Shown piece after piece: positions 1-64,000 of a stretch of DNA of 64,000 bases (positions are counted from its first letter, which is position 1; every line of letters starts with the position of its first letter). A program made the translations under genes and the position numbers. Below the pieces are notes generated by a model. The model did not search any database. It was given only the letters and a program-made list of their open reading frames with translations, and was not told the origin of the DNA. The stretch is from contig NC_092568.1 of the NCBI RefSeq assembly GCF_037975245.1, forward strand, positions 42,211,631-42,275,630. Reading direction: 5' to 3'. The DNA is from Apostichopus japonicus. Taxonomy: Eukaryota; Echinodermata; Holothuroidea; Aspidochirotida; Stichopodidae.

Positions 1-13
1 TTGATTTGCTTAC

Positions 14-76
14 CTTTCCATACATTTCATTGTCATGCATTGTATGCAATGCTGCTAGCAGATCTGTACTGTACAG
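14..76 (-). CDS. LGMN: Legumain exon 5 (residues 165-185)
   Basis: 63 bp, phase 0 to phase 0, encoding [20 protein letters not shown] plus a final K. It aligns with the segment just before the catalytic-Cys exon in other legumains. Acceptor TCTATACAG is followed by CTG; donor is AAG|GTAAGC. It is too short to appear as an ORF and was found by splice phase. Confidence 0.85.
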
Positions 77-3000
77 CTGTATAGAGAATGCATTAGAGAG
101 TTTGATAGAATTTCACCGACACAACAGAACTGACGGATGGACGGACTAACGGATGGCTAACAGGCCATAGCCCAGTTGATCTAGGAATTCCTTAACACCA
201 TAATTAAAGACATACCCAAATGACTGTTTCAAAAGATTGATGATATACCAGTATAAAGAACACATCTATGTGACTGATTGGAAATATTGATGATATACCA
301 GCATAAATAACCCATCTACATAACTGCTAGGAAATATTGATGATATACCAGCATAAAGAACACATCTACATGACTGCTAGGAAATATTGATGATATACCA
401 GCATAAAGAACACATCTACAAGACAGCTCGGAATTATTGATAATAATAACAGCATAAAAGAACACATCTCACATCTACATGACTGCTTGGAAATATTGAT
501 GATATACCAGCATACAGAACACATGACTACTTGGAAATATTGATGATATACCAGTATAAAGAACCCATCTACATGACTGCTTGGAAATATTGATGATATA
601 CCAGCATAAAGAACACATCTACATGACTACTTGGAAATATTGATGATATACCAGCATAAAGAACACATCTACATGACTACTTGGAAATATTGATCATATA
701 CCAGTATAAAGAACCCATCTACATGACTGCTTGGAAATATTGATGATATACCAGCATAAAGATGTGACAGAGCATATTTGTTTTATGTCACTTTGAACAC
801 AAACAGCTCCTAAAAGAAAGAGATTGTGACACTATTAAAGTTCACTCATTGTTTGCACAATAATGAAGGTTTTCATTAAACCTGTCTTTAGATGGACAGC
901 ACAGCTAAACCTAGGGATATTTACCTCTGAGGAAGGGAATGCAATCAGGTCTGTGGCCCCATGATCAGCAAAGTAAACAAAGACATGGTCATCAGAATCA
1001 CTAAAGAAAAAACAAAACAGGCGGAAAAATGTATCTTTCATAGCACAAATGGATATACATACATGTAGTGACACACTATTAACTCCAGACTCACACAAGA
1101 TGCTGACTGCATTAAAAGGATCAGGTGACATGATGTGAGTGTAAGTTAACAGCTATGTCAGGAGAATCATATGATATGATATGATTGTATGTATAACAGT
1201 AGGCAATGTTAGGAGAATCATGTGATATGATATGATTGTATGTATAACAGTAGGCAATGTCAGGAGAATCATATGATATGATATGATTGTATGTATAACA
1301 GTAGGCAATGTTAGGAGAATCATGTGATATGATATGATTGTATGTATAACAGTAGGCAATGTCAGGAGAATCATATGATATGATATGATTGTATGTATAA
1401 CAGTAGGCAATGTTAGGAGAATCATGTGATATGATATGATTGTTTGTATAACAGTAGGCAATGTTAGGAGAATCATGTGATATGATATGATTGTTTGTAT
1501 AACAGTAGGCAATGTTAGGAGAATCATGTGATATGATATGATTGTGTATAACAGCAGACATTAGGCCCTTTGGGGGACAATTACTTCAATATCTGGAGTT
1601 TGTCAACTTGCAGGAGCAGAGCACATAAACATATGTAACAGTACACTTGCAGCACAACTATATATATACACAGGCGCGTATCCAGGATTTTGTAACCCGG
1701 GGGGCGCGAATTACTATCTAAGCGGAGCGCCACCATCGGTTGGCGCGCAGCGTACAAGAAAATTTCTTGTTTTGATACCACCTAGATCACCGGAAACGGC
1801 ACTTTTCGGGCTTGAAATGACCAACCAGATGTACACTTTTTGCCTAAGAACCAAGTATTTCCTAATAGTTTTTTTTTCATCCATAAACTTTTTGAAGATT
1901 ATCAACCCGGCACACATCATGTTCGACCTGATCGCATCTCCTGTGGGTCATTGCTTTTGTAGGTGATTCTACGTCGCGGCCCACAATACCCGTCAGCCCC
2001 ACTTTTCAAGGTTTTAAGCCTATTATTTGTTCAGAAATTTTGGAAAATTCAGACACAGTTAATTTATTGGTGTCGAAATATTGAAACCTGTTATAACGGC
2101 TATTATAAAACTTGGTTGAAGGAAATGAAAAAAATAGCAGATATTTCCGAAACCGAACACTACACACAAAGACGTAGGAGGCGCGGCGGGGGGTGCAGCC
2201 CCTAATTCGCCATTACTAATGTAAAAAAAGAGTTTTGACATAATTGGACCTCCATGCTTTTTATACATCTACATAAGACATTTGGTTGTTTTCATTAACA
2301 TCCCGTGGTATACTGCGCAATTTCAACGGACCGTACGGCACACGATGGCATGCGATGTAATAAACTATGCTTGCTGATATGATATTGACATTAACATGTT
2401 GAACGCGCGCTTCGCGCGCGAAAATTTTTGGTTATCTTTTTTCAGGCAAGTCGGACAGTTTTGAGGCTTTTCATCCTGGAACGCCATTTTCATGCTCACT
2501 GATATGATGTGATATCTGCTCTTAGCTTTACAAATTCGAACAGGCGCGTAGCGAGGAATTTGCCAAGGGAGGGCCGAAGCCTGTAGGCAAATTATCTAGG
2601 CGTAGCGCCACCATAGGTTGGCGCGAAGCGTACAAGAAAATTTTGGCCGAAAATGCCTCCCAGATCACTGGAAATGACACTTCCCAGGCCTTGTAAGTTG
2701 CATCCAAGCACTTTCTATTTTGAAATTACTAGCGATATCATTAAAAAAATATATACTGAATGGGGGGGGGGCGGGCGGTCGACCCCATCCCAAAATGCGT
2801 CATGTTCCCCGACGACACGGTCGGGTTCGAGACCAGCCACAGTTGGTTTCATAGCACAATTCTACAATTGTTTAAGGCGTATATACACACACACGCGTTA
2901 TGATATACCATATATAGTATAAATATAGATCATGAGTGAGAGAGGAAAATGGAAACGTCAAAACTCCTTCCTTTTCTCCTTTTTCTCTCTTTCTTCTTTT

Positions 3001-6000
3001 TCTTTCCCTTCCTTCCTCCTCCTCCTCCTCCTCCTCCTCCTCCTCCTCCTCCTCTTTTTTCCTTTCTTCTTCTCTTTTTTTTCTCTCCTCTTTTTCTTAC
3101 CCGGGGGGCGCGCGCCCCCAACGCCCCCCCCCTGGATACGCACCTGATACAAGCAGTAGACGGTATCAGGAGAATCAGACTGGAACTAATAATAAGAGCA
3201 CGAGTAAGAGAAGGCTTGTAACTCAAGTAAGCAAGAGTGTCTTACCTTTCTAAAGTTCTAAACAACTAATCAACTGTTTTAAGTAATTAGGGGTCATTAT
3301 ACCTATTGCATTAAGCAGGACAATGAAATCTATCTCACTCAACATCATGTAGAGGTTAAGCAGAAGAACATGGTTAACTCAAATGGTTTCATTTCTGGTT
3401 TCATATGGTTATGCAGGAGAGTATCTTAAGAGCAAGGGAGTTCCTGATAGAGTACGAGTGTATATTAAGAGCTAGTGAGAGTTAGGAGTATCAACTAGCA
3501 CAGGCTGAGTATGTAATTAATACACACGTCTATAGTTTAGAATCTAACAGGTTTCCTCTTTCACAATGTTCAATGAGAACAATTGCTTAATCAAGCAGTA
3601 TTGTCTTCACAGCTGTGAATGGCTTTATAAACAATGACTAAATACACAAACAAATGATAGCATTTGTCACTTCTTTAATAAGGTGATAAGGTTAGTTCAT
3701 AATGTGCTCAGTTTTATGTCTTTTATCTCTTCAAACATGATTTTCAGGCATGAGTTGAGAAGATAAAGCATTAAGATTTGTATATATGTGAGAAAACAGT
3801 ACTGTAGCTGCAGATAAGGTAGCATTGTGAAACTGAAAGGGACATCTCTGGAATAGTGTAATTACAGAGAATCAAAGAGTACACTGGTCATTCTGTTATG
3901 ACCAGTCTAGCGTAATTACAAAGAGTGCACTGGTCATTCCGTTACATGGAATAGCGTAATTACATAGAGTACACTGGTCCTTCTGTTACCAGTCTAGTGT
4001 AATTACAAAGAGTACACTGGTCATTCCATTACCAGTCTAGCATAATTACAAAGAGTACACTGGTCATTCTGTTACCTGGAATAGCATAATTACAAAGAGT
4101 ACACTGGTCATTCTGTTACCTTTGAAGAACTTTGCCAGTTGTGGCTGAGCTGTTTCCAGTCAAGACTGCTAGGAAATTCTCTGGAGTGACATCATCACCA
4201 ACATAGTCATGTGGTACTCCACTATACACATCAGGACCATCAGGTTTGTTAATGATCACTCCAGGAGTAGGGTTTCTAAAGAAATGTAATTCAAACAAAC
4301 AAATATTAATGATGCTTCTTTAGATTTAGAATATCATATAAATACACACTCAATATGGTGTAAGAAGTCATCTTAAAGTACAGACCACCAGGCACCTCAC
4401 CCTCCTCCTCCCTACCTACCTCATTCCCCCTCCCCCTGCCCCACCAACACCTACCTTTTCACAAATTTAGCAGTATCAAGGACTTTTTTTTACATACTAC
4501 AGTCCACCAGGGACTTCTTAATCCTTATAAAATGCACAACAAGAGGAACATAATACTCCTACAATGCATACGGTACATGTGTTTAATATGTACAGAAAAA
4601 CACAAAGGTACTTCCTAACAAATACAGACACAAAGGACCAGAGTGGAATAAGAGTGATCCAAAGATCTGTTCTCTAAGCAGCAGGGAACGAGGGCGCAGT
4701 GCTAAAACGTTTCCAAATGTGTAGTTAGGTACTGTAGATAGGAAAGTGCAATTGTGGAGTGGGAGACAGGTAAGAGAGGAGCGAAGTATATCAACACAGG
4801 AGAGGTAGCATGACGAGTTAGTCAGTAATTAATCACTAACCTCATCAGCTTTTTATGTCATTTAATGTGACTTACTCAGGGTCATTGGCTATATCATCAT
4901 ACATGAATACAATGATTCTCTCATCTGGGATCCCATTCTTGGACAGGATCTGATAAGCATGGCAAATATCCGCCTAACCATGGAAAAAAAAGAGAGATTA
5001 CAACTGTTAGATTTATCAATCTACGTATTAGCTTTTTCTTTCGTATCATGAAACATATTTCAGATAGGAAACAGCTGAAATAAGAAGTAAATTACAGAGC
5101 ACAAAATAATGCAGTACATTTGTACTGAAAGGTAAAATGACAAGAATGATCACAATTTTCCTGAAAGACATTCCCTTCAATAGCTAAGCAGTATGTAAAT
5201 GTATTTTGCATTTAATAGAAGCATCTCTCGTACCAAGGCATACGGTTTAAAAGTCCTATGAAGGACATGTAGGGTCTAAAAGATCAAAGTCTTTACACAA
5301 TAGTAAGTACAAGTTTAAAAATTAGTTTGAAATGCTCATTCACAATCTTACCACATTAAACCATAATTTCATTCCTTTGAGAGATATTGATTGCGGGAAG
5401 TAGAATCAGAATATTGGTAATCCTTTGTTTGTGCTCCTTCCTTAATATTGGGATATAATTTATAGCAATTTTAAATGAAAACCGTATGAGACAGCAAGTG
5501 TTCTGACCTGGAATTCCTTTAGTACATCTATATTGTACAAAGGGAGGGATAGTTACAGTGCAACAAGTTCATTCAACTTGTTAAAGCATATCCATTACCC
5601 TCATCTAAAGTAGATCAATTAATGGCTTTGTTTGTTATTTTGGAAATTCTGTTTTCGCTTTCAATTTTTATACATTCGTTTTTATAATCGTTATCGTTTT
5701 TGGCACCCTGTGTACCTCAGTTGTACGCTTAAGAAACAAAAACTGAATTATTTAGATCATGGCAGGTCCAAGGGTGATATGAGTAATTCTGGATAATCCA
5801 CTTTTTAATTGGCTGTAATGTTACTATACATAGTTAAATGGCACACATACTGTATAGCACAATGCATATCATGGAAAAAACGATAAAAAAAATTGTTTAA
5901 AGTCACAAACGATATGCTTTGCTGCTCTGTAATATTGCTACTGTACCTGAACAGGAATGTAAAACAAATAAACCAAATCTACTTTTAATTCTTTGACAAT

Positions 6001-9000
6001 GATGCTTGTTTACAGGACTGAACGATGAGTAATTTGGTATGAGAGAGTAATAATTAATAATAAGAATGATGTCAGAGGTATCTGAGATATCATTTGCTGT
6101 GTCATTACTCATAATTAGTATATGGGAAAATCATTGGGCTTAACTACTGTAACCTTTATGAGAGTCTATATACTGTCGTGGCTTTATGTAAATACCTTTA
6201 TCTGCATTCTTTGTTACAATTTAAACACAATGGGTGCTATTGGGGACAGCTGATAAGATAAAGACCAAACCTAAACAAGGGTTATATACATGGTATTTAT
6301 ACTTAGTAATATCATGTGCTACAGAAATTACAAAAACTTCTCCTAAGAGCTGCATGGTAATTCAAATATAAAAGAATCCAAGCAGGCCTTTGTTTGTGTG
6401 CAGGTTTCTATCGCTAGTTCCAGCTGGAGGTTAGAGAAATGAAGTTTGACACAAAGTAAAAAACCCCTGGAAGTGAAAGATTCTATCCTGCATGTTTTGT
6501 GCTGTTTTTTATCACTATCAACTATACATAATATAAAAACATGCATAGGCTGTGACATATGAATCTGAAAGCTAGGCAATAAATTACAGATCATCATCCT
6601 TGTTTTACATTCCTAAGTTTACTTTGCTTTCATTTACATTTCTAACATCCTGTTTGAAGAGTCATATGACAATTACTTTCAGAGGAAACTGAAGTCTGTA
6701 ATCCATAAGTATTGAAAATTTCAAATCATTCGAATAGAATGCCTGAGACTCACCAATAGAATTGGATTGGACTACCTACAGTAATGTACAGTATCCCATA
6801 CAACAGTACATCAGCCCCTCAGGATCAATAGAAACGTCCCATACTGTAGAAGCACTAAATGTATCAATAAATCAGCCCAGGCTCAAATGAAGTTCTTTGC
6901 ACACAAAGCATTTAAAGAAAGGTCATTTTTCAGAGATGCAATTTTTTTTGCAAAGAATGAATTTACAGAGCTGTAAAATTAAATCATGAAAACAGTCTTG
7001 TATAATGCAGTCTAGTACTACACAACAAAGGTATTTATTTTTCCAAAACAAAAAGGTGTGATATTGTCGTTTAATGCAGCAAGGTGCCATTTCCTTACAA
7101 AATAATGTAACAGGAAATAACAATATATTTAATATGGTCTAGCCACAGTGACTCTGCATATTCATTACACTCTACCTAGTCATGCTCATGATGTAATCAC
7201 TTCCCTCCAACCTATTGTTCAATCGAAAAACATCTCACATGACTCTTCAGCCAGAATATATCAATACAGTACTTTTAACCTGTATTGAACTTTTAATTAA
7301 ACAGCTGACTCTTTTTGTCATAGTTGGGGTAACCTACTTAATCTGGTTCATAAAGGATACATACATACACACTTTTCTGTACCTCTACTATTGTTCCATC
7401 TCCCAAAGCTTCCTAAAAAAGCCTCCAATGTTGAAACCTATTGTTATGTGAATTAATCTCACCATATTTAGACTTGCCCAAGTCTTCCACTTTGTCACAA
7501 ACATGGCTATAGGCTCCCTGAACAGTTTTAGTAGACCACAATTCCTATCAAATTTTGGGCACTGCATCTTGCTATACAATTATCATTTGTGTTCTCAGTC
7601 AATCTTACTAAGTATGACATTTTGTGATACAATAAATGATTTAAGGAGTTTCCACTCTTTTTTCTTTTCTTTTGTCACTTTCATATTTAATTTTACTGAC
7701 TTATTTATATATCAAGTCATGAAAATATCAAGTCATCATTTAAGACATGTAAGTCTTTTTTTTTGACCAATTGAAAATGTTCAAAACTGAAGCAAGCATT
7801 TGGAGCAGAGTAACCTCAGGTAATATCAATGAAGCATTAACCTCACAGTAATTGCCAGCATACTATTTTTAGCACTCACATGATACAGGTACACAGTATG
7901 TCAAATACAGTTCACAGGATTACAGGTTTATTACGCAACACAAATACTCTGCAGATTATTTAATAACCAGCTTGAATTATACTAGTATCAGCTCCTAGTT
8001 GTATATTTTACTTCAATTTAACAGACCAAGTGACATATAGAAATATGTTTTGATAATTTCAATTTCAAAACTAATAGTTAACAAAACAGTTCATGCTGTA
8101 GGTCTCAGAAATTGTCAAAAACACTACATTTGATCTCATAGTCGTGGTGGTGGCATACTCCTATTAGAGTTTATATCAATCCGCCAGAGTTGTCTCCTTC
8201 AGGAAAAGTGCCACAAAGCAGCATCATTTTTGATATGGCATTTTGTGGCAGCAAGTGGAAGATCATGAATTGAAATACATGTGGTGCAAAAAGTGGGTCA
8301 ATTAAGGCAATTTTACCCCTTTAAGCCTCCCAGGAGCAGCATACAAAAATTGTGGCTACCGAGTAAAAGGGTTTGTTGACTTTGACAGGCTCTTGTATGC
8401 TCATAAATCTGCATGGTCATGATACAGAAAATTGATGGTGCCATGAATGGCAAACTTGTCAGCTATCCAGGGATGGGTAGTGTTCAGCTAGTGAGAACTC
8501 TTATGTAGACTTAGAGACCATGTTACTTTTATGATAAAGTGTGTACATCAATGGGGCTAAAAAGGTGTATGCTTCCTCTTGATATCACAGGAGGCTGTTG
8601 CACCAGCCCTGTTAAAATGAACCTGCTGCACAATACATTAAATGTATGTGAATATATATGAGAACTTGAGGAAAACAGTGTTGCTACAGTATGCACAGTA
8701 GCCAAAAAAAAGCAAAGAATGAGGAAATAAGCATTTTGACTTGGTTACAATTGGTACTTTACAAATGGTGAAATTTTTCATCAGAGAACCCTTTTGTTAT
8801 ATCATACGATAGTCCCTTGTATAGTTAAAGGTTTCATGGTAACACATTACCACATCCACAACATGTAAGCACTGTACTGTCTAAGAAACATACAAGTTGA
8901 TCACAGTGAAAAGACAGCCAGACTAATTTACTAATAACAAAGAAATTTACAGGGAGTAGATTTCCTCTCATTCAAAGCAAAAAATGCAACTGGGCTATCA

Positions 9001-10425
9001 CTATGCTGACAATATAGCCTTGAAGGACATTTAGAAATACAGCAAGAACCTACATCACGATTGCTACATTGCTTACAATCCTAAAAGACAGAACTTGTGA
9101 CCCTATACTTCTGCAGACATACAATAAAAATCAAGAATTGAAGTAATCACAAAGATCTCCTTTCCTTTATTGCAGCTAGTGTAGCGTGAATACAATCAGG
9201 CACACAAGAAAGAACGGTCCCTATAAACAAACAATATAAAAGTCACAAGACTGCAACAGCCTACTGTAATGCTATAAAGGGGTTGTAAACTCAAGTCATA
9301 TGATCGACTGCTATAAATAGAATGATGTCATATCCTGTATTCCAACTACTACTATAGACCACCTATATGCTAGTGACATTGCATAAACATCATCAGTAGG
9401 TTCAGTTCTTCCATATGTGTTAGTTCTGCCAATAATTTTTGCAGATTGAGGGATGAAACTTTTTATACAGCATTAATACAATTTGGATGCAAACAACCTA
9501 TTTAAAAAGCTACACCCTTGAACATAACATCCTTTATTACTCTATATTATTACAGTGTGATGTTTCTGTAATATAGCAGCTTTCAGAAGTTACCAGTTTT
9601 AACAAAACTGGTTTCATGTTGACATGTTTGAGACTGTTGTTTGTTTACATTTCAAATGAAAACTACAACAATTAACCTGCTAATCATACCAGAGTAAAGG
9701 GGGGTGGGAACTGCCAGGTTGGGAATTATCTGGGTAGGAATTGTCCGGGGGTACTCGTCCAGGGGGAGATGTCTGGCCGGTAATGGTCCAGGGGTGAATT
9801 GCCGGTCACCCGCAGGAAACCCCACCTCCAACCTCCCAAAATGAAACACAAATGCTTTTTTACGTTTTATTTCTGAATACAATCGTCAAATAACGAATTC
9901 ACAAATATGGAAATAATATACTGTATACAATCATGAAGAAGGCATGATATTGCATTACATGGGTGGGTGGGTGTCTTATAGTCGAAAATTAGTTAATTGA
10001 TAAATACAAACTTTTTGATTATCCGGACTACCTTTGGTTCTGACCAGTTCGAATAATTGGGGTTTTAAGTACTGTACTTGTAAATGTTACATCCTGGATT
10101 CATCAGAGTAACACAATAGTTAACATCCATTGCAAAACAAGTAAATGTGCTTTCCCTGATTAATAATTCCACTGTTCCACTCCATCCAAGTGGTTGTACT
10201 GAGATATTTATGTCATCTTTACACAGTAGAATGTTAATAAATTGACCTGACTGCCATCCTTACCTGATGTCTGTAGTTGTACCAGCTATTTGAACCAGCT
10301 ACAAGTACAGCCCAATGTTGTTCCCCTTCATTCCTTTTCACACCCAGGACTAGACTGCACGCAGTCAGAACAGCCAACAGTACCAACACTGCAATGACAG
10401 ATTTATGAAAATACAAAACTATCAT
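14..10425 (-). CDS. LGMN: Legumain (asparaginyl endopeptidase), 5' part of gene, 5 coding exons
   Basis: Cysteine protease of family C13 that cleaves after Asn in the endolysosome. Coding exons on the minus strand are 10425-10264, 4973-4876, 4275-4120, 1000-925 and 76-14; all junctions are GT-AG and in frame, giving 185 residues. Residues 1-30 form a hydrophobic signal peptide. [18 protein letters not shown] carries the active-site Asn (Asn46). [29 protein letters not shown] and [20 protein letters not shown] are family signatures. [11 protein letters not shown] contains the catalytic His (His152). The catalytic Cys exon (ACESGS in relatives) and the C-terminal prodomain lie beyond the left edge. 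The RGD tripeptide of human legumain is replaced by TGNSS, a possible N-glycosylation site. The ATG sits right after a good acceptor (TTTTGTACAG), so the 5' UTR is probably in an upstream exon. The protein is inferred from sequence alone. Confidence 0.93.
195..775. repeat. Minisatellite, ~50-bp unit, ~11 copies
   Basis: Direct repeats of a unit containing GGAAATATTGATGATATACC, AGCATAAAGAACACATC and TACATGACT. Copies differ by a few bases and small indels, and the first copies are the most diverged. It fills most of the legumain intron between exons 4 and 5. Confidence 0.9.
925..1000 (-). CDS. LGMN: Legumain exon 4 with catalytic His (residues 139-164)
   Basis: 76 bp encoding (S)[18 protein letters not shown] followed by [18 protein letters not shown] matches the DHVFIYFTDHG block that holds the catalytic His of legumains. 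Acceptor TTTTCTTTAG, donor GAG|GTAAAT; the first T completes an AGT codon with exon 3. Confidence 0.93.
1140..1556. repeat. Minisatellite, 51-bp unit, ~8 copies, alternating variants
   Basis: The unit contains AGGAGAATCATATGATATGA, TGTATGTATAACAG and TAGGCAATG. Variants with GTCAGGAGAATCATATG and GTTAGGAGAATCATGTG alternate through much of the array, giving a 102-bp higher-order period. The unit is 17 codons long, so frames stay open and yield spurious ORFs on the minus strand. It lies in the legumain intron between exons 3 and 4. Confidence 0.92.
1671..3146 (+). mobile_element. Non-autonomous DNA transposon, family A (5-bp TSD, TIR CAGGYGCGTATCCAGG)
   Basis: Left end CAGGCGCGTATCCAGG and right end CCTGGATACGCACCTG are inverted copies. 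The 5-bp ATACA at 1666-1670 is repeated exactly at 3147-3151, as expected of a target-site duplication. The 1476-bp interior has no transposase. It includes two copies of the shared core module (about 1713-1770 and 2597-2645), a GC-rich 'GAACGCGCGCTTCGCGCGCG' hairpin near 2400, and a long pyrimidine tract near 2975-3100. Two further copies occur at 26759-32021 and 27333-29539. The superfamily is uncertain: 5-bp duplications are unusual for hAT but have been reported for some hAT groups. Confidence 0.85.
2950..3100. repeat. Pyrimidine-rich low-complexity tract inside family A element
   Basis: Runs of CCT and TTTCTC dominate this stretch. The matching tract in the other family A copies lies at about 26805-26920 (purine strand) and 29375-29485. 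It creates open frames of Ser/Phe/Leu or Arg/Lys on both strands that are not genes. Confidence 0.9.
3845..4120. repeat. Minisatellite, ~44-bp unit, abutting the legumain exon 3 donor
   Basis: About six copies of a unit containing ACAAAGAGTACACTGGTCAT and TCTGTTACC. The last copy runs into the exon 3 boundary, so the authentic donor (minus strand AAAG|GTAACAG) is the first part of the array. Copies with TTACCTGGAATAG read CAG|GTAACAG on the minus strand and resemble good 5' splice sites. Confidence 0.85.
4120..4275 (-). CDS. LGMN: Legumain exon 3 (residues 87-138)
   Basis: 156 bp encoding (E)[20 protein letters not shown] followed by [20 protein letters not shown] and [11 protein letters not shown]. 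This is a near-continuous match to the [20 protein letters not shown] region of mammalian legumain. Acceptor TTTCTTTAG, donor CAAAG|GTAACA. Confidence 0.95.
4876..4973 (-). CDS. LGMN: Legumain exon 2 (residues 55-86)
   Basis: 98 bp encoding [18 protein letters not shown] followed by [14 protein letters not shown]. Acceptor CATGGTTAG, donor CCTGA|GTAAGT; the leading A of exon 3 completes the Glu codon. Confidence 0.94.
4977..9689. other. Legumain intron 1, no further gene seen
   Basis: AT-rich intron sequence. I found no second gene, no RNA gene and no clear transposon ends. ORFs here are short and carry no recognisable domain. Confidence 0.6.
9690..9840. repeat. G-rich degenerate short tandem repeat
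   Basis: A run of diverged ~14-15 bp units of the type GGG-AATTGTCC-GGGGG (for example GGGTAGGAATTGTCCGGGGG). It is markedly GC-richer than the flanking intron and probably a transposon remnant. It yields a spurious minus-strand ORF at 9652-9882. Confidence 0.6.
10264..10425 (-). CDS. LGMN: Legumain exon 1, signal peptide and active-site Asn (residues 1-54)
   Basis: 162 bp. [20 protein letters not shown] starts a signal peptide of about 29 residues, followed by [20 protein letters not shown] and NYRHQ, matching the mature N-terminus of legumain. Donor CATCAG|GTAAGG. An upstream in-frame extension exists (to 10488), but the acceptor TTTTGTACAG immediately before the ATG argues for this start. 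Confidence 0.9.
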
Positions 10426-10657
10426 CTGTACAAAAGTTCCTTCACTTGATGGGGACAAAAACTTAAAATTAAAATATTCCTCAAACATACACAGCTCAGT
10501 TACAGAATTTGCGCCTGGACAACTGTAGAAAGTTAATCAAATAATTCCAGAATACCTAAATCAATTTTGATTTACCTTCTTATAACAATTTTTTATGTAA
10601 AATGCCTGTAAAATGATTAATTTAATTATTCTGTATAGTTCTATTTAAATACAGTAC

Positions 10658-10738
10658 CTGTAGTTGATGTCAAATGGATCACCAGGAACAAGATTTGTAA
10701 TGTGATATTTAATAAAGGAAGAAGCCTGGACACCCATG
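10658..10738 (-). other. Possible non-coding 5' exon of legumain with a short uORF
   Basis: A 26-codon open frame, MGVQASSFIKYHITNLVPGD followed by PFDINY, ends in a good donor (TACAG|GTACTG). Spliced to the acceptor at 10426, it would end at once (AG+A, then TGA), making a short uORF ahead of the legumain ATG. The peptide matches no family I recognise. This is inference. Confidence 0.25.
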
Positions 10739-10739
10739 G

Positions 10740-12590
10740 TCAGGTATCTTACATGTATCATACTATAAAATGGGAATTAAATCTTTATTGGCTGTAAAAT
10801 TTAGCAAACAATTGTTATATTTTAGTGTAAAACAGTGTATTAAGAATAAGTAGCCTACAATATATGCTCTTATCGGACAAACTAACAACAATCCACACAG
10901 GTCTTCACAAACCTTTAGATTTAACAGCAGCACAAACTTAACTGGACAATTATGTAGACTTCAATATAGGTAGTACTAGTAGACTATATAGTGAAAAGCC
11001 TGACCATTATTGCTCAACTGCCATGACGAATCCATAGACAAATAGACACTACAAGATACAGAGGCTAAAAAAGATAGTATCAAACTATGTAAACAACTAT
11101 CAGGGAGGTCAAGTTAGCAGGAATGAAAAATGTCATCAAGCCAATAGGATGCTTTGTATGCCTTGACTATAATGGTACATTGTTCTTCTGAAATTATGAA
11201 AACGATATACTTTCATGCAAAAACTAAGACTGTTTCAGAATTTGTCCTCCCTTGTCTTATGGGAGCCTTGTATGTACAGTAGTTCACAGCGCAGTAGGCT
11301 GAAGATGTTTGGGAATGTTGTTAAATCTGCTCCACTGTAAACATACTTGCAGAAAATCACTCACAGATTACTGATACAAATAACTTTATAAATTTATTAA
11401 TTTGCAAAAGATATGTGCACAATATTTTATATGTGCATTAGACTAGGTAATTAAAACAGCATTCCTTGACCATTCAGAGGATTGTTTGCAAATTACTAAT
11501 GGCAGATGTTGAAATCTAAACAATGGAGCTTTACATACATGTATCCATAATAACAGCCGGCCTAACTTTAGAATCCGTACCATATGAATGGGAAAGCTTA
11601 CTTCGAATCGGCAGAATAAGGTTAGGGGTTAGAAAGTAGGGTTAAGGAGTAGGGTTAGGGGTTAGGAATTAGGGTTAGGTTGTAGGGAATATGGTTAGGG
11701 GTTAGGGAGTAAGGTCGATTGGTACGGATTCTAAATTAGTACCTAACAGCCTGCTAGCCTAACCTAAATATTTCTATATGAAATTAATACATAAAACCTT
11801 TTGCATTTAGAAAAGTAACTAGAGTACTAGAAGGTCCTACTGTATCTATACCTTATGTAGTAAAGACAACTTGCTTATACTTTTATAGTGGCGAAACCGA
11901 TGAAAAAGATGAACAAACGCCTGTGCGTGCGATAGCCTAGTATTACATAAAATATGTATCTAAAAAGGTGAGAAATGCTCGTATTGTCCTACGCCTACAC
12001 TTCGCATACAACGAAGGATCTAACAGAGGTCATTATCAAACTAGGAAAACAACAGTGCTTGGAAACATTGTTTTGTACTTTAGTTGTTCGAGACTTCTTA
12101 TATTTCTACCTCAAAGTTGTAGCTCTATCAGTCTAGAACGTTGTGAATATTCACAGGAAAATAGAGAGTGAATACTACTACGAGCAGAGTACGCACTCTA
12201 AACTCAAAGAAATGAAGAAATTTTGACAAACCTTTCGCCATATTTCTTGCAAGAGGAGAATTTGAATACTCTTTTGCTGTTTACTGAACTCGGAATGCCT
12301 GTTGAAAGTGAATTGCAAAATTTTGTAAACAGCTACGAACTCGACGAAGTTGACTGACCAAAGAGTGATAACAAGGAAGCTAAACATTTGCTAGAATTCG
12401 TCAGTAGTCTCCCAAATGAATCTGCTATGTCATTTCCTAGTCTCCAACGATCTTCCTATGCTAGCAACTGAGATAGTGGAATCAATTTAAGAACAGGAAT
12501 AGACATGAATTCCGAATATGTTCAATATTATCATGTGTGGGATATGGTGTGAGTGATAGAAATTGGCGTAACCAGCCTTTTCAATCTACG
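10740..12590. other. Legumain-gephyrin spacer, proximal part
   Basis: The two genes diverge, so promoters for both should lie between about 10.4 and 15.6 kb. Apart from the telomere-like tract, I see no recognisable gene or clear core-promoter element. Confidence 0.4.
11617..11715. repeat. Degenerate telomere-like repeat (TTAGGG-type)
   Basis: An interrupted run of GGTTAGGGGTTAG, GTAGGGTTA and AGGGTTAGG motifs over about 100 bp. It resembles an interstitial TTAGGG-like tract that has decayed. It is not a terminal telomere, because unique sequence lies on both sides. Confidence 0.65.
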
Positions 12591-12599
12591 GGGCGCGGG

Positions 12600-13015
12600 G
12601 TGGGGGGGGGGTGAGGGGAGCACAAAGAGTTCGAGTGTAGCGGCAAGCTTCACACGCGACCATGCAGTTCGGTCATTTTAGGTACTTTTGCAATGCCCCC
12701 ATTCACAAACACTTGAAACCATGGTAACGGTACTGTTATGTTATGAATGTTTCTTTACCGAAATTGAACAGCTTATTCATTTCATTTGTATTTCATTATA
12801 TATTTGATCCAATCACAAGAACAGTATACAAACAACAAAGTATGAAAACACAAAGCGGATCAGGATTTACAAAAGGAAACCAAATTCCTGTAGCCCGGAG
12901 GCCTGTACACCCATACAATAAAAGACTTGGAACTAAAGTGTTCCACACGCTAAATTGGAGTTCCACCAGCTAAATTGTTGAAGGGATAGTCCAACTTAAA
13001 ATGTGAACTTGATAT
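12600..13015 (+). repeat. Dispersed repeat shared with 24000-24205
   Basis: Contains CACAAAGAGTTCGAGTG, GTTCGGTCATTTTAGGTACT, CATGGTAACGGTACTGTTA, GAATG-TTCTTTACC and GCTAAATTGTTGAAGGGATA, all found in the same order near 24000-24205. This copy has about 170 extra bases before the last block. It is an unclassified transposon remnant. Confidence 0.75.
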
Positions 13016-13104
13016 ATTGTAGCGATAACCAAGCGCGTAACTAAAATTTACATTTCAGGGGGTGGGCGGATTTAATTGATTGACCAATTGATTGAAGCAC
13101 ACTG

Positions 13105-13490
13105 GAGTTTAGGAGGTTACGTGGGGACTTGGTTCAGGTTTTCAAGATTGTGTATGGTTTTGACAATTTTATCCTTTACCGACTTTTTCATGTTTAAATA
13201 GTAGTTGTACCAGAGGTCATTGTCTTAAACTCCAAAAGTCACAAAGTAGGATTAATATTCGGCATAACTTTTTTTCTAATAGGGTTGTGAATGAGTGGAA
13301 CGGTTAACCTGAGAAAGTTGCCACCTGCAAGTAGTGTCAATTGGTTTAAGAATGCTTTGGACAAGCACTTTAAGCATTGTAATCGGGTCTGAGTGTTTGC
13401 GTCTTCAGTTTTTCTCTCCTATAGGGTCCTTGATGGGGACTTGAGTGTCCCTCATGATCCTTTTTTCTACTAAACTAAACTAAACTGTCA
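13105..13490 (+). mobile_element. LINE 3' end fragment (reverse-transcriptase C-terminus and tail), degenerate
   Basis: With frameshifts, the plus strand reads GDLVQVFKIVYGFDNFI, then a TRGH-like zone, then FFSNRVVNEWN and SSVNWFKNALDKHFKHC. This matches the C-terminal tail typical of CR1/Jockey-like LINE ORF2 proteins (VVNEWN...VN.FK..LD). A 3' UTR ends in ACTAAACTAAACT, a simple tail typical of such elements. It is severely 5'-truncated with stops, so it is a dead copy. Confidence 0.7.
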
Positions 13491-13660
13491 TCTGCGTGGG
13501 GTCCAGGGGCCGGCACAAGGCCCCTAGGTGGAATTCAGGAGCGAAGGCTCCGGAAGCCATAAGATAATTATGGTTGATTTTTGAGGCTTCAGAGCTTTCA
13601 ATTTTTATCCAATCGGCGGATATTTTAGCCTTGCAAAATGATATTAAAGTGTTCAACATA
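13491..13660. repeat. GC-rich transposon remnant
   Basis: GGGGTCCAGGGGCCGGCACA and AGGCCCCTAGGTGG, followed by GAGCGAAGGCTCCGG, look like end or core fragments of a non-autonomous transposon. No intact ends were found. Confidence 0.35.
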
Positions 13661-14399
13661 TTGCATATGATTAACCTACCATTGATTCGTTGGGTAGGAA
13701 TTATTTAAGTAGGTAGTTCTTTTTCTTTTATATTTTTTGTTTGTCTTTTGTATCGCACATGGAGTATTTTCTTTCCATTTTAGAGTATATATATTAGCCA
13801 ATTCTTTTTCTTTATTTTTTGCGGTATCGTACATAGAGCACTTCATCTCCTTTTAAGAGTAAATAATATAACGATGAGATTTTGACAGTAGGGTTCAGTT
13901 TTTCATCCTTCCAATTGCTTTGTCTGAAGTTCTCATTTTGGTCTGCACTATTCTTTCAACAGTACAGTTTAATAAAATTGTTATGAAGCTCAGTTTCATC
14001 GACTTCGGTGTCATTCATTCACTCACTACAAAAGTGTCTGTCCAGCACCATAGTCCATCGGTTTTATTTGCATTAATCGGTATAGAATTATGGAATTTCG
14101 ATTAGGCCTATTCTAACAACTGATCAGTATGTGTGAGGTTTACACGTACGATATTGAAATCGGATTAACTTCGGACAGTCGATATAATGATGGTATAAAT
14201 TAGTTATAAAGATAAACATGATATAACAAGCATGCATGGTAGCAGATTATCTCGTTGGGTAACGTGTGTGGCGAAGGGATGGGGTGAGGGTCTCGTAGCG
14301 ATGACAGAAAGCAATATGATAAGAGATATTTAAATTGTGACACAATTGGCTGGTACGACTTTGAGAATTCACGTCGACTACGGAATAACGTGTTACATG

Positions 14400-14753
14400 C
14401 CCAGAGGTGTTAGGTGGGGCTGGGGTAATGAGGGGGGCCAGGCGGCTTATCCGGCTATAAAGGAGGGGAAGAGAAACCAGAGCGCTGATCGTTAGATTGA
14501 TCGGACAGCAACGAGTTGTAACAGAAACTGTCCTTGCGCCCTCTATTACGACAATCAAAATTTTGTGGGGTCTACTAAATAGTTCACCCATTACAAACGT
14601 CATCTGCAAAATGGTTTAAACTGAGCCATTATATGCATTTGTAATTTTCGACCAATATTTGTTTGCCCACCGATGTCCTTTAGGGGGGAGGGGGTGCAAT
14701 ATATGTGACTGCCCCCCCTCCTTCCTGCTGGTTACGCCACTGATGGTAGGTGC
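14400..14753. mobile_element. Partial DNA-transposon remnant ending CTGGTTACGCCACTG
   Basis: A G/C-run-rich stretch ends in CTGGTTACGCCACTG at 14739-14753, typical of a right terminal inverted repeat of hAT-like elements. A possible matching left end, TTGGCGTAACCAG at about 12565, is mutated and I could not show a target duplication. Confidence 0.35.
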
Positions 14754-15617
14754 GATACGAGAAGGCATAAAACAGTGTATAGCTGTTAGTGTCCGCTCTT
14801 CAACCATTAATGTCCCGGTTCAGAACCAAAAAAGAAACCAGATTCTCCTGAGGTTATCAAAATTAATGTGCCATGGCGGTTCTCATGAGTTTATCAAACT
14901 CAGGGTGCAATCTTATTGAGTGAAGTCTTCCGCGGATCAAATGAAAAATAGTAACCGAGGTGATGTAAAACGACACTTTTGAAATAGTAATAGCGGTCAA
15001 GGACGCAAGCACTTATTTGTACTAAGGGTTGGAAGGGGGAATATATCTCGGGCGTCTCGGACTATATGGCATGGAAGGGTAGATGGGCAGGGTGAGTGAG
15101 GCGCGTTGGGGGCGGGGAGATCCATCACTTGCCTTACTACAGCCCTCTATATTTCCTTTGTGATAACATATGTAGGCCTATATGCCTCACTGTACATTGT
15201 GATAAAAACAATTTCAGTACCTGGCTTCCATGAAGGCATGAGCCAAACTTTACGAGTGCACGAAGTCACCTTTAAAACGTCCCTCAAATTAAACAGAAAG
15301 TATTTGTTGTCACCTCTGCTCCCCACCCAATGGTTATTGTTAGTGTTACTGCCTAGATAGCCTATGTACATTGGAATAACCATGGAAACTGACATCAAAT
15401 GTGTATAAGCGTTGTAAACTAAACCCTTACATCTTCATCATCGCTATCAGAGCTGCTTTTATCAATCATGCATGTCTTAGTATTTCTACTGTATTATACC
15501 GGTACATCGGAGACACGTTAACAATGATGCGTTACATTTCAACTCTACCGGGCATACTGAAGTTGTTAAAGGACGAAGACGGATTCAATTGTTTGTATCA
15601 TAAACTTTGGAAAACTA

Positions 15618-15672
15618 ATGGACAAGAAAATGGACACAAATGTTGGAAACTTCCGATTTGGGATATTAAAAG
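15618..15672 (+). CDS. GPHN: Gephyrin exon 1 (residues 1-18)
   Basis: [18 protein letters not shown] then donor [23 protein letters not shown] aligns with the IRVGVLT-VSD start of the G domain, and the split Val codon (G|TG) joins exon 2 in frame. An upstream Met in the same frame (for example MMRYIST from about 15525) exists, so the exact start is less sure than the exon. Confidence 0.75.
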
Positions 15673-18600
15673 GTAATAGGAATAAGTAATTATTTGATGC
15701 TTGAAAACTAAAATACAAAAACTACATGTATTGAAATCATTCTCTCGTCACTGCAGCTCAACACTATGATAGCCATTCTTACTGAACGCAGTATCGGCAA
15801 CAAGCTTAAGTAACCCTAATGAAATATCTTATGGCAAATAGCAAGTCTGTTGTTGTTATATTCTTTAGTTTTTGGTTATTTGCTGGATGGTATAACCGAC
15901 ATATAATCTGTATAATATGAACCGTTTTAAATACTTCACGCATGAACTTCTGTTGAATAAATAGCTTTCATCTAATTTGTTAAAAACTAATTATACATAT
16001 GAACGTGAAACAGTGGTTCAGTCTTCATTAGATATACCCAGATACTGCATGGGCCTATGTGATATAGAGTTGTGTGTTACTACAGTGAATGCCTATGATT
16101 GGTAAACTTTCATGGTTCTCTTACAGTGATGTGATCTTATATGATACGAGCGCTTATACATCCCTGCTATTCAGAGTCGTATTGCATCACTCAAAGAAAA
16201 TTCATGTTGTCCAGCGAATGGACTGTATGTTTGCCTTTCTATGATTTTGCATTTTGAAGATTGTAACAGTTAATCTTGAAGTTTTCTAAGAAAGTGAAAG
16301 TTGTTGCAGGGTTGGTTTATATGTGACCAACTCTCTAGCTTCTGATTGGGTAACGGTGGATCTGAGCTCTTCTTGTTTCAGGGTGTCCGTGTCTCGCCAG
16401 TTCAATGTTAATATAGTTACCACTGTTAATCAAAATCTACTGACTGATCAAACAGAACAAAGACATTAGTTGATTGTAAACAAACACTGTTTGGGACTTA
16501 TTCTCCCGTCGTGTTCTGTATACTAGGTTAACAAAAGAACGAAGAATTAAAAATGCATTACTGATAAGGGAGTAACACCACAATTCGCATATTGTTAGTC
16601 TATGCGCATGCGTGAGATAATAACGCTGGTAACCCACACTACACACAATAATCAGGCATTATGGGAGTATTATTATGAGTAAACGGTTCCTTCATATCTT
16701 ATTATATCGGTCAATGTATTGTATAATACATATGTAAGGCATCATAACACATCGACATGGTTGGCTATACTTTGAAGCCGAATATTACTCAAACGTGCAA
16801 TTTGCATGCATATAAGTAAGCTCCGTGAATCTCATGTAGAGTAGAGCGGATAATTTTTTTTAAATCATTTATGAAACATTTTGGTGTACCGAACTATACG
16901 ATATACATTATTATTACCAATAAGACCTATATAATGACGTTATTGAATGGGCTAATTGCATTGATTGATTGTATGTCACTTCGTTCTCCGTTGTTACAGT
17001 GAGCGATCGTTGTCATCAAGGTGTAACTAAGGACACCTGTGGGCCGGACCTTAAGGCTTTGGTGGAGGACAGAAAAGGGTAAATAATCATTTAATTGGTT
17101 TATTTTTAAGTTTCTGCGGAGAAGAAAGATGATTTGGGGCAGTGGCGGCGGAACCGGGGGGGGGGCTTGGGGGGCTCAGCCCCCCCAATGAAAAAGTTGA
17201 GGGGGCAAATGCATGATAAGCCCCCCCAATATTTACCAAGGCTCCGAAACGTGCATCTGCCCATTTTTTAATGCATACTTGTCGATCTGTCCGATGCACA
17301 CGTATGCTATATAGGTGTAATAATTAAATATGATAATTGATTGTCTGTATCATGCCTCATCGAATATTAGTGTTTTAAATAAGAGGGTAATAAGCTAAAC
17401 GCTACACTCATCAACATTTGCGTTTACACTACGAGTACACGCAAGGCGTGGAACATGGCTTTATGTTCAAAGGCAATCAATTATTAAACGAACAAAAGCA
17501 CAATATTAGCATTTCACCGGTACTGTATAGGGTACATGCATTCATGACACGATGACAGTGCTAGGTCATAGAAATTTGTTGGCAACTGCACATGGTTTTG
17601 GAATTACCCATTTGTTGGCATAATGAAATGTTTTCTGTGTTTTCTTATGACATTTATTTAATTCAGGGGCGTCGGAGCCGGTACGGGCAAATATTCACGA
17701 CGCAAAAAAAAAAAGTAGGACTAAAAAATGGAAAAAAAATCTCGGAGGTATATGTTTCAATAATTTTCAATAATGATGACGGTAAGTAGGCTAAAAGTGA
17801 CTACTCTGGCATGGCAGACGTCTTGTTTTCAAGCTCGGGAAGTGCCATTTCCTGCAATCTGGGAGGCACATTTTCAAAATTTTCTCCATTACGCTACGCG
17901 CCAACCATGCTGGCGCGTAGCGTAGTTTGACCTACCAAATGTCCCCCCGATAATTATGATAGTATGCCACACTCTGAACCGCCGTACCAATCAAAAATAG
18001 CTTCCGACGCCCTTGTAATTATTGCATTTAATTGCAAGTAGTAATTTACTACACTCAAAAACGTCTTTGCGAGTACACGTCGAGTAATAGCTACTCTCTG
18101 CACCATCGAATATACAAATTAGAATGTTTTTACATATTTTTACGTGCAATCTGAGAAATTGCAGGCTTGAGAACCATGTTTTAAAGCCCGGTCACACTAC
18201 AGCGATATTTTATCGGAATACGGTCCGATTTTTCCGATTTTAGGCCGAAGAGTGAGGTTTGTGGTAGTGAATGTAATGAACTCAGTGGAATATTCGAATA
18301 CCTACTCCAAATCTGAGGGGTTCTGGAACGGACTACATTCTGAAGTGACGTCACATCGAAAAACGATAAAAATCGTAAGAGAAATCGGATAGCTTTCCGA
18401 TAAAAGGAAACGGAGTCAATATCAAAAGTTAGGAGAGGGCTATTCCACATCGGAATGGCTCAACAGATAGCAAATCAGGTCCTTTATCACTGTGGCTAGA
18501 AGACCCGAACGAAAAACTGGCAGTTTCGATTCCTCCGGGAAAATCGGATAGTATTCCGATAAAATATCGCTGTAGTGTGACCTGGCCTTTAGGGCTAGGT

Positions 18601-21600
18601 ATTCATAGCATAAAACACTCGGGAAGTGCCGTTTCCGGCCATCTGGGGGGTTTGAAAAACCCCAAATTTTATTGTTCGCTCCGCGCCAACCGATGGTGGC
18701 GCTCCGCTTAGATAGTCTCCACATATTAGCCCCCCCCCCCCCCCCAATAATTTTCCCGTTCCGCCGCGCCTGATTTGGGGTAAACATGATCAGTATTAGG
18801 TCGCGGTTAAATTCAGAAATAAGCTTGGACGAACAATTTAGATTATTTGCTCCTTAGAAGAAATTTAAGTCTTGGCCATATCTCAAATTGTTACAAAATG
18901 ACAAGAAGCGACATATGTATGCCCCGCTGGGACCTACGCTACAAGCCCCAATACTCTCTGGTTCAGGGCTAAATGAAATTGAACAAACTCAGTGTTATCT
19001 GATCAGTTTAAAGGCTTTCGATTTTCGATATCTTTTCCCTGAAATAATCTTAAAATATAAACTGAAATGGAAAATGAGAGAATTCCATTAATTCATACTA
19101 CAGTATTCTGTATTGTGTACCAGATTGAGAAATAGCACAGTCTTGTGTACTTTTGTAGGACTAATAGTAACAGTTGCCGGCAATCAAGTATCACAAGATT
19201 TTACCCAGACGGAAATAACTTCTTTTTCATGGAAATCGCCCATACGTGATGTGATAACGTCCTGTTATTGTATTGTTGTGTCACAAACCCACCGACGTCG
19301 CTTGTGCCGTTTTGCCCTTCATCATATTGTTTGTCCCAATCACATGCGCAGTATAACCAGTACGTAACGCATTGCATGTTTGTTCATAAACAAAATCATA
19401 TAAACTATGATTGAGTAGTAATACACCAGCACAGTAGTAATTTATTGTTATTAAAAAATGCAGGAAATTCCAGGCGCGGCGGAACGGAAAAATTATTGGG
19501 GGGGCTAATGTGTGGAGACTATCTAAGCGGAGCGCCACCATCGGTTGGCGCAGAGCGTACAAGAAAATTTTGGGTTTTTTTCAAACCCCCAGATGGCCGG
19601 AAACGGCACTTCCCGAGTGTTTTATGCTGCGAAACCTGGCCCTAAAATATGGGTCTCAAGCCTGCAATTTCTCAGATTGCACGTAAAGTCTGTAAAAACA
19701 TTGTAATTTGTATATTCGATGGTGTTTTAAGAGAGTAGCTATTACTCGTAGTGTACTCGCAAAGACGTTTTTGAGTGTAGTAAGGGCAGTGGCGGGGCTA
19801 GGGGTATTGGTCGGGGGGGGCAAGAATGGTCTGTAGGGGCGCTTTCGACACTATCTTAGCGGAGCGCCACCACAGGTTGGCGCGGAGCGTACAGAAAATT
19901 TTTGAGTAAAGATACTCCCGAGATTGCAGGAAATGACCCTTTCCGGGGCCTTGCTAATTTGCAGATAAACGGAGAATAAATAGGTGTCGTCGCCAATTTC
20001 TCGGAAAATACACCGACAGAATATGACAAATGTCAATAGGTATATGAGAGCGCAATAAAATAGTCAAAAATCGCGAATAAGTAAAAAGTAGTGAAAAGCT
20101 GAAAAGGGCGCCAGCAGTCCATTTGAGTCCGTCAGGGGGGGGGGGGCATCCACCCCTGACTGTATATATGGACGCTCGATCCGCCACTAAGTAAGGGGAT
20201 GTTGGAGAACTGGCTGAAATGAGGCAAGTCATTGGCCTAAGACGAAGTTGTGTTACGCTTACCGGTACTCACACTCACTGCTTCCACTTTTCACGGGGCG
20301 TGAAGACGCGGTTGGGATGACAATGTGGTCTATAGCCAAGGGACGGGCCGAGGGTCCCCCAGCAATTACTAAAATTATTACACCTATAGAGTATACGTGT
20401 GCATCGGACAGATCGACAAGTATGCATTGAAAAATGGGCAGATGTACGTTTCGGATCCTTGGTAAATATTGGGGGGGCTAATCAAGCATTTGCCCCCTCA
20501 ACTTTTTTATTGAGGGGGCTGAGCCCCCCCAAGCCCCCCCCCCCGGTTCCGCCGCCACTGGGAAATTCCTACGTGCGTGTTTCGATACAAGGTATCTACT
20601 TTGGGATGAAACAGAGCTAGAATTCAATAAAGGGAACTACAGTGAATAAACTTGAAGATATTGTACTGTATACGATTCCTATACGCAATAGGCCTACATA
20701 CTTACATAGCTTCAAGTAACACGAGCACACGTGTTAGCTGACTACACTAATTTTATCTGAATATGCGTTTCATAAAACACTCGCATATGATTGGTTAATA
20801 TATTCAATGAATTCAAAGTACTAAGAGAGAAAATCGTCCAAAACGCAGTTTACGGTCTCTGAACGGTTATGACATTAAATCGGAGGGTCCAGACATGTTA
20901 ACGTCCAAGTTCAAAAGTGGACTTTATTCCAAATTAGGCCTTTGATGTATTTTCCAATTAACGTATAGTTTAAGATAAAAAGATTGCCAAACTATTTAAT
21001 GCAAACAATTCCTGCCACTGTTTCATTGCAGGTTCATTGCAACTGTTGAGGTACTGCGGGTTGTACCAGATGAGCGAGACCAGATTGAGGTAATAATTAT
21101 CGCCCAGCTTTTGTAAAATCATGGAATCTATACAAAGACGCAACCATTATTAACAGAGCTGTAGATGTTCTCTATCTGGCTCTGATTTTAAAGTATGAAC
21201 AGCGGATGACGAAGAGGAGCTTAGCATGTATATGTATCAAACTGAAGGGATGAGATGCGCTTATAACTACCTATAGGTTATATCGATAATATTATTAGCC
21301 ATTCACAGGGATGGACAGGGACAACCAAGGGCCTTCAATTAAATTACACAAATGTCGCCTGCTTGCCTACATGTGACGACTCCTTGTTTTGACGAATGAA
21401 TGAGAGGGACCGTTTTATATATGTCCCGTTTACTGTGATGTAAATTTTTACATGATTAGTGAGAATTGTGTTTCAACGACATCTTTGTGAAACAAGTTTA
21501 GAATACCTGTATTGAAAGTATATTTGGATCCTATTACTATAGTACAAAACTATGGAGATGAAAGACCGTCTTATATTGTGTTGAACGGCCAGAGACTAGC

Positions 21601-24600
21601 CCGCTCCAAGAAGATTGGCATTGGTCAAGGTCCCGCCTTCATGTTTTCTATCCACGTCAACTGCTAAGGGCAAAGTTATCTGAAAGTTCATTAAAAGAGG
21701 ATAGTTTACGATTCCGAAATTAAATGACACTTTACTAACACAGAGTGAATTACATGACAAAAGCTGGGACTATCATATGGAAGAAGCCAATGGTGTAGTT
21801 CAAATACTAAGGGCAAAGTTATCTGAAAGTTCATTAAAAGAGGATAGTTTACGATTCCGAAATTAAATGACACTTTACTAACACAGAGTGAATTACATGA
21901 CAAAAGCTGGGACTATCATATGGAAGAAGCCAATGGTGTAGTTCAAATACTAAGGGCAAAGTTATCTGAAAGTTCATTAAAAGAGGATAGTTTACGATTC
22001 CGAAATTAAATGACACTTTACTAACACAGAGTGAATTACATGACAAAAGCTGGGACTATCATATGGAAGAAGCCAATGGTGTAGTTCAAATAAATAGTTA
22101 TTAATTTTGCTGGCAAATCAAAGAAGGATCACCAATTAAAAGTTCAGCAACCATGTCAACACTGCTCAAGATAAGAGACAACTTGTCTTTTCGAGGTCTC
22201 AACATGATTTGGAATCGACACCGTAGCATCCAAGAAAGTATTCAATATATCATGAGGGAGGGGGAGGGGGGCGCAATTACAATATTTTTACTGAGCTAAG
22301 AACATATGTCGTCCAGGGAGGGGTCTTATGAAAGGGGTGGCTCCTTTTTTGGGGAAATTTTTTTATAGAATGGCGGTCGCGTAGTTGTAAAATGAATATA
22401 GTGCTATATTTTACAACCTTTGTAAGAATGTTAAACTATTTTTCACTGCGTTGGTTGTACGGCACATGCATGTTTTATATTTATATACTATACACTATAG
22501 GATTTTATTATCTGACATAAGGGGGGGGCGAGGGGCGTCTGAGCCCCTCATTATATGATATCTTCCGTACTAACACTAAATTTTATTACCGTTTATAATA
22601 CTATTCAAGTGATTGAGAGGACTGCAACCTCGCGCTGCCTGGGATATAAAATAGGGACGCATTAGAGCATGGAAGGGCTTCTGGAAATTGGGATAAAAGA
22701 AAAGTGTTTCTCATAATATATGAAAGGAGATATGAAGAGTGCAAAATGTGGGTCCGGTAACCTAATTGTCCGCGGTACCCAACGTGGCCCTCGACGCCTC
22801 TGCTACAGAGTCTATTGTGCCGTAAATGATGAACTAACCTTTATCTCGTTAGGAATGATAACGGAAGGTCTAAATCTTGAGAAAAGACAACAGGCCTAGA
22901 TGCAGGCTCTTGCGGAATAAATGTACTGCGAGGCCTAAGTCTAAATGTTAATGTATTGTTGAGAAAAAAAAGTACGGGAACTTTTTCTTCAAGTTATGAT
23001 AATAGCCCAAACCTTAACACTACTAGTTTTGTCCAAAGGTATTTGTGTAGCGGGTGAACTAAGAATATTTAAACCACAAATAGTTGGAAAGCAGGGCGTC
23101 AAGTTGACCAAGTTGACTAAAACGGCAAATTTTCCAGATTGGTTGAATGTTGTTTTCCATTTACACTAATGTTCAGGAATATTGAAAGCATTATATTATT
23201 TTATCATTAAATCAGCGGTATTACAAAGAACCGCTGATTGCACGTGCCATCGCATTGGGCTTATTTTGTGTCTAACACCCCCCCCCCACATCTCCACTCT
23301 TCAACCCGCCCACCCCTTGGCTTCCAAGGTACATACCGATTATCATAACACGAATTGCATCTTTAAACAGAGGGCGCTAATGGAATGGAGTGATGACCTC
23401 ATGTTAGATGTAATTCTAACCACTGGTGGAACAGGATTTTCAGCCAGAGACGTTACTCCAGAGGTACATATCTGTATATCCTTATTCGTGTTAGCAAGAA
23501 TGCCAATGTTCTAGTTTGAAGCTATCATATGAGGATGAGAAATTAATAACGGAGTAGGTGTGCCTTTATACACATACTGTACAGTGGCATCTGGGGGAGG
23601 GGGGGGGGGGACGGGCTGGATGGCACAAAGAGTTCGAGTGGGGGGAGTTTCTCGCGTGTCTAACACCCCCCCCCCCCACATCTCCACTCTTCAACCCGCC
23701 CACCCCTTGGCTTCCAAGGTACATACCGATTATCATAACACGAATTGCATCTTTAAACAGAGGGCGCTAATGGAATGGAGTGATGACCTCATGTTAGATG
23801 TAATTCTAACCACTGGTGGAACAGGATTTTCAGCCAGAGACGTTACTCCAGAGGTACATATCTGTATATCCTTATTCGTGTTAGCAAGAATGCCAATGTT
23901 CTAGTTTGAAGCTATCATATGAGGATGAGAAATTAATAACGGAGTAGGTGTGCCTTTATACACATACTGTACAGTGGCATCTGGGGGAGGGGGGGACGGG
24001 CTGGATGGCACAAAGAGTTCGAGTGGGGGGAGTTTCTCGCGTGACCTGTTCGGTCATTTAAGGTACTATTGCAATAAGCCCCATTCCAAAACACTTGTAA
24101 TCATGGTAAACGGTACTGTTATGAATGGTTCTTTACCCATATTGAACAGTTTATTCCTGAGCTCCATCCGCTAAATTGTTGAAGGGATAGTCCAACTTAA
24201 AATACGTACTTGATCTATTGTAGAGAAAGCCACTATACTCTTAGGCGATAACCCTGTGTGCTATGTTCTCTTTTACAGTACACAAATGTATCGTTCACAC
24301 TTTTGGATGTGTCACTGTTTCTGTAAAATTGTTGCGATTACAGAAAAGCAAAATAATATGATAATATTTAACTAGAGAAGCAATTGGCTGTTATTAATTG
24401 AAAATTCCTGTCAATTACGGATTAACGTCAACCTTTAAAATGCAGTTTGCATGGGGGGGGGGGGGGATAGCAATAATGACAGTGTACCAATGCATTCATT
24501 TTATATCAGATTCGTTTCATATAGTTTTCGTGGTACATCTAACCTTAATTCAGACTGACCAATTATTACAAACTGTATGTGTTCTCAGAATGTATTATCT

Positions 24601-25976
24601 CGGACCATAGTTTGTTAATTCTAATTCCAGGCAACCAGATCCGTTATAGAGAAAGAAGCGACTGGCTTGGCCATTGCAATGCTTACAGGATCGCTAAAAA
24701 TGACACCATTAACAATGTTGAGCAGGTGAGCGTCCCCAAGATGAGCATACAATTGATTTAGTGTTATTACAGGGTGAAGGAGGGTGGGAGAGGAGTTGAT
24801 GAGGGGCAAGGTCGATCGATTTTGTTCCTTATTTTGGGTCATGGAGTACAATTTTCCACTCTCTAGCCATATTATGTAAAGATCACTCATTATTTGCAAG
24901 ACCTCAATCTAATAAGAGATCCCATGGTTACAACCACGTGGTTGCTCCTTAAAATATAGAGCATTCAGTCCATTAAAGAAACTGTTTGTGTCCCACAAAT
25001 TAGTGTAGGCCAATGCTTTGTTTTTGCAATTCTTTGATATTTATTCTACATGCTTGGACAGATATTGGTTAAACTCAAAATGAAGAGGCTAACAACTACC
25101 TTCTATTATTTTGGTCGAGTTTTATTCAATTTCGTGGCGTTAAATTGCAGCTTTATTTATCACGTATTTTTCAGACATCAAAAGCAATGAAAGATATTCT
25201 GATACAACTTTAAAGTAGATATATGCTATGCTGTTCCCCAGTGGCCACACATTTTAGCAAATCTTATAGCGCGTGACGTATAGGAATCGGAAGGAGGCGT
25301 TGGGAGAAGGGGTATTTCCCTGTGAAAAATTTACCAATAAAGCATGGAGATGTATTAAAATGAGATTACAGAGTAATTCCTCTCTTTGATATGTAATTTT
25401 GTGCTTGAAAATTGCTACAAGCGAACGAGAAATAAAGTAAAATGATGAACTTTCTCTGAGACTTCGCTTCTGGCATTCCCAACAGACTGCCCCCCCCACC
25501 CCTGTACCTGGCTGTTATTTCCCAACACAATAGATGTACCAGACCCATCTGATCAAATACCTTCATGAGCTACTGAGAGTAGCACTGTATTGTCTAATAT
25601 TATAATTGTACAAACTAAGACTTTCTTCCAGACTGCCTCACCAAACTTAACATTAATTAGCAATTAAGAAGAACAAAAAATCAACGAACATAAGGAAATT
25701 CTATCAGAAGTTCGTGTAAAGTTTTTAAACCATGAGTTTTGTGTTGTTGTTCTATTTATTTATTGGGGGAGGCAGGGGGTGGGGGTTAAGGCGAGTGCAT
25801 GGGATCAAGAACTATTAACTAATAAGTGTATGTCCTGTAACGACATCTAGGAATGCAGACGATATGTGATGATGAATAAAACCGTAACGACATACTTCCT
25901 TTTCTACAGGCCTGTATGCGGTATAAGACGAAGAACATTAATTATAAATCTACCCGGAAGTAGGAAAGGCTCTAAG
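15618..25976 (+). CDS. GPHN: Gephyrin / molybdopterin adenylyltransferase (MogA-like G domain), 5' part of gene
   Basis: The gephyrin G domain adenylylates molybdopterin and, in animals with glycine/GABA receptors, also forms a trimeric synaptic scaffold. Exons: 15618-15672, 17000-17078, 21032-21089, 23371-23463 (exact copy 23761-23853), 24631-24725 and 25910-25976, all in frame, giving 149 residues with one copy of exon 4. Blocks in order: [15 protein letters not shown], the D-x-x-G segment [14 protein letters not shown], the [13 protein letters not shown] helix, [16 protein letters not shown] (substrate-binding TTGGTGF at 81-87), [37 protein letters not shown] and [13 protein letters not shown]. 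About 25 residues of the domain, the linker and the E domain are not found downstream before the opposing kinase gene. The gene may be broken by the transposon complex at 26.8-32 kb, or the next exon was missed. Confidence 0.9.
17000..17078 (+). CDS. GPHN: Gephyrin exon 2 (residues 19-45)
   Basis: 79 bp encoding (V)[18 protein letters not shown] followed by ALVEDRK. Acceptor GTTGTTACAG, donor AAAAGG|GTAAAT. It corresponds to [20 protein letters not shown] in vertebrate gephyrin. Confidence 0.88.
17664..18015 (+). mobile_element. Short transposon, family D (TIR CAGGGGCGTCGGAGC, 5-bp TSD TAATT)
   Basis: Starts CAGGGGCGTCGGAGCCGG and ends GCTTCCGACGCCCTTG, with TAATT at 17659-17663 and 18016-18020. 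The interior includes the shared core module in inverted orientation (GCGCCAACCATGCTGGCGCG, about 17897-17916). Nested in the family B element. Confidence 0.8.
18184..18588 (+). mobile_element. MITE with long inverted repeats (TA or TTA target)
   Basis: Termini pair over about 38 bp: AAGCCCGGTCACACTACAGC then GATATTTTATCGGAAT at the left, and the inverse at the right ending TGTAGTGTGACCTGGCC. Flanking TTA on both sides, and the undisturbed TTTAGGGCTAGG in sister family B copies, mark the insertion point. No coding capacity. Probably PIF/Harbinger-like or Tc1/mariner-like; the duplication length is ambiguous. Confidence 0.78.
19471..20560 (-). mobile_element. hAT-like family B transposon, inverted (8-bp TSD GGAAATTC), with nested family C
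   Basis: Starts CAGGCGCGGCGGAACGG and ends CCGGTTCCGCCGCCACTG, the inverse order of the 17140 copy. GGAAATTC at 19463-19470 recurs exactly at 20561-20568. Nearly identical, inverted, to 30904-31988, including the nested insertion at the same point, so the two share one history. Confidence 0.88.
19787..20189 (+). mobile_element. hAT-like family C transposon (8-bp TSD AGTAAGGG)
   Basis: Starts CAGTGGCGGGGCTAGGGGTA and ends GATCCGCCACTA (final G mutated to A). AGTAAGGG at 19779-19786 recurs at 20190-20197. It contains the shared core module (AGCGGAGCGCCACCACAGGT) at about 19858-19877. Sister copies: 28021-28397 and 31271-31670. Confidence 0.85.
21032..21089 (+). CDS. GPHN: Gephyrin exon 3 (residues 45-64)
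   Basis: 58 bp encoding (G)[19 protein letters not shown], equivalent to GGTISAYKIVPDEIEEIKE in vertebrate gephyrin. Acceptor TTTCATTGCAG, donor GAG|GTAATA. Phases 2 to 0. Confidence 0.9.
21664..22092. repeat. 143-bp tandem repeat, 3 near-identical copies, with a coding-like segment
   Basis: Units begin GGGCAAAGTTATCTGAAAG at 21668, 21811 and 21954 and are essentially identical. Across each junction the plus strand reads [20 protein letters not shown] then [20 protein letters not shown] before a stop. The peptide looks protein-like but I cannot place it. It lies in gephyrin intron 3. Confidence 0.85.
22240..22560. repeat. G-rich transposon remnants in gephyrin intron 3
   Basis: GAGGGGGAGGGGGGCGCAAT at about 22256 and GGGGGGGCGAGGGGCGTCTG near 22522 look like ends of non-autonomous transposons. 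No paired ends or target duplications were recognised. Confidence 0.35.
23371..23463 (+). CDS. GPHN: Gephyrin exon 4, copy a (residues 65-95)
   Basis: 93 bp, phase 0 to 0, encoding [16 protein letters not shown] followed by [22 protein letters not shown] is the molybdopterin-binding loop of MogA/gephyrin G domains. Confidence 0.92.
23761..23853 (+). CDS. GPHN: Gephyrin exon 4, copy b (exact duplicate)
   Basis: Identical in sequence to copy a, 390 bp downstream, with the same splice sites. Both exons are a multiple of three, so using either one keeps the normal protein. Using both would duplicate the substrate loop in frame. It could also be an assembly artefact or a heterozygous duplication. 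Confidence 0.85.
24000..24205 (+). repeat. Dispersed repeat, second copy of 12600-13015
   Basis: Same ordered blocks as the upstream copy: CACAAAGAGTTCGAGTG, TTCGGTCATTTAAGGTACTA, ATGGTAAACGGTACTG and CTAAATTGTTGAAGGGATAG. Confidence 0.75.
24631..24725 (+). CDS. GPHN: Gephyrin exon 5 (residues 96-126)
   Basis: 95 bp encoding [18 protein letters not shown] then [13 protein letters not shown], matching [30 protein letters not shown] in vertebrates. Acceptor CTAATTCCAG, donor AGCAG|GTGAGC. Confidence 0.93.
25910..25976 (+). CDS. GPHN: Gephyrin exon 6 (residues 127-149)
   Basis: 67 bp encoding (R)[18 protein letters not shown] followed by KGSK, the [22 protein letters not shown] block. Acceptor TTTTCTACAG, donor AAG|GTATGC. 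Last gephyrin exon recognised in the window. Confidence 0.92.
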
Positions 25977-27332
25977 GTATGCAACTTTTACTTTATTTTA
26001 TACGTGGTGTGACTCATTGCCATACTCTTGTTGGTCATTTCAGTTCAAAATAATTTGAGACAAACCAATTAACAATATGCTGAAACTGGGCATCACGATT
26101 GTTGCTCGTATAGTACTTCGTAGCATGATAACAAACACGGGTGTGTGACGTTTTATACCAGTGTTTGAGTTCAAGTTGGTCTAACAGAGTTATGTATTCA
26201 ACGGTCCCCATTTCATTTCAGCAAAACAAAAACAAAAATGATAATAGGATGTTAACGTGAGTTGTAGATTTGAAGTCATCTTCAACTTCTCGGCATAGAA
26301 CAGACCGACATTTTCAAGGATTCAGTTACTTGCAATAAAAGGGGAAAGCTTTAAAAAGTTACTGCCAACAAAATGAGAAAACCCTTACCGTACAATTTGC
26401 AGATTAATATCCTAACATGATAATTCTCTCTCGATAATCGTCAATTCTTTATCGAGTATTGCTCGAATAAATTAAGACAATTAATCAAACTAAGACAACA
26501 CTCTAGATTCAGGTAATCATGATTCATTAAGCGAATTATATCTGATCCTGCACATATCGTTGCAAAAGCACTCTCGTTTCATTATTCATGAAATATAAAG
26601 ACGAATTATTACATTTGACGTTTCTGGACTTTAACTTCACTTTGTGTGACATGAAACTTGAGCAGTTAATGATCTACAGTATGCGATTTCAATATATCGG
26701 AAATGAACGTAAAAACATAATGAATCCATTAGATAATAACAGTGATAACAGTAATAACCAGGTGCGTATCCAGGGGGGGGGCGTTGTGGGCGCGCGCCCC
26801 CCGGGTAAGGAAAAGAGGAGAAAAAAAGAGAGAAGAAAAAAAGGAAAAGGAGAGGGAAAAAAGAAAAGGAGGAGAGAAAGGAAGGGAAAAGAAAAAGAAA
26901 AAAGAGAGAAAAAGGAGGGAGTAGAAGATAGCCAAGACCTCGGAAAGAGAAAGAGGAACAGTCATAGTTAAAGCGCTGATCCCTATTATATACACAGGGT
27001 AGCCAGCGACAGATCAAGGATTACGGAGCGGTGTGCGCCTCACCCTACCCCTTATACCGACAACTCCATTTTTGACGTTTCCATTTTTCCTCTCTCACTA
27101 ATGTATCTATATAAATACTATATATGGTCTATCATAACGCGTGTGTGTATGGACGCCTTAAACAATTGTACAATTGTGCTATATGGAACCAACTGTGGCT
27201 GGTCTTGAACTCGACCGAGTCGTCGGGGAACATGACGCATTTCGGGAAGGGGGCGACCGCACTCCCCCCCCCCCCCCCCGAGCAAATTTTCTTTATAACA
27301 TCGCTAGTAATTTCAAAATAGACAATGCTTAG

Positions 27333-29539
27333 CAGGCGCGTATCCAGGATTTTCAAACCCGGGGGGCGCGAATTACTATCTAAGCGGAGCGCCACCATCG
27401 GTTGGCGCGCAGCGTACAAGAAAATTTCTGGTTTTGATACCCCCCAGATCACCGGAAACGGCACTTCTCGGGCTTGAAATGACCAACCAGATGTACACTT
27501 TTTGCCTGAGAACCAAGTATTTCCTAATAGTTTTTTTTCTCATCCATAACCTTTTTGAAGATTGTCAACCCGGCACACGTCATGTTCGACCTGATCGCAT
27601 CTCCTGTGGGTCTTTGCTTTTGTAGGTGATTCTACGTCGCGGCCCACAATACCCGTCAGCCCCACTTTTCAAGGTTTTAAGCCCCGAATTTCTTCAGAAT
27701 TTGAAAATTCACATTTCTCGTGAATAAACTCACTTCAAAACATACCCATAATGTTGTACAAAATTTCATCTATAGACAACCAATATAGAAAAACTTCCTT
27801 CAACCCCTAACAGACCGGTCAAAATTGCACGAGTAGAGGGAAGTGTGATGCAGAATGTTGGTCAGAAATGTTCGAAAATTCAGACACAGTTAATTTATTG
27901 GTGTGCAAATATTAAAACCTCTTATAACGGCTATTATAAAACTTGGTTGAAGGAAATGAAAAAATAGCAGATATTTCCTTCAACCGAACACTACACACAT
28001 AGGCGTAGGAGGCGCGGCGGCAGTGGCGGAGCTAGGGGTATTGGTCAGGAGGGGCGAGAATGGTCTGTAGGGGCGCTTTCGACACTATCTAAGCGGAGCG
28101 CCACCACTGGTTGGCGCGTAGCGCACAGACAATTTTTGAGTAAAGATACTCCCTAGATCGCCGGAAATGATCCTTTCAGGGCCTGGCTAATTTGCAGATA
28201 AACGAAGAATAAGGTGTCATCGCCAAATTACACCAACAAAATGTGACAAATGTCAATAAGTAGATGAGAGCGCAATAAAAAAGTCAATAATCTAGAATAA
28301 GTAAAAAGTGGTAAAGAGCTGAAAAGGGCGCCAGCAGTCCATTTGAGTCCGTCAGGGGTGCATCCGCCCCCCTGACCGTATGGACGCTCCGCCACTGCGC
28401 GGCGGGGGTGCAGCCCCTAATTCGCCATTACTAATGAAAAAGAAACTTTTGACATAATTGGACCTCCATGCTTTTTATACATCTACATGAGACATGTCGT
28501 TGTTTACATTAGCATCCCGCGGCATACTGCGCAATTTTAACGGACCGTACGGTACATAATGGCATGCGATGTAATAACCGATGCTTGCTTATATGATATT
28601 GACATTGACACGTTGAACGCGCGCTAGGCGCGCGATAATTTTGGTTATTTTTTCAGGCAAGTCGGACAGTTTTGAGGATTTTCATCCTGGAACGCCATTT
28701 TCATGCTCACTGATATGATGTGATATCTGCTGTTTGCGTTACAAATTCGAACAGGCGCGTAGCGAGGAATTTGCCAATGGAGGGGCGAAGCCTGTAGGCA
28801 AATTATCTAAGCGTAGCGCCACCATAGGTTGGCGCGAAGCGTACAAGAAAATTTTGGCCGAAAATGCCTCCCAGATCGCTGGAAATGGCACTACCCAGGA
28901 CCATTTGTTAGCGCGAAGCGTACAAGCAAATTTTGGCCGAAAATGTCTCCCAGATCGGTGGAAATGACACTTCCCAGGCCTTGTAAGTTGCATCTAAGCA
29001 CTTTCTATTTTGAAATTACTTAGCGATATCATTTAAAAAAATGCTGAATGGGGGGGGGGGCGGTCGCCCCCATCCCAAAATGCGTCATGTTCCCCGACGA
29101 CACGGTCGAGTTCGAGACCAGCCACAGTTGGTTTCATAGCACAATTCTACACACGCGTTATGATAGACCATATATATAGTATATATAGGCTATATAGATC
29201 ATTAGTGAGAGAGGAAAATGGAAACGTCAAAAAATGGAGTTGTCGGTGTAAGGGGTAGGGTGAGGCACACTTTTACGAAATCATTGATCCGTCACTGGCT
29301 ACCCTTCAGCGCTGTAATGATGTCACTGTTCATCTTTCTCTTCCCGGTGTCTTCGCGTTTTTCTTTTACTCCCTCCTTTTCTCCTTTTTCTCTCTTTCTT
29401 CTTTTTCTTTTCCCTTCCTTCCTCTCCTCCTCCTCTTTTTCTCCTCATTTTTCCTTTTTCTTCCCTTTTTTTTTCTCTCCTCTTTTTCTTACCCGGGGGG
29501 CGCGCGCCCCCAACGCCCCCCCCCCTGGATACGCACCTG
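27333..29539 (+). mobile_element. Family A transposon inserted into another family A element (TSD CTTAG)
   Basis: Left end CAGGCGCGTATCCAGG at 27333 and right end CCTGGATACGCACCTG ending 29539. CTTAG at 27328-27332 recurs at 29540-29544. The interrupted host sequence, TGCATCTAAGCACTTTC in the inverse orientation, is seen intact in the other copies (for example about 28990). Holds family C element 28021-28397. Confidence 0.87.
28021..28397 (+). mobile_element. hAT-like family C transposon (8-bp TSD CGCGGCGG)
   Basis: Starts CAGTGGCGGAGCTAGGGGTA and ends GACGCTCCGCCACTG. CGCGGCGG at 28013-28020 recurs at 28398-28405, and the uninterrupted GGCGCGGCGGGGGGTGCAGC at 2180-2199 is a paralogous empty site. 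Confidence 0.9.
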
Positions 29540-30903
29540 CTTAGATGCAACTTACAAGGCCTGGGAAGTGTCATTTCCAGCGATCTGGGAGGCATTTTCG
29601 GCCAAAATTTTTCTTCTACGCTTCGCGCCAACTCATGGTGGCGCTTCGCTTAGATAGTTTGCCTATAGGCTTCACCCCTCCCTTGGCAATTACTCGCTAC
29701 ACTCCTGTTCGAATTTGTAAAGCAAAGAGCAGATATAACATCATATCAGTGAGCATTGAAATGCATGTTCCACGATGAACAGCCTAAAAAACTGTCTATG
29801 TGTGTAGTCAAAGGCGTAGGAGCCCAATTGGATTTGGGGGCTGTAATGACTTGCCCGAAAAAAAGCCCAAATTTTTCGCGCGCAAAGCGCGCGTTCAACA
29901 TACCGATGCCAATATCATATAAGCAAGCATCGGTCATTACATTGCATGGCATAGTGTACCTTACGGTCCGTGAAAGTTGCACATTATACCGCCGGATGCA
30001 AATGTAAACAACCAAATGTTATGTAGATGGAGAAAAAGCATACAGATCCATTTATGTCAAAACTCTCTTTTACAGTAGTAATGTCGGCCAAGCTTAGACC
30101 TTTTATTTTAATTACCAAGGAGATCATTTTAAAGCTATTCATTGCTATTTATTTTTCTTTCAGTAGGTGCCCGAAAAAGTGGGAAAACTTTGGTTGCGGG
30201 GGGGGGGGGGGTGGGGCTGCAGCCCCCGCCTCCTACGGGACCTACGCCTATGTGTGTAGTGTTCGGTTTCGATATACCTGATATCGGAAATATCTGCTAT
30301 TTTTCGTTTCCTTCAACCAAGTTTTATAATAGCCATTATAAGAGGTTTTAATATTTCTACACCAATAAATTAACTGTGTCTGAATTTTAGAAAATTTCCT
30401 CACCAACATTCTTCATCATACTTTCCTCTACTCGTGCAATTTTGACCTGTCTGTTGGGGGTTCCAGGAGGTTTTTCTATATTGGTTGTCCATAGATTGAA
30501 TTTTGTGCAACATTATGGGTATGTTTTGAAGTGATTTTATTCACGAGAAATGTGAATTTTCAAATTCTCAACAAATAATGGGCTTAAAACCTTCAAAAGT
30601 GGGGCTTTCGGATATTGTGGGCCGTGACGTAGAATCACCTACAAAAGCAATGATCCATAGGACATGTAATGAGGTCGAACATGATGTGTGACTGGTGACA
30701 ATCTTCAAAAAGGTTATGGATGGAAAAAAACTTTTGGGAAATACTTGGTTATCAGGCAAAAGTGTACATCTGGTTGGTCATTTTCAAGCCCGATAAGTGC
30801 CATTTCCGGTGATCCGGGGGGTATCAAAACCAGAAATTTTCTTGTACGCTCCGCGCCAACTGATGGTGGCGCTCCGCTTAGATAGTAATTCGCGCCCCCC
30901 GGG

Positions 30904-31988
30904 CAGTGGCGGCGGAACCGGGGGGGCTTGGGGGGGCTCAGCCCCCCCAATAAAAAAGTTGAGGGGGCAAATGCATGATAAGCCCCCCCAATATTTACCA
31001 AGGCTCCGAAACGTGCATCTGCCCATTTTTCAATGCATACTTGTCGATCTGTCCGATGCACACGTATACTCTATAGGTGTAATAATTTTAGTAATTGCTG
31101 GGGGACCCTCGGCACGTGCCCTGGCTATAGACCACATTGTCACCCCAACCGCGTCTTCACGCCCCGTGAAAAGTGGAAGCAGTAAGTGTGAGTACCGGTA
31201 AGCGTAACACAACTTCGTCTTAAGCCAATGACTTGCCTCATTTCAGCCAGTTCTCCAACATCCCCTTACTTATTGGCGGAGCGTCCATATATACAGTCAG
31301 GGGCGGATGCCCCCCCCCCCCCTGACGGACTCAAATGGACTGCTGGCGCCCTTTTCAGCTTTTCACTACTTTTTACTTATTCGCGATTTTTGACTATTTT
31401 ATTGCGCTCTCATATACCTATTGACATTTGTCATATTCTGTTGGTGTAATTTTCCGACAAAATGGCGACGACACCTATTTATTCTCCGTTTATCTGCAAA
31501 TTAGCAAGGCCCCGGAAAGGGTCATTTCCTGCAATCTAGGGAGTATCTTTACTCAAAAATTTTCTGTACGCTCCGCGCCAACCTGTGGTGGCGCTCCGCT
31601 TAGATAGTGTCGAAAGCGCCCCTACAGGCCATTCTTCCCCTCCCTGACCAATACTCTAGCTCCGCCACTGCCCTTACTACACTCAAAAATATCTTTGCGA
31701 GTACACTACGAGTAATAGCTACTCTCTTAAAAAACCATCGAATATACAAATTACAATGTTTTTACAGACTTTTACGTGCAATCTGAGAAATTGCAGGCTT
31801 GAGACCCATATTTTAGGGCTAGGTATTCGCAGCATAAAACACTCGGAAAGTGCCGTTTCCGGCCATCTGGGGGTTTGAAAAAAACCCAAAATTTTCTTGT
31901 ACGCTCCGCGCCAACTGATGGTGGCGCTCCGCTTAGATAGTCTCCACACATTAGCCCCCCCAATAATTTTTCCGTTCCGCCGCGCCTG
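30904..31988 (+). mobile_element. hAT-like family B transposon (8-bp TSD CCCCCGGG) with nested family C
   Basis: Starts CAGTGGCGGCGGAACCGGGG and ends CGTTCCGCCGCGCCTG. CCCCCGGG at 30896-30903 recurs at 31989-31996. Inserted near one end of the outer family A element. Confidence 0.9.
31271..31670 (-). mobile_element. hAT-like family C transposon, inverted (8-bp TSD CCCTTACT)
   Basis: Left end TATTGGCGGAGCGTCC (first bases mutated), right end CTAGCTCCGCCACTG. CCCTTACT at 31263-31270 recurs at 31671-31678. Same insertion point as 19787-20189 in the sister family B copy, seen from the other strand. Confidence 0.86.
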
Positions 31989-32026
31989 CCCCCGGGTTAG
32001 AAAATCCTGGATACGCGCCTGATAAC

Positions 32027-35000
32027 TGCCTTTACCGTCCGTCAGTTTCTCTTTGTTTTCTTCAAAACTAAAAGTATTATCAATTTTGCGTTTAGACTTA
32101 ATTATAAGCCTAATTTATAATCTAAATATGCCTCAAAATGCCTCATTTGAAGTCTGAACTTTTGAAATGTTGTTCTGAGAGTTGGGAAGGACTCTCAAAC
32201 GCCCTTAATGGAAGTCGCATTCAACCAATCCACATCCACAATTTTCATACGTCCATAAAGGTTCATTCAGTCAGGAGATATTTCGAATTTAGCCTCCCAC
32301 CTTTGAAATCCTGGGTACGTCATTGCTCAATACCTCATCTGCTTGCCTACTCCACAGACAAATTATCTTTTCATTTCTTTTCTAGGACTGCTTCCTTGTT
32401 GTGAAACCTTGTTTAAGCCATGCGGTACACCTCTTACGCGAAAACCAGAATACTGTGCGAGCAACACACGCACGTATGGAAGAACACACTGTTTCTCAAA
32501 GCGATTCAGAGACACAACTGACCAGTTAATGAGCATGTGTGGCTCTGCTGGAGTGGTGCGGGTGAGAGGGGAGGGGGGGGGGGGTGGAGGTGGAAGAAGA
32601 GGAAGGATGCAATGTTGTTGTTTTTACTATCCCGGAATTCCCAGCAAGCTGCAGTATTTTCTGATGTTTCACTCGTTAGTGATTTTCGAGCACAAAAATA
32701 CATGACAGAAAGCAAAACTATACTGTGAAATATCTTCTTTTACCAAACTCTTGGAGGTTATAAATACCCACCTCACAGCTCCTCGCCCCGTGCAATTAGC
32801 ACAAAAGTTCAAATTATCTGATATCTCTATGAGATATTCAGGGTAATACATGATGTCTATAACATGAGATTCCTTATAAGAAGACTTTACCAGAGAGAAT
32901 ACAATTAGAAAAGAGAAATATGAGAAACAACACAGTAGAGTATGACAAAACAATTTTTGAATCTGAGAGTTTATATCATCATCGGCTGTTTTCATTATAA
33001 AAAAAATATGTAGGCATTGCTTTGACAAAAGAAAAAAAAAAAAACTGCCATGTTGAAATATCGCCTCCTCACAAACCATTGTTTCTGATTAATTACCAGA
33101 AGAGATGTATAAACTGTTTGACATGTAGAAATGGAGACAATAATTACCAGAACTGATGAATTAACTGTTTGACATCTACAACATAGACATAAGTAATCAG
33201 AAACTCACTGCCGATATATGGTACAAAGTAATCTATAAGAAGTACTTCAGACTTGACAACCTATTGTTTTAGATAAAGTGGATACAAGTTACTCAGGGAG
33301 AGAGTTCTCCGGTACCTTCAGGTAAGTGTGGCAACCATTGCTGTTTGTAAACTGCATAGAGTTATTATATACATAGATGTCACCTGCATTATTGCCTCTA
33401 CAGCTTTATATTGTTCAAAAGTCCCAAATTACTTTCCTAGGAGAACTGATCAATCTAAGATATTGCCGGACTGGAATTTTTAACAAGAACAATAAGTTAC
33501 AAAGCTTCAAAGGTTGACAAAGTGTGATCATGGATGAACATTGTCTTACTTTCTTGTATATTTGTGAACAAATTTGGAGGCAACTACTGGAAAGGAGGGT
33601 ATTAATAAAAGCATAAGGACAGGGCGGGTGAATGGTGAGGTAAAGAAGGAGGTGGACTCCCTTGTACCTAGCAAGCTGGAGTTCCTTTGGACTGACAGAA
33701 ATCACCCCCTCTATGTCCACCTTGTGAGAAAAGTAATCTTGCACAGTGGTAGGCTCAGGCAGCCTTCTTCTGTTACCTAAACCCGCTAGCCTTTATCTTT
33801 CATTCCTTAGGCTAGTAAAATTCATAATATTAATTTTAAATGTTTCATTTTCTTTCTTGCCATTTCTGTACATCCTGCTGCTTTTTATGTTTTCGTTCTT
33901 TTTAGTTTCACTTCTCATTCTTTTGTGTTTTATTGACTTGCGATCACCGTTGTTTCCTTTTAATGATCAATAAAGTTTTTCTTATTCTTACAATACAGAC
34001 GGCCAGCTTAAACAATATGCAGATCCTCATCACAGTCAACTCAATGTAATATTGCAACACACTAATTGCACCATTAATTCTTGATAAAGCTCCTAGAGAT
34101 ATATAGAAGGATCGGTGCCCTGGCTGCGAGGCAAGCTTAATATCAATATCAGAACCTTTACTCTGATTCCAATTTCATTATTATCATGTAGGATATGCCT
34201 TCAAAAAGAATATGACCAAAAAATGCACATTTCTTAAAAAAACACAGTTCCATACCAAATGTCCAATTAAAAAACAAAATAAGATATCAGATATTAAGAG
34301 CATTGATTCAAACATATAATAGTATTAAGGAATAGAGTATAACAAAGATAAAATGGTAATTTCTACATGGCTTTTGAGAGACAGTTATCATACTAACATT
34401 TAGAGTTACTGCCATATGACAGAGACTGCCTCAAAGATTTTCTACCCCAACAAAAGGAAATTCAACAATATAAACCAATTGACTGGTGAATGTGTAACCA
34501 GTGCAGATAGATAACCAGAAAGCAAACAACCTTATTGATTACCACACTTTACAGTATACCAGAACACTTCATGTTAACTGTGCACCTGTTCAGTCCTTAA
34601 AATGAATCCAGAGAGCAAGTGTGAAGTTCACCCCAGTTTCTCTTTTTGAGTTATCTTGTTTTTCAGGTTTTTAGACCTGCTGCCCTCAAATGACCTTTGA
34701 CCTATACAAAAATAAAAGGGCTCTTGGACGAGGATGAAGTTCCTCCAAACTTTAGTTTGTGAGTTATCATGTATATAAAGTTCAGTCTTCGATCTATATT
34801 GTCCTGTAACATCCACCAATTTCTATAGAGTTCTTGTACTCACCATTAGGAATCTACATAGCAAGTATGAAATTCATCCAAGCTTTACTTTGTGAGTTAT
34901 CATATTTACAAGGTTTTCAGTCTTTGATCTATACTGACCTCAAACGACCTTTCACCTCCACCAATTCAAATTGGGCTCTTCTACTCACCATGAAGAATCT

Positions 35001-36108
35001 AGATGAAATGTATGCACTTCATCCAAGCTTCACTTTTCACATTTACAAGGTTTTTAGTTTAACCATGTCTTTGGACTATCTTGACCTCAAATGACCTTTC
35101 ACCTCACGTGACCATATGACCTCACACACCCACCCCACCACCATCTAACAGATTCCTGTTGCCTTTGGTAAAGAATAAAGAATGTGTGGAATACAGTCAC
35201 ATTTACAAGCTTTGGTAACCATGGAAGCAGTTTCTTTTTCTCTTTTTTATTTAATTACGATAAGTATTCAATAATTTAAGTTAACAATTTGGTAATAGGC
35301 CCCCATACATTAAAATATTAATCAATATGACTTTGAAGGAGGAAGGTGAGGAGCAGGGTGTCCACTACTGTTTATCTTAAGTTGTAGCTTCAAGGCTCAT
35401 TTAATATTACGTCTAGTACTGCTCTTGATAGTTATGTCAAACTGTAAAAGGTTAATAATCACAATAGATTTGACACATTTATAGTACACAAACAGCTACC
35501 ATTTACTTAAATGTCAATTAAAATAATATTTGAGTAGCAAAGATGAAAATAAAGTTGTTACACATTTAATGGAACATGTTTAAAATAAGTGAGTGATTAT
35601 ACTGGAACAGGCGTATGTAAAGGAGCCTCGGCATTCCATGCACAATGGAGCCAATGACTCATTACTCCACAGAGCACACAGTCCAAACAGAACAATGAGA
35701 TTTGCACAATTTGAACAATTTTAGTTGCATGTTTAAAAACATAGTGCCACCAAACAAAAGTGGTAAAATATAAAATATTTTATCCGCAACATCCTTACAA
35801 TTAGAAAAGGCCAAGGTTACACTGGTCAACTAAAGGCAAGCATTCATCCTGTCCCAAAAGTATTTCTCACTAAACATGGTTGCATTAATCTGTTGTTGGT
35901 TTGACTATTAAAACTATCCTTGATAGGAGACAAAAGTTGTACCTTTAATGTTAGAATACTGCATATAACTTGACAGTTGAAGATGCTGGTAAAGCAAAAA
36001 GGAACAGCTCAGGTATTTTACTGAGTGATTTCTAGGTATCATGTGGTGGGTAAAACTGTAAAAGTGTAAGATAGTTTTAACCAATTAATATTAACTAATC
36101 ATATATTA
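32027..36108. other. Spacer between transposon complex and kinase gene; no gene recognised
   Basis: No exon of gephyrin or of another gene was recognised. A segment near 32530-32730 resembles the inverse of about 25240-25530 and may be an old transposon. A stretch near 33570-33990 ends in AATAAAG and a TCTTATTCTTA tail, possibly a retrotransposon 3' end; its 68-residue ORF has no recognised domain. Confidence 0.4.
34630..35115 (+). repeat. Diverged ~140-bp tandem repeat rich in TGACCT motifs
   Basis: Three to four degenerate units share GAGTTATCAT, ACAAGGTTTT, CTTTGATCTATACTGACCTC, AAATGACCTTTCACCT, and CTTCATCCAAGCTT. The first unit has TGACCTTTGACCT at about 34691, a perfect inverse DR1 nuclear-receptor element (AGGTCAAAGGTCA). 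Confidence 0.7.
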
Positions 36109-36410
36109 CCGGTGCTGTGGCCAAGTGGATAAAGGCTGTGTCATTTGAAGCAATGAGGCTTAGCTACCAGGAAGTGCCTGGTTCGATACCCCGGTGGGTC
36201 ATTGTCAGGTGGGATTTTCAACCAAGAGCAATCTACAGTTTCCCATCTGAAATGACTTTCTAAATTGAGAAGATTCCAAATTTGAGTCAAAATGTTGAAT
36301 GTGAAGCCACCCGACGTGTAAGTTGTAATCCATAAGCCCTTGCGGGCTTCTCACACATTTGTGGTCGTCACTTAAGCTTCGTAAAAATAACTGCTGATTT
36401 TTATTGTTAT
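36109..36410 (+). mobile_element. tRNA-derived SINE
   Basis: Head contains an A-box-like TGGCCAAGTGGATAAAGG and a B-box GGTTCGATACCCC, spaced as in a class II (Leu/Ser-like) tRNA with a long variable arm. A non-tRNA body follows, including AAGCCCTTGCGGGCTTCTCA, and a T/A-rich tail near 36390-36415. The tRNA fold is imperfect and the tail favours a SINE over a working tRNA gene. Lies just downstream of the kinase gene. Confidence 0.75.
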
Positions 36411-36866
36411 TATAAATGTTGTATCAAATTTTTATGATCTGTAACTTCTTATCCTTCCTCATTGTTCATTTTGGATCATTGTACTTGCTCAAGCGATTTA
36501 AGTGTGGCATTAAAATGTTTTTTTTTTATCTAAGCGTATTAATTGGTCATTTTATCTTGTGACCTGTTAAATACATTGAGCAACCTGTTAAGGTGAGATT
36601 CTGCACAGTGAAAGATTGTTATCACCTACATAAAAGAACTCCTGATTGTCATGGCAACCAATATGAATATATAATTTTCATCCGGACCTATTATGAGAAA
36701 GAGCATCAAAACTTCCAGAACAGATCTAAAAATATGGTCTAAGAGAAAATTTAAAAAGTTTAGACTATGTATCAAAGTAAAAGTACATCTAGAATCTTAA
36801 GCATGGAAGTCTGGGGGTAAGGCACTGACAACTTATAAGAGTCCATGGTTACTGTGCTATTTTCAT

Positions 36867-37523
36867 CTATAGTACTTGTTTTAATTTTGTAGCAACATCA
36901 GGTCGCAGAATCTCTGTTAAAAGTTCAATAAGATGCTGGTAAGATTTAAGTTTAGCCTGTTGGCATGCTGCCTTCAGGACTACATCTGTTGGAGATTTGC
37001 GCCTTTGATTACATGCTTGTTGAATCTTGTTAATCTTATCAGGTGTAAAGTCCAGCTTCCCTGCAAGGGCTTTCCAGTCATTACCAAGTTCACTTGCTAC
37101 ATCCAACACTCTTAATACTTCAAACACTTTAAGTTCATGAATTTCAAAAACCATCAGAGTTGATGAATCTGTTGCATCTAAACGCTCTGTTTCCGTCGGT
37201 TGCAGCCGGTTCTGTATAACGTTGACAACATCAGTTCTCTTCATTTTCGTTGCTATCTCTATCAATCTCTTGGGAGAAACATCTACACCTTTGTGAGAAG
37301 CTGCTTGCAAGACTGCCTTAGTAGGATCTCTTTCATTATTTTCAATTATATCAATTTCACCCACTTTAAAACCCAGTTCATCTGCTAATTTATGCCAATC
37401 GTTCCCATCAACACTTGGAGGATCAAGTTTATGCCCCAGTTGATTTAAGAAAATAATATCATTAACATTAATAGACTGAGATGAGATCTGTGGCAGGTCT
37501 TCATCACATATCACTGCTGTAAC
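36867..37523 (-). CDS. RIP-like kinase exon 7: two death domains and stop
   Basis: 657 bp ending in a stop codon. Starts V-T-A-V-I-C-D after acceptor TTGTGATAG. Encodes both death domains without an intron. The repeats share the pattern L.NDW..LA..L.F....I..I and a later helix ending RP/RTDV...L. The two copies are well diverged, so the duplication is old. Confidence 0.92.
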   Translation of the reverse strand, partial: VTAVICDEDLPQISSQSINVNDIIFLNQLGHKLDPPSVDGNDWHKLADELGFKVGEIDIIENNERDPTKAVLQAASHKGVDVSPKRLIEIATKMKRTDVVNVIQNRLQPTETERLDATDSSTLMVFEIHELKVFEVLRVLDVASELGNDWKALAGKLDFTPDKINKIQQACNQRRKSPTDVVLKAACQQAKLKSYQHLIELLTEILRPDVATKLKQVL

Positions 37524-40500
37524 CTATCACAAGAAAGAAAGAGAGAGCAGTGACACATTCAAAATACTAATTGTAAAGAGAAAACTTAAACTGATGCCAC
37601 CATTTTGAAAAAATCAGCCTACCTGCTTAGGAAGAGTTTTTGACACAAATCTGCACTAGTATGATGATACCTTTGACCTCAGTTGCCATGGTTATCCCAT
37701 TTTTTGGTAACACAAATCATTCCTATAACATATTTGGAGATTGAATATCTATTGAACATTTTGCTGTGAAAATGTAGATTTTCACACTCCAAAATTGCTG
37801 TGAGAGCACTGCACACTGTACTGTGTTCAGATTAGCCACGGGAAGGAGGACTTCAAAAATTTCTTACGATGCTTTTGATTTGCTGGTGAAAAGCATAAGC
37901 CTTAATATTGACCAATCAAGTTGAATTTTATATCACAGTCACTAGAGAGAAGAGTCAACAAATTTTCCTTTGGCATAGGAACGAAATTAGTTATGCAATC
38001 ACACTACAGGAAGCATAATGTAAGCATTGAGAGGTAGGGACATTTTGAAGAGGTTCACTGCTTTCCGAGGTGGTTTTTACTTTTTCAGATTAAAAAGTAC
38101 AGGGTTTAGTTCACACGCATAATGAATAATGACACTTCATTGTAAAGAGGACACAATATTTTTCAAAATGACATAAGAAAGAGTTTTCTAAGTGCTATAC
38201 TTAAAAAGTTATGAAAAGATTTAGCGCAAAATGTGCTGATTTTGTTGCAATATTTGCTGCGTAACAGGGTGTTTTGTGCTGAGTCCTTTTTAAACTGGGA
38301 TAACCATGGGGTAACCATGACAACTGTTGATATGACAGCCATAACAGGATCCAATGATCAAATAATTACAGTATCTCACCTCCTCCCTATAATAATGGCA
38401 CATGCAACAAAACTGCAAGAGCTGCAGAACTCCAAATGCAATTGTTAATGTGTTTTTGTTTTTTCATGACCTTCATGTACAACTTCTTGGGCAGACAATC
38501 ACTTTCACAATCATTTCTTGCTGCATATGGAAGAAGGAGTACATGTAAAGATATCTCATAAATAAGAGTTGTATACTTACTGCAGTTTCAAGAGCCTTCT
38601 TAGCTGTGTGAATTTCTTCCTCTGTGTATGTGTTGTACTGATCTTCCAGAGTACCGACCCAGTCTATATTTGAATAACAGAACAGGAGTCTTTATGCATC
38701 GCTGCATTTACCTTTGGAGACCACTTATTTCTTAAAGCTAAGATTTAATTGTAACCCATTTTTTTATGGAAAATTCAATATGAATCACCTCTTCAATTAC
38801 TCTATGGTTTTTCTCATTTATCAAATCCATCTGACAGCTTGAAGATTAGTGATCCACCAATACTTCATTTGATGGTACACTTTTATATTTGAGCTATTCT
38901 GACAGAGAAAACTATGACTCAAACTAGTGATCCAAAGACCCAACAGATGAATTAAGTCTTATCCTAATCATACATTCTGACAGTCGACTAACACAAACAA
39001 ACTAGTTATCCAAAGACCCAACAAATGAATTAAGTTAGAGATATCTTATCCTAATCATACATTCTGACAGTCCACTAACACAAACAAACTAGTGATCCAA
39101 AGACCCAACAGATGATTTAAGTTAGAGATATCTTATCCTAATCATACATTCTGACAGTCGACTAACACAAACAAACTAGTGATCCAAAGACCCAACAGAT
39201 GAATTAAGTTACAGATATCTTATCCTAATCATACATTCTGACAGTCCACTAACACAAACAAACTAGTGATCCAAAGACCCAACAGATGAATTAAGTTAGA
39301 GATATCTTATCCTAATCATACATTCTGACAGTCGACTAACACTGTAAACAAACTAGTGATCCAAAGACCCAACAGATGAATTAAGTTAGAGATATCTTAT
39401 CCTAATCATACATTCTGACAGTCGACCAACACAAACAAACTAGTGATCCAAAGACCCAACAGATGAATTAAGTTAGAGATATCTTATCCTAATCATACAT
39501 TCTGACAGTCGACCAACACAAACAAACTAGGGTTCCAAAGACCCAACAGATGAATTAAGTTAGAGATATCTTATCCTAATCATACATTCTGACAGTCGAC
39601 TATTAAACACAAACAAACTAGTGATCCAAAGACCCAACAGATGAATTAAGTTAGAGATATCTTATCCTAATCATACATTCTGACAGTCGACTATTAAACA
39701 CAAACAAACTAGTGATCCAAAGACCCAACAGATGAATTAAGTTAGAGATATCTTCTGAGAGACTAACAATATAACTCAGGCTGGTCACCTAAATAATCTA
39801 TGAGCACTTTGTTTAAAGTCTTGGCTTTATTATTTATTCATCAATACGAAAAATAGAATGCTACATCAGCTTTTAATAGACTGAAATACTTCTTTAAGTT
39901 ATGAATCATAATTGGCTTGAACCTCATAAAGAAGTGACCTCAACCGAACCCAATAGGCTTTTTGCATTCAATATGAGATATACATATGCCATGTATGTGA
40001 AAAGCCTATTAACATTCTTCTTTCAAGAGACAGTGTTGAAGGGTTTGCTACCCCATGCTGACCTTTGACATCCCATTAATTCATCTAGCTCTTGGTAGTT
40101 TAAATGAAGCATTCATATAATATTTATGAGAAACATAATCTATCCAGCCCTTCTTGGCTTTATCCAGGTTGCATACATCTCTTTACCTGCTGCACTATTA
40201 GTAGTGTTATGATAAACTTACGTTCAAAAGAGTTTCTTGATGATAGTTCATGATTCCAACAACTGGTTATCATTTTCTCCAGTTTCTCTGGCGTGCAGAA
40301 CTTTGGGAGAAGATCCACCTCTGGTCTGTCCTTGTTTTTAAGTACCCAAAACTTGAAATCATTAATCCTTGCATCTGTCATGATTTCATTTCCTTCCACT
40401 ACAATAAAACACAAACAAGGTGAGAGAATGACAGTATCAGCAAGCATGTACAGGGTGAGTTCAATCAACTGATACAAACAGACCGCTATGAATGAATCGC

Positions 40501-43500
40501 CTTGGTGTGAACATTACTGACAAACATAAAACCAACCTGAATAATCGAATGTAAACAATATTGTACATACATGGTGTAGAACAATATTAATATCTACTAT
40601 TAACCAAAGGTAACACAGTAAACCTTTCCCTAGAGCAAGAATCTGGCATTATATGAACTCATCTTTCATGGTTTAAAGGGTGTGAAGACTCGCGCACAAA
40701 GAACGTCTCATGCTGGTAATCTGACCTAGTTTCGAATGAGGTGTAACAGAAGTGTTAGACACCACCATCGATCCCAGAAAATACACACACAGCTTGCTAC
40801 CATCAGTAATTAGACACTAGTGTACAGTCAGTAAATACAGCTGCCGTCAATACCCACAGCACAGTGTACAAACAATACAGCGATGGACATCTCAGGTTCA
40901 GCTAAAGATAACAAGGTATCATGTTTCATTACTTTCTGCATTTTGTAGCGACACGAACAAAACGTCACTTGCAAGCAACGTAAAGTTAACTTTTTTAGAT
41001 GGCCGCATGCGGTTTGGGGCGAGTCTTCAATGCCTTTAATACACTCATGGGAAGATATATCAATACATGACTTCAATCAACAAATTCTATCTACCAGATA
41101 GAGTTGTTATGTATTAAGAGTTACTAATTGTTTTCATCTCTGAAATACTAAAGCCCATCACACACTCTGCCTTTACACAATGGAACCCAACTGAACCAAT
41201 CAGCAATCATGAACATCCCAGTAGTGTGAGGGTGCTTACCATTATCACTGACCAAGCATTTGCTAGTAAGTAACAAACACTGATCTAAAATCTGCCAGAT
41301 TTACTGTTAGGAGTGGAAGTGCAGGGGTGTTTTTCAGGGGATATAACTTTGATTTTTCAAGAAATGCATCCAATCATAGGACAGGAATTTTCTTTTGCAT
41401 GTACACATTAATTCTACAGAAAGTGTATTATATTAAACACATTCTCAATATTCTCAAGTATTTCAACAGAACATCTTAGGCCTCATTATGATTCATAGTT
41501 AACTTACCCCTAAAAATGCTTCATTGTGAAGAGTACATCCATTGTGTAGAGTACATCCATTGTGTAGAGTACATCCATTGTGTAGAGTACATCCATTGTA
41601 TAGAGTACATCCATTGTGTAGAATACATCCACTGTGTAGAGTACATTGTGTAGAGTACATCCATTGTGTAGAGTACATTGTATAGAGAACATCCATTGTG
41701 TAGAGTACATTGTGTAGAGTACATCCATTGTGTAGAGTACATTGTGTAGAGTAATAAAGTACATCCACTGTGTAGAGTACATTGTGAAGAGTACATTGTG
41801 TAGAGTACATCCATTGTGTAGAGTACATCCATTGTGTAGAGTACATTGTATAGAGAACATCCATTGTGTAGAGTACATTGTAAAGAGTACATCCTTTGTG
41901 TAGAGTACATTGTGTAGAGTACATCCATTGTGTAGAGTACATTGTGTAGAGTAATAAAGTACATCCACTGTGTAGAGTACATTGTGAAGAGTACATTGTA
42001 TAGAGTACATCCATTGTGTAGAGTACATTGTGTAAAGTACATCATTTGTGTAGAATACATTGTATAGAGTACATCCATTGTGTAGAGTACATTGTATAGA
42101 GTACATCCATTGTGTAGAGTACATCCATTGTGAAGAGTACATCCATTGTGTAGAGTACATTGTATAGAGTACATCCATTGTAGAGTACATTGTGTAGAGT
42201 ACATCCATGGTGTAGAGTACATTGTATAGAGTACATCCATTGTGTAGAGTACATTGTGTAGAGTACATCCATTGTATAGAGTACATCCATTGTGTAGAGT
42301 ACATTGTGTAGAGTAATAAAGTACATCCACTGTGTAGAGTACATTGTGAAGAGTACATTGTATAGAGTACATCCATTGTGTAGAGTACATCCACTGTGTA
42401 GAGTACATTGTATAGAGTACATCTATTGTGTAGAGTACATCCATTGTGTAGAGTACATTGTGTAGAGTACATCCATTGTGTAGAGTACATCCATTGTGTA
42501 GAGTACATCCATTGTGTAGAGTACATTGTGTAAAGTACATTGTGTAGAGTACATCCATTGTGTAGAGTACATTGTATAGAGTACATCTATTGTGTAGAGT
42601 ACATCCATTGTGTAGAGTACATTGTGTAGAGTACATCCATTGTGTAGAGTACATTGTGTAGAGTACATCCATTGTAGAGTACATTGTGTAGAGTACATCC
42701 ATTGTAGAGTACATTGTGTAGAGTACATCCATTGTGTAGAGTACATTGTGTAGAGTACATCCATTGTGTAGAGTACATCCATTGTGTAGAGTACATTGTG
42801 TAGAGTAATAAAGTACATCCACTGTGTAGAGTACATTGTGAAGAGTACATTGTATAGAGTACATCCATTGTGTAGAATACATCCACTGTGTAGAGTGCAT
42901 TGTATAGAGTACATCTATTGTGTAGAGTACATCCATTGTGTAGAGTACATCCATTGTGTAGAGTACATTGTGTAGAGTACATCCATTGTGTAGAGTACAT
43001 CCATTGTGTAGAGTACATTGTGTAGAGTACATTGTGTAGAGTACATCCATTGTGTAGAGTACATTGTATAGAGTACATCTATTGTGTAGAGTACATCCAT
43101 TGTGTAGAGTACATTGTGTAGAGTACATCCATTGTGTAGAGTACATTGTGTAGAGTACATCCACTGTGTAGAGTACATTGTGTAGAGTACATGGATCCAT
43201 TGTGTAGAGTACTAAAGCACATCCAATTGCAATTGTTAGGCACAGTGTCCTTCAAACTGGTCACAAGAATTCAACTTACTTTCAAACAAGTTCTCATTGG
43301 TAATTCCTTTGTATACAAGAAGTCCAAAACTGTTGCAAAAATAAAAAGAGTAACAAACATTTAACCACTGATTCATCTTTCTCGGTTCATTAAAGCAAAG
43401 AGCTCTAATACATTTGTAATATCTGGTAAAATAACTGATACAATTATGCCATAAATGTAAACTTTCTCCTCATAGAATGTTGTCACATCCCAGATCTGTG

Positions 43501-46500
43501 GCTGCCCCTGGATAAAACATAGTTTCTATTTCCATAATGCCAGAAAAAGGACAATATTCTCAACTACTGCTGATATGTGGTAGGGGAGAATAAAGCAAAC
43601 TTATACGGTGGTTCTGAAGTGACAAGCTAGTTGTAGACATCATATTAGTATAACATGATATATCAAAGGTTTTGTATATTATGTCGAGAAAACTTTCAAA
43701 TTCTTGAGCTGTTGCATTGCACCGTACTTTACAACACCTCAAAAATATGTTTTGTCTAATTCATCCGTTAACATGCTAACATGACGAAAATTGTTCAGTT
43801 ACCGTGTTGCATGCAACTTGTCAACTAAAAATGCTCTATTTTCGACAACCATTCAACTGTACCAATATGGTATGTTTGATGAGTGTCGTGTTTCACTAAT
43901 AGCATATATCTCACCTGTTTGTTCAGAACCACCGTACCATTGGCAGGCATTAATATCTTACTTTGACATGTATCAAATTACAAGACCATTGAAGTTGTAT
44001 GCAGGAAACAGATGTTAGCTTCTGGTCCATTAAACATAACAAATTGCAAAGGACATTTTTAATCTAAAATATTTCTGATATTATCACATCTATTGAGGTT
44101 TGTACAAGATAACAAACCTTGCACATGAAAAATGATTACTTTTTACATTGACCAACTTGACATTAATGTATTCCACTAACTTGCAAGAGGTGTTGATTGC
44201 AGCATTTTGTTGAATGTCACACCAAAAGAACACATGACACAACCCAGGGGCAGATTTGGGCATTGAAGCAAGTGGCGCCTCGACCAAAACTAGCACTTTT
44301 GTGAAAAAGAAATCGGCTCCTACAGTTTTACCTCTGCTGACCTTATATACTCAATAAGGTGAAAGACATTCCAATATGAAATTTATAACAACATGTCCTT
44401 TCAGTAATGGTGTTTTACAACCCATGGGGAGGTGGGGGGACCTTTCAATCCACCATACACATTCATACACATACCACACACATGTCATATCAGCATACAA
44501 AAGATTATTTATGCTTTCAGCAAGGCATCCATTTTGATGGATTGTGGTATTGAATGTAATAACCTGTAGAGATCATCATCTTCTGTCACTCTCTTGTGAG
44601 GATTTTCAAGGAGTTGTGGGCTAATATAGGGAAGACTTCCAGATGGGGCCATGACCGACAGCTGATCTACAGTCCCTTGGCTGCTAGTACCAGAATCAAC
44701 ACCAGTCAAGCGGGCCAGTCCACAATCTGTCACCTAAGAAGAGTCACAGATTAAAGTTGCTCATAGTAACAAAAAATTAATTTCGTTAATTGAGTTGATT
44801 GATTGCATTTAAACCAGTTAATTAAATGTTTAGCATTTCATCCAAGACAAGAACATAGCAATTTTTTTAAATTTATGATTGTGATTTACAATGTCTATAC
44901 ATAATGGAAACTGTATGGGGGCCATTAAACACAGCACTGAGGGACAGGTCAAATTTTTGATAAAGGTAGTACTTGGGACTGTACTCACTCCATGAAGGAG
45001 AGTTTGACTTGTCAGTTCCTTAATTGCTTTACATAGAAAGAGGATGGTGCAGATGTGGGTGACGTGGTGCAGGCGAGAATGAGGGAGTCACATTGGTGGA
45101 GAAAACAGAATTGTGGGGAGTCAAGACAGTAGGGTAAAAGCCTAGATACATGTGAATGGTACTATGTCAATTTGACAGCAATCTATGAGTTAGTTCAGTA
45201 TTGTGTATAACATCGGTACTCACTTTAGCTTGTAGAGAGTGGGAGATTAAGATGTTTGAGGGCTTAATGTCACAATGGCTGATTTCACAGGAATGTAAAT
45301 AGCTGAAGCCTCTACAAACATCCAAGTATATTGATGTAATACTAGGCCAAATTGATGACCACTTTGCTTGGCTGATTTTGATGTTATTTCTAAGCATTTT
45401 CAAATCACAAGGCAACAGTTCCATGGCAATATGTGAACACATATTGCTTGAGTCAGCTCGAATGACAGCCTTGATATTCACAATGTAATCACTGGTGATG
45501 GCTTTCAACAAAACTGCTACTTCTGATAGGTCAACTGGTCTGCAAAAAGATTAAAGAAATTTTATAAGTAAATGTAAGTAAATATCAAGATTAAATGTGA
45601 AAACAAGTTTTAATTGACCAGAAATACATCCATTAAATACTAGACAGTTTCATTATACCAAACACAATGTGCAACCCCAGCAATTTCACCCCACTGAACA
45701 CAATGTGCAACCCCAGCAATCTCACCCCACTGAACACAATGTGCAACCCCAGCAATCTCACCCCACTGAACACAATGTGCAACCCCAGCAATCTCACCCC
45801 ACTGAACACAATGTGCAACCCCACCAAATCTCACCCCACTGAACACAATGTGCAACCCCAGCAATCTCACCCCACTGAACACAATGTGCAACCCCAGCAA
45901 TCTCACCCCACTGAACACAATGTGCAACCCCAGCAATCTCACCCCACTGAACACAATGTGCAACCCCAGCAATCTCACCCCACTGAACACAATGTGCAAC
46001 CCCAGCAATCTCACCCCACTGAACACAATGTGCAACCCCAGCAATCTCACCCCACTGAACACAATGTGCAACCCCAGCAATCTCACCCCACTGAACACAA
46101 TGTGCAACCCCAGCAATCTCACCCCACTGAACACAATGTGCAACCCCAGCAATCTCACCCCACTGAACACAATGTGCAACCCCAGCAATCTCACCCCACT
46201 GAACACAATGTGCAACCCCACCAAATCTCACCCCACTGAACACAATGTGCAACCCCAGCAATCTCACCCCACTGAACACAATGTGCAACCCCAGCAATCT
46301 CACCCCACTGAACACAATGTGCAACCCCAGCAATCTCACCCCACTGAACACAATGTGCAACCCCAGCAATCTCACCCCACTGAACAAAATGTGCAACCCC
46401 ACCAAATCTCATCCCACCAAACACACTGTGCTAGGGACTTGCACATTCAAAGCCTCCAGAATAAAAGGTCAGAAGTCGATTGAAGCAAAAAGTAACCATT

Positions 46501-46849
46501 TCGTACTGATATGGAAACAATGATTATCACCAGTTGAGTATTCTTAAAATATATAGTTACAATGAAAAATGAGGTTAAAATTCAAATTTGAGTTATACTT
46601 TGAGTATAACATGTACAGACTTACAGTAGTATAACAAGCAGAATATAAATTGATGCATATGAAAATCAGCACACACCTTTTTAATGTTTTCAAAGCAACT
46701 GGTATGTGTTGCTCCTTAAATTTGGCTTTGTATACTGTTGAAAAACCACCTTCTCCTAGTTTCTCCCATTCACTCTCGTCACTGAAGCTTTCAAGACTCT
46801 TCTCCAAGTTGGTGGCAATTAGTGCCGGGTGTAAGCTGGATAAGTCCAT
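36867..46849 (-). CDS. RIP-like Ser/Thr kinase with two C-terminal death domains (541 aa, 7 coding exons)
   Basis: Probable receptor-interacting (RIPK1-like) signalling kinase of the cytosol; death domains recruit adaptors. Exons: 46849-46677, 45539-45224, 44733-44564, 43329-43280, 40398-40222, 38663-38581, 37523-36867; 1626 nt, all GT-AG and in frame. Kinase about residues 25-295: Gly loop LGEGGFSTVYKA (31-42), VALK lysine (54), HCDIKPSN catalytic loop (146-153, HRD changed to HCD), DCG in place of DFG (166-168), GSLPYISPQ in place of the APE motif (195-203), DDDLYSFG (216-223), and CWNHELSSRNSF at the C-lobe end. Death domain 1 about 344-428 (NDWHKLADELGF); death domain 2 about 456-538 (NDWKALAGKLDF). 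Lys, both catalytic Asp and Asn are kept, so activity is plausible. Kinase-first, death-domain-last order fits RIPK1 rather than IRAK; tandem death domains are unlike vertebrate RIPK1. No RHIM motif seen. Confidence 0.9.
38581..38663 (-). CDS. RIP-like kinase exon 6 (kinase-death domain linker)
   Basis: 83 bp encoding (H)WVGTLEDQYNTYTEEEIHT followed by AKKALETA; acidic helical linker. Acceptor CAAATATAG, donor ACTGCA|GTAAGT. Found by phase matching. Confidence 0.8.
38910..39762. repeat. Minisatellite, ~87-bp unit, ~10 copies
   Basis: The unit contains ACTAGTGATCCAAAGACCCA, ACAGATGAATTAAGTTAGAG, ATATCTTATCCTAATCATAC and ATTCTGACAGTCGAC. Copies are over 95% alike by eye, with small indels (for example CTATTAAACACA in the last two). 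In the intron between kinase exons 5 and 6. Confidence 0.93.
40222..40398 (-). CDS. RIP-like kinase exon 5 (C-lobe end, residues 237-295)
   Basis: 177 bp encoding (M)EGNEIMTDARINDFKFWVL followed by KNKDRPEVDLLPKFCTPEKL and EKMITSCWNHELSSRNSFE. CW.....RNSF matches the subdomain XI Arg region of RIP/TKL kinases. Acceptor TTTTATTGTAG, donor GAAC|GTAAGT. Confidence 0.9.
40675..41038 (-). mobile_element. TA-type MITE, copy 1
   Basis: Ends AAGGGTGTGAAGACTCG and CGAGTCTTCAATGCCTT are inverted and flanked by TA. The ~364-bp body is homologous, in opposite orientation, to 47418-47830. It lies in the intron between kinase exons 4 and 5. Its ORF (40828-41076) is not a gene. Tc1/mariner-like by ends and TA target only. 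Confidence 0.82.
41520..43216. repeat. Large minisatellite of 18- and 14-bp units, ~1.7 kb
   Basis: Alternation of TAGAGTACATCCATTGTG (18 bp) and TAGAGTACATTGTG (14 bp). A marker block, GAGTAATAAAGTACATCCAC, recurs at about 41750, 41950, 42313 and 42807, revealing higher-order duplication of segments of roughly 200-500 bp. It produces long open minus-strand frames (up to 559 codons of YTMDVLYTMYSTQ-like repeats) that are not genes. In the intron after kinase exon 4. Confidence 0.95.
43280..43329 (-). CDS. RIP-like kinase exon 4 micro-exon (residues 220-236)
   Basis: 50 bp encoding (S)FGLLVYKGITNENLFE, which completes DDDLY-SFG, the conserved D.YSFG of helix F in tyrosine-kinase-like kinases. 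Acceptor TTTTTGCAACAG, donor GAAA|GTAAGT. Too short for ORF finding; the phase is unique. Confidence 0.88.
44564..44733 (-). CDS. RIP-like kinase exon 3, activation segment (residues 164-219)
   Basis: 170 bp: VTDCGLARLTGVDSGTSSQG, TVDQLSVMAPSGSLPYISPQ, LLENPHKRVTEDDDLY. Holds the DCG metal-binding Asp, a Ser/Thr-rich activation loop and the P+1 loop with SPQ. Acceptor TCTTCTTAG, donor CTACAG|GTTATT. Confidence 0.92.
45224..45539 (-). CDS. RIP-like kinase exon 2, helix C to catalytic loop (residues 58-163)
   Basis: 316 bp starting (R)PVDLSEVAVLLKAITSDYI and ending YLHSCEISHCDIKPSNILIS followed by HSLQAK. A Glu in the helix C region (SEVAVL) and the HCDIKPSN loop are clear. Acceptor CTTTTTGCAG, donor GCTAAA|GTGAGT. 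Confidence 0.93.
45662..46425. repeat. Minisatellite, 36-bp unit, ~21 copies, open in several frames
   Basis: The unit is AACACAATGTGCAACCCCAG + CAATCTCACCCCACTG, 12 codons long, with no stop in several frames on both strands. A 37-bp variant (CCACCAAATCTC) near 45818, 46216 and 46397 shifts frame. The spacing, 11 and 5 units, indicates segmental copying. In kinase intron 1. Confidence 0.96.
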
Positions 46850-46918
46850 TGCTGTTATTGCAGCAGCATCTCCTCGGAATCACAGGCCGTCTAACTCATC
46901 CAGTTCGTTGTTGTCATC
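46677..46918 (-). CDS. RIP-like kinase exon 1: 5' UTR part and residues 1-57
   Basis: Coding part 46849-46677: MDLSSLHPALIATNLEKSLE, SFSDESEWEKLGEGGFSTVY, KAKFKEQHIPVALKTLK. An in-frame TGA lies just upstream of the ATG, so MDLSS is the first usable start. The exon probably begins at 46918 after a polypyrimidine tract and TCTAG, meaning at least one upstream non-coding exon. An 8-codon uORF (MTTTNWMS) sits in this leader. Donor AAAAAG|GTGTGT. Confidence 0.9.
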
Positions 46919-47417
46919 CTAGACTGATCCAAAAAAAAAAGAACTGAGTTCAAAGAAATGCTTCAAATCTTTACAATAATTGGTGAAATGTTGTGTGCAT
47001 GAAACTTACAGTATACAATACAGAAACACATGCATCTTGGCGAAACACTAAATGAACAGTTTATTAAGCCAGTTTGAAGACTATTTTATTAAAGCGAATC
47101 TAGCACTCTCACAAACCACACCCAGGGGTTCTATAGCTCAGGACTTTATGTCACCTTCTCCACCTTTTATGTTATCATAATGAAACAATTCATGGGCATA
47201 TGAAGAATATTCTGAAAATGAGCATATCATTTTTTTTTGCATCAATTTTTAAATTTCAAAAAGTGGAAAAGTTACCAGTTTTGGTAGACAGGGCAATTAC
47301 AATTTGGTTGTCCAAAAAAATGTAGTAAAATAACTAAGCATGGAAAATGTGTACACTGTAATCTGAGTGATATCTGGTTTGGTGAACAGAACACCAGTTT
47401 TAGGGAAGATAACACTC

Positions 47418-47830
47418 TAAAGGCATTGAAGACTCGTCCCAAACCGCGTGCCGTGCTCTGAAAAAGTTAACTTTCCGTTGCTTGCAAGTGAAGTTTTCTG
47501 CTTGTTGCTACAAAATGCAGACAGTAATGAAACGTGATACCTTGTTATCTTTAGCTGGACCTGAGATGTCCATTGCTGTATCGTTTGTACACAGTGCTGT
47601 GGGTATTGACCGCAGCTAAATTTACTGACTGTACACTAGTGTCTAATTACCGAAGGTAGCAAGCTGTGTGCGTATTTTCTGGGATGGATGGTGGTGTCTA
47701 CACTGTAGCACTTCTGTTACACCTCATTTGAACCAGGGAGCTGCTACTCTAACAGTAGCAGCTCCCTGTTTGAACTAGGTCGGCTTACTAGCATTAGATG
47801 ATTCTTTTGCCCGAGTCTTCACACCCTTTA
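47418..47830 (+). mobile_element. TA-type MITE, copy 2, interrupted by a 35-bp palindrome
   Basis: Ends TAAAGGCATTGAAGACTCG and CGAGTCTTCACACCCTTTA. Body homologous to 40675-41038 inverted (for example CTTGTTATCTTTAGCTGGAC and TGACTGTACACTAGTGTCTA). Carries an extra 42 bp (palindrome plus duplicated TTTGAAC) absent from copy 1. An internal fragment recurs at 47972-48006. Confidence 0.85.
47734..47768. mobile_element. 35-bp perfect palindromic insertion with 7-bp TSD (instance 1)
   Basis: Arms CAGGGAGCTGCTACT and its exact complement with a 5-base loop (CTAAC). TTTGAAC at 47727-47733 and again at 47769-47775. The inverted MITE copy near 40725-40740 has a single TTCGAAAC at this point, i.e. 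an empty site. Confidence 0.75.
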
Positions 47831-49293
47831 ACTATTTGGGGGTATTCAGTTACAATACAGTCTGAACTTAATATAACTAGTCCTCCCATCGGATGACCTC
47901 CAAAGCTGATTTTGGTCCTCTGAAAATAAATGTGGTCCTCTGGGACAACCATTCATAAACTTGCTCTGGTACGTGATACCTTGTTATCTTTAGCTGGACC
48001 TGAGTTGTCTTTCATATGTGAGCCTTACATTGTTTATTTGATGGATAAGCGAGTTGACTTCCCCAACTTCAAAAATTCAAATCACCAATGAGTGCTACAT
48101 AATAAATGTTTAAACTTACTGTAGCAAAAGAATTTATCCTCATACAAAATACTTATCCATGCTACTTCACATGACTGTAAAACTAACACATGTGACTATA
48201 TCCTTTGCCTTTTCATAAGGATTCTTTGTTAGATATAGTCACTTAGGACATCTCACATTTTTATGTTATTATATAGTGTTAAGCAATACAGTTATCCATA
48301 ACATCTTTAGGCTCAAGTTTTGTCAGTAATAAAGATTAACATCATTTTTCTGCCCTCCCCACACCCCCTCCCCCTTCTTCTTCTTGGGAAGTCTTCATAA
48401 GTTCATGGAACATGCCTTTATTATCAAGCAAATGGTTATCATTTTTTCTATATCTGCTATTTCCCTGGGTCCCTAATTAACCCTATGTACAGGGCCTATA
48501 GATTCCCCCCCCCCCCCACACACTCCAAGGTTTACCAGAGGCCAGATTTCCCTGGACATTTCCCCTCTTCAATGGCTTACGTTGGCATCCATGCAGATTT
48601 ATAATACTGCTTATAATATCCAGACTTAAAATATCATTAACCAAGTCTGCCATATGTGTCCAAGTTTGACGTAGAAAGTTGCTAGGAATATTTCAGAAAT
48701 CAAATGGGCCATACTAATGCGACCGATTTTTAACGCACCGTATGGCTGTAATGCTGGCAGCTCATTTTAGTATGATTGAAAGTGTTGGCATGCCAGTTTG
48801 TGCACACGTACCTGTGACAGCATGATTAGTGTGAATTAAGGCACTGTACTAAAAACAGGCATTCACTAAATTGTGTTTCTTGTGGAACTAAATTAATTAT
48901 GATTAGTTGCTAGGCTAGGATATTTTTCTGATAAAAAGGTGATTAAATTTTTGAATTGGATCATGAAATTTTGTTTTACTTAAGGCTACAATTATGGCAC
49001 CATTCTGCATATAGACACACTTTCAAAATCAGTTTTGGCTTCAAAGGGGAGGGGCCACCCCTCTCTACAAACATAGAGCAGTGTCCTCCTTTATAACAAA
49101 TAAAATATGGCAATCCTACTCGTCCCATTCATGTCTGACTATACCTTTATAACTGTGGATGGTATATGTCCAGTGGTAAGAAATCAATAAAACTGTCACT
49201 TGCAGATGTTAAATATAGTCTAACTTACGGGAAGTTAGGCCTAGAGACTAGGTGTACTAGTATATTACCACTATAACTACAGTTTTGTTTAAC

Positions 49294-49319
49294 CATGGAG
49301 GTGAAAACAGACCTCCATG
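49294..49319. mobile_element. 26-bp palindromic insertion candidate (instance 2)
   Basis: Arms CATGGAGGT and complement around GAAAACAG. Flanks GTTTAAC (49287-49293) and GTTAAAC (49320-49326) agree at 6 of 7 bases and extend the stem to 16 bp. Weaker than instances 1 and 3, because the flanks may simply be part of the stem. Confidence 0.5.
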
Positions 49320-52300
49320 GTTAAACTAAGGCTAGTTAATGAATCAATGTCATGAGACATGACAAGACTACTTTAACAAACGGACATAAAACAGTCTGTG
49401 TTTACCTCGACGAACAGACCAATCAGAAATCTCTTGTGAATCCTGGTATAACATTTGGGGAAATGTAGTTTGGGTCGCCTGTGATTGTGAGTAAACCCTG
49501 ATATGTTCGAGTACCTTACTCATATGGGTACATTAAAGGCGTACATTTACGCCTAGGCCTAATCATATTTAACCTATACTATTACTACTCTATAGGCGGA
49601 TAGACGCCCCAAAAAAAGTTAGGCCTAACGTTATGCCGTACCCAACTTAGGATATAATCAAGGCCCAGTCTACTTCTTACTTCCGATATGCCGTTTGTCA
49701 CTGAGGATTTTACAAACGCCTAACTGTTAGGCCTAGACTTTTTTAAGAAACCCTTCATTAACTAACTGAAAAACACTTCTTTCTGCTTCTTTGTGTTGAT
49801 CCGAGCCTCTTTTTAAATACTTTAATTGAAGAATTGCTTTGACATATCACTGTTGCATGTGTGCTTGAGAAAAGACCATGGGAATTCCCTTCCGTACCTG
49901 ACGTGGACTGACCGTGCGCAATTATACGTTCCTCGAAATTAGACCGAGGTTTACGGCCACAGTATTGTACAGATTTCTGTGAGGTTACGCAATAGATACC
50001 TAGTTCAATTATTACACTGTCTATGGGTTAACACACTGTTGCCTGTAGACTTACGATTGATTGTGGTGGAACATGTAATTTTACCTGATTCCTGAGTACT
50101 ACTACTAGTTTCATCAATGTAGACATATGGAACGCTTGTATGATGTTTGATTTTGTCTACATTATTTCACAGCGAGGGGACACTCTCATTTCCAAGTCTT
50201 GTATCCTTCTACAATTTTTACAACGGTTTTTGTTCATATGATATAGCCAAGATAAGGCCTACACCTTGGCCTTTGCTAGGCTAATTCGGCTTATGAAGAA
50301 AACGCAATCACAGTATCATGTTGAGTAGCGTTGTAGTTGAGAAATTTTCCATGTGTTCTTTGGTCTTGATTGATGTTCGTTGCTGAAAATCTCACAGCCT
50401 CTTAATTCGTTTTTAAACAATAATATAATTCCTCCACCCCCCAGTAGCCTACATCTACACTTTCTGTAGGGGCCAGAATTATTATCCTGCCTTTCCCTGC
50501 TGTCAGAAGTTTCTGGCAAACTAGAAACACTGTATTTACACTGCAAATACTGTCATTGAAGTCTTGTGGTATAGTAAGTAAGAACTGTATCACTAGCCCT
50601 ACTTGTGTCACAGTGTTAGTGAAATTACTTCCCAATTGGGTTACTGCTATTTTATGAGATGAGACTCAGTAACCAGTAATTCTGAGTTGGAGGGGCACCA
50701 ACAATTCAAGGAGGTGCACAATAGGGCTATGCCAACTTTGTGAAGTAATATTGTAAAAATGATGTTAGCATAATAGGGGACGGAGTGCACACTGTCAGCT
50801 GCATGCATGGGGAAGTGGCTCCTGAACTTTCATTGTATTGGAAGGTTAACAGTAGTCGATTCAAGTGTGGAGTGTGAAAAACTGTGTTACCATCTCCCAG
50901 GGGAGCAGTATAATCATGGGAATATCTCAATGGTAACTTAATAGTGCCACAGTACCCCACATTGCATTTGGGAGTCACATGTATACAACACCAGTGCAAG
51001 CCTATCAATTGAGCAGAACCGATGAGGAAGATTTCTACACTTTTGCGTGGGTAAAATATGCGTAATGGGAAGTCGATTGGGACAAACATGTGAAAAATGC
51101 AAGTTAAAATAGCAGCGACATGCATGAAGAAGGAAATGCAAGTAAATCCTATAATTGGAACCAGTTGTTCCTCATCTTCAGTTAAAAATCAAGAAGTGAC
51201 GAGTCTGAAAGCTCCATTTTTTTAAGCTTTGAATTTTTTGTTTATTATGTAACTAAGCAGATTTCTGTACAACCTCTTTGATTGTTTATTTACCCTATTT
51301 TTACTGTGGTTAATCACATTCTTGACTAATGAAGCATACACCAAGAAGTGCAACAGAGACAGGTGGGGGCGTGGAAAGAATGAAATTACTGTTAGGAACA
51401 CATCGTCACACATACACCTACAAGTCTGAACCATCATGGAAGTTATCACAAGACTAATTGCTCATACGTAGTATGACTCATCACCCTGTCTGCCTCTTTT
51501 AAAGAACCATAACATAGAGTAGTGTACATCCGCCTGAAAAGATAATCTTCAGAAAATAGTTCTTATTGGACCTACTGAGGTAACTGTTTTGGCATGTCTC
51601 CAGTCATCATCAATCTTTGTGATACTTAAATATTAACTGGATGAAAAAATTTAGGACTAGGTAAAACTCGGGAGGCTTTGTTTGGATCCCTGGGTGAAAC
51701 AGGAAGATTCAACAACAAGAGCGTCAGAAAGGCTGGATGCTAACAAATCTTCTAACCCAAACTCTAAGCAGTCAGTGTGCAGGGTAAATCTACATGTGAA
51801 GTGTTAGCCCAACAAACAGCTATCATGTCATCGTCGGATGTCAGTTGAAAACTTCTTTCTATGCTCCAGCGGCTTTGGAAAGTGATGAATTTAGTTTGAA
51901 AGTGAATGGAGTAGTTAATAGGGGTATCAAGCCTATAGCAATTGCACAGAGATAACCGGCAGTCACAAAATAACAAAGAATGCCAGGAACAAAAGTAATG
52001 ACAAAGAGACAGATTTGTAAATGTAATGTTTGCTCTTTATAAGCATCATACACACAAATAAAACATATAAGATATGTTTTCATGTGAAAAGTATACTGTA
52101 TATATTGAAAAAATTGTAAGGTTTCTCAGCTGCATTGCCAGTGAACAAAAACAGCGAAACTATCACACATTCGGCAACCTCCTCCCAAGCAAAGAAATAA
52201 CGTTACTTTCATTTCTAAATTAATTGATGATTAACTTGAATCCTGGTCTGATCATCTCTTGCAAGCACACCTCATTCCAGTGTCCATTAAATTATAAAAC

Positions 52301-52975
52301 TCTGCAATCAGCAATTGGAATTGATGTCGAGAAAAGTTGACAAAGGCTTCAGGTCTCGTGACTGCCTCTTACATATTTGTACAGTAACTAGTGTACAGTA
52401 GCTGGATAGGTAACGCAAGACCGAAATAACTGAAAGTATTCAAACAAATTAACTTAATAACTAAAATGTTAGTTAATCAGGAAGAATAGTATCATTATTA
52501 TGAAGCAAAATAAATTATACCTTTAACATTTCCTGGAATTTTGATCAAAACTTCTTCCAGAGGAAACAGCATACAGATCAACTATAAGTCATATTTTTGA
52601 GATACAAACTGCAAAAGCTGCTGACTGGTGAGCAAAAATATAAAACAATTCACAAAAACATTCAATGTTCTTGTGGCTATTAATTTCTCCCTTTCATGCA
52701 TGGTTAAACAAGTTAACCACATAAGCTTTACGTGAAACAAGGTGTCTTTGTAGTGTGTGTTGAAACAAACCACTTAGTTATACTGGTGCGTTAAAGGAAC
52801 ATTAAACCTGTGATATCTCTCAAATGCAGTCAGATTTTTCATAGTTGTTTGTGGAAGTTTTTCATGACAGTCTTCTCTATGACATCATTGAGTAATGATT
52901 GCTGGGTTTGTGTCTCCTTTATGGTCAGAAATAGAAAGTAACACTTATAAAATAGGTTTATTTGGCCTTGTTTAG

Positions 52976-53121
52976 GTAAGAGTAACAGCCAAAACCTTTG
53001 TTGTAATGAGCTTAACAATCAAACTACAGATACAGATGCAACAGATGATAACAATGATGCTTGCAACAAGTTCACTGATTGGCTTAAAGAGGCTAGAAAT
53101 TCACCACTACTTCCAATCAAG
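52976..53121 (+). CDS. AP4M1: AP4M1 exon 2
   Basis: 146 bp. (G)KSNSQNLCCNELNNQTTDT, DATDDNNDACNKFTDWLKEA, RNSPLLPIK. Acceptor CCTTGTTTAG then GTAAGAGTAAC. The leading GT completes a Gly codon if exon 1 ends in G (DFRG in relatives), so the exact 5' edge is inferred. Donor AAG|GTAGGT. Confidence 0.8.
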
Positions 53122-56100
53122 GTAGGTCAACTTTAGAACCTAGTGAAATTCAATTTCAAGAGTGACATTGCAAATTTGTAATTTATAATATGTGCTTGTC
53201 TAAAACTGAAGCTACAGATCAAGGCCAATATTGGTAACTGTGATGAGTTGCTTAGTTACTCTTAGGTGATGAGAAAGTTGAATGTATTAATGGCGTGGAG
53301 GCAGGTATAAAGTATAAGGATCTAAATAAATAATACCAGTGAACTTGATGGGTGGCTTCTGTTGTAGACAAAGGATGTTTTGAAACTTGTCATGTTCAGC
53401 AGTTTTACAGTAATCAAAGATAGCCTTTGTTCATTGAAAACCAGTCTCAATGCATTTATTCACCTCAAGAATAGCCAAATTACAACAGAGTCAATATGTG
53501 TTACTAGGTATGACTGAATTTAACTTTGTTCTTGATTCTAGGAGCTGAGAGGATGTTTCCTGTTCCACATTAAGGTATCAACATTTTACTTGGTTGGAAC
53601 AACAAAGGATGACCAGGTGCAACCATTTTTGGCTTTGGAATTGTTAATCAGGTTTGTGACAGCAGTTGTGTTATGTTGTATTATTGTGTAGGAACTTGTT
53701 CAAGTGGCCTTTTCTCTCAGCTTTGATGTCATCGGTAGCCATTGAATGAGTGATGACAAGCCTGTTTAATACTGTGCTAATATACATGTACAGTAATATC
53801 ATTCTAACCCTGTCTCATGAACTATAGCAAAGAGAGTAACACCATGGAGCTATTATAGCTCCATGGTAACACTTAATATGTGTAATCATAATATATTTTG
53901 GATGATAGAGTTCATTTGAAGGTCAACAGAAGTGGAATAGTGAAAACCTTGAAAAAGGAATATTTCGAAAAGGAACAACTTTTTGAATGTCTTCCTTAAA
54001 GTTGTTGTAACTTATTATTATATGAGTGTAAGGAACATGTATGTTCTGTATATGACTTGGAAGTACACTTGATGCATTTGTACATTCTGTTTAATATATT
54101 GCTACAGGAAGCAGCAAACATTGCCCAGCATGCTTGTTTGTATAATTTTTACATAGCAAAGTCATTCCATACAATATTTTCAGTGTTTGTTCATGCTTCA
54201 CTGGGTGATTCCTGAAGCTGAATTGTTTCTTTAAATTCATTTCTGTGTTTTGATCTGTTTTAGATCTCCTTTCATTTCAGGATTAAAGAGCTGATCAAAG
54301 ATTTCTGTGGAAGCCTTACAGAAGAGGCCATTGCTTTAAATCGTACCTTAATCTTTGAATTATTGGATGAAGTTGCTGTAAGTGTGCACCCTTCTAACCT
54401 ATTCTGGTATTGTCCAGTTTAAGGTAAGAAGTAAGTACTGAGATTAAATTTGGGTATAATGTGAAGGATGTATGTTGCTTGATTTCACAGTATGGACGGT
54501 CTATTGTCAACTCACAGTAGCTCATACCAGCCCAGTGTTGGCCTGTATGGCTTGTCGTGGGTCTTTGGTTTCTGACTAACACCAACAAGTTGCTCATAGA
54601 GCTAGTACCAGCCCAGTGTTGGCCTGTATGGCTTGTCGTGGGTCTATGGTTTCTGACTAGTACCAACAAGTGGCTCATAGGAGCTAGTACCAGCCCAGGG
54701 TTGGCCTGTATGGCTTGTCGTGGGTCTATGGTTTCTGACTAGTACCAACAAGTGGCTCATAGAGCTAGTACCAGCCCAGTGTTGGCCAGCATGATTGGCT
54801 TGAGGTCTATGACTACTGATTGCTGTTATGATTTGGTTAGGATTTACTCTCCCAGCTCTGTGCTTGCCATCTCTGTATGTCTCTGGTCTTTGATTTCTTA
54901 AAACTCTAAGGAATGTGTCATAGAGATTTGCTTCAGCTCAAGGTTGGCCACCACAGTTGCTGGATTGCAGTATTGTCCCAAGGCCAATTTATTAAATTGA
55001 TTTCTCATCACAAAATTTCTTTGATGAATTTGCTCGTTGATCCAATCGTTGACCCAATTCTTTGGAACCAACTCCCATTGTCTGTTAGAAATTTGAGTTC
55101 TTTTGCCAGCTTTAAATATTGATGAATATATGCTCTTTGATCCAATCGTTACCCAATTCTTTGGAACCAACTCCCATTGTCTGTTAGAAATTTGAGTTCT
55201 TTTGCTATAGCTTTAAATATAAACTGAAGAAATACCTTTATGCATGCCTTTGGTTTACATTTTGAGTTGTACATGCTTTTCCTTTGGTTAGTGCTTGAAT
55301 AGATCATTGTTCTGCTGGTGCTACATGAAGTGCCATAGACATGATTATATTGTTATGATATCCTTGTATTTCCTGCCTCAGGATTTTGGTTTTGTTAGGA
55401 CAACGTCAACCCAAACCTTGAAGCCTTACATTCAGCAGAAGGCTCTTCCAGTTAAACATGCACGTCAGCAACAAACAGTGTTTGGTTTCGGACCGGGATT
55501 AGTGAGTATTTAACGTTTAATGGTTGATGCTAATTACAGAACATAGCTTTGGAATAAGGTTTTGAAACTTTGTAGTAGAGATACCTCTGTGACAAGGATA
55601 CATACTTCAGGCTTAGCTTAAAGTGTAGTAAAAGTTGCAAATTTGGGCTCATCAAAGAATAAAAATCCCATATGTTATGAATGTTTAGTTCCTTAAACCA
55701 CTTGTCAGGGGAGTTAGGGGAACACAAGTTACTATCATAAAATTATTTCAGAATCTCAAAGATTGTCATGTGAACTTTGAAGGTCTACTTTCAGTGTATT
55801 TTGACTTGAAGATGAAGATTGTTTGGAAGCATTGTCCAGTGCTTGTCAATTATCAATTTTTGTTCTTCTTCTCTTGCAGTTCGGAGCAGACTTTCAGTCA
55901 GCACCTAGCACAGCAGCAGATAAACCCCTGAGTCAGACCCCGAATCATCAGGTATTAATATAATTGAATAATACAGAAGGGGCTGTTGCCAATGCCAAAT
56001 GGTGTGGCAGCAGCAGGTAAACCCCTTAGTCAGACCCAGACCCATCAGGTATAAATATAACTGAATAATACAGAAGGGGCTGTTGCCTTAGTCAGACCCA

Positions 56101-59100
56101 GACCCATCAGGTATAAATATAACTGAATAATACAGAAGGGGCTGTTGCTAATGCCAAATGGTGTGGCAGCAGCAGGTAAACCCCTTAGTCAGACCCAGAG
56201 CCACCAGGTATAAATATAACTGAATAATACAGAAGGGGATGTTGTCAATGCCACATGGTATGGCAGCAGCAGGTAAACCCCTTAGTCAGACCCAGAGCCA
56301 TCAGGTATAAATATAACTGAATAATACAGAAGGGACTGTTGTCAATGCCACATGGTGTGGTAGCATCAGATAAACCCCAGAGTCAGACCCAGAGCCATCA
56401 GGTATAAATAGAACTGAATAATACAGAAGGGGCTGTTGCCAATGCCAAATGGTGTGGTAACACTAGGTAAACCCCTGAGTCAGACCCAGAGCCATCAGGT
56501 ATAAATATAACTGAATAAAACAGAAGGGGCTGTTGTCAATGCCACATGGTGTGGTAGCAACAGATAAACCCCTGAGTCAGACCCAGAGCCATCAGGTATA
56601 AATATAACTGAATAAAACAGAAGGGGCTGTTGTCAATGCCACATGGTGTGGTAGCAACAGATAAACCCCTGAGTCAGACCCAGAGCCATCAGGTATAAAT
56701 ATAACTGAATAAAACAGAAGGGGCTGTTGTCAATGCCACATGGTGTGGCACCACAAGAGTTTGATATCAAGTTACTTTCTAGTTTGTATGCCTTTCATTT
56801 TTCAGCGAGCTTTGACACACTTCTAGTCAAAGTTCTTTGTCTTGTGTGTGTGGATCAATCACTTCTCCTTTTAATAATTATTCACAGTTTTTATTGATGG
56901 TGAGTTGTGTTCATTTAATTATAATATTCACTCTATTTCTACTGTGATTTTCGTCTGTTTACAGACAATATCAGGAGAACGGAAGGAAATATTTTTGGAT
57001 GTGATAGAAAAATTGAGTGCAGTTATAACTTCCAATGTAAGTAGCATTTACTTCAATCGATGGGGAGAGGAAGGAGAGGTGGGTGGAAGGAGGGAGGTGA
57101 AAATTGTGTATCATTATTTTAGATCCTGAAGAATAAAGCCTCTATAAGTATATTTTGCATAAAATGGGATAATATCAGTGATTTTTTTTGGTAATATATA
57201 TCTTTATGTTTATTATTATGATGATGTAGCAGTATTAAACAGTTTCTTTCATTGTTGTCCTATCTTCACCAGGGATCAATCATAACTAGCGAATTCATTC
57301 TTGTTTTGTTTCTGAATAAGTCAGAATCAGGAATTATAGCAAAATCTTAAGTTTCCTTCTTCCAGTAAATGACAATATTGCAAACAAAACTGTAATTGTA
57401 AGAGAAGTTGTGAATCATTAATTCATAGTCATGAAGCATAATGCCTCTATAAGGTTTGTTGATATAAGTCGGCTCTGTTATTTATGTATATGTGTATTAT
57501 ACTTAAGCAGTATTGAAACAGTTCATCCAATTGTTGTCTTGTTTCCACCAGGGATCGATCATCACTAGTGAAGTGAACGGATCAGTTCAAGTGAGGTCAT
57601 TCCTGTCCGGAGATCCAGGTAATCCTGTAGCATTCATCCATTGTCATCTAAACATCCTTCTTACTATAAGAGCATCAGAGACTCCAACATTGTAATGCAA
57701 GATCGCACCAGTCAAAGACTGGACCAATCTAGCTTTCTGCTGTGTTTAATCATCTTTTGACCCACTGACTAACATGGTATCAATGTTCATGAGTTTGGTA
57801 ATATTGTTTAGCTGTTAGAATAAGTTTCATTCCTTTTCAAGAATGTAAATATCCCTCAAAGACCTTTTTTTTAAATTAAAAATGGCAGGGATGGGGTGCC
57901 TTACTACTTTATTTTGGAGGTTTTGATCACCATGGTGACATAGTAAAATAAATGTTGGATGAGTATTGATCATTTCCTTTGCCCAGTCCTAGACATGTAC
58001 AGGAACTTGACTCTGTTGAATTAAGTTGAATCATAAACTGGTCTCTGGCTGTGCATTGATATGTGCAGTTGGTTTTGTGAACTAATGGTACTTACTCCAG
58101 TTTCCATTAAATGAATACTCACATTGAAACTGACATACCCATTGTTTCCAGCTTATCACCGCTTTTAAATTGAGGTTCCCTTTGACATATTGTTTTTTTT
58201 TTACCATTCATGTTTTGCAGAACTGAAAATCGGTCTAAGTGACAATATTGTTATTGGCAAGTTGTCACAGGTTGGCTATGGATCTCAGCTTAGAGTAGAC
58301 CGTGCCCAATTCCATCCAGGAGTCAAGTTAGATCAGGAACACCAGACTAAGACATTATCCATCCATCCACCAGAAGGTGAGGTGAGTTTCAGTAACACCA
58401 GACTAAGACATTATCCATCCATCCACCAGAAGGTGAGATGAGTTTCAGTACACCAGACTAAGACATTATCCATCCATCAAACAGAGGGTGAGGTGAGTTC
58501 CAGTAACACCAGACTAAGACATTATCCATCCTTCCACCAGAGGGTGAGGTGAGTTTCAGTAACACCAGACTAAGACATTATCCATCCTTCCACCAGAGGG
58601 TGAGGTGAGTTTCAGTAACACCAGACTAAGACATTATCCATCCATCCACCAGAAGGTGAGGTGAGTTTCAGTAACACCAGACTAAGACATTATCCATCCA
58701 TCCACCAGAAGGTGAGGTGAGTTTCAGTAACACCAGACTAAGACATTATCCATCCATCCACCAGAAGGTGAGGTGAATTCCAGTAACACCAGACTAAGAC
58801 ATTATCCATCCTTCCACCAGAGGGTGAGGTGAGTTTCAGTAACACCAGACTAAGACATTATCCATCCTTCCACCAGAGGGTGAGGTGAGTTTCAGTAACA
58901 CCAGACTAAGACATTATCCATCCATCAAACAGAGGGTGAGGTGAGTTTCAGTAACACCAGACTAAGATATTATCCACCCACCAGAGGGTGAGGTGAGTTT
59001 CAGGAACACCAGACTAAGACATTATCCATCCATCCATTCTCCAGAGGGTGGGGTGAGTTTAAGGAGAAGGATAGGTAGTGAGAAGTTCAAAGCCCTCAAG

Positions 59101-61027
59101 GAGTGACCACCTCCCTCTCTTCAGACACACACACATGGACATAAATGCTTGACAACAGAAAAGTAAAAGAATGTAAATGATGTAGTTCTGAGGTTCTCTC
59201 AGGGCCTGACAGATATCATTACTGGCATTTCAGAACTCCACTGTGAATAGCTGACTGTAATTGAGTTCCACCTGAAAGAAAGAAATATAATTATTCATTG
59301 GAATTATTCATCTGAAGTAATCATCTGGTTCACTTTTCTTTTGTAAAGCAGCTTTTTTTGTGGATTGAAATTGATAATGTTAAATACTTTGTTGAATGTT
59401 CATATCAATGTCTGCAATGCAAATTATTAGCTAGACTAATAAGTTCCAATTCAGATAATGAAGATAATCTTCAAAAGTTTGAAAATTGGTGAGGGGATGG
59501 TTATATATGATTAATATGATAGCAATATATTTAATATCTAACTTGTGGAAATGATGCTTTGAGCTGTTAAATTTGCCATCTTTGATGCTCTATTGTTCAA
59601 ACATTTGCTACTTTTAGAAAGTTTTCAGTTGTTTTCTTCAAATCTTTAGTTTACATTACTGAAGTATGAAATCAGCAGTGAATTACCGAGAGGACTCCCA
59701 TTCAGACTTTCTTCTTTAATGGAGGAGTTTCCTGATAAGCAGTAAGTTAACCAGTTTCAGTTATTTTGCTTTCTATGTAATAATGAAGTTTTGTATCTAA
59801 TACTGTACAATCAAATTCTTCTTTTAATGTTACGTATCTTTATTTGTGAGATTATATGTGGCTGGACTAGACACAGTCTTCAACTTACTTGAATCACATA
59901 GAGACAGTCTTCAGCCTCCCTGACTCACATAGACACAGACTTCAGCTTACTTGAATCATATAAACACAGTGTTCAGCTTATTTGTCTCACATAAACACAG
60001 TCTTCAGCTTACTTGACTCATATAAACATAGACTTCAGCTTACTTGAATCACATAGACACAGTCTTCAGCTTACCTGACTGACATAGAGAGAGTCTTCGA
60101 CTTCAGCTTACCTGACTCACATAGACACAGTCTTCAGCTTACCTGACTCACATAAACACAGTCTTCAGCTTACTTGACTCGTATAAACATAGACTTCAGC
60201 TTACTTGAATCACATAGACACAGTCTTCAGCTTATCTGACTCACATAGAGAGAGTCTTCGACTTCAGCTTACCTGACTCACATAGACACAGTCTTCAGCT
60301 TACCTGACTCACATAGACACAGTCTTCATCTTACCTGACTCACATAGACAGTTTTTAGCTTGACTGACTCATATAGACACAGTCTTCAGCTTAATGACTC
60401 AAATATACAGTCTTTAGCTGACTTGACTCATCAATTAGATGCAGTCTTTAGTTAACCATACCAGTCTATACTTTACCAGGTTCAAATGGACATGGACTCT
60501 CACTCAGTATTTATTTTAAAGACTCAACTAGACTTAAATACTTATCTCTGCAAGACTCAGGTAGGCAGTGTTGCTGACTTGCATTAAGATATATATGACC
60601 TGAAAAACCTAAAAATACTAGTGCCCTAGAAGTCTGCTTCATGCACATAGGTTCAATTTGCATGTTGAATTTAAATTACCAGTTATTATTATGATAGGAC
60701 CCAGCATTCTGTATATTAAATCTGAACTCATCACAATATCTTGATAAAGTGCACTAGATATAGATATCTGTTCCATATGCCAATATAGCTATTCCAGATA
60801 CTATACATATGTTCTGGTTTAGAACTTTCCAGCTAGCTGAATGGTCACATAGATTCCAGTATTATGGTCTGATTGGTTGATTGATCAAGTACTGTTATTA
60901 TCCTAATTAGCATGTTTCTCTTCCCCAGAGAATTAGACGTACAGCTAAAGCTTTACTGTCTTCTACCAGAGACTAACAGCGCAGTCAACATCAAGGTTCA
61001 TATACCTATGCCAGCCGATACCAAAAG
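52976..61027 (+). CDS. AP4M1: AP-4 complex subunit mu, exons 2-11 of a gene open at both ends
   Basis: Medium subunit of adaptor complex AP-4, which sorts cargo at the trans-Golgi network/endosomes. Exons: 52976-53121, 53542-53651, 54281-54377, 55382-55501, 55880-55951, 56965-57036, 57552-57618, 58221-58381, 59650-59741, 60929-61027, all in frame. N-terminal longin-like domain: KFTDWLKEARNSPLLPIKEL, FHIKVSTFYLVGTTKDDQVQ, DFCGSLTEEAI-NRTLIFEL, LDEVADFGFVRTTSTQTLKP. Then a linker, then the mu-homology domain: RKEIFLDVIEKLSAVITSNG, ITSEVNGSVQVRSFLSGDPE, IGLSDNI, GYGSQLRVDRAQFHPGVKLD, YEISSELPRGLPFRL, LDVQLKLYCLLPETNSAVNI, VHIPMPAD. The first exon (MISQFFIL-type start) and the last ~140 residues are not seen. 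The N-terminus holds an Asp/Asn-rich insert relative to the human protein. Confidence 0.95.
53542..53651 (+). CDS. AP4M1: AP4M1 exon 3
   Basis: 110 bp: ELRGCFLFHIKVSTFYLVGT and TKDDQVQPFLALELLI plus a split Arg codon. Matches [20 protein letters not shown] in human. Acceptor GATTCTAG, donor ATCAG|GTTTGT. Confidence 0.93.
53836..53872. mobile_element. 23-bp palindromic insertion with 7-bp TSD (instance 3)
   Basis: Palindrome 53843-53865, arms CATGGAGCTA and complement around TTA, flanked by GTAACAC at 53836-53842 and 53866-53872, exact. In AP4M1 intron 3. Arms resemble instances 1 and 2 (CA-G/T-GGAG). Confidence 0.7.
54281..54377 (+). CDS. AP4M1: AP4M1 exon 4
   Basis: 97 bp: (R)IKELIKDFCGSLTEEAIAL followed by NRTLIFELLDEVA. 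Acceptor TTTCATTTCAG, donor GCT|GTAAGT. Confidence 0.95.
54500..54805. repeat. ~80-bp tandem repeat, 4 copies
   Basis: The unit contains TAGTACCAGCCCAGTGTTGG, CCTGTATGGCTTGTCGTGGG and TTTCTGACTAGTACCAACAA. In AP4M1 intron 4; explains the small ORFs there. Confidence 0.88.
55012..55250 (+). mobile_element. LINE reverse-transcriptase C-terminal remnant with internal ~100-bp duplication
   Basis: Plus strand reads LVDPIVDPILWNQLPLSVRN then LSSFASFKY. After a second copy of the same block it continues FKYKLKKYLYACL. ILWNQLPLSVRN...FK..LK..L is the conserved tail of many LINE ORF2 proteins. Frameshifted and fragmentary. Confidence 0.7.
55382..55501 (+). CDS. AP4M1: AP4M1 exon 5
   Basis: 120 bp: DFGFVRTTSTQTLKPYIQQK and ALPVKHARQQQTVFGFGPGL. 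DFGFVRTTST matches DYGYVQTTST in human. Acceptor CCTGCCTCAG, donor TTA|GTGAGT. Confidence 0.95.
55880..55951 (+). CDS. AP4M1: AP4M1 exon 6 (linker)
   Basis: 72 bp: FGADFQSAPSTAADKPLSQT followed by PNHQ. Begins FGA as in LFGAE of the human linker. Acceptor TTCTCTTGCAG, donor CATCAG|GTATTA. Its last ~40 bp are the founder of the downstream array. Confidence 0.92.
55905..56755. repeat. 97-bp tandem array containing the AP4M1 exon 6 end and its 5' splice site
   Basis: Donor-like CAG|GTATAAATA recurs at 56049, 56111, 56209, 56305, 56402, 56499, 56596 and 56693. Each is preceded by GGTAAACCCCTTAGTCAGAC or GATAAACCCCTGAGTCAGAC and by a CAGAGCCATCAG-type end, i.e. diverged copies of the exon's KPLSQTPNHQ codons. 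The first spacing is 62 bp, the rest about 97. Confidence 0.92.
56965..57036 (+). CDS. AP4M1: AP4M1 exon 7 (start of mu-homology domain)
   Basis: 72 bp: TISGERKEIFLDVIEKLSAV followed by ITSN, matching KNEVFLDVVERLSVLIASN. Acceptor GTCTGTTTACAG, donor AAT|GTAAGT. Confidence 0.95.
57120..57335 (+). pseudogene. Decayed duplicate of AP4M1 exon 8 start and its acceptor
   Basis: About 280 bp upstream of exon 8, TTCACCAG|GGATCAATCATAACTAGC mirrors the true TTCCACCAG|GGATCGATCATCACTAGT. The preceding intron is also alike (GCCTCTATAAG, AGCAGTATT-AAACAGTT, TTGTTGTC). The frame reads GSIITSEFILVLFLNKSESG then a stop, with no clear donor. A dead tandem exon copy. Confidence 0.75.
57552..57618 (+). CDS. 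AP4M1: AP4M1 exon 8
   Basis: 67 bp: GSIITSEVNGSVQVRSFLSG followed by DP, matching [20 protein letters not shown]. Acceptor TTCCACCAG, donor CCAG|GTAATC. Confidence 0.94.
58221..58381 (+). CDS. AP4M1: AP4M1 exon 9
   Basis: 161 bp: (E)LKIGLSDNIVIGKLSQVGY, GSQLRVDRAQFHPGVKLDQE, HQTKTLSIHPPEGE. Matches MRIGLTEEF...RVDEVSFHSSVNLDE...LQPPQGE. Acceptor TGTTTTGCAG, donor GGTGAG|GTGAGT. Confidence 0.95.
58330..59052. repeat. ~56-bp tandem array containing the AP4M1 exon 9 end and its 5' splice site
   Basis: About 12 units of AACACCAGACTAAGACATTA, TCCATCCATCCACCAGAAGG, TGAG|GTGAGTTTCAGT. The first unit is coding (HQTKTLSIHPPEGE plus donor) and the rest lie in the intron, most keeping TGAG|GTGAGT. One variant reads GAGATGAGTTT and one GAGGTGAATTC. 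Confidence 0.95.
59650..59741 (+). CDS. AP4M1: AP4M1 exon 10
   Basis: 92 bp: FTLLKYEISSELPRGLPFRL followed by SSLMEEFPDK and a split Gln. Matches [20 protein letters not shown]. Acceptor AATCTTTAG, donor AAGCA|GTAAGT. Confidence 0.94.
59876..60440. repeat. ~31-bp minisatellite, ~17 copies
   Basis: The unit is ACACAGTCTTCAGCTTACCT + GACTCACATAG, with a recurring longer variant (AGAGAGTCTTCGACTTCAGC) near 60087 and 60246. In AP4M1 intron 10. Confidence 0.93.
60929..61027 (+). CDS. AP4M1: AP4M1 exon 11 (last exon in window)
   Basis: 99 bp: (Q)ELDVQLKLYCLLPETNSAV followed by NIKVHIPMPADTK and a split Arg. Matches [20 protein letters not shown]. Acceptor TCTTCCCCAG, donor AAAAG|GTAACA. About 140 C-terminal residues should follow beyond 64000. 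Confidence 0.94.
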
Positions 61028-61189
61028 GTAACAGCTTTGATCCTGTCATAATTTATGCATAAAGAAAGAGAGATTAGATCCTTCTCCTCAAGAACCACAT
61101 TATTGATATCAATAGTTAACAAACTGTAGTTTACGTAAACTTAACTCATGTGAAACATGAGTCATATTAATACCTTCTTAATACCATTC

Positions 61190-62353
61190 TTCCATGTGTG
61201 TAGTAGTCAATGAATGTTGGACCACTAAGTAACTTAACATGGTCTGGTGATGTGCTTAATGTGTGTGGTAGTATATGAATGTTGGACCACTTAGTAACAA
61301 TTAACATGGTCTGGTGATGTGCTTAATGTGTGTGGTAGTAAATGAATGTTGGACCACTTAGTAACTTAACATGGTCTGGTGATGTGCTTAATGTGTGTGG
61401 TAGTATATGAATGTTAGACCACTTAGTAACTTAACATGGTCTGGTGATGTGCTTAATGTGTGTAGTAGTAAATGAATGTTGGACCACTTAGTAACTTAAC
61501 ATGGTCTGGTGATGTGCTTAATGTGTGTGGTAGTATATGAATGTTAGACCACTTAGTAACTTAACATGGTCTGGTGATGTGCTTAATGTGTGTAGTAGTA
61601 AATGAATGTTGGACCACTTAGTAAATTAACATGGTCTGGTGATGTGCTTAATGTGTGTGGTAGTATATGAATGTTGGACTACTTAGTAACTTAACATGGT
61701 CTGGTGATGTGCTTAATGTGTGTAGTAGTAAATGAATGTTGGACCACTTAGTAACTTAACATGGTCTGGTGATGTGCTTAATGTGTGTAGTAGTATATGA
61801 ATGTTGGACCACTTAGTAACTTAACATGGTCTGGTGATGTGCTTAATGTGTGTAGTAGTAAATGAATGTTGGACCACTTAGTAAATTAACATGGTCTGGT
61901 GATGTGCTTAATGTGTGTGGTAGTATATGAATGTTGGACCACTTAGTAACTTAACATGGTCTGGTGATGTGCTTAATGTGTGTAGTAGTAAATGAATGTT
62001 GGACCACTTAGTAAATTAACATGGTCTGGTGATGTGCTTAATGTGTGTGGTAGTATATGAATGTTAGACCACTTAGTAACTTAACATGGTCTGGTGATGT
62101 GCTTAATGTGTGTAGTAGTAAATGAATGTTGGACCACTTAGTAACTTAACATGGTCTGGTGATGTGCTTAATGTGTGTGGTAGTAAATGAATGTTGGACC
62201 ACTTAGTAACTTAACATGGTCTGGTGATGTGCTTAATGTGTGTGGTAGTAAATGAATGTTGGACCACTTAGTAAATTAACATGGTCTGGTGATGTGCTTA
62301 ATGTGTGTGGTAGTATATGAATGTTGGACCACTTAGTAACTTAACATGGTCTG
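61190..62353. repeat. 65-bp satellite-like array, ~18 copies; resumes at 63908
   Basis: The unit contains TTAATGTGTGTGGTAGTATA, TGAATGTTGGACCACTTAGT and AACTTAACATGGTCTGGTGA. Two variants (GTGGTAGTATATG and GTAGTAGTAAATG) alternate in many places. The array is split by a transposon and continues at 63908-64000 to the window edge. Confidence 0.96.
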
Positions 62354-63907
62354 CAGTGTTCGATTTTTCCGGTATCGCATCGCAAAATGCGATCCAAAAC
62401 AACAAACTTGCGAGACGTTTCCAAATCAGCATCGCACATTGTGCCGATTTATGCGATTCAAATTCCTAGTCAGATTTGGGAGCAAACACTCAAACCTTAA
62501 CTTACGAACTGTCGATCACAATGTAGAAGTTATAATTTATTGAGTTTATACTCAATGTACAACTTATTCACTTGACCGTATAGCGAAAAAAAAACCTGAA
62601 AAAATAATATCCTACCATAGTTAAGTGTAAAGCAAATAGCCTAACCACCTCGGCGGTTACGGATCTCACGTAACTAAAAGGTTCCCTGGCAACGTGCCCA
62701 AAAAATGTTAAGAAACAGGTGTTACACAGGGGATGAGCTCACAGTTGTTGGGAAGGTACCTGGGCAAATTCGCAGCACATGTACCGTGGTACAATAGTTG
62801 GGTATAGGGTTAAACACTGCAGTTGTAAAAATGTACGCATAGTGCACGCTATTCATTGTTAGGCAGTCTAGAAACGGGGCTTTACTGAACGTTGTTTGTT
62901 TCATAATATCGGAAGTTTTGTAAGTCGCACTTTTTAAAGATTGAAAGACAGATTAAATCTCTTTTCATTTTATAACATAATATAGCTACTTTAACTTGTC
63001 ATTTTAAAATTTTCATCAGTTTCGTGACAATTTAAATAAAAAAGTTGTCAGTATTTTGCATCCTCAACTGCGAAATTTTTCATCGCCAGACATCGCAAAA
63101 AATGACAACTATTTCCGGGGGCTTTCGCCCCCAGGATCCCCACGAGGGGTTCTACCCCATGACCCCACCATAGCCCTAAGACGGGCCCCTGGACACCATG
63201 CCTTTATGCTCGCACGTTACGCGTGCTAGGCAGGCGAACACCGGCGGGAAATCGGCAGTGTGTTCGCGGGAAATTGAACAAGGTTTTCCAACACTGCTGA
63301 ACTGTGCAGTTACTGTATCCATCATGTTCAAGGTTTTCACGGAGGCCTTTTAGGAAATGAATGGTTAGTACAGTGTATATATGCTGCACTAATGCTGTGT
63401 GTAGGCCAAGGTTCACGAAGGTCATTGGTTATATTCGCGCGCCGTAGACGTGTTTTTAGATGTTACGGAGAGTCAGGTTTCCATGGATATTAATCGAAAA
63501 TGAATCTGAGTTTAACTGACGCTAAAGAAATGGATCGTCTTGGGCAGATTAACAAATCATTGCAAGTATAAATAAGTACAGGTAGCTCTGCTGTTAAAAA
63601 GAAAAGTTCAATATCGGTTTGCTGTTATCGGCAATTGGGCAAAATTTTACCGATACCGATATGCTGCCGATATTGCAAATATCGGCCGATACCGATATTG
63701 AAACCGATTATCGTAGCAACACTAGTATAAATAATAATAATAAACAAACATTTTCTAGTTAATACATTGATCGCCAACATTTGGTCCGTTTTGTGGTAAT
63801 TTCAAAACTGCTATTCAATATTGGGGAACTGCTATGCAACAAAAATATTGTATAGCAATTGTCGAAATTTGTTGCTATGCAATTTTTTGGCCATAAGTCA
63901 AACCCTG
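62354..63907 (+). mobile_element. hAT-like non-autonomous transposon inside the satellite (8-bp TSD ATGGTCTG)
   Basis: 1554 bp. Left end CAGTGTTCGA, right end TCAAACCCTG (inverse CAGGGTTTGA, 8 of 10 matching). ATGGTCTG at 62346-62353 and 63908-63915; uninterrupted satellite units give the empty site CATGGTCTGGTGATG. No transposase ORF. The interior has ATATCGG/CCGATA repeats (63610-63710), possibly the end of a second nested element (inverse TAGTGTTGCTACGATAATCG at about 63723). Confidence 0.87.
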
Positions 63908-64000
63908 ATGGTCTGGTGATGTGCTTAATGTGTGTAGTAGTAAATGAATGTTGGACCACTTAGTAACTTAACATGGTCTGGTGATGTGCTTAATGTGTGT
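63908..64000. repeat. Continuation of the 65-bp satellite
   Basis: ATGGTCTGGTGATGTGCTTA followed by the same unit as 61190-62353, running off the right edge of the window. Confidence 0.95.

What the first reader, a model, noticed from the sequence alone, without database searches (positions are those of the whole stretch)
47727..47775. 35-bp perfect palindrome bounded by a 7-bp duplication, with a paralogous empty site
A 15-bp-arm hairpin (CAGGGAGCTGCTACT, loop CTAAC) sits in a MITE copy. The sister MITE at 40675-41038 lacks it and has one copy of the flanking 7-mer. So it arrived by an insertion that duplicated its target, yet it is too small to be an ordinary transposon: it is essentially two terminal repeats with nothing between.
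Basis: seen in the sequence. Interest (0 to 1): 0.75.

Follow-up and report, generated by a model that had tools for sequence, protein, structure and literature searches.

The report
Scars left by departed P-type transposons
The little palindrome is most likely not a miniature transposon but the scar of one that left: two short end-stubs rejoined between duplicated target letters, one of roughly three thousand scar copies in this animal genome, which form a natural record of how broken chromosomes were mended.

Summary
The palindrome and its 7-bp duplication are real and belong to a large genome-wide set: CAGGGAG...CTCCCTG with 8-38 bases between matches 3,005 times against 50 for the reversed control. 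In 87 host-distinct sites of the window's family (F1), 51 have an exact 7-bp duplication, 12 one with a mismatch, 24 none found. The halves are stubs of one 20-nt end, CAGGGAGCTGCTACTCTAAC, joined at varied points, often by microhomology, sometimes with copied filler. A second family (F2) behaves alike; its two joins with most microhomology have 386 and 390 exact copies. This is the anatomy of P-element excision junctions in flies (PMC2895639). The 7-bp GTnnnAC duplication, and in F1 the ANAGT flank, fit the P superfamily (PMC4168063), and P-type transposase genes are present. No donor element was found in the windows round 39 of 45 transposase matches or among the sampled ends, so P membership is inferred, not shown.

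The parts
47727..47733 (+). left copy of the 7-bp target duplication, TTTGAAC
   Evidence: read directly; single copy in the sister MITE
47734..47753 (+). left stub: the full 20-nt transposon end CAGGGAGCTGCTACTCTAAC
   Evidence: same 20-mer 185+196 times in the genome
47754..47768 (-). right stub: the outer 15 nt of the same end, inverted; joined to the left stub without overlap
   Evidence: last row (left 20, right 15, gap 0)
47769..47775 (+). right copy of the 7-bp target duplication, TTTGAAC
47418..47830 (.). host MITE-like element that was the target (outer limits of the inverted repeat arms, scar included)
   Evidence: (arms 47418-47443 and 47805-47830)

Best explanation
It is an excision scar (footprint) of a P-superfamily-type DNA transposon. 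Step 1 (shown by the duplication): an element inserted in the MITE and duplicated 7 bp. Step 2 (inferred): the transposase later cut it out with a long stagger, leaving about 20 nt (perhaps 20-21) of each transposon end as a 3' single strand at the donor site. Step 3 (inferred from the junctions): the two ends were joined by microhomology-mediated (polymerase-theta-like) end joining, which trims one or both stubs or copies them as filler. Here a full 20-nt left stub was joined to a 15-nt right stub. Because the two ends are inverted repeats of each other, joining them makes a near-perfect hairpin. The scar is inert; each jump repaired this way leaves one, so a few active copies can leave many scars.
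For: Copies: arm 863+855 hits (up to 1 mismatch) against 6+5 reversed; 95 exact arm-gap-arm matches against 0; CAGGGAG..CTCCCTG 3,005 against 50. Duplication: exact 7 bp in 51 of 87 host-distinct F1 sites, one mismatch in 12, none found in 24 (by my arithmetic chance gives an exact match at about 0.5% of sites and a one-mismatch match at about 10%). Varied junctions, stubs of 0-20 nt, filler made of arm copies. Longest blunt product is 20+20 nt: 18 exact and 14 one-mismatch copies. Microhomology of at least 1 nt in 22 of 40 simple F1 joins, 0.365 expected, P 0.012. F2: the joins that rank first and second by microhomology (4 nt, 28-mer; 3 nt, 25-mer) have 386 and 390 exact copies. Published fly P junctions have the same anatomy with 8-bp TSD and 17-nt stubs (PMC2895639). 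TSD consensus GT..AC in both families; in F1 also A at -1 and -3, and 6 of 102 half-sites read ANAGT against 0.59 expected, the motif given for P and 1360 (PMC4168063). 45 P-type (PF21787) transposase matches in the genome; one ORF has four P-type Pfam domains.
Against: No donor element found. No F1 arm (up to 3 mismatches) in windows reaching 1.5 to 4 kb either side of 39 of 45 P-transposase matches; the F2-like arms there look like scars or one-sided remnants. The first 100 listed of 381 F1 and of 617 F2 20-mers contain no inward pair 0.2-10 kb apart (read by eye). My prediction that F2 would also leave 20+20 blunt joins failed: 0 hits. The stagger would be 20, not the 17 nt of the fly element; some F1 sites hint at a 21st base (A in 19 of 36 cases not explained by the partner stub; two 41-bp products). 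The F1 microhomology excess is modest, F2 ANAGT is 1 of 28 and not significant, and the identical F2 copies were not cleared of host duplication.
Confidence: 0.82

Rival explanations
1. Micro-transposon: the 25-40-bp palindromes are themselves mobile units, moved in trans by a transposase that needs only the terminal 15-20 nt, or inserted as a 40-bp palindrome that then lost its centre.
For: Own 7-bp duplication at most sites; 386 and 390 identical F2 copies look like copied units; 18 exact F1 40-mers exist.
Against: Junctions vary widely between host-distinct F1 sites. The two recurrent F2 units are the top two microhomology joins. No 40-bp F2 parent exists at up to 1 mismatch. Some sites lost the right stub and flank together (L047, L048, L153, L160). 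That P transposase needs internal sequence is the title of a reference in PMC7776569, not tested here.
Confidence: 0.07
2. Excision scar of a DNA transposon of another, uncharacterised superfamily that also cuts about 20 nt inside its ends.
For: No donor with P transposase found; stagger 20 rather than 17.
Against: 7-bp GT..AC target, ANAGT flank in F1 and resident P-type transposases; PMC7776569 names the 17-nt stagger as setting P apart from other characterised cut-and-paste elements (passage).
Confidence: 0.1
3. Internally deleted elements: gap repair after excision stopped early and left two ends, with no special cleavage position.
For: Known for P elements as SDSA plus end joining (passage of PMC2895639); filler occurs.
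Against: Incomplete synthesis should leave stubs longer than 20 nt with shared subterminal sequence; none seen in the 87 F1 sites: one-sided sites share no inner sequence.
Confidence: 0.04
4. Local templated repair or chance palindrome in one MITE copy.
For: None beyond the single site.
Against: Thousands of copies with their own duplications.
Confidence: 0.01

Closest known systems
Drosophila P-element excision junctions: end joining at 17-nt 3' overhangs (PMC2895639, section 7 and passages seen)
   Same: TSD - stub - microhomology, blunt join or templated insert - stub - TSD; longest stubs set by the cleavage position; inserts copied from nearby sequence
   Different: Here 20-nt stubs, 7-bp TSD, natural and in thousands, other end sequence; donor not seen
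Galileo and 1360, P superfamily (PMC2775673 and PMC4168063, passages seen)
   Same: 7-bp TSD with GTA(n)TAC-like consensus (Galileo); ANAGT...ACTNT target motif (stated for P and 1360)
   Different: Known as resident copies; here only scars. AANGT, the Galileo form, was seen in 0 of 102 F1 and 1 of 28 F2 half-sites
Zebrafish Pdre2 / THAP9 elements (PMC10983969, passages seen)
   Same: P-type element of an animal outside flies
   Different: 8-bp TSD, 13-bp TIR of another sequence
MITEs (general knowledge)
   Same: Short, inverted repeats, TSD, many copies
   Different: No interior, no fixed unit, variable centre; by our reading not an element in its present form

Membership tests
Excision footprint of a transposon with a long internal stagger | Stubs of both transposon ends between an intact target duplication | tested here: met
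   51 of 87 host-distinct F1 sites exact, 12 with one mismatch, 24 none found
Excision footprint of a transposon with a long internal stagger | Stub length capped at a fixed position inside the end | tested here: met
   F1 left runs stop at 20 (57 of 87 reach it, in a sample partly chosen by the 20-mer); 20+20 blunt joins 18 exact; 21 possible at some sites; F2 cap less sure, no 40-mer
Excision footprint of a transposon with a long internal stagger | Varied joins with microhomology or templated inserts | tested here: met
   F1 excess modest (P 0.012)
P superfamily | Palindromic 7- or 8-bp target with GT..AC and flanking ANAGT/ACTNT | tested here: met
   GT..AC in F1 and F2; ANAGT 6 of 102 F1 half-sites against 0.59 expected, F2 1 of 28 not significant
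P superfamily | An element with these ends that encodes a P-type transposase | tested here: inconclusive
   P transposases present; none joined to these ends in windows round 39 of 45 matches
P superfamily | GTP-dependent staggered cleavage by the transposase | not testable with these tools
   needs biochemistry
Drosophila P element itself | 17-nt stagger, 8-bp TSD, ends CATGATGAAATAACATA | tested here: not met
   20 nt, 7 bp, CAGGGAG... (fly values)
MITE or micro-transposon | A fixed unit copied between sites | tested here: not met
   variable junctions in F1; the two recurrent F2 units are the top microhomology joins, though their independence was not tested

The most novel reading that the evidence does not exclude
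The donor transposons are kept out of the sequenced genome: scar copies outnumber detected donors by thousands to none because excision is regulated or near-obligatory (elements confined to a germ-line, episomal or other lineage-limited state), so that this animal carries a P-type family visible only by its scars, cut 20 rather than 17 nt inside its ends.
Probability: 0.06. Interest if true: 0.9.

Novelty: new variant of a known kind. Interest (0 to 1): 0.62.

Why it matters
P-element scars are known from fly experiments. Here some 3,000 natural copies, with the original break ends readable, give a large record of how an animal germ line joins double-strand breaks; two families with the same break layout but different terminal microhomology act as a built-in comparison (F1 leaves blunt 20+20 joins, F2 none at up to one mismatch). 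It also suggests a P-type clade with a 20-nt stagger and a 7-bp target, known so far only from what it left behind, and warns that such short palindromes can be mistaken for tiny transposons.

Tried and rejected
Donor search. Windows round P-transposase matches: no F1 arm (up to 3 mismatches) in 39 of 45 (the six not looked at are C19:10313262 and C16:5716642, 5737914, 6079806, 29598828, 29993969). A de novo search for TIR plus 7-8-bp TSD found none in 30 of those windows. Borders between some related P copies, read by eye, show no TIR. One P locus, L029, has a 43-bp inverted match (86%) about 7.2 kb apart with other end letters; not pursued. DNA beyond one one-sided arm (L047) is single copy, so not a repeated donor; the one-sided sites share no inner sequence.

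Considered and rejected: flush-cutting elements such as hAT (they leave a few bases; recalled, not searched); RNA or regulatory hairpin (the unit varies and lies between duplications); chance (controls). Failed prediction: F2 40-mer, 0 hits. I then explained it by the 4-nt terminal microhomology; the 28- and 25-mers had already been seen to be common in the list, and the whole-genome counts were made afterwards. The L048 row of the alignment was given in the wrong orientation and is not used.

Not done: identity of the species; clearing the F2 counts of host duplication; listing beyond the first 100 places of any pattern. Rows dropped: for F1, loci L021-L036 and L107-L126 and the duplicates L038 and L044 were left out, and the script skipped sites with under 20 bases left or 70 right of the arm.

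Full report
Observation.

Genome-wide. The window is G000:C8:42211631-42275630 of a 671.6-Mb genome. The 15-nt arm has 863+855 hits at up to one mismatch against 6+5 for the reversed control, 95 exact arm-gap-arm matches with 0-30 bases between (control 0), and the longer arm CAGGGAGCTGCTACTCTAAC has 185+196 exact hits (control 0). Twenty loci, then windows, show the same picture at most sites: an arm, a partner arm of 0-20 nt, a 7-bp duplication. Several hosts are themselves repeats that carry one scar to many places (largest groups 12 and 11 of 138 sites), so I counted hosts once: 87. If that ratio held genome-wide, the 3,005 copies would stand for fewer than 2,000 events; this is an extrapolation.

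Anatomy. Of 87 host-distinct F1 sites, 51 have an exact 7-bp duplication, 12 one with a mismatch (a few of these may be chance), 24 none found; among the 24 some have a decayed copy (L037, L150, L158) and others have lost the right stub with its flank (L047, L048, L153, L160). Of the 63 with a duplication, 40 are simple joins with no extra base and 23 have extra or mutated bases. Filler is in some sites a further copy of the arm in 19-nt register (L059, L106, L149). The arm runs to 20 nt and then stops; what follows is the partner stub, filler, or unrelated DNA. In 36 cases where the partner does not explain base 21 it is A 19, T 8, G 6, C 3, in good part mutated partner stubs (AGC, 7) and arm-copy filler (AGG, 5); two 41-bp products (C8:34994484; L133) would also fit an A. 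A 21-nt end at some sites is therefore not excluded.

Second family. Scanning the DNA then held for TSD7-CAGGG...CCCTG-TSD7 turned up two sites with another arm. Searches gave 493+481 hits for a piece of it (up to 1 mismatch; control 3+2) and 3,005 for the shared ends CAGGGAG and CTCCCTG 8-38 apart (control 50; both families and other variants together). Its end reads CAGGGAGTTGTTATGGAACA (323+294 exact; many of these are the 28-mer product, which contains the 20-mer whatever the true end, so the F2 cap is less sure than that of F1). Of 24 host-distinct F2 sites in the held DNA, 14 have an exact duplication, 7 one mismatch, 3 none. None of the 20 windows fetched for F2 looked like a donor.

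Mechanism. If a 20-nt 3' single strand is left on either side, joins should lean to microhomology. For F1 the strand's last base finds only one-base partners; 22 of 40 simple joins use at least one base (0.365 expected from random stub pairs, P 0.012) and blunt 20+20 products exist (18 exact, 14 with one mismatch). For F2 the last four bases AACA pair with TGTT inside the partner, giving the 28-mer, and AAC with GTT gives the 25-mer: these rank first and second of all joins by microhomology and have 386 and 390 exact copies; they make up 14 of the 33 F2-like sites that I read by eye off the list. The blunt 40-mer has none. I had expected some 40-mers there; the explanation came after that result. 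Identical F2 copies were not cleared of host duplication, which leaves some room for the rival that they were copied as units.

Comparison. PMC2895639 (section 7 read; passages) tabulates fly P{wa} junctions: 8-bp target, up to 17 nt of end on either side, microhomology, blunt or templated insert, target. PMC7776569 (passages) states that the P transposase cuts 17 bp inside the inverted repeat, making long 3' extensions, and that this sets it apart from the other characterised cut-and-paste elements. PMC2775673 and PMC4168063 (passages) give 7-bp duplications, GTAGTAC or GTATTAC, for Galileo, and ANAGT/ACTNT target flanks for P and 1360. Here the duplication is GT..AC in both families, palindromic; in F1 A is favoured at -1 and -3. 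PMC10983969 (passages) gives 8 bp for zebrafish Pdre2. So: it works like a P-element excision scar, strongly supported; that it is a P-superfamily scar is probable, since the donor was not found.

Donors. The genome has 45 PF21787 matches; a 763-aa open frame carries PF12017, PF21787, PF21788 and PF21789. No F1 arm lies within the windows taken round 39 of the 45. Scars accumulate with every jump repaired by end joining while donors do not, so a handful of copies, now lost or not seen, would suffice. Donors in places not listed, in withheld stretches, farther from the transposase than my windows, or with changed ends are not excluded.

Print. Searches of the held library (listings only, apart from the passages and the section named) showed no account of a natural genome-wide set of P-type excision scars; the library lacks most subscription journals.

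Noticed in passing
window 47971-48009: A 39-nt piece 97% identical to the MITE interior at 47532-47570 lies outside the MITE.
   Followed up: no
window 41499-43200 and 45640-46483: Long repetitive ORFs that look like tandem arrays of short units.
   Followed up: no
window 36867-37514 (-): ORF with a Death domain (PF00531, E 9.8e-25), consistent with an animal genome.
   Followed up: partly
G000 C1:1238968-1310568: Six 40-bp near-palindromes of a further variant end (CAGGGAGCTGTTACTCTAAC...) within 72 kb, perhaps one scar amplified with a local repeat.
   Followed up: no
L093: One scar appears nested in another, as if a second element inserted into an older scar and left again.
   Followed up: no
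L088: Two one-sided arms 48 bp apart pointing outwards, each followed by unrelated DNA.
   Followed up: no
L111, L187-L189 (C16:5.35-6.08 Mb): Local cluster of related P-transposase copies whose RNase-H match begins inside the profile (position 61-76), as if split by an intron.
   Followed up: partly
L029:726-767 and 7952-7993: 43-bp inverted match (86%) 7.2 kb apart round a P-transposase match; possible ends of another P family with other letters.
   Followed up: no
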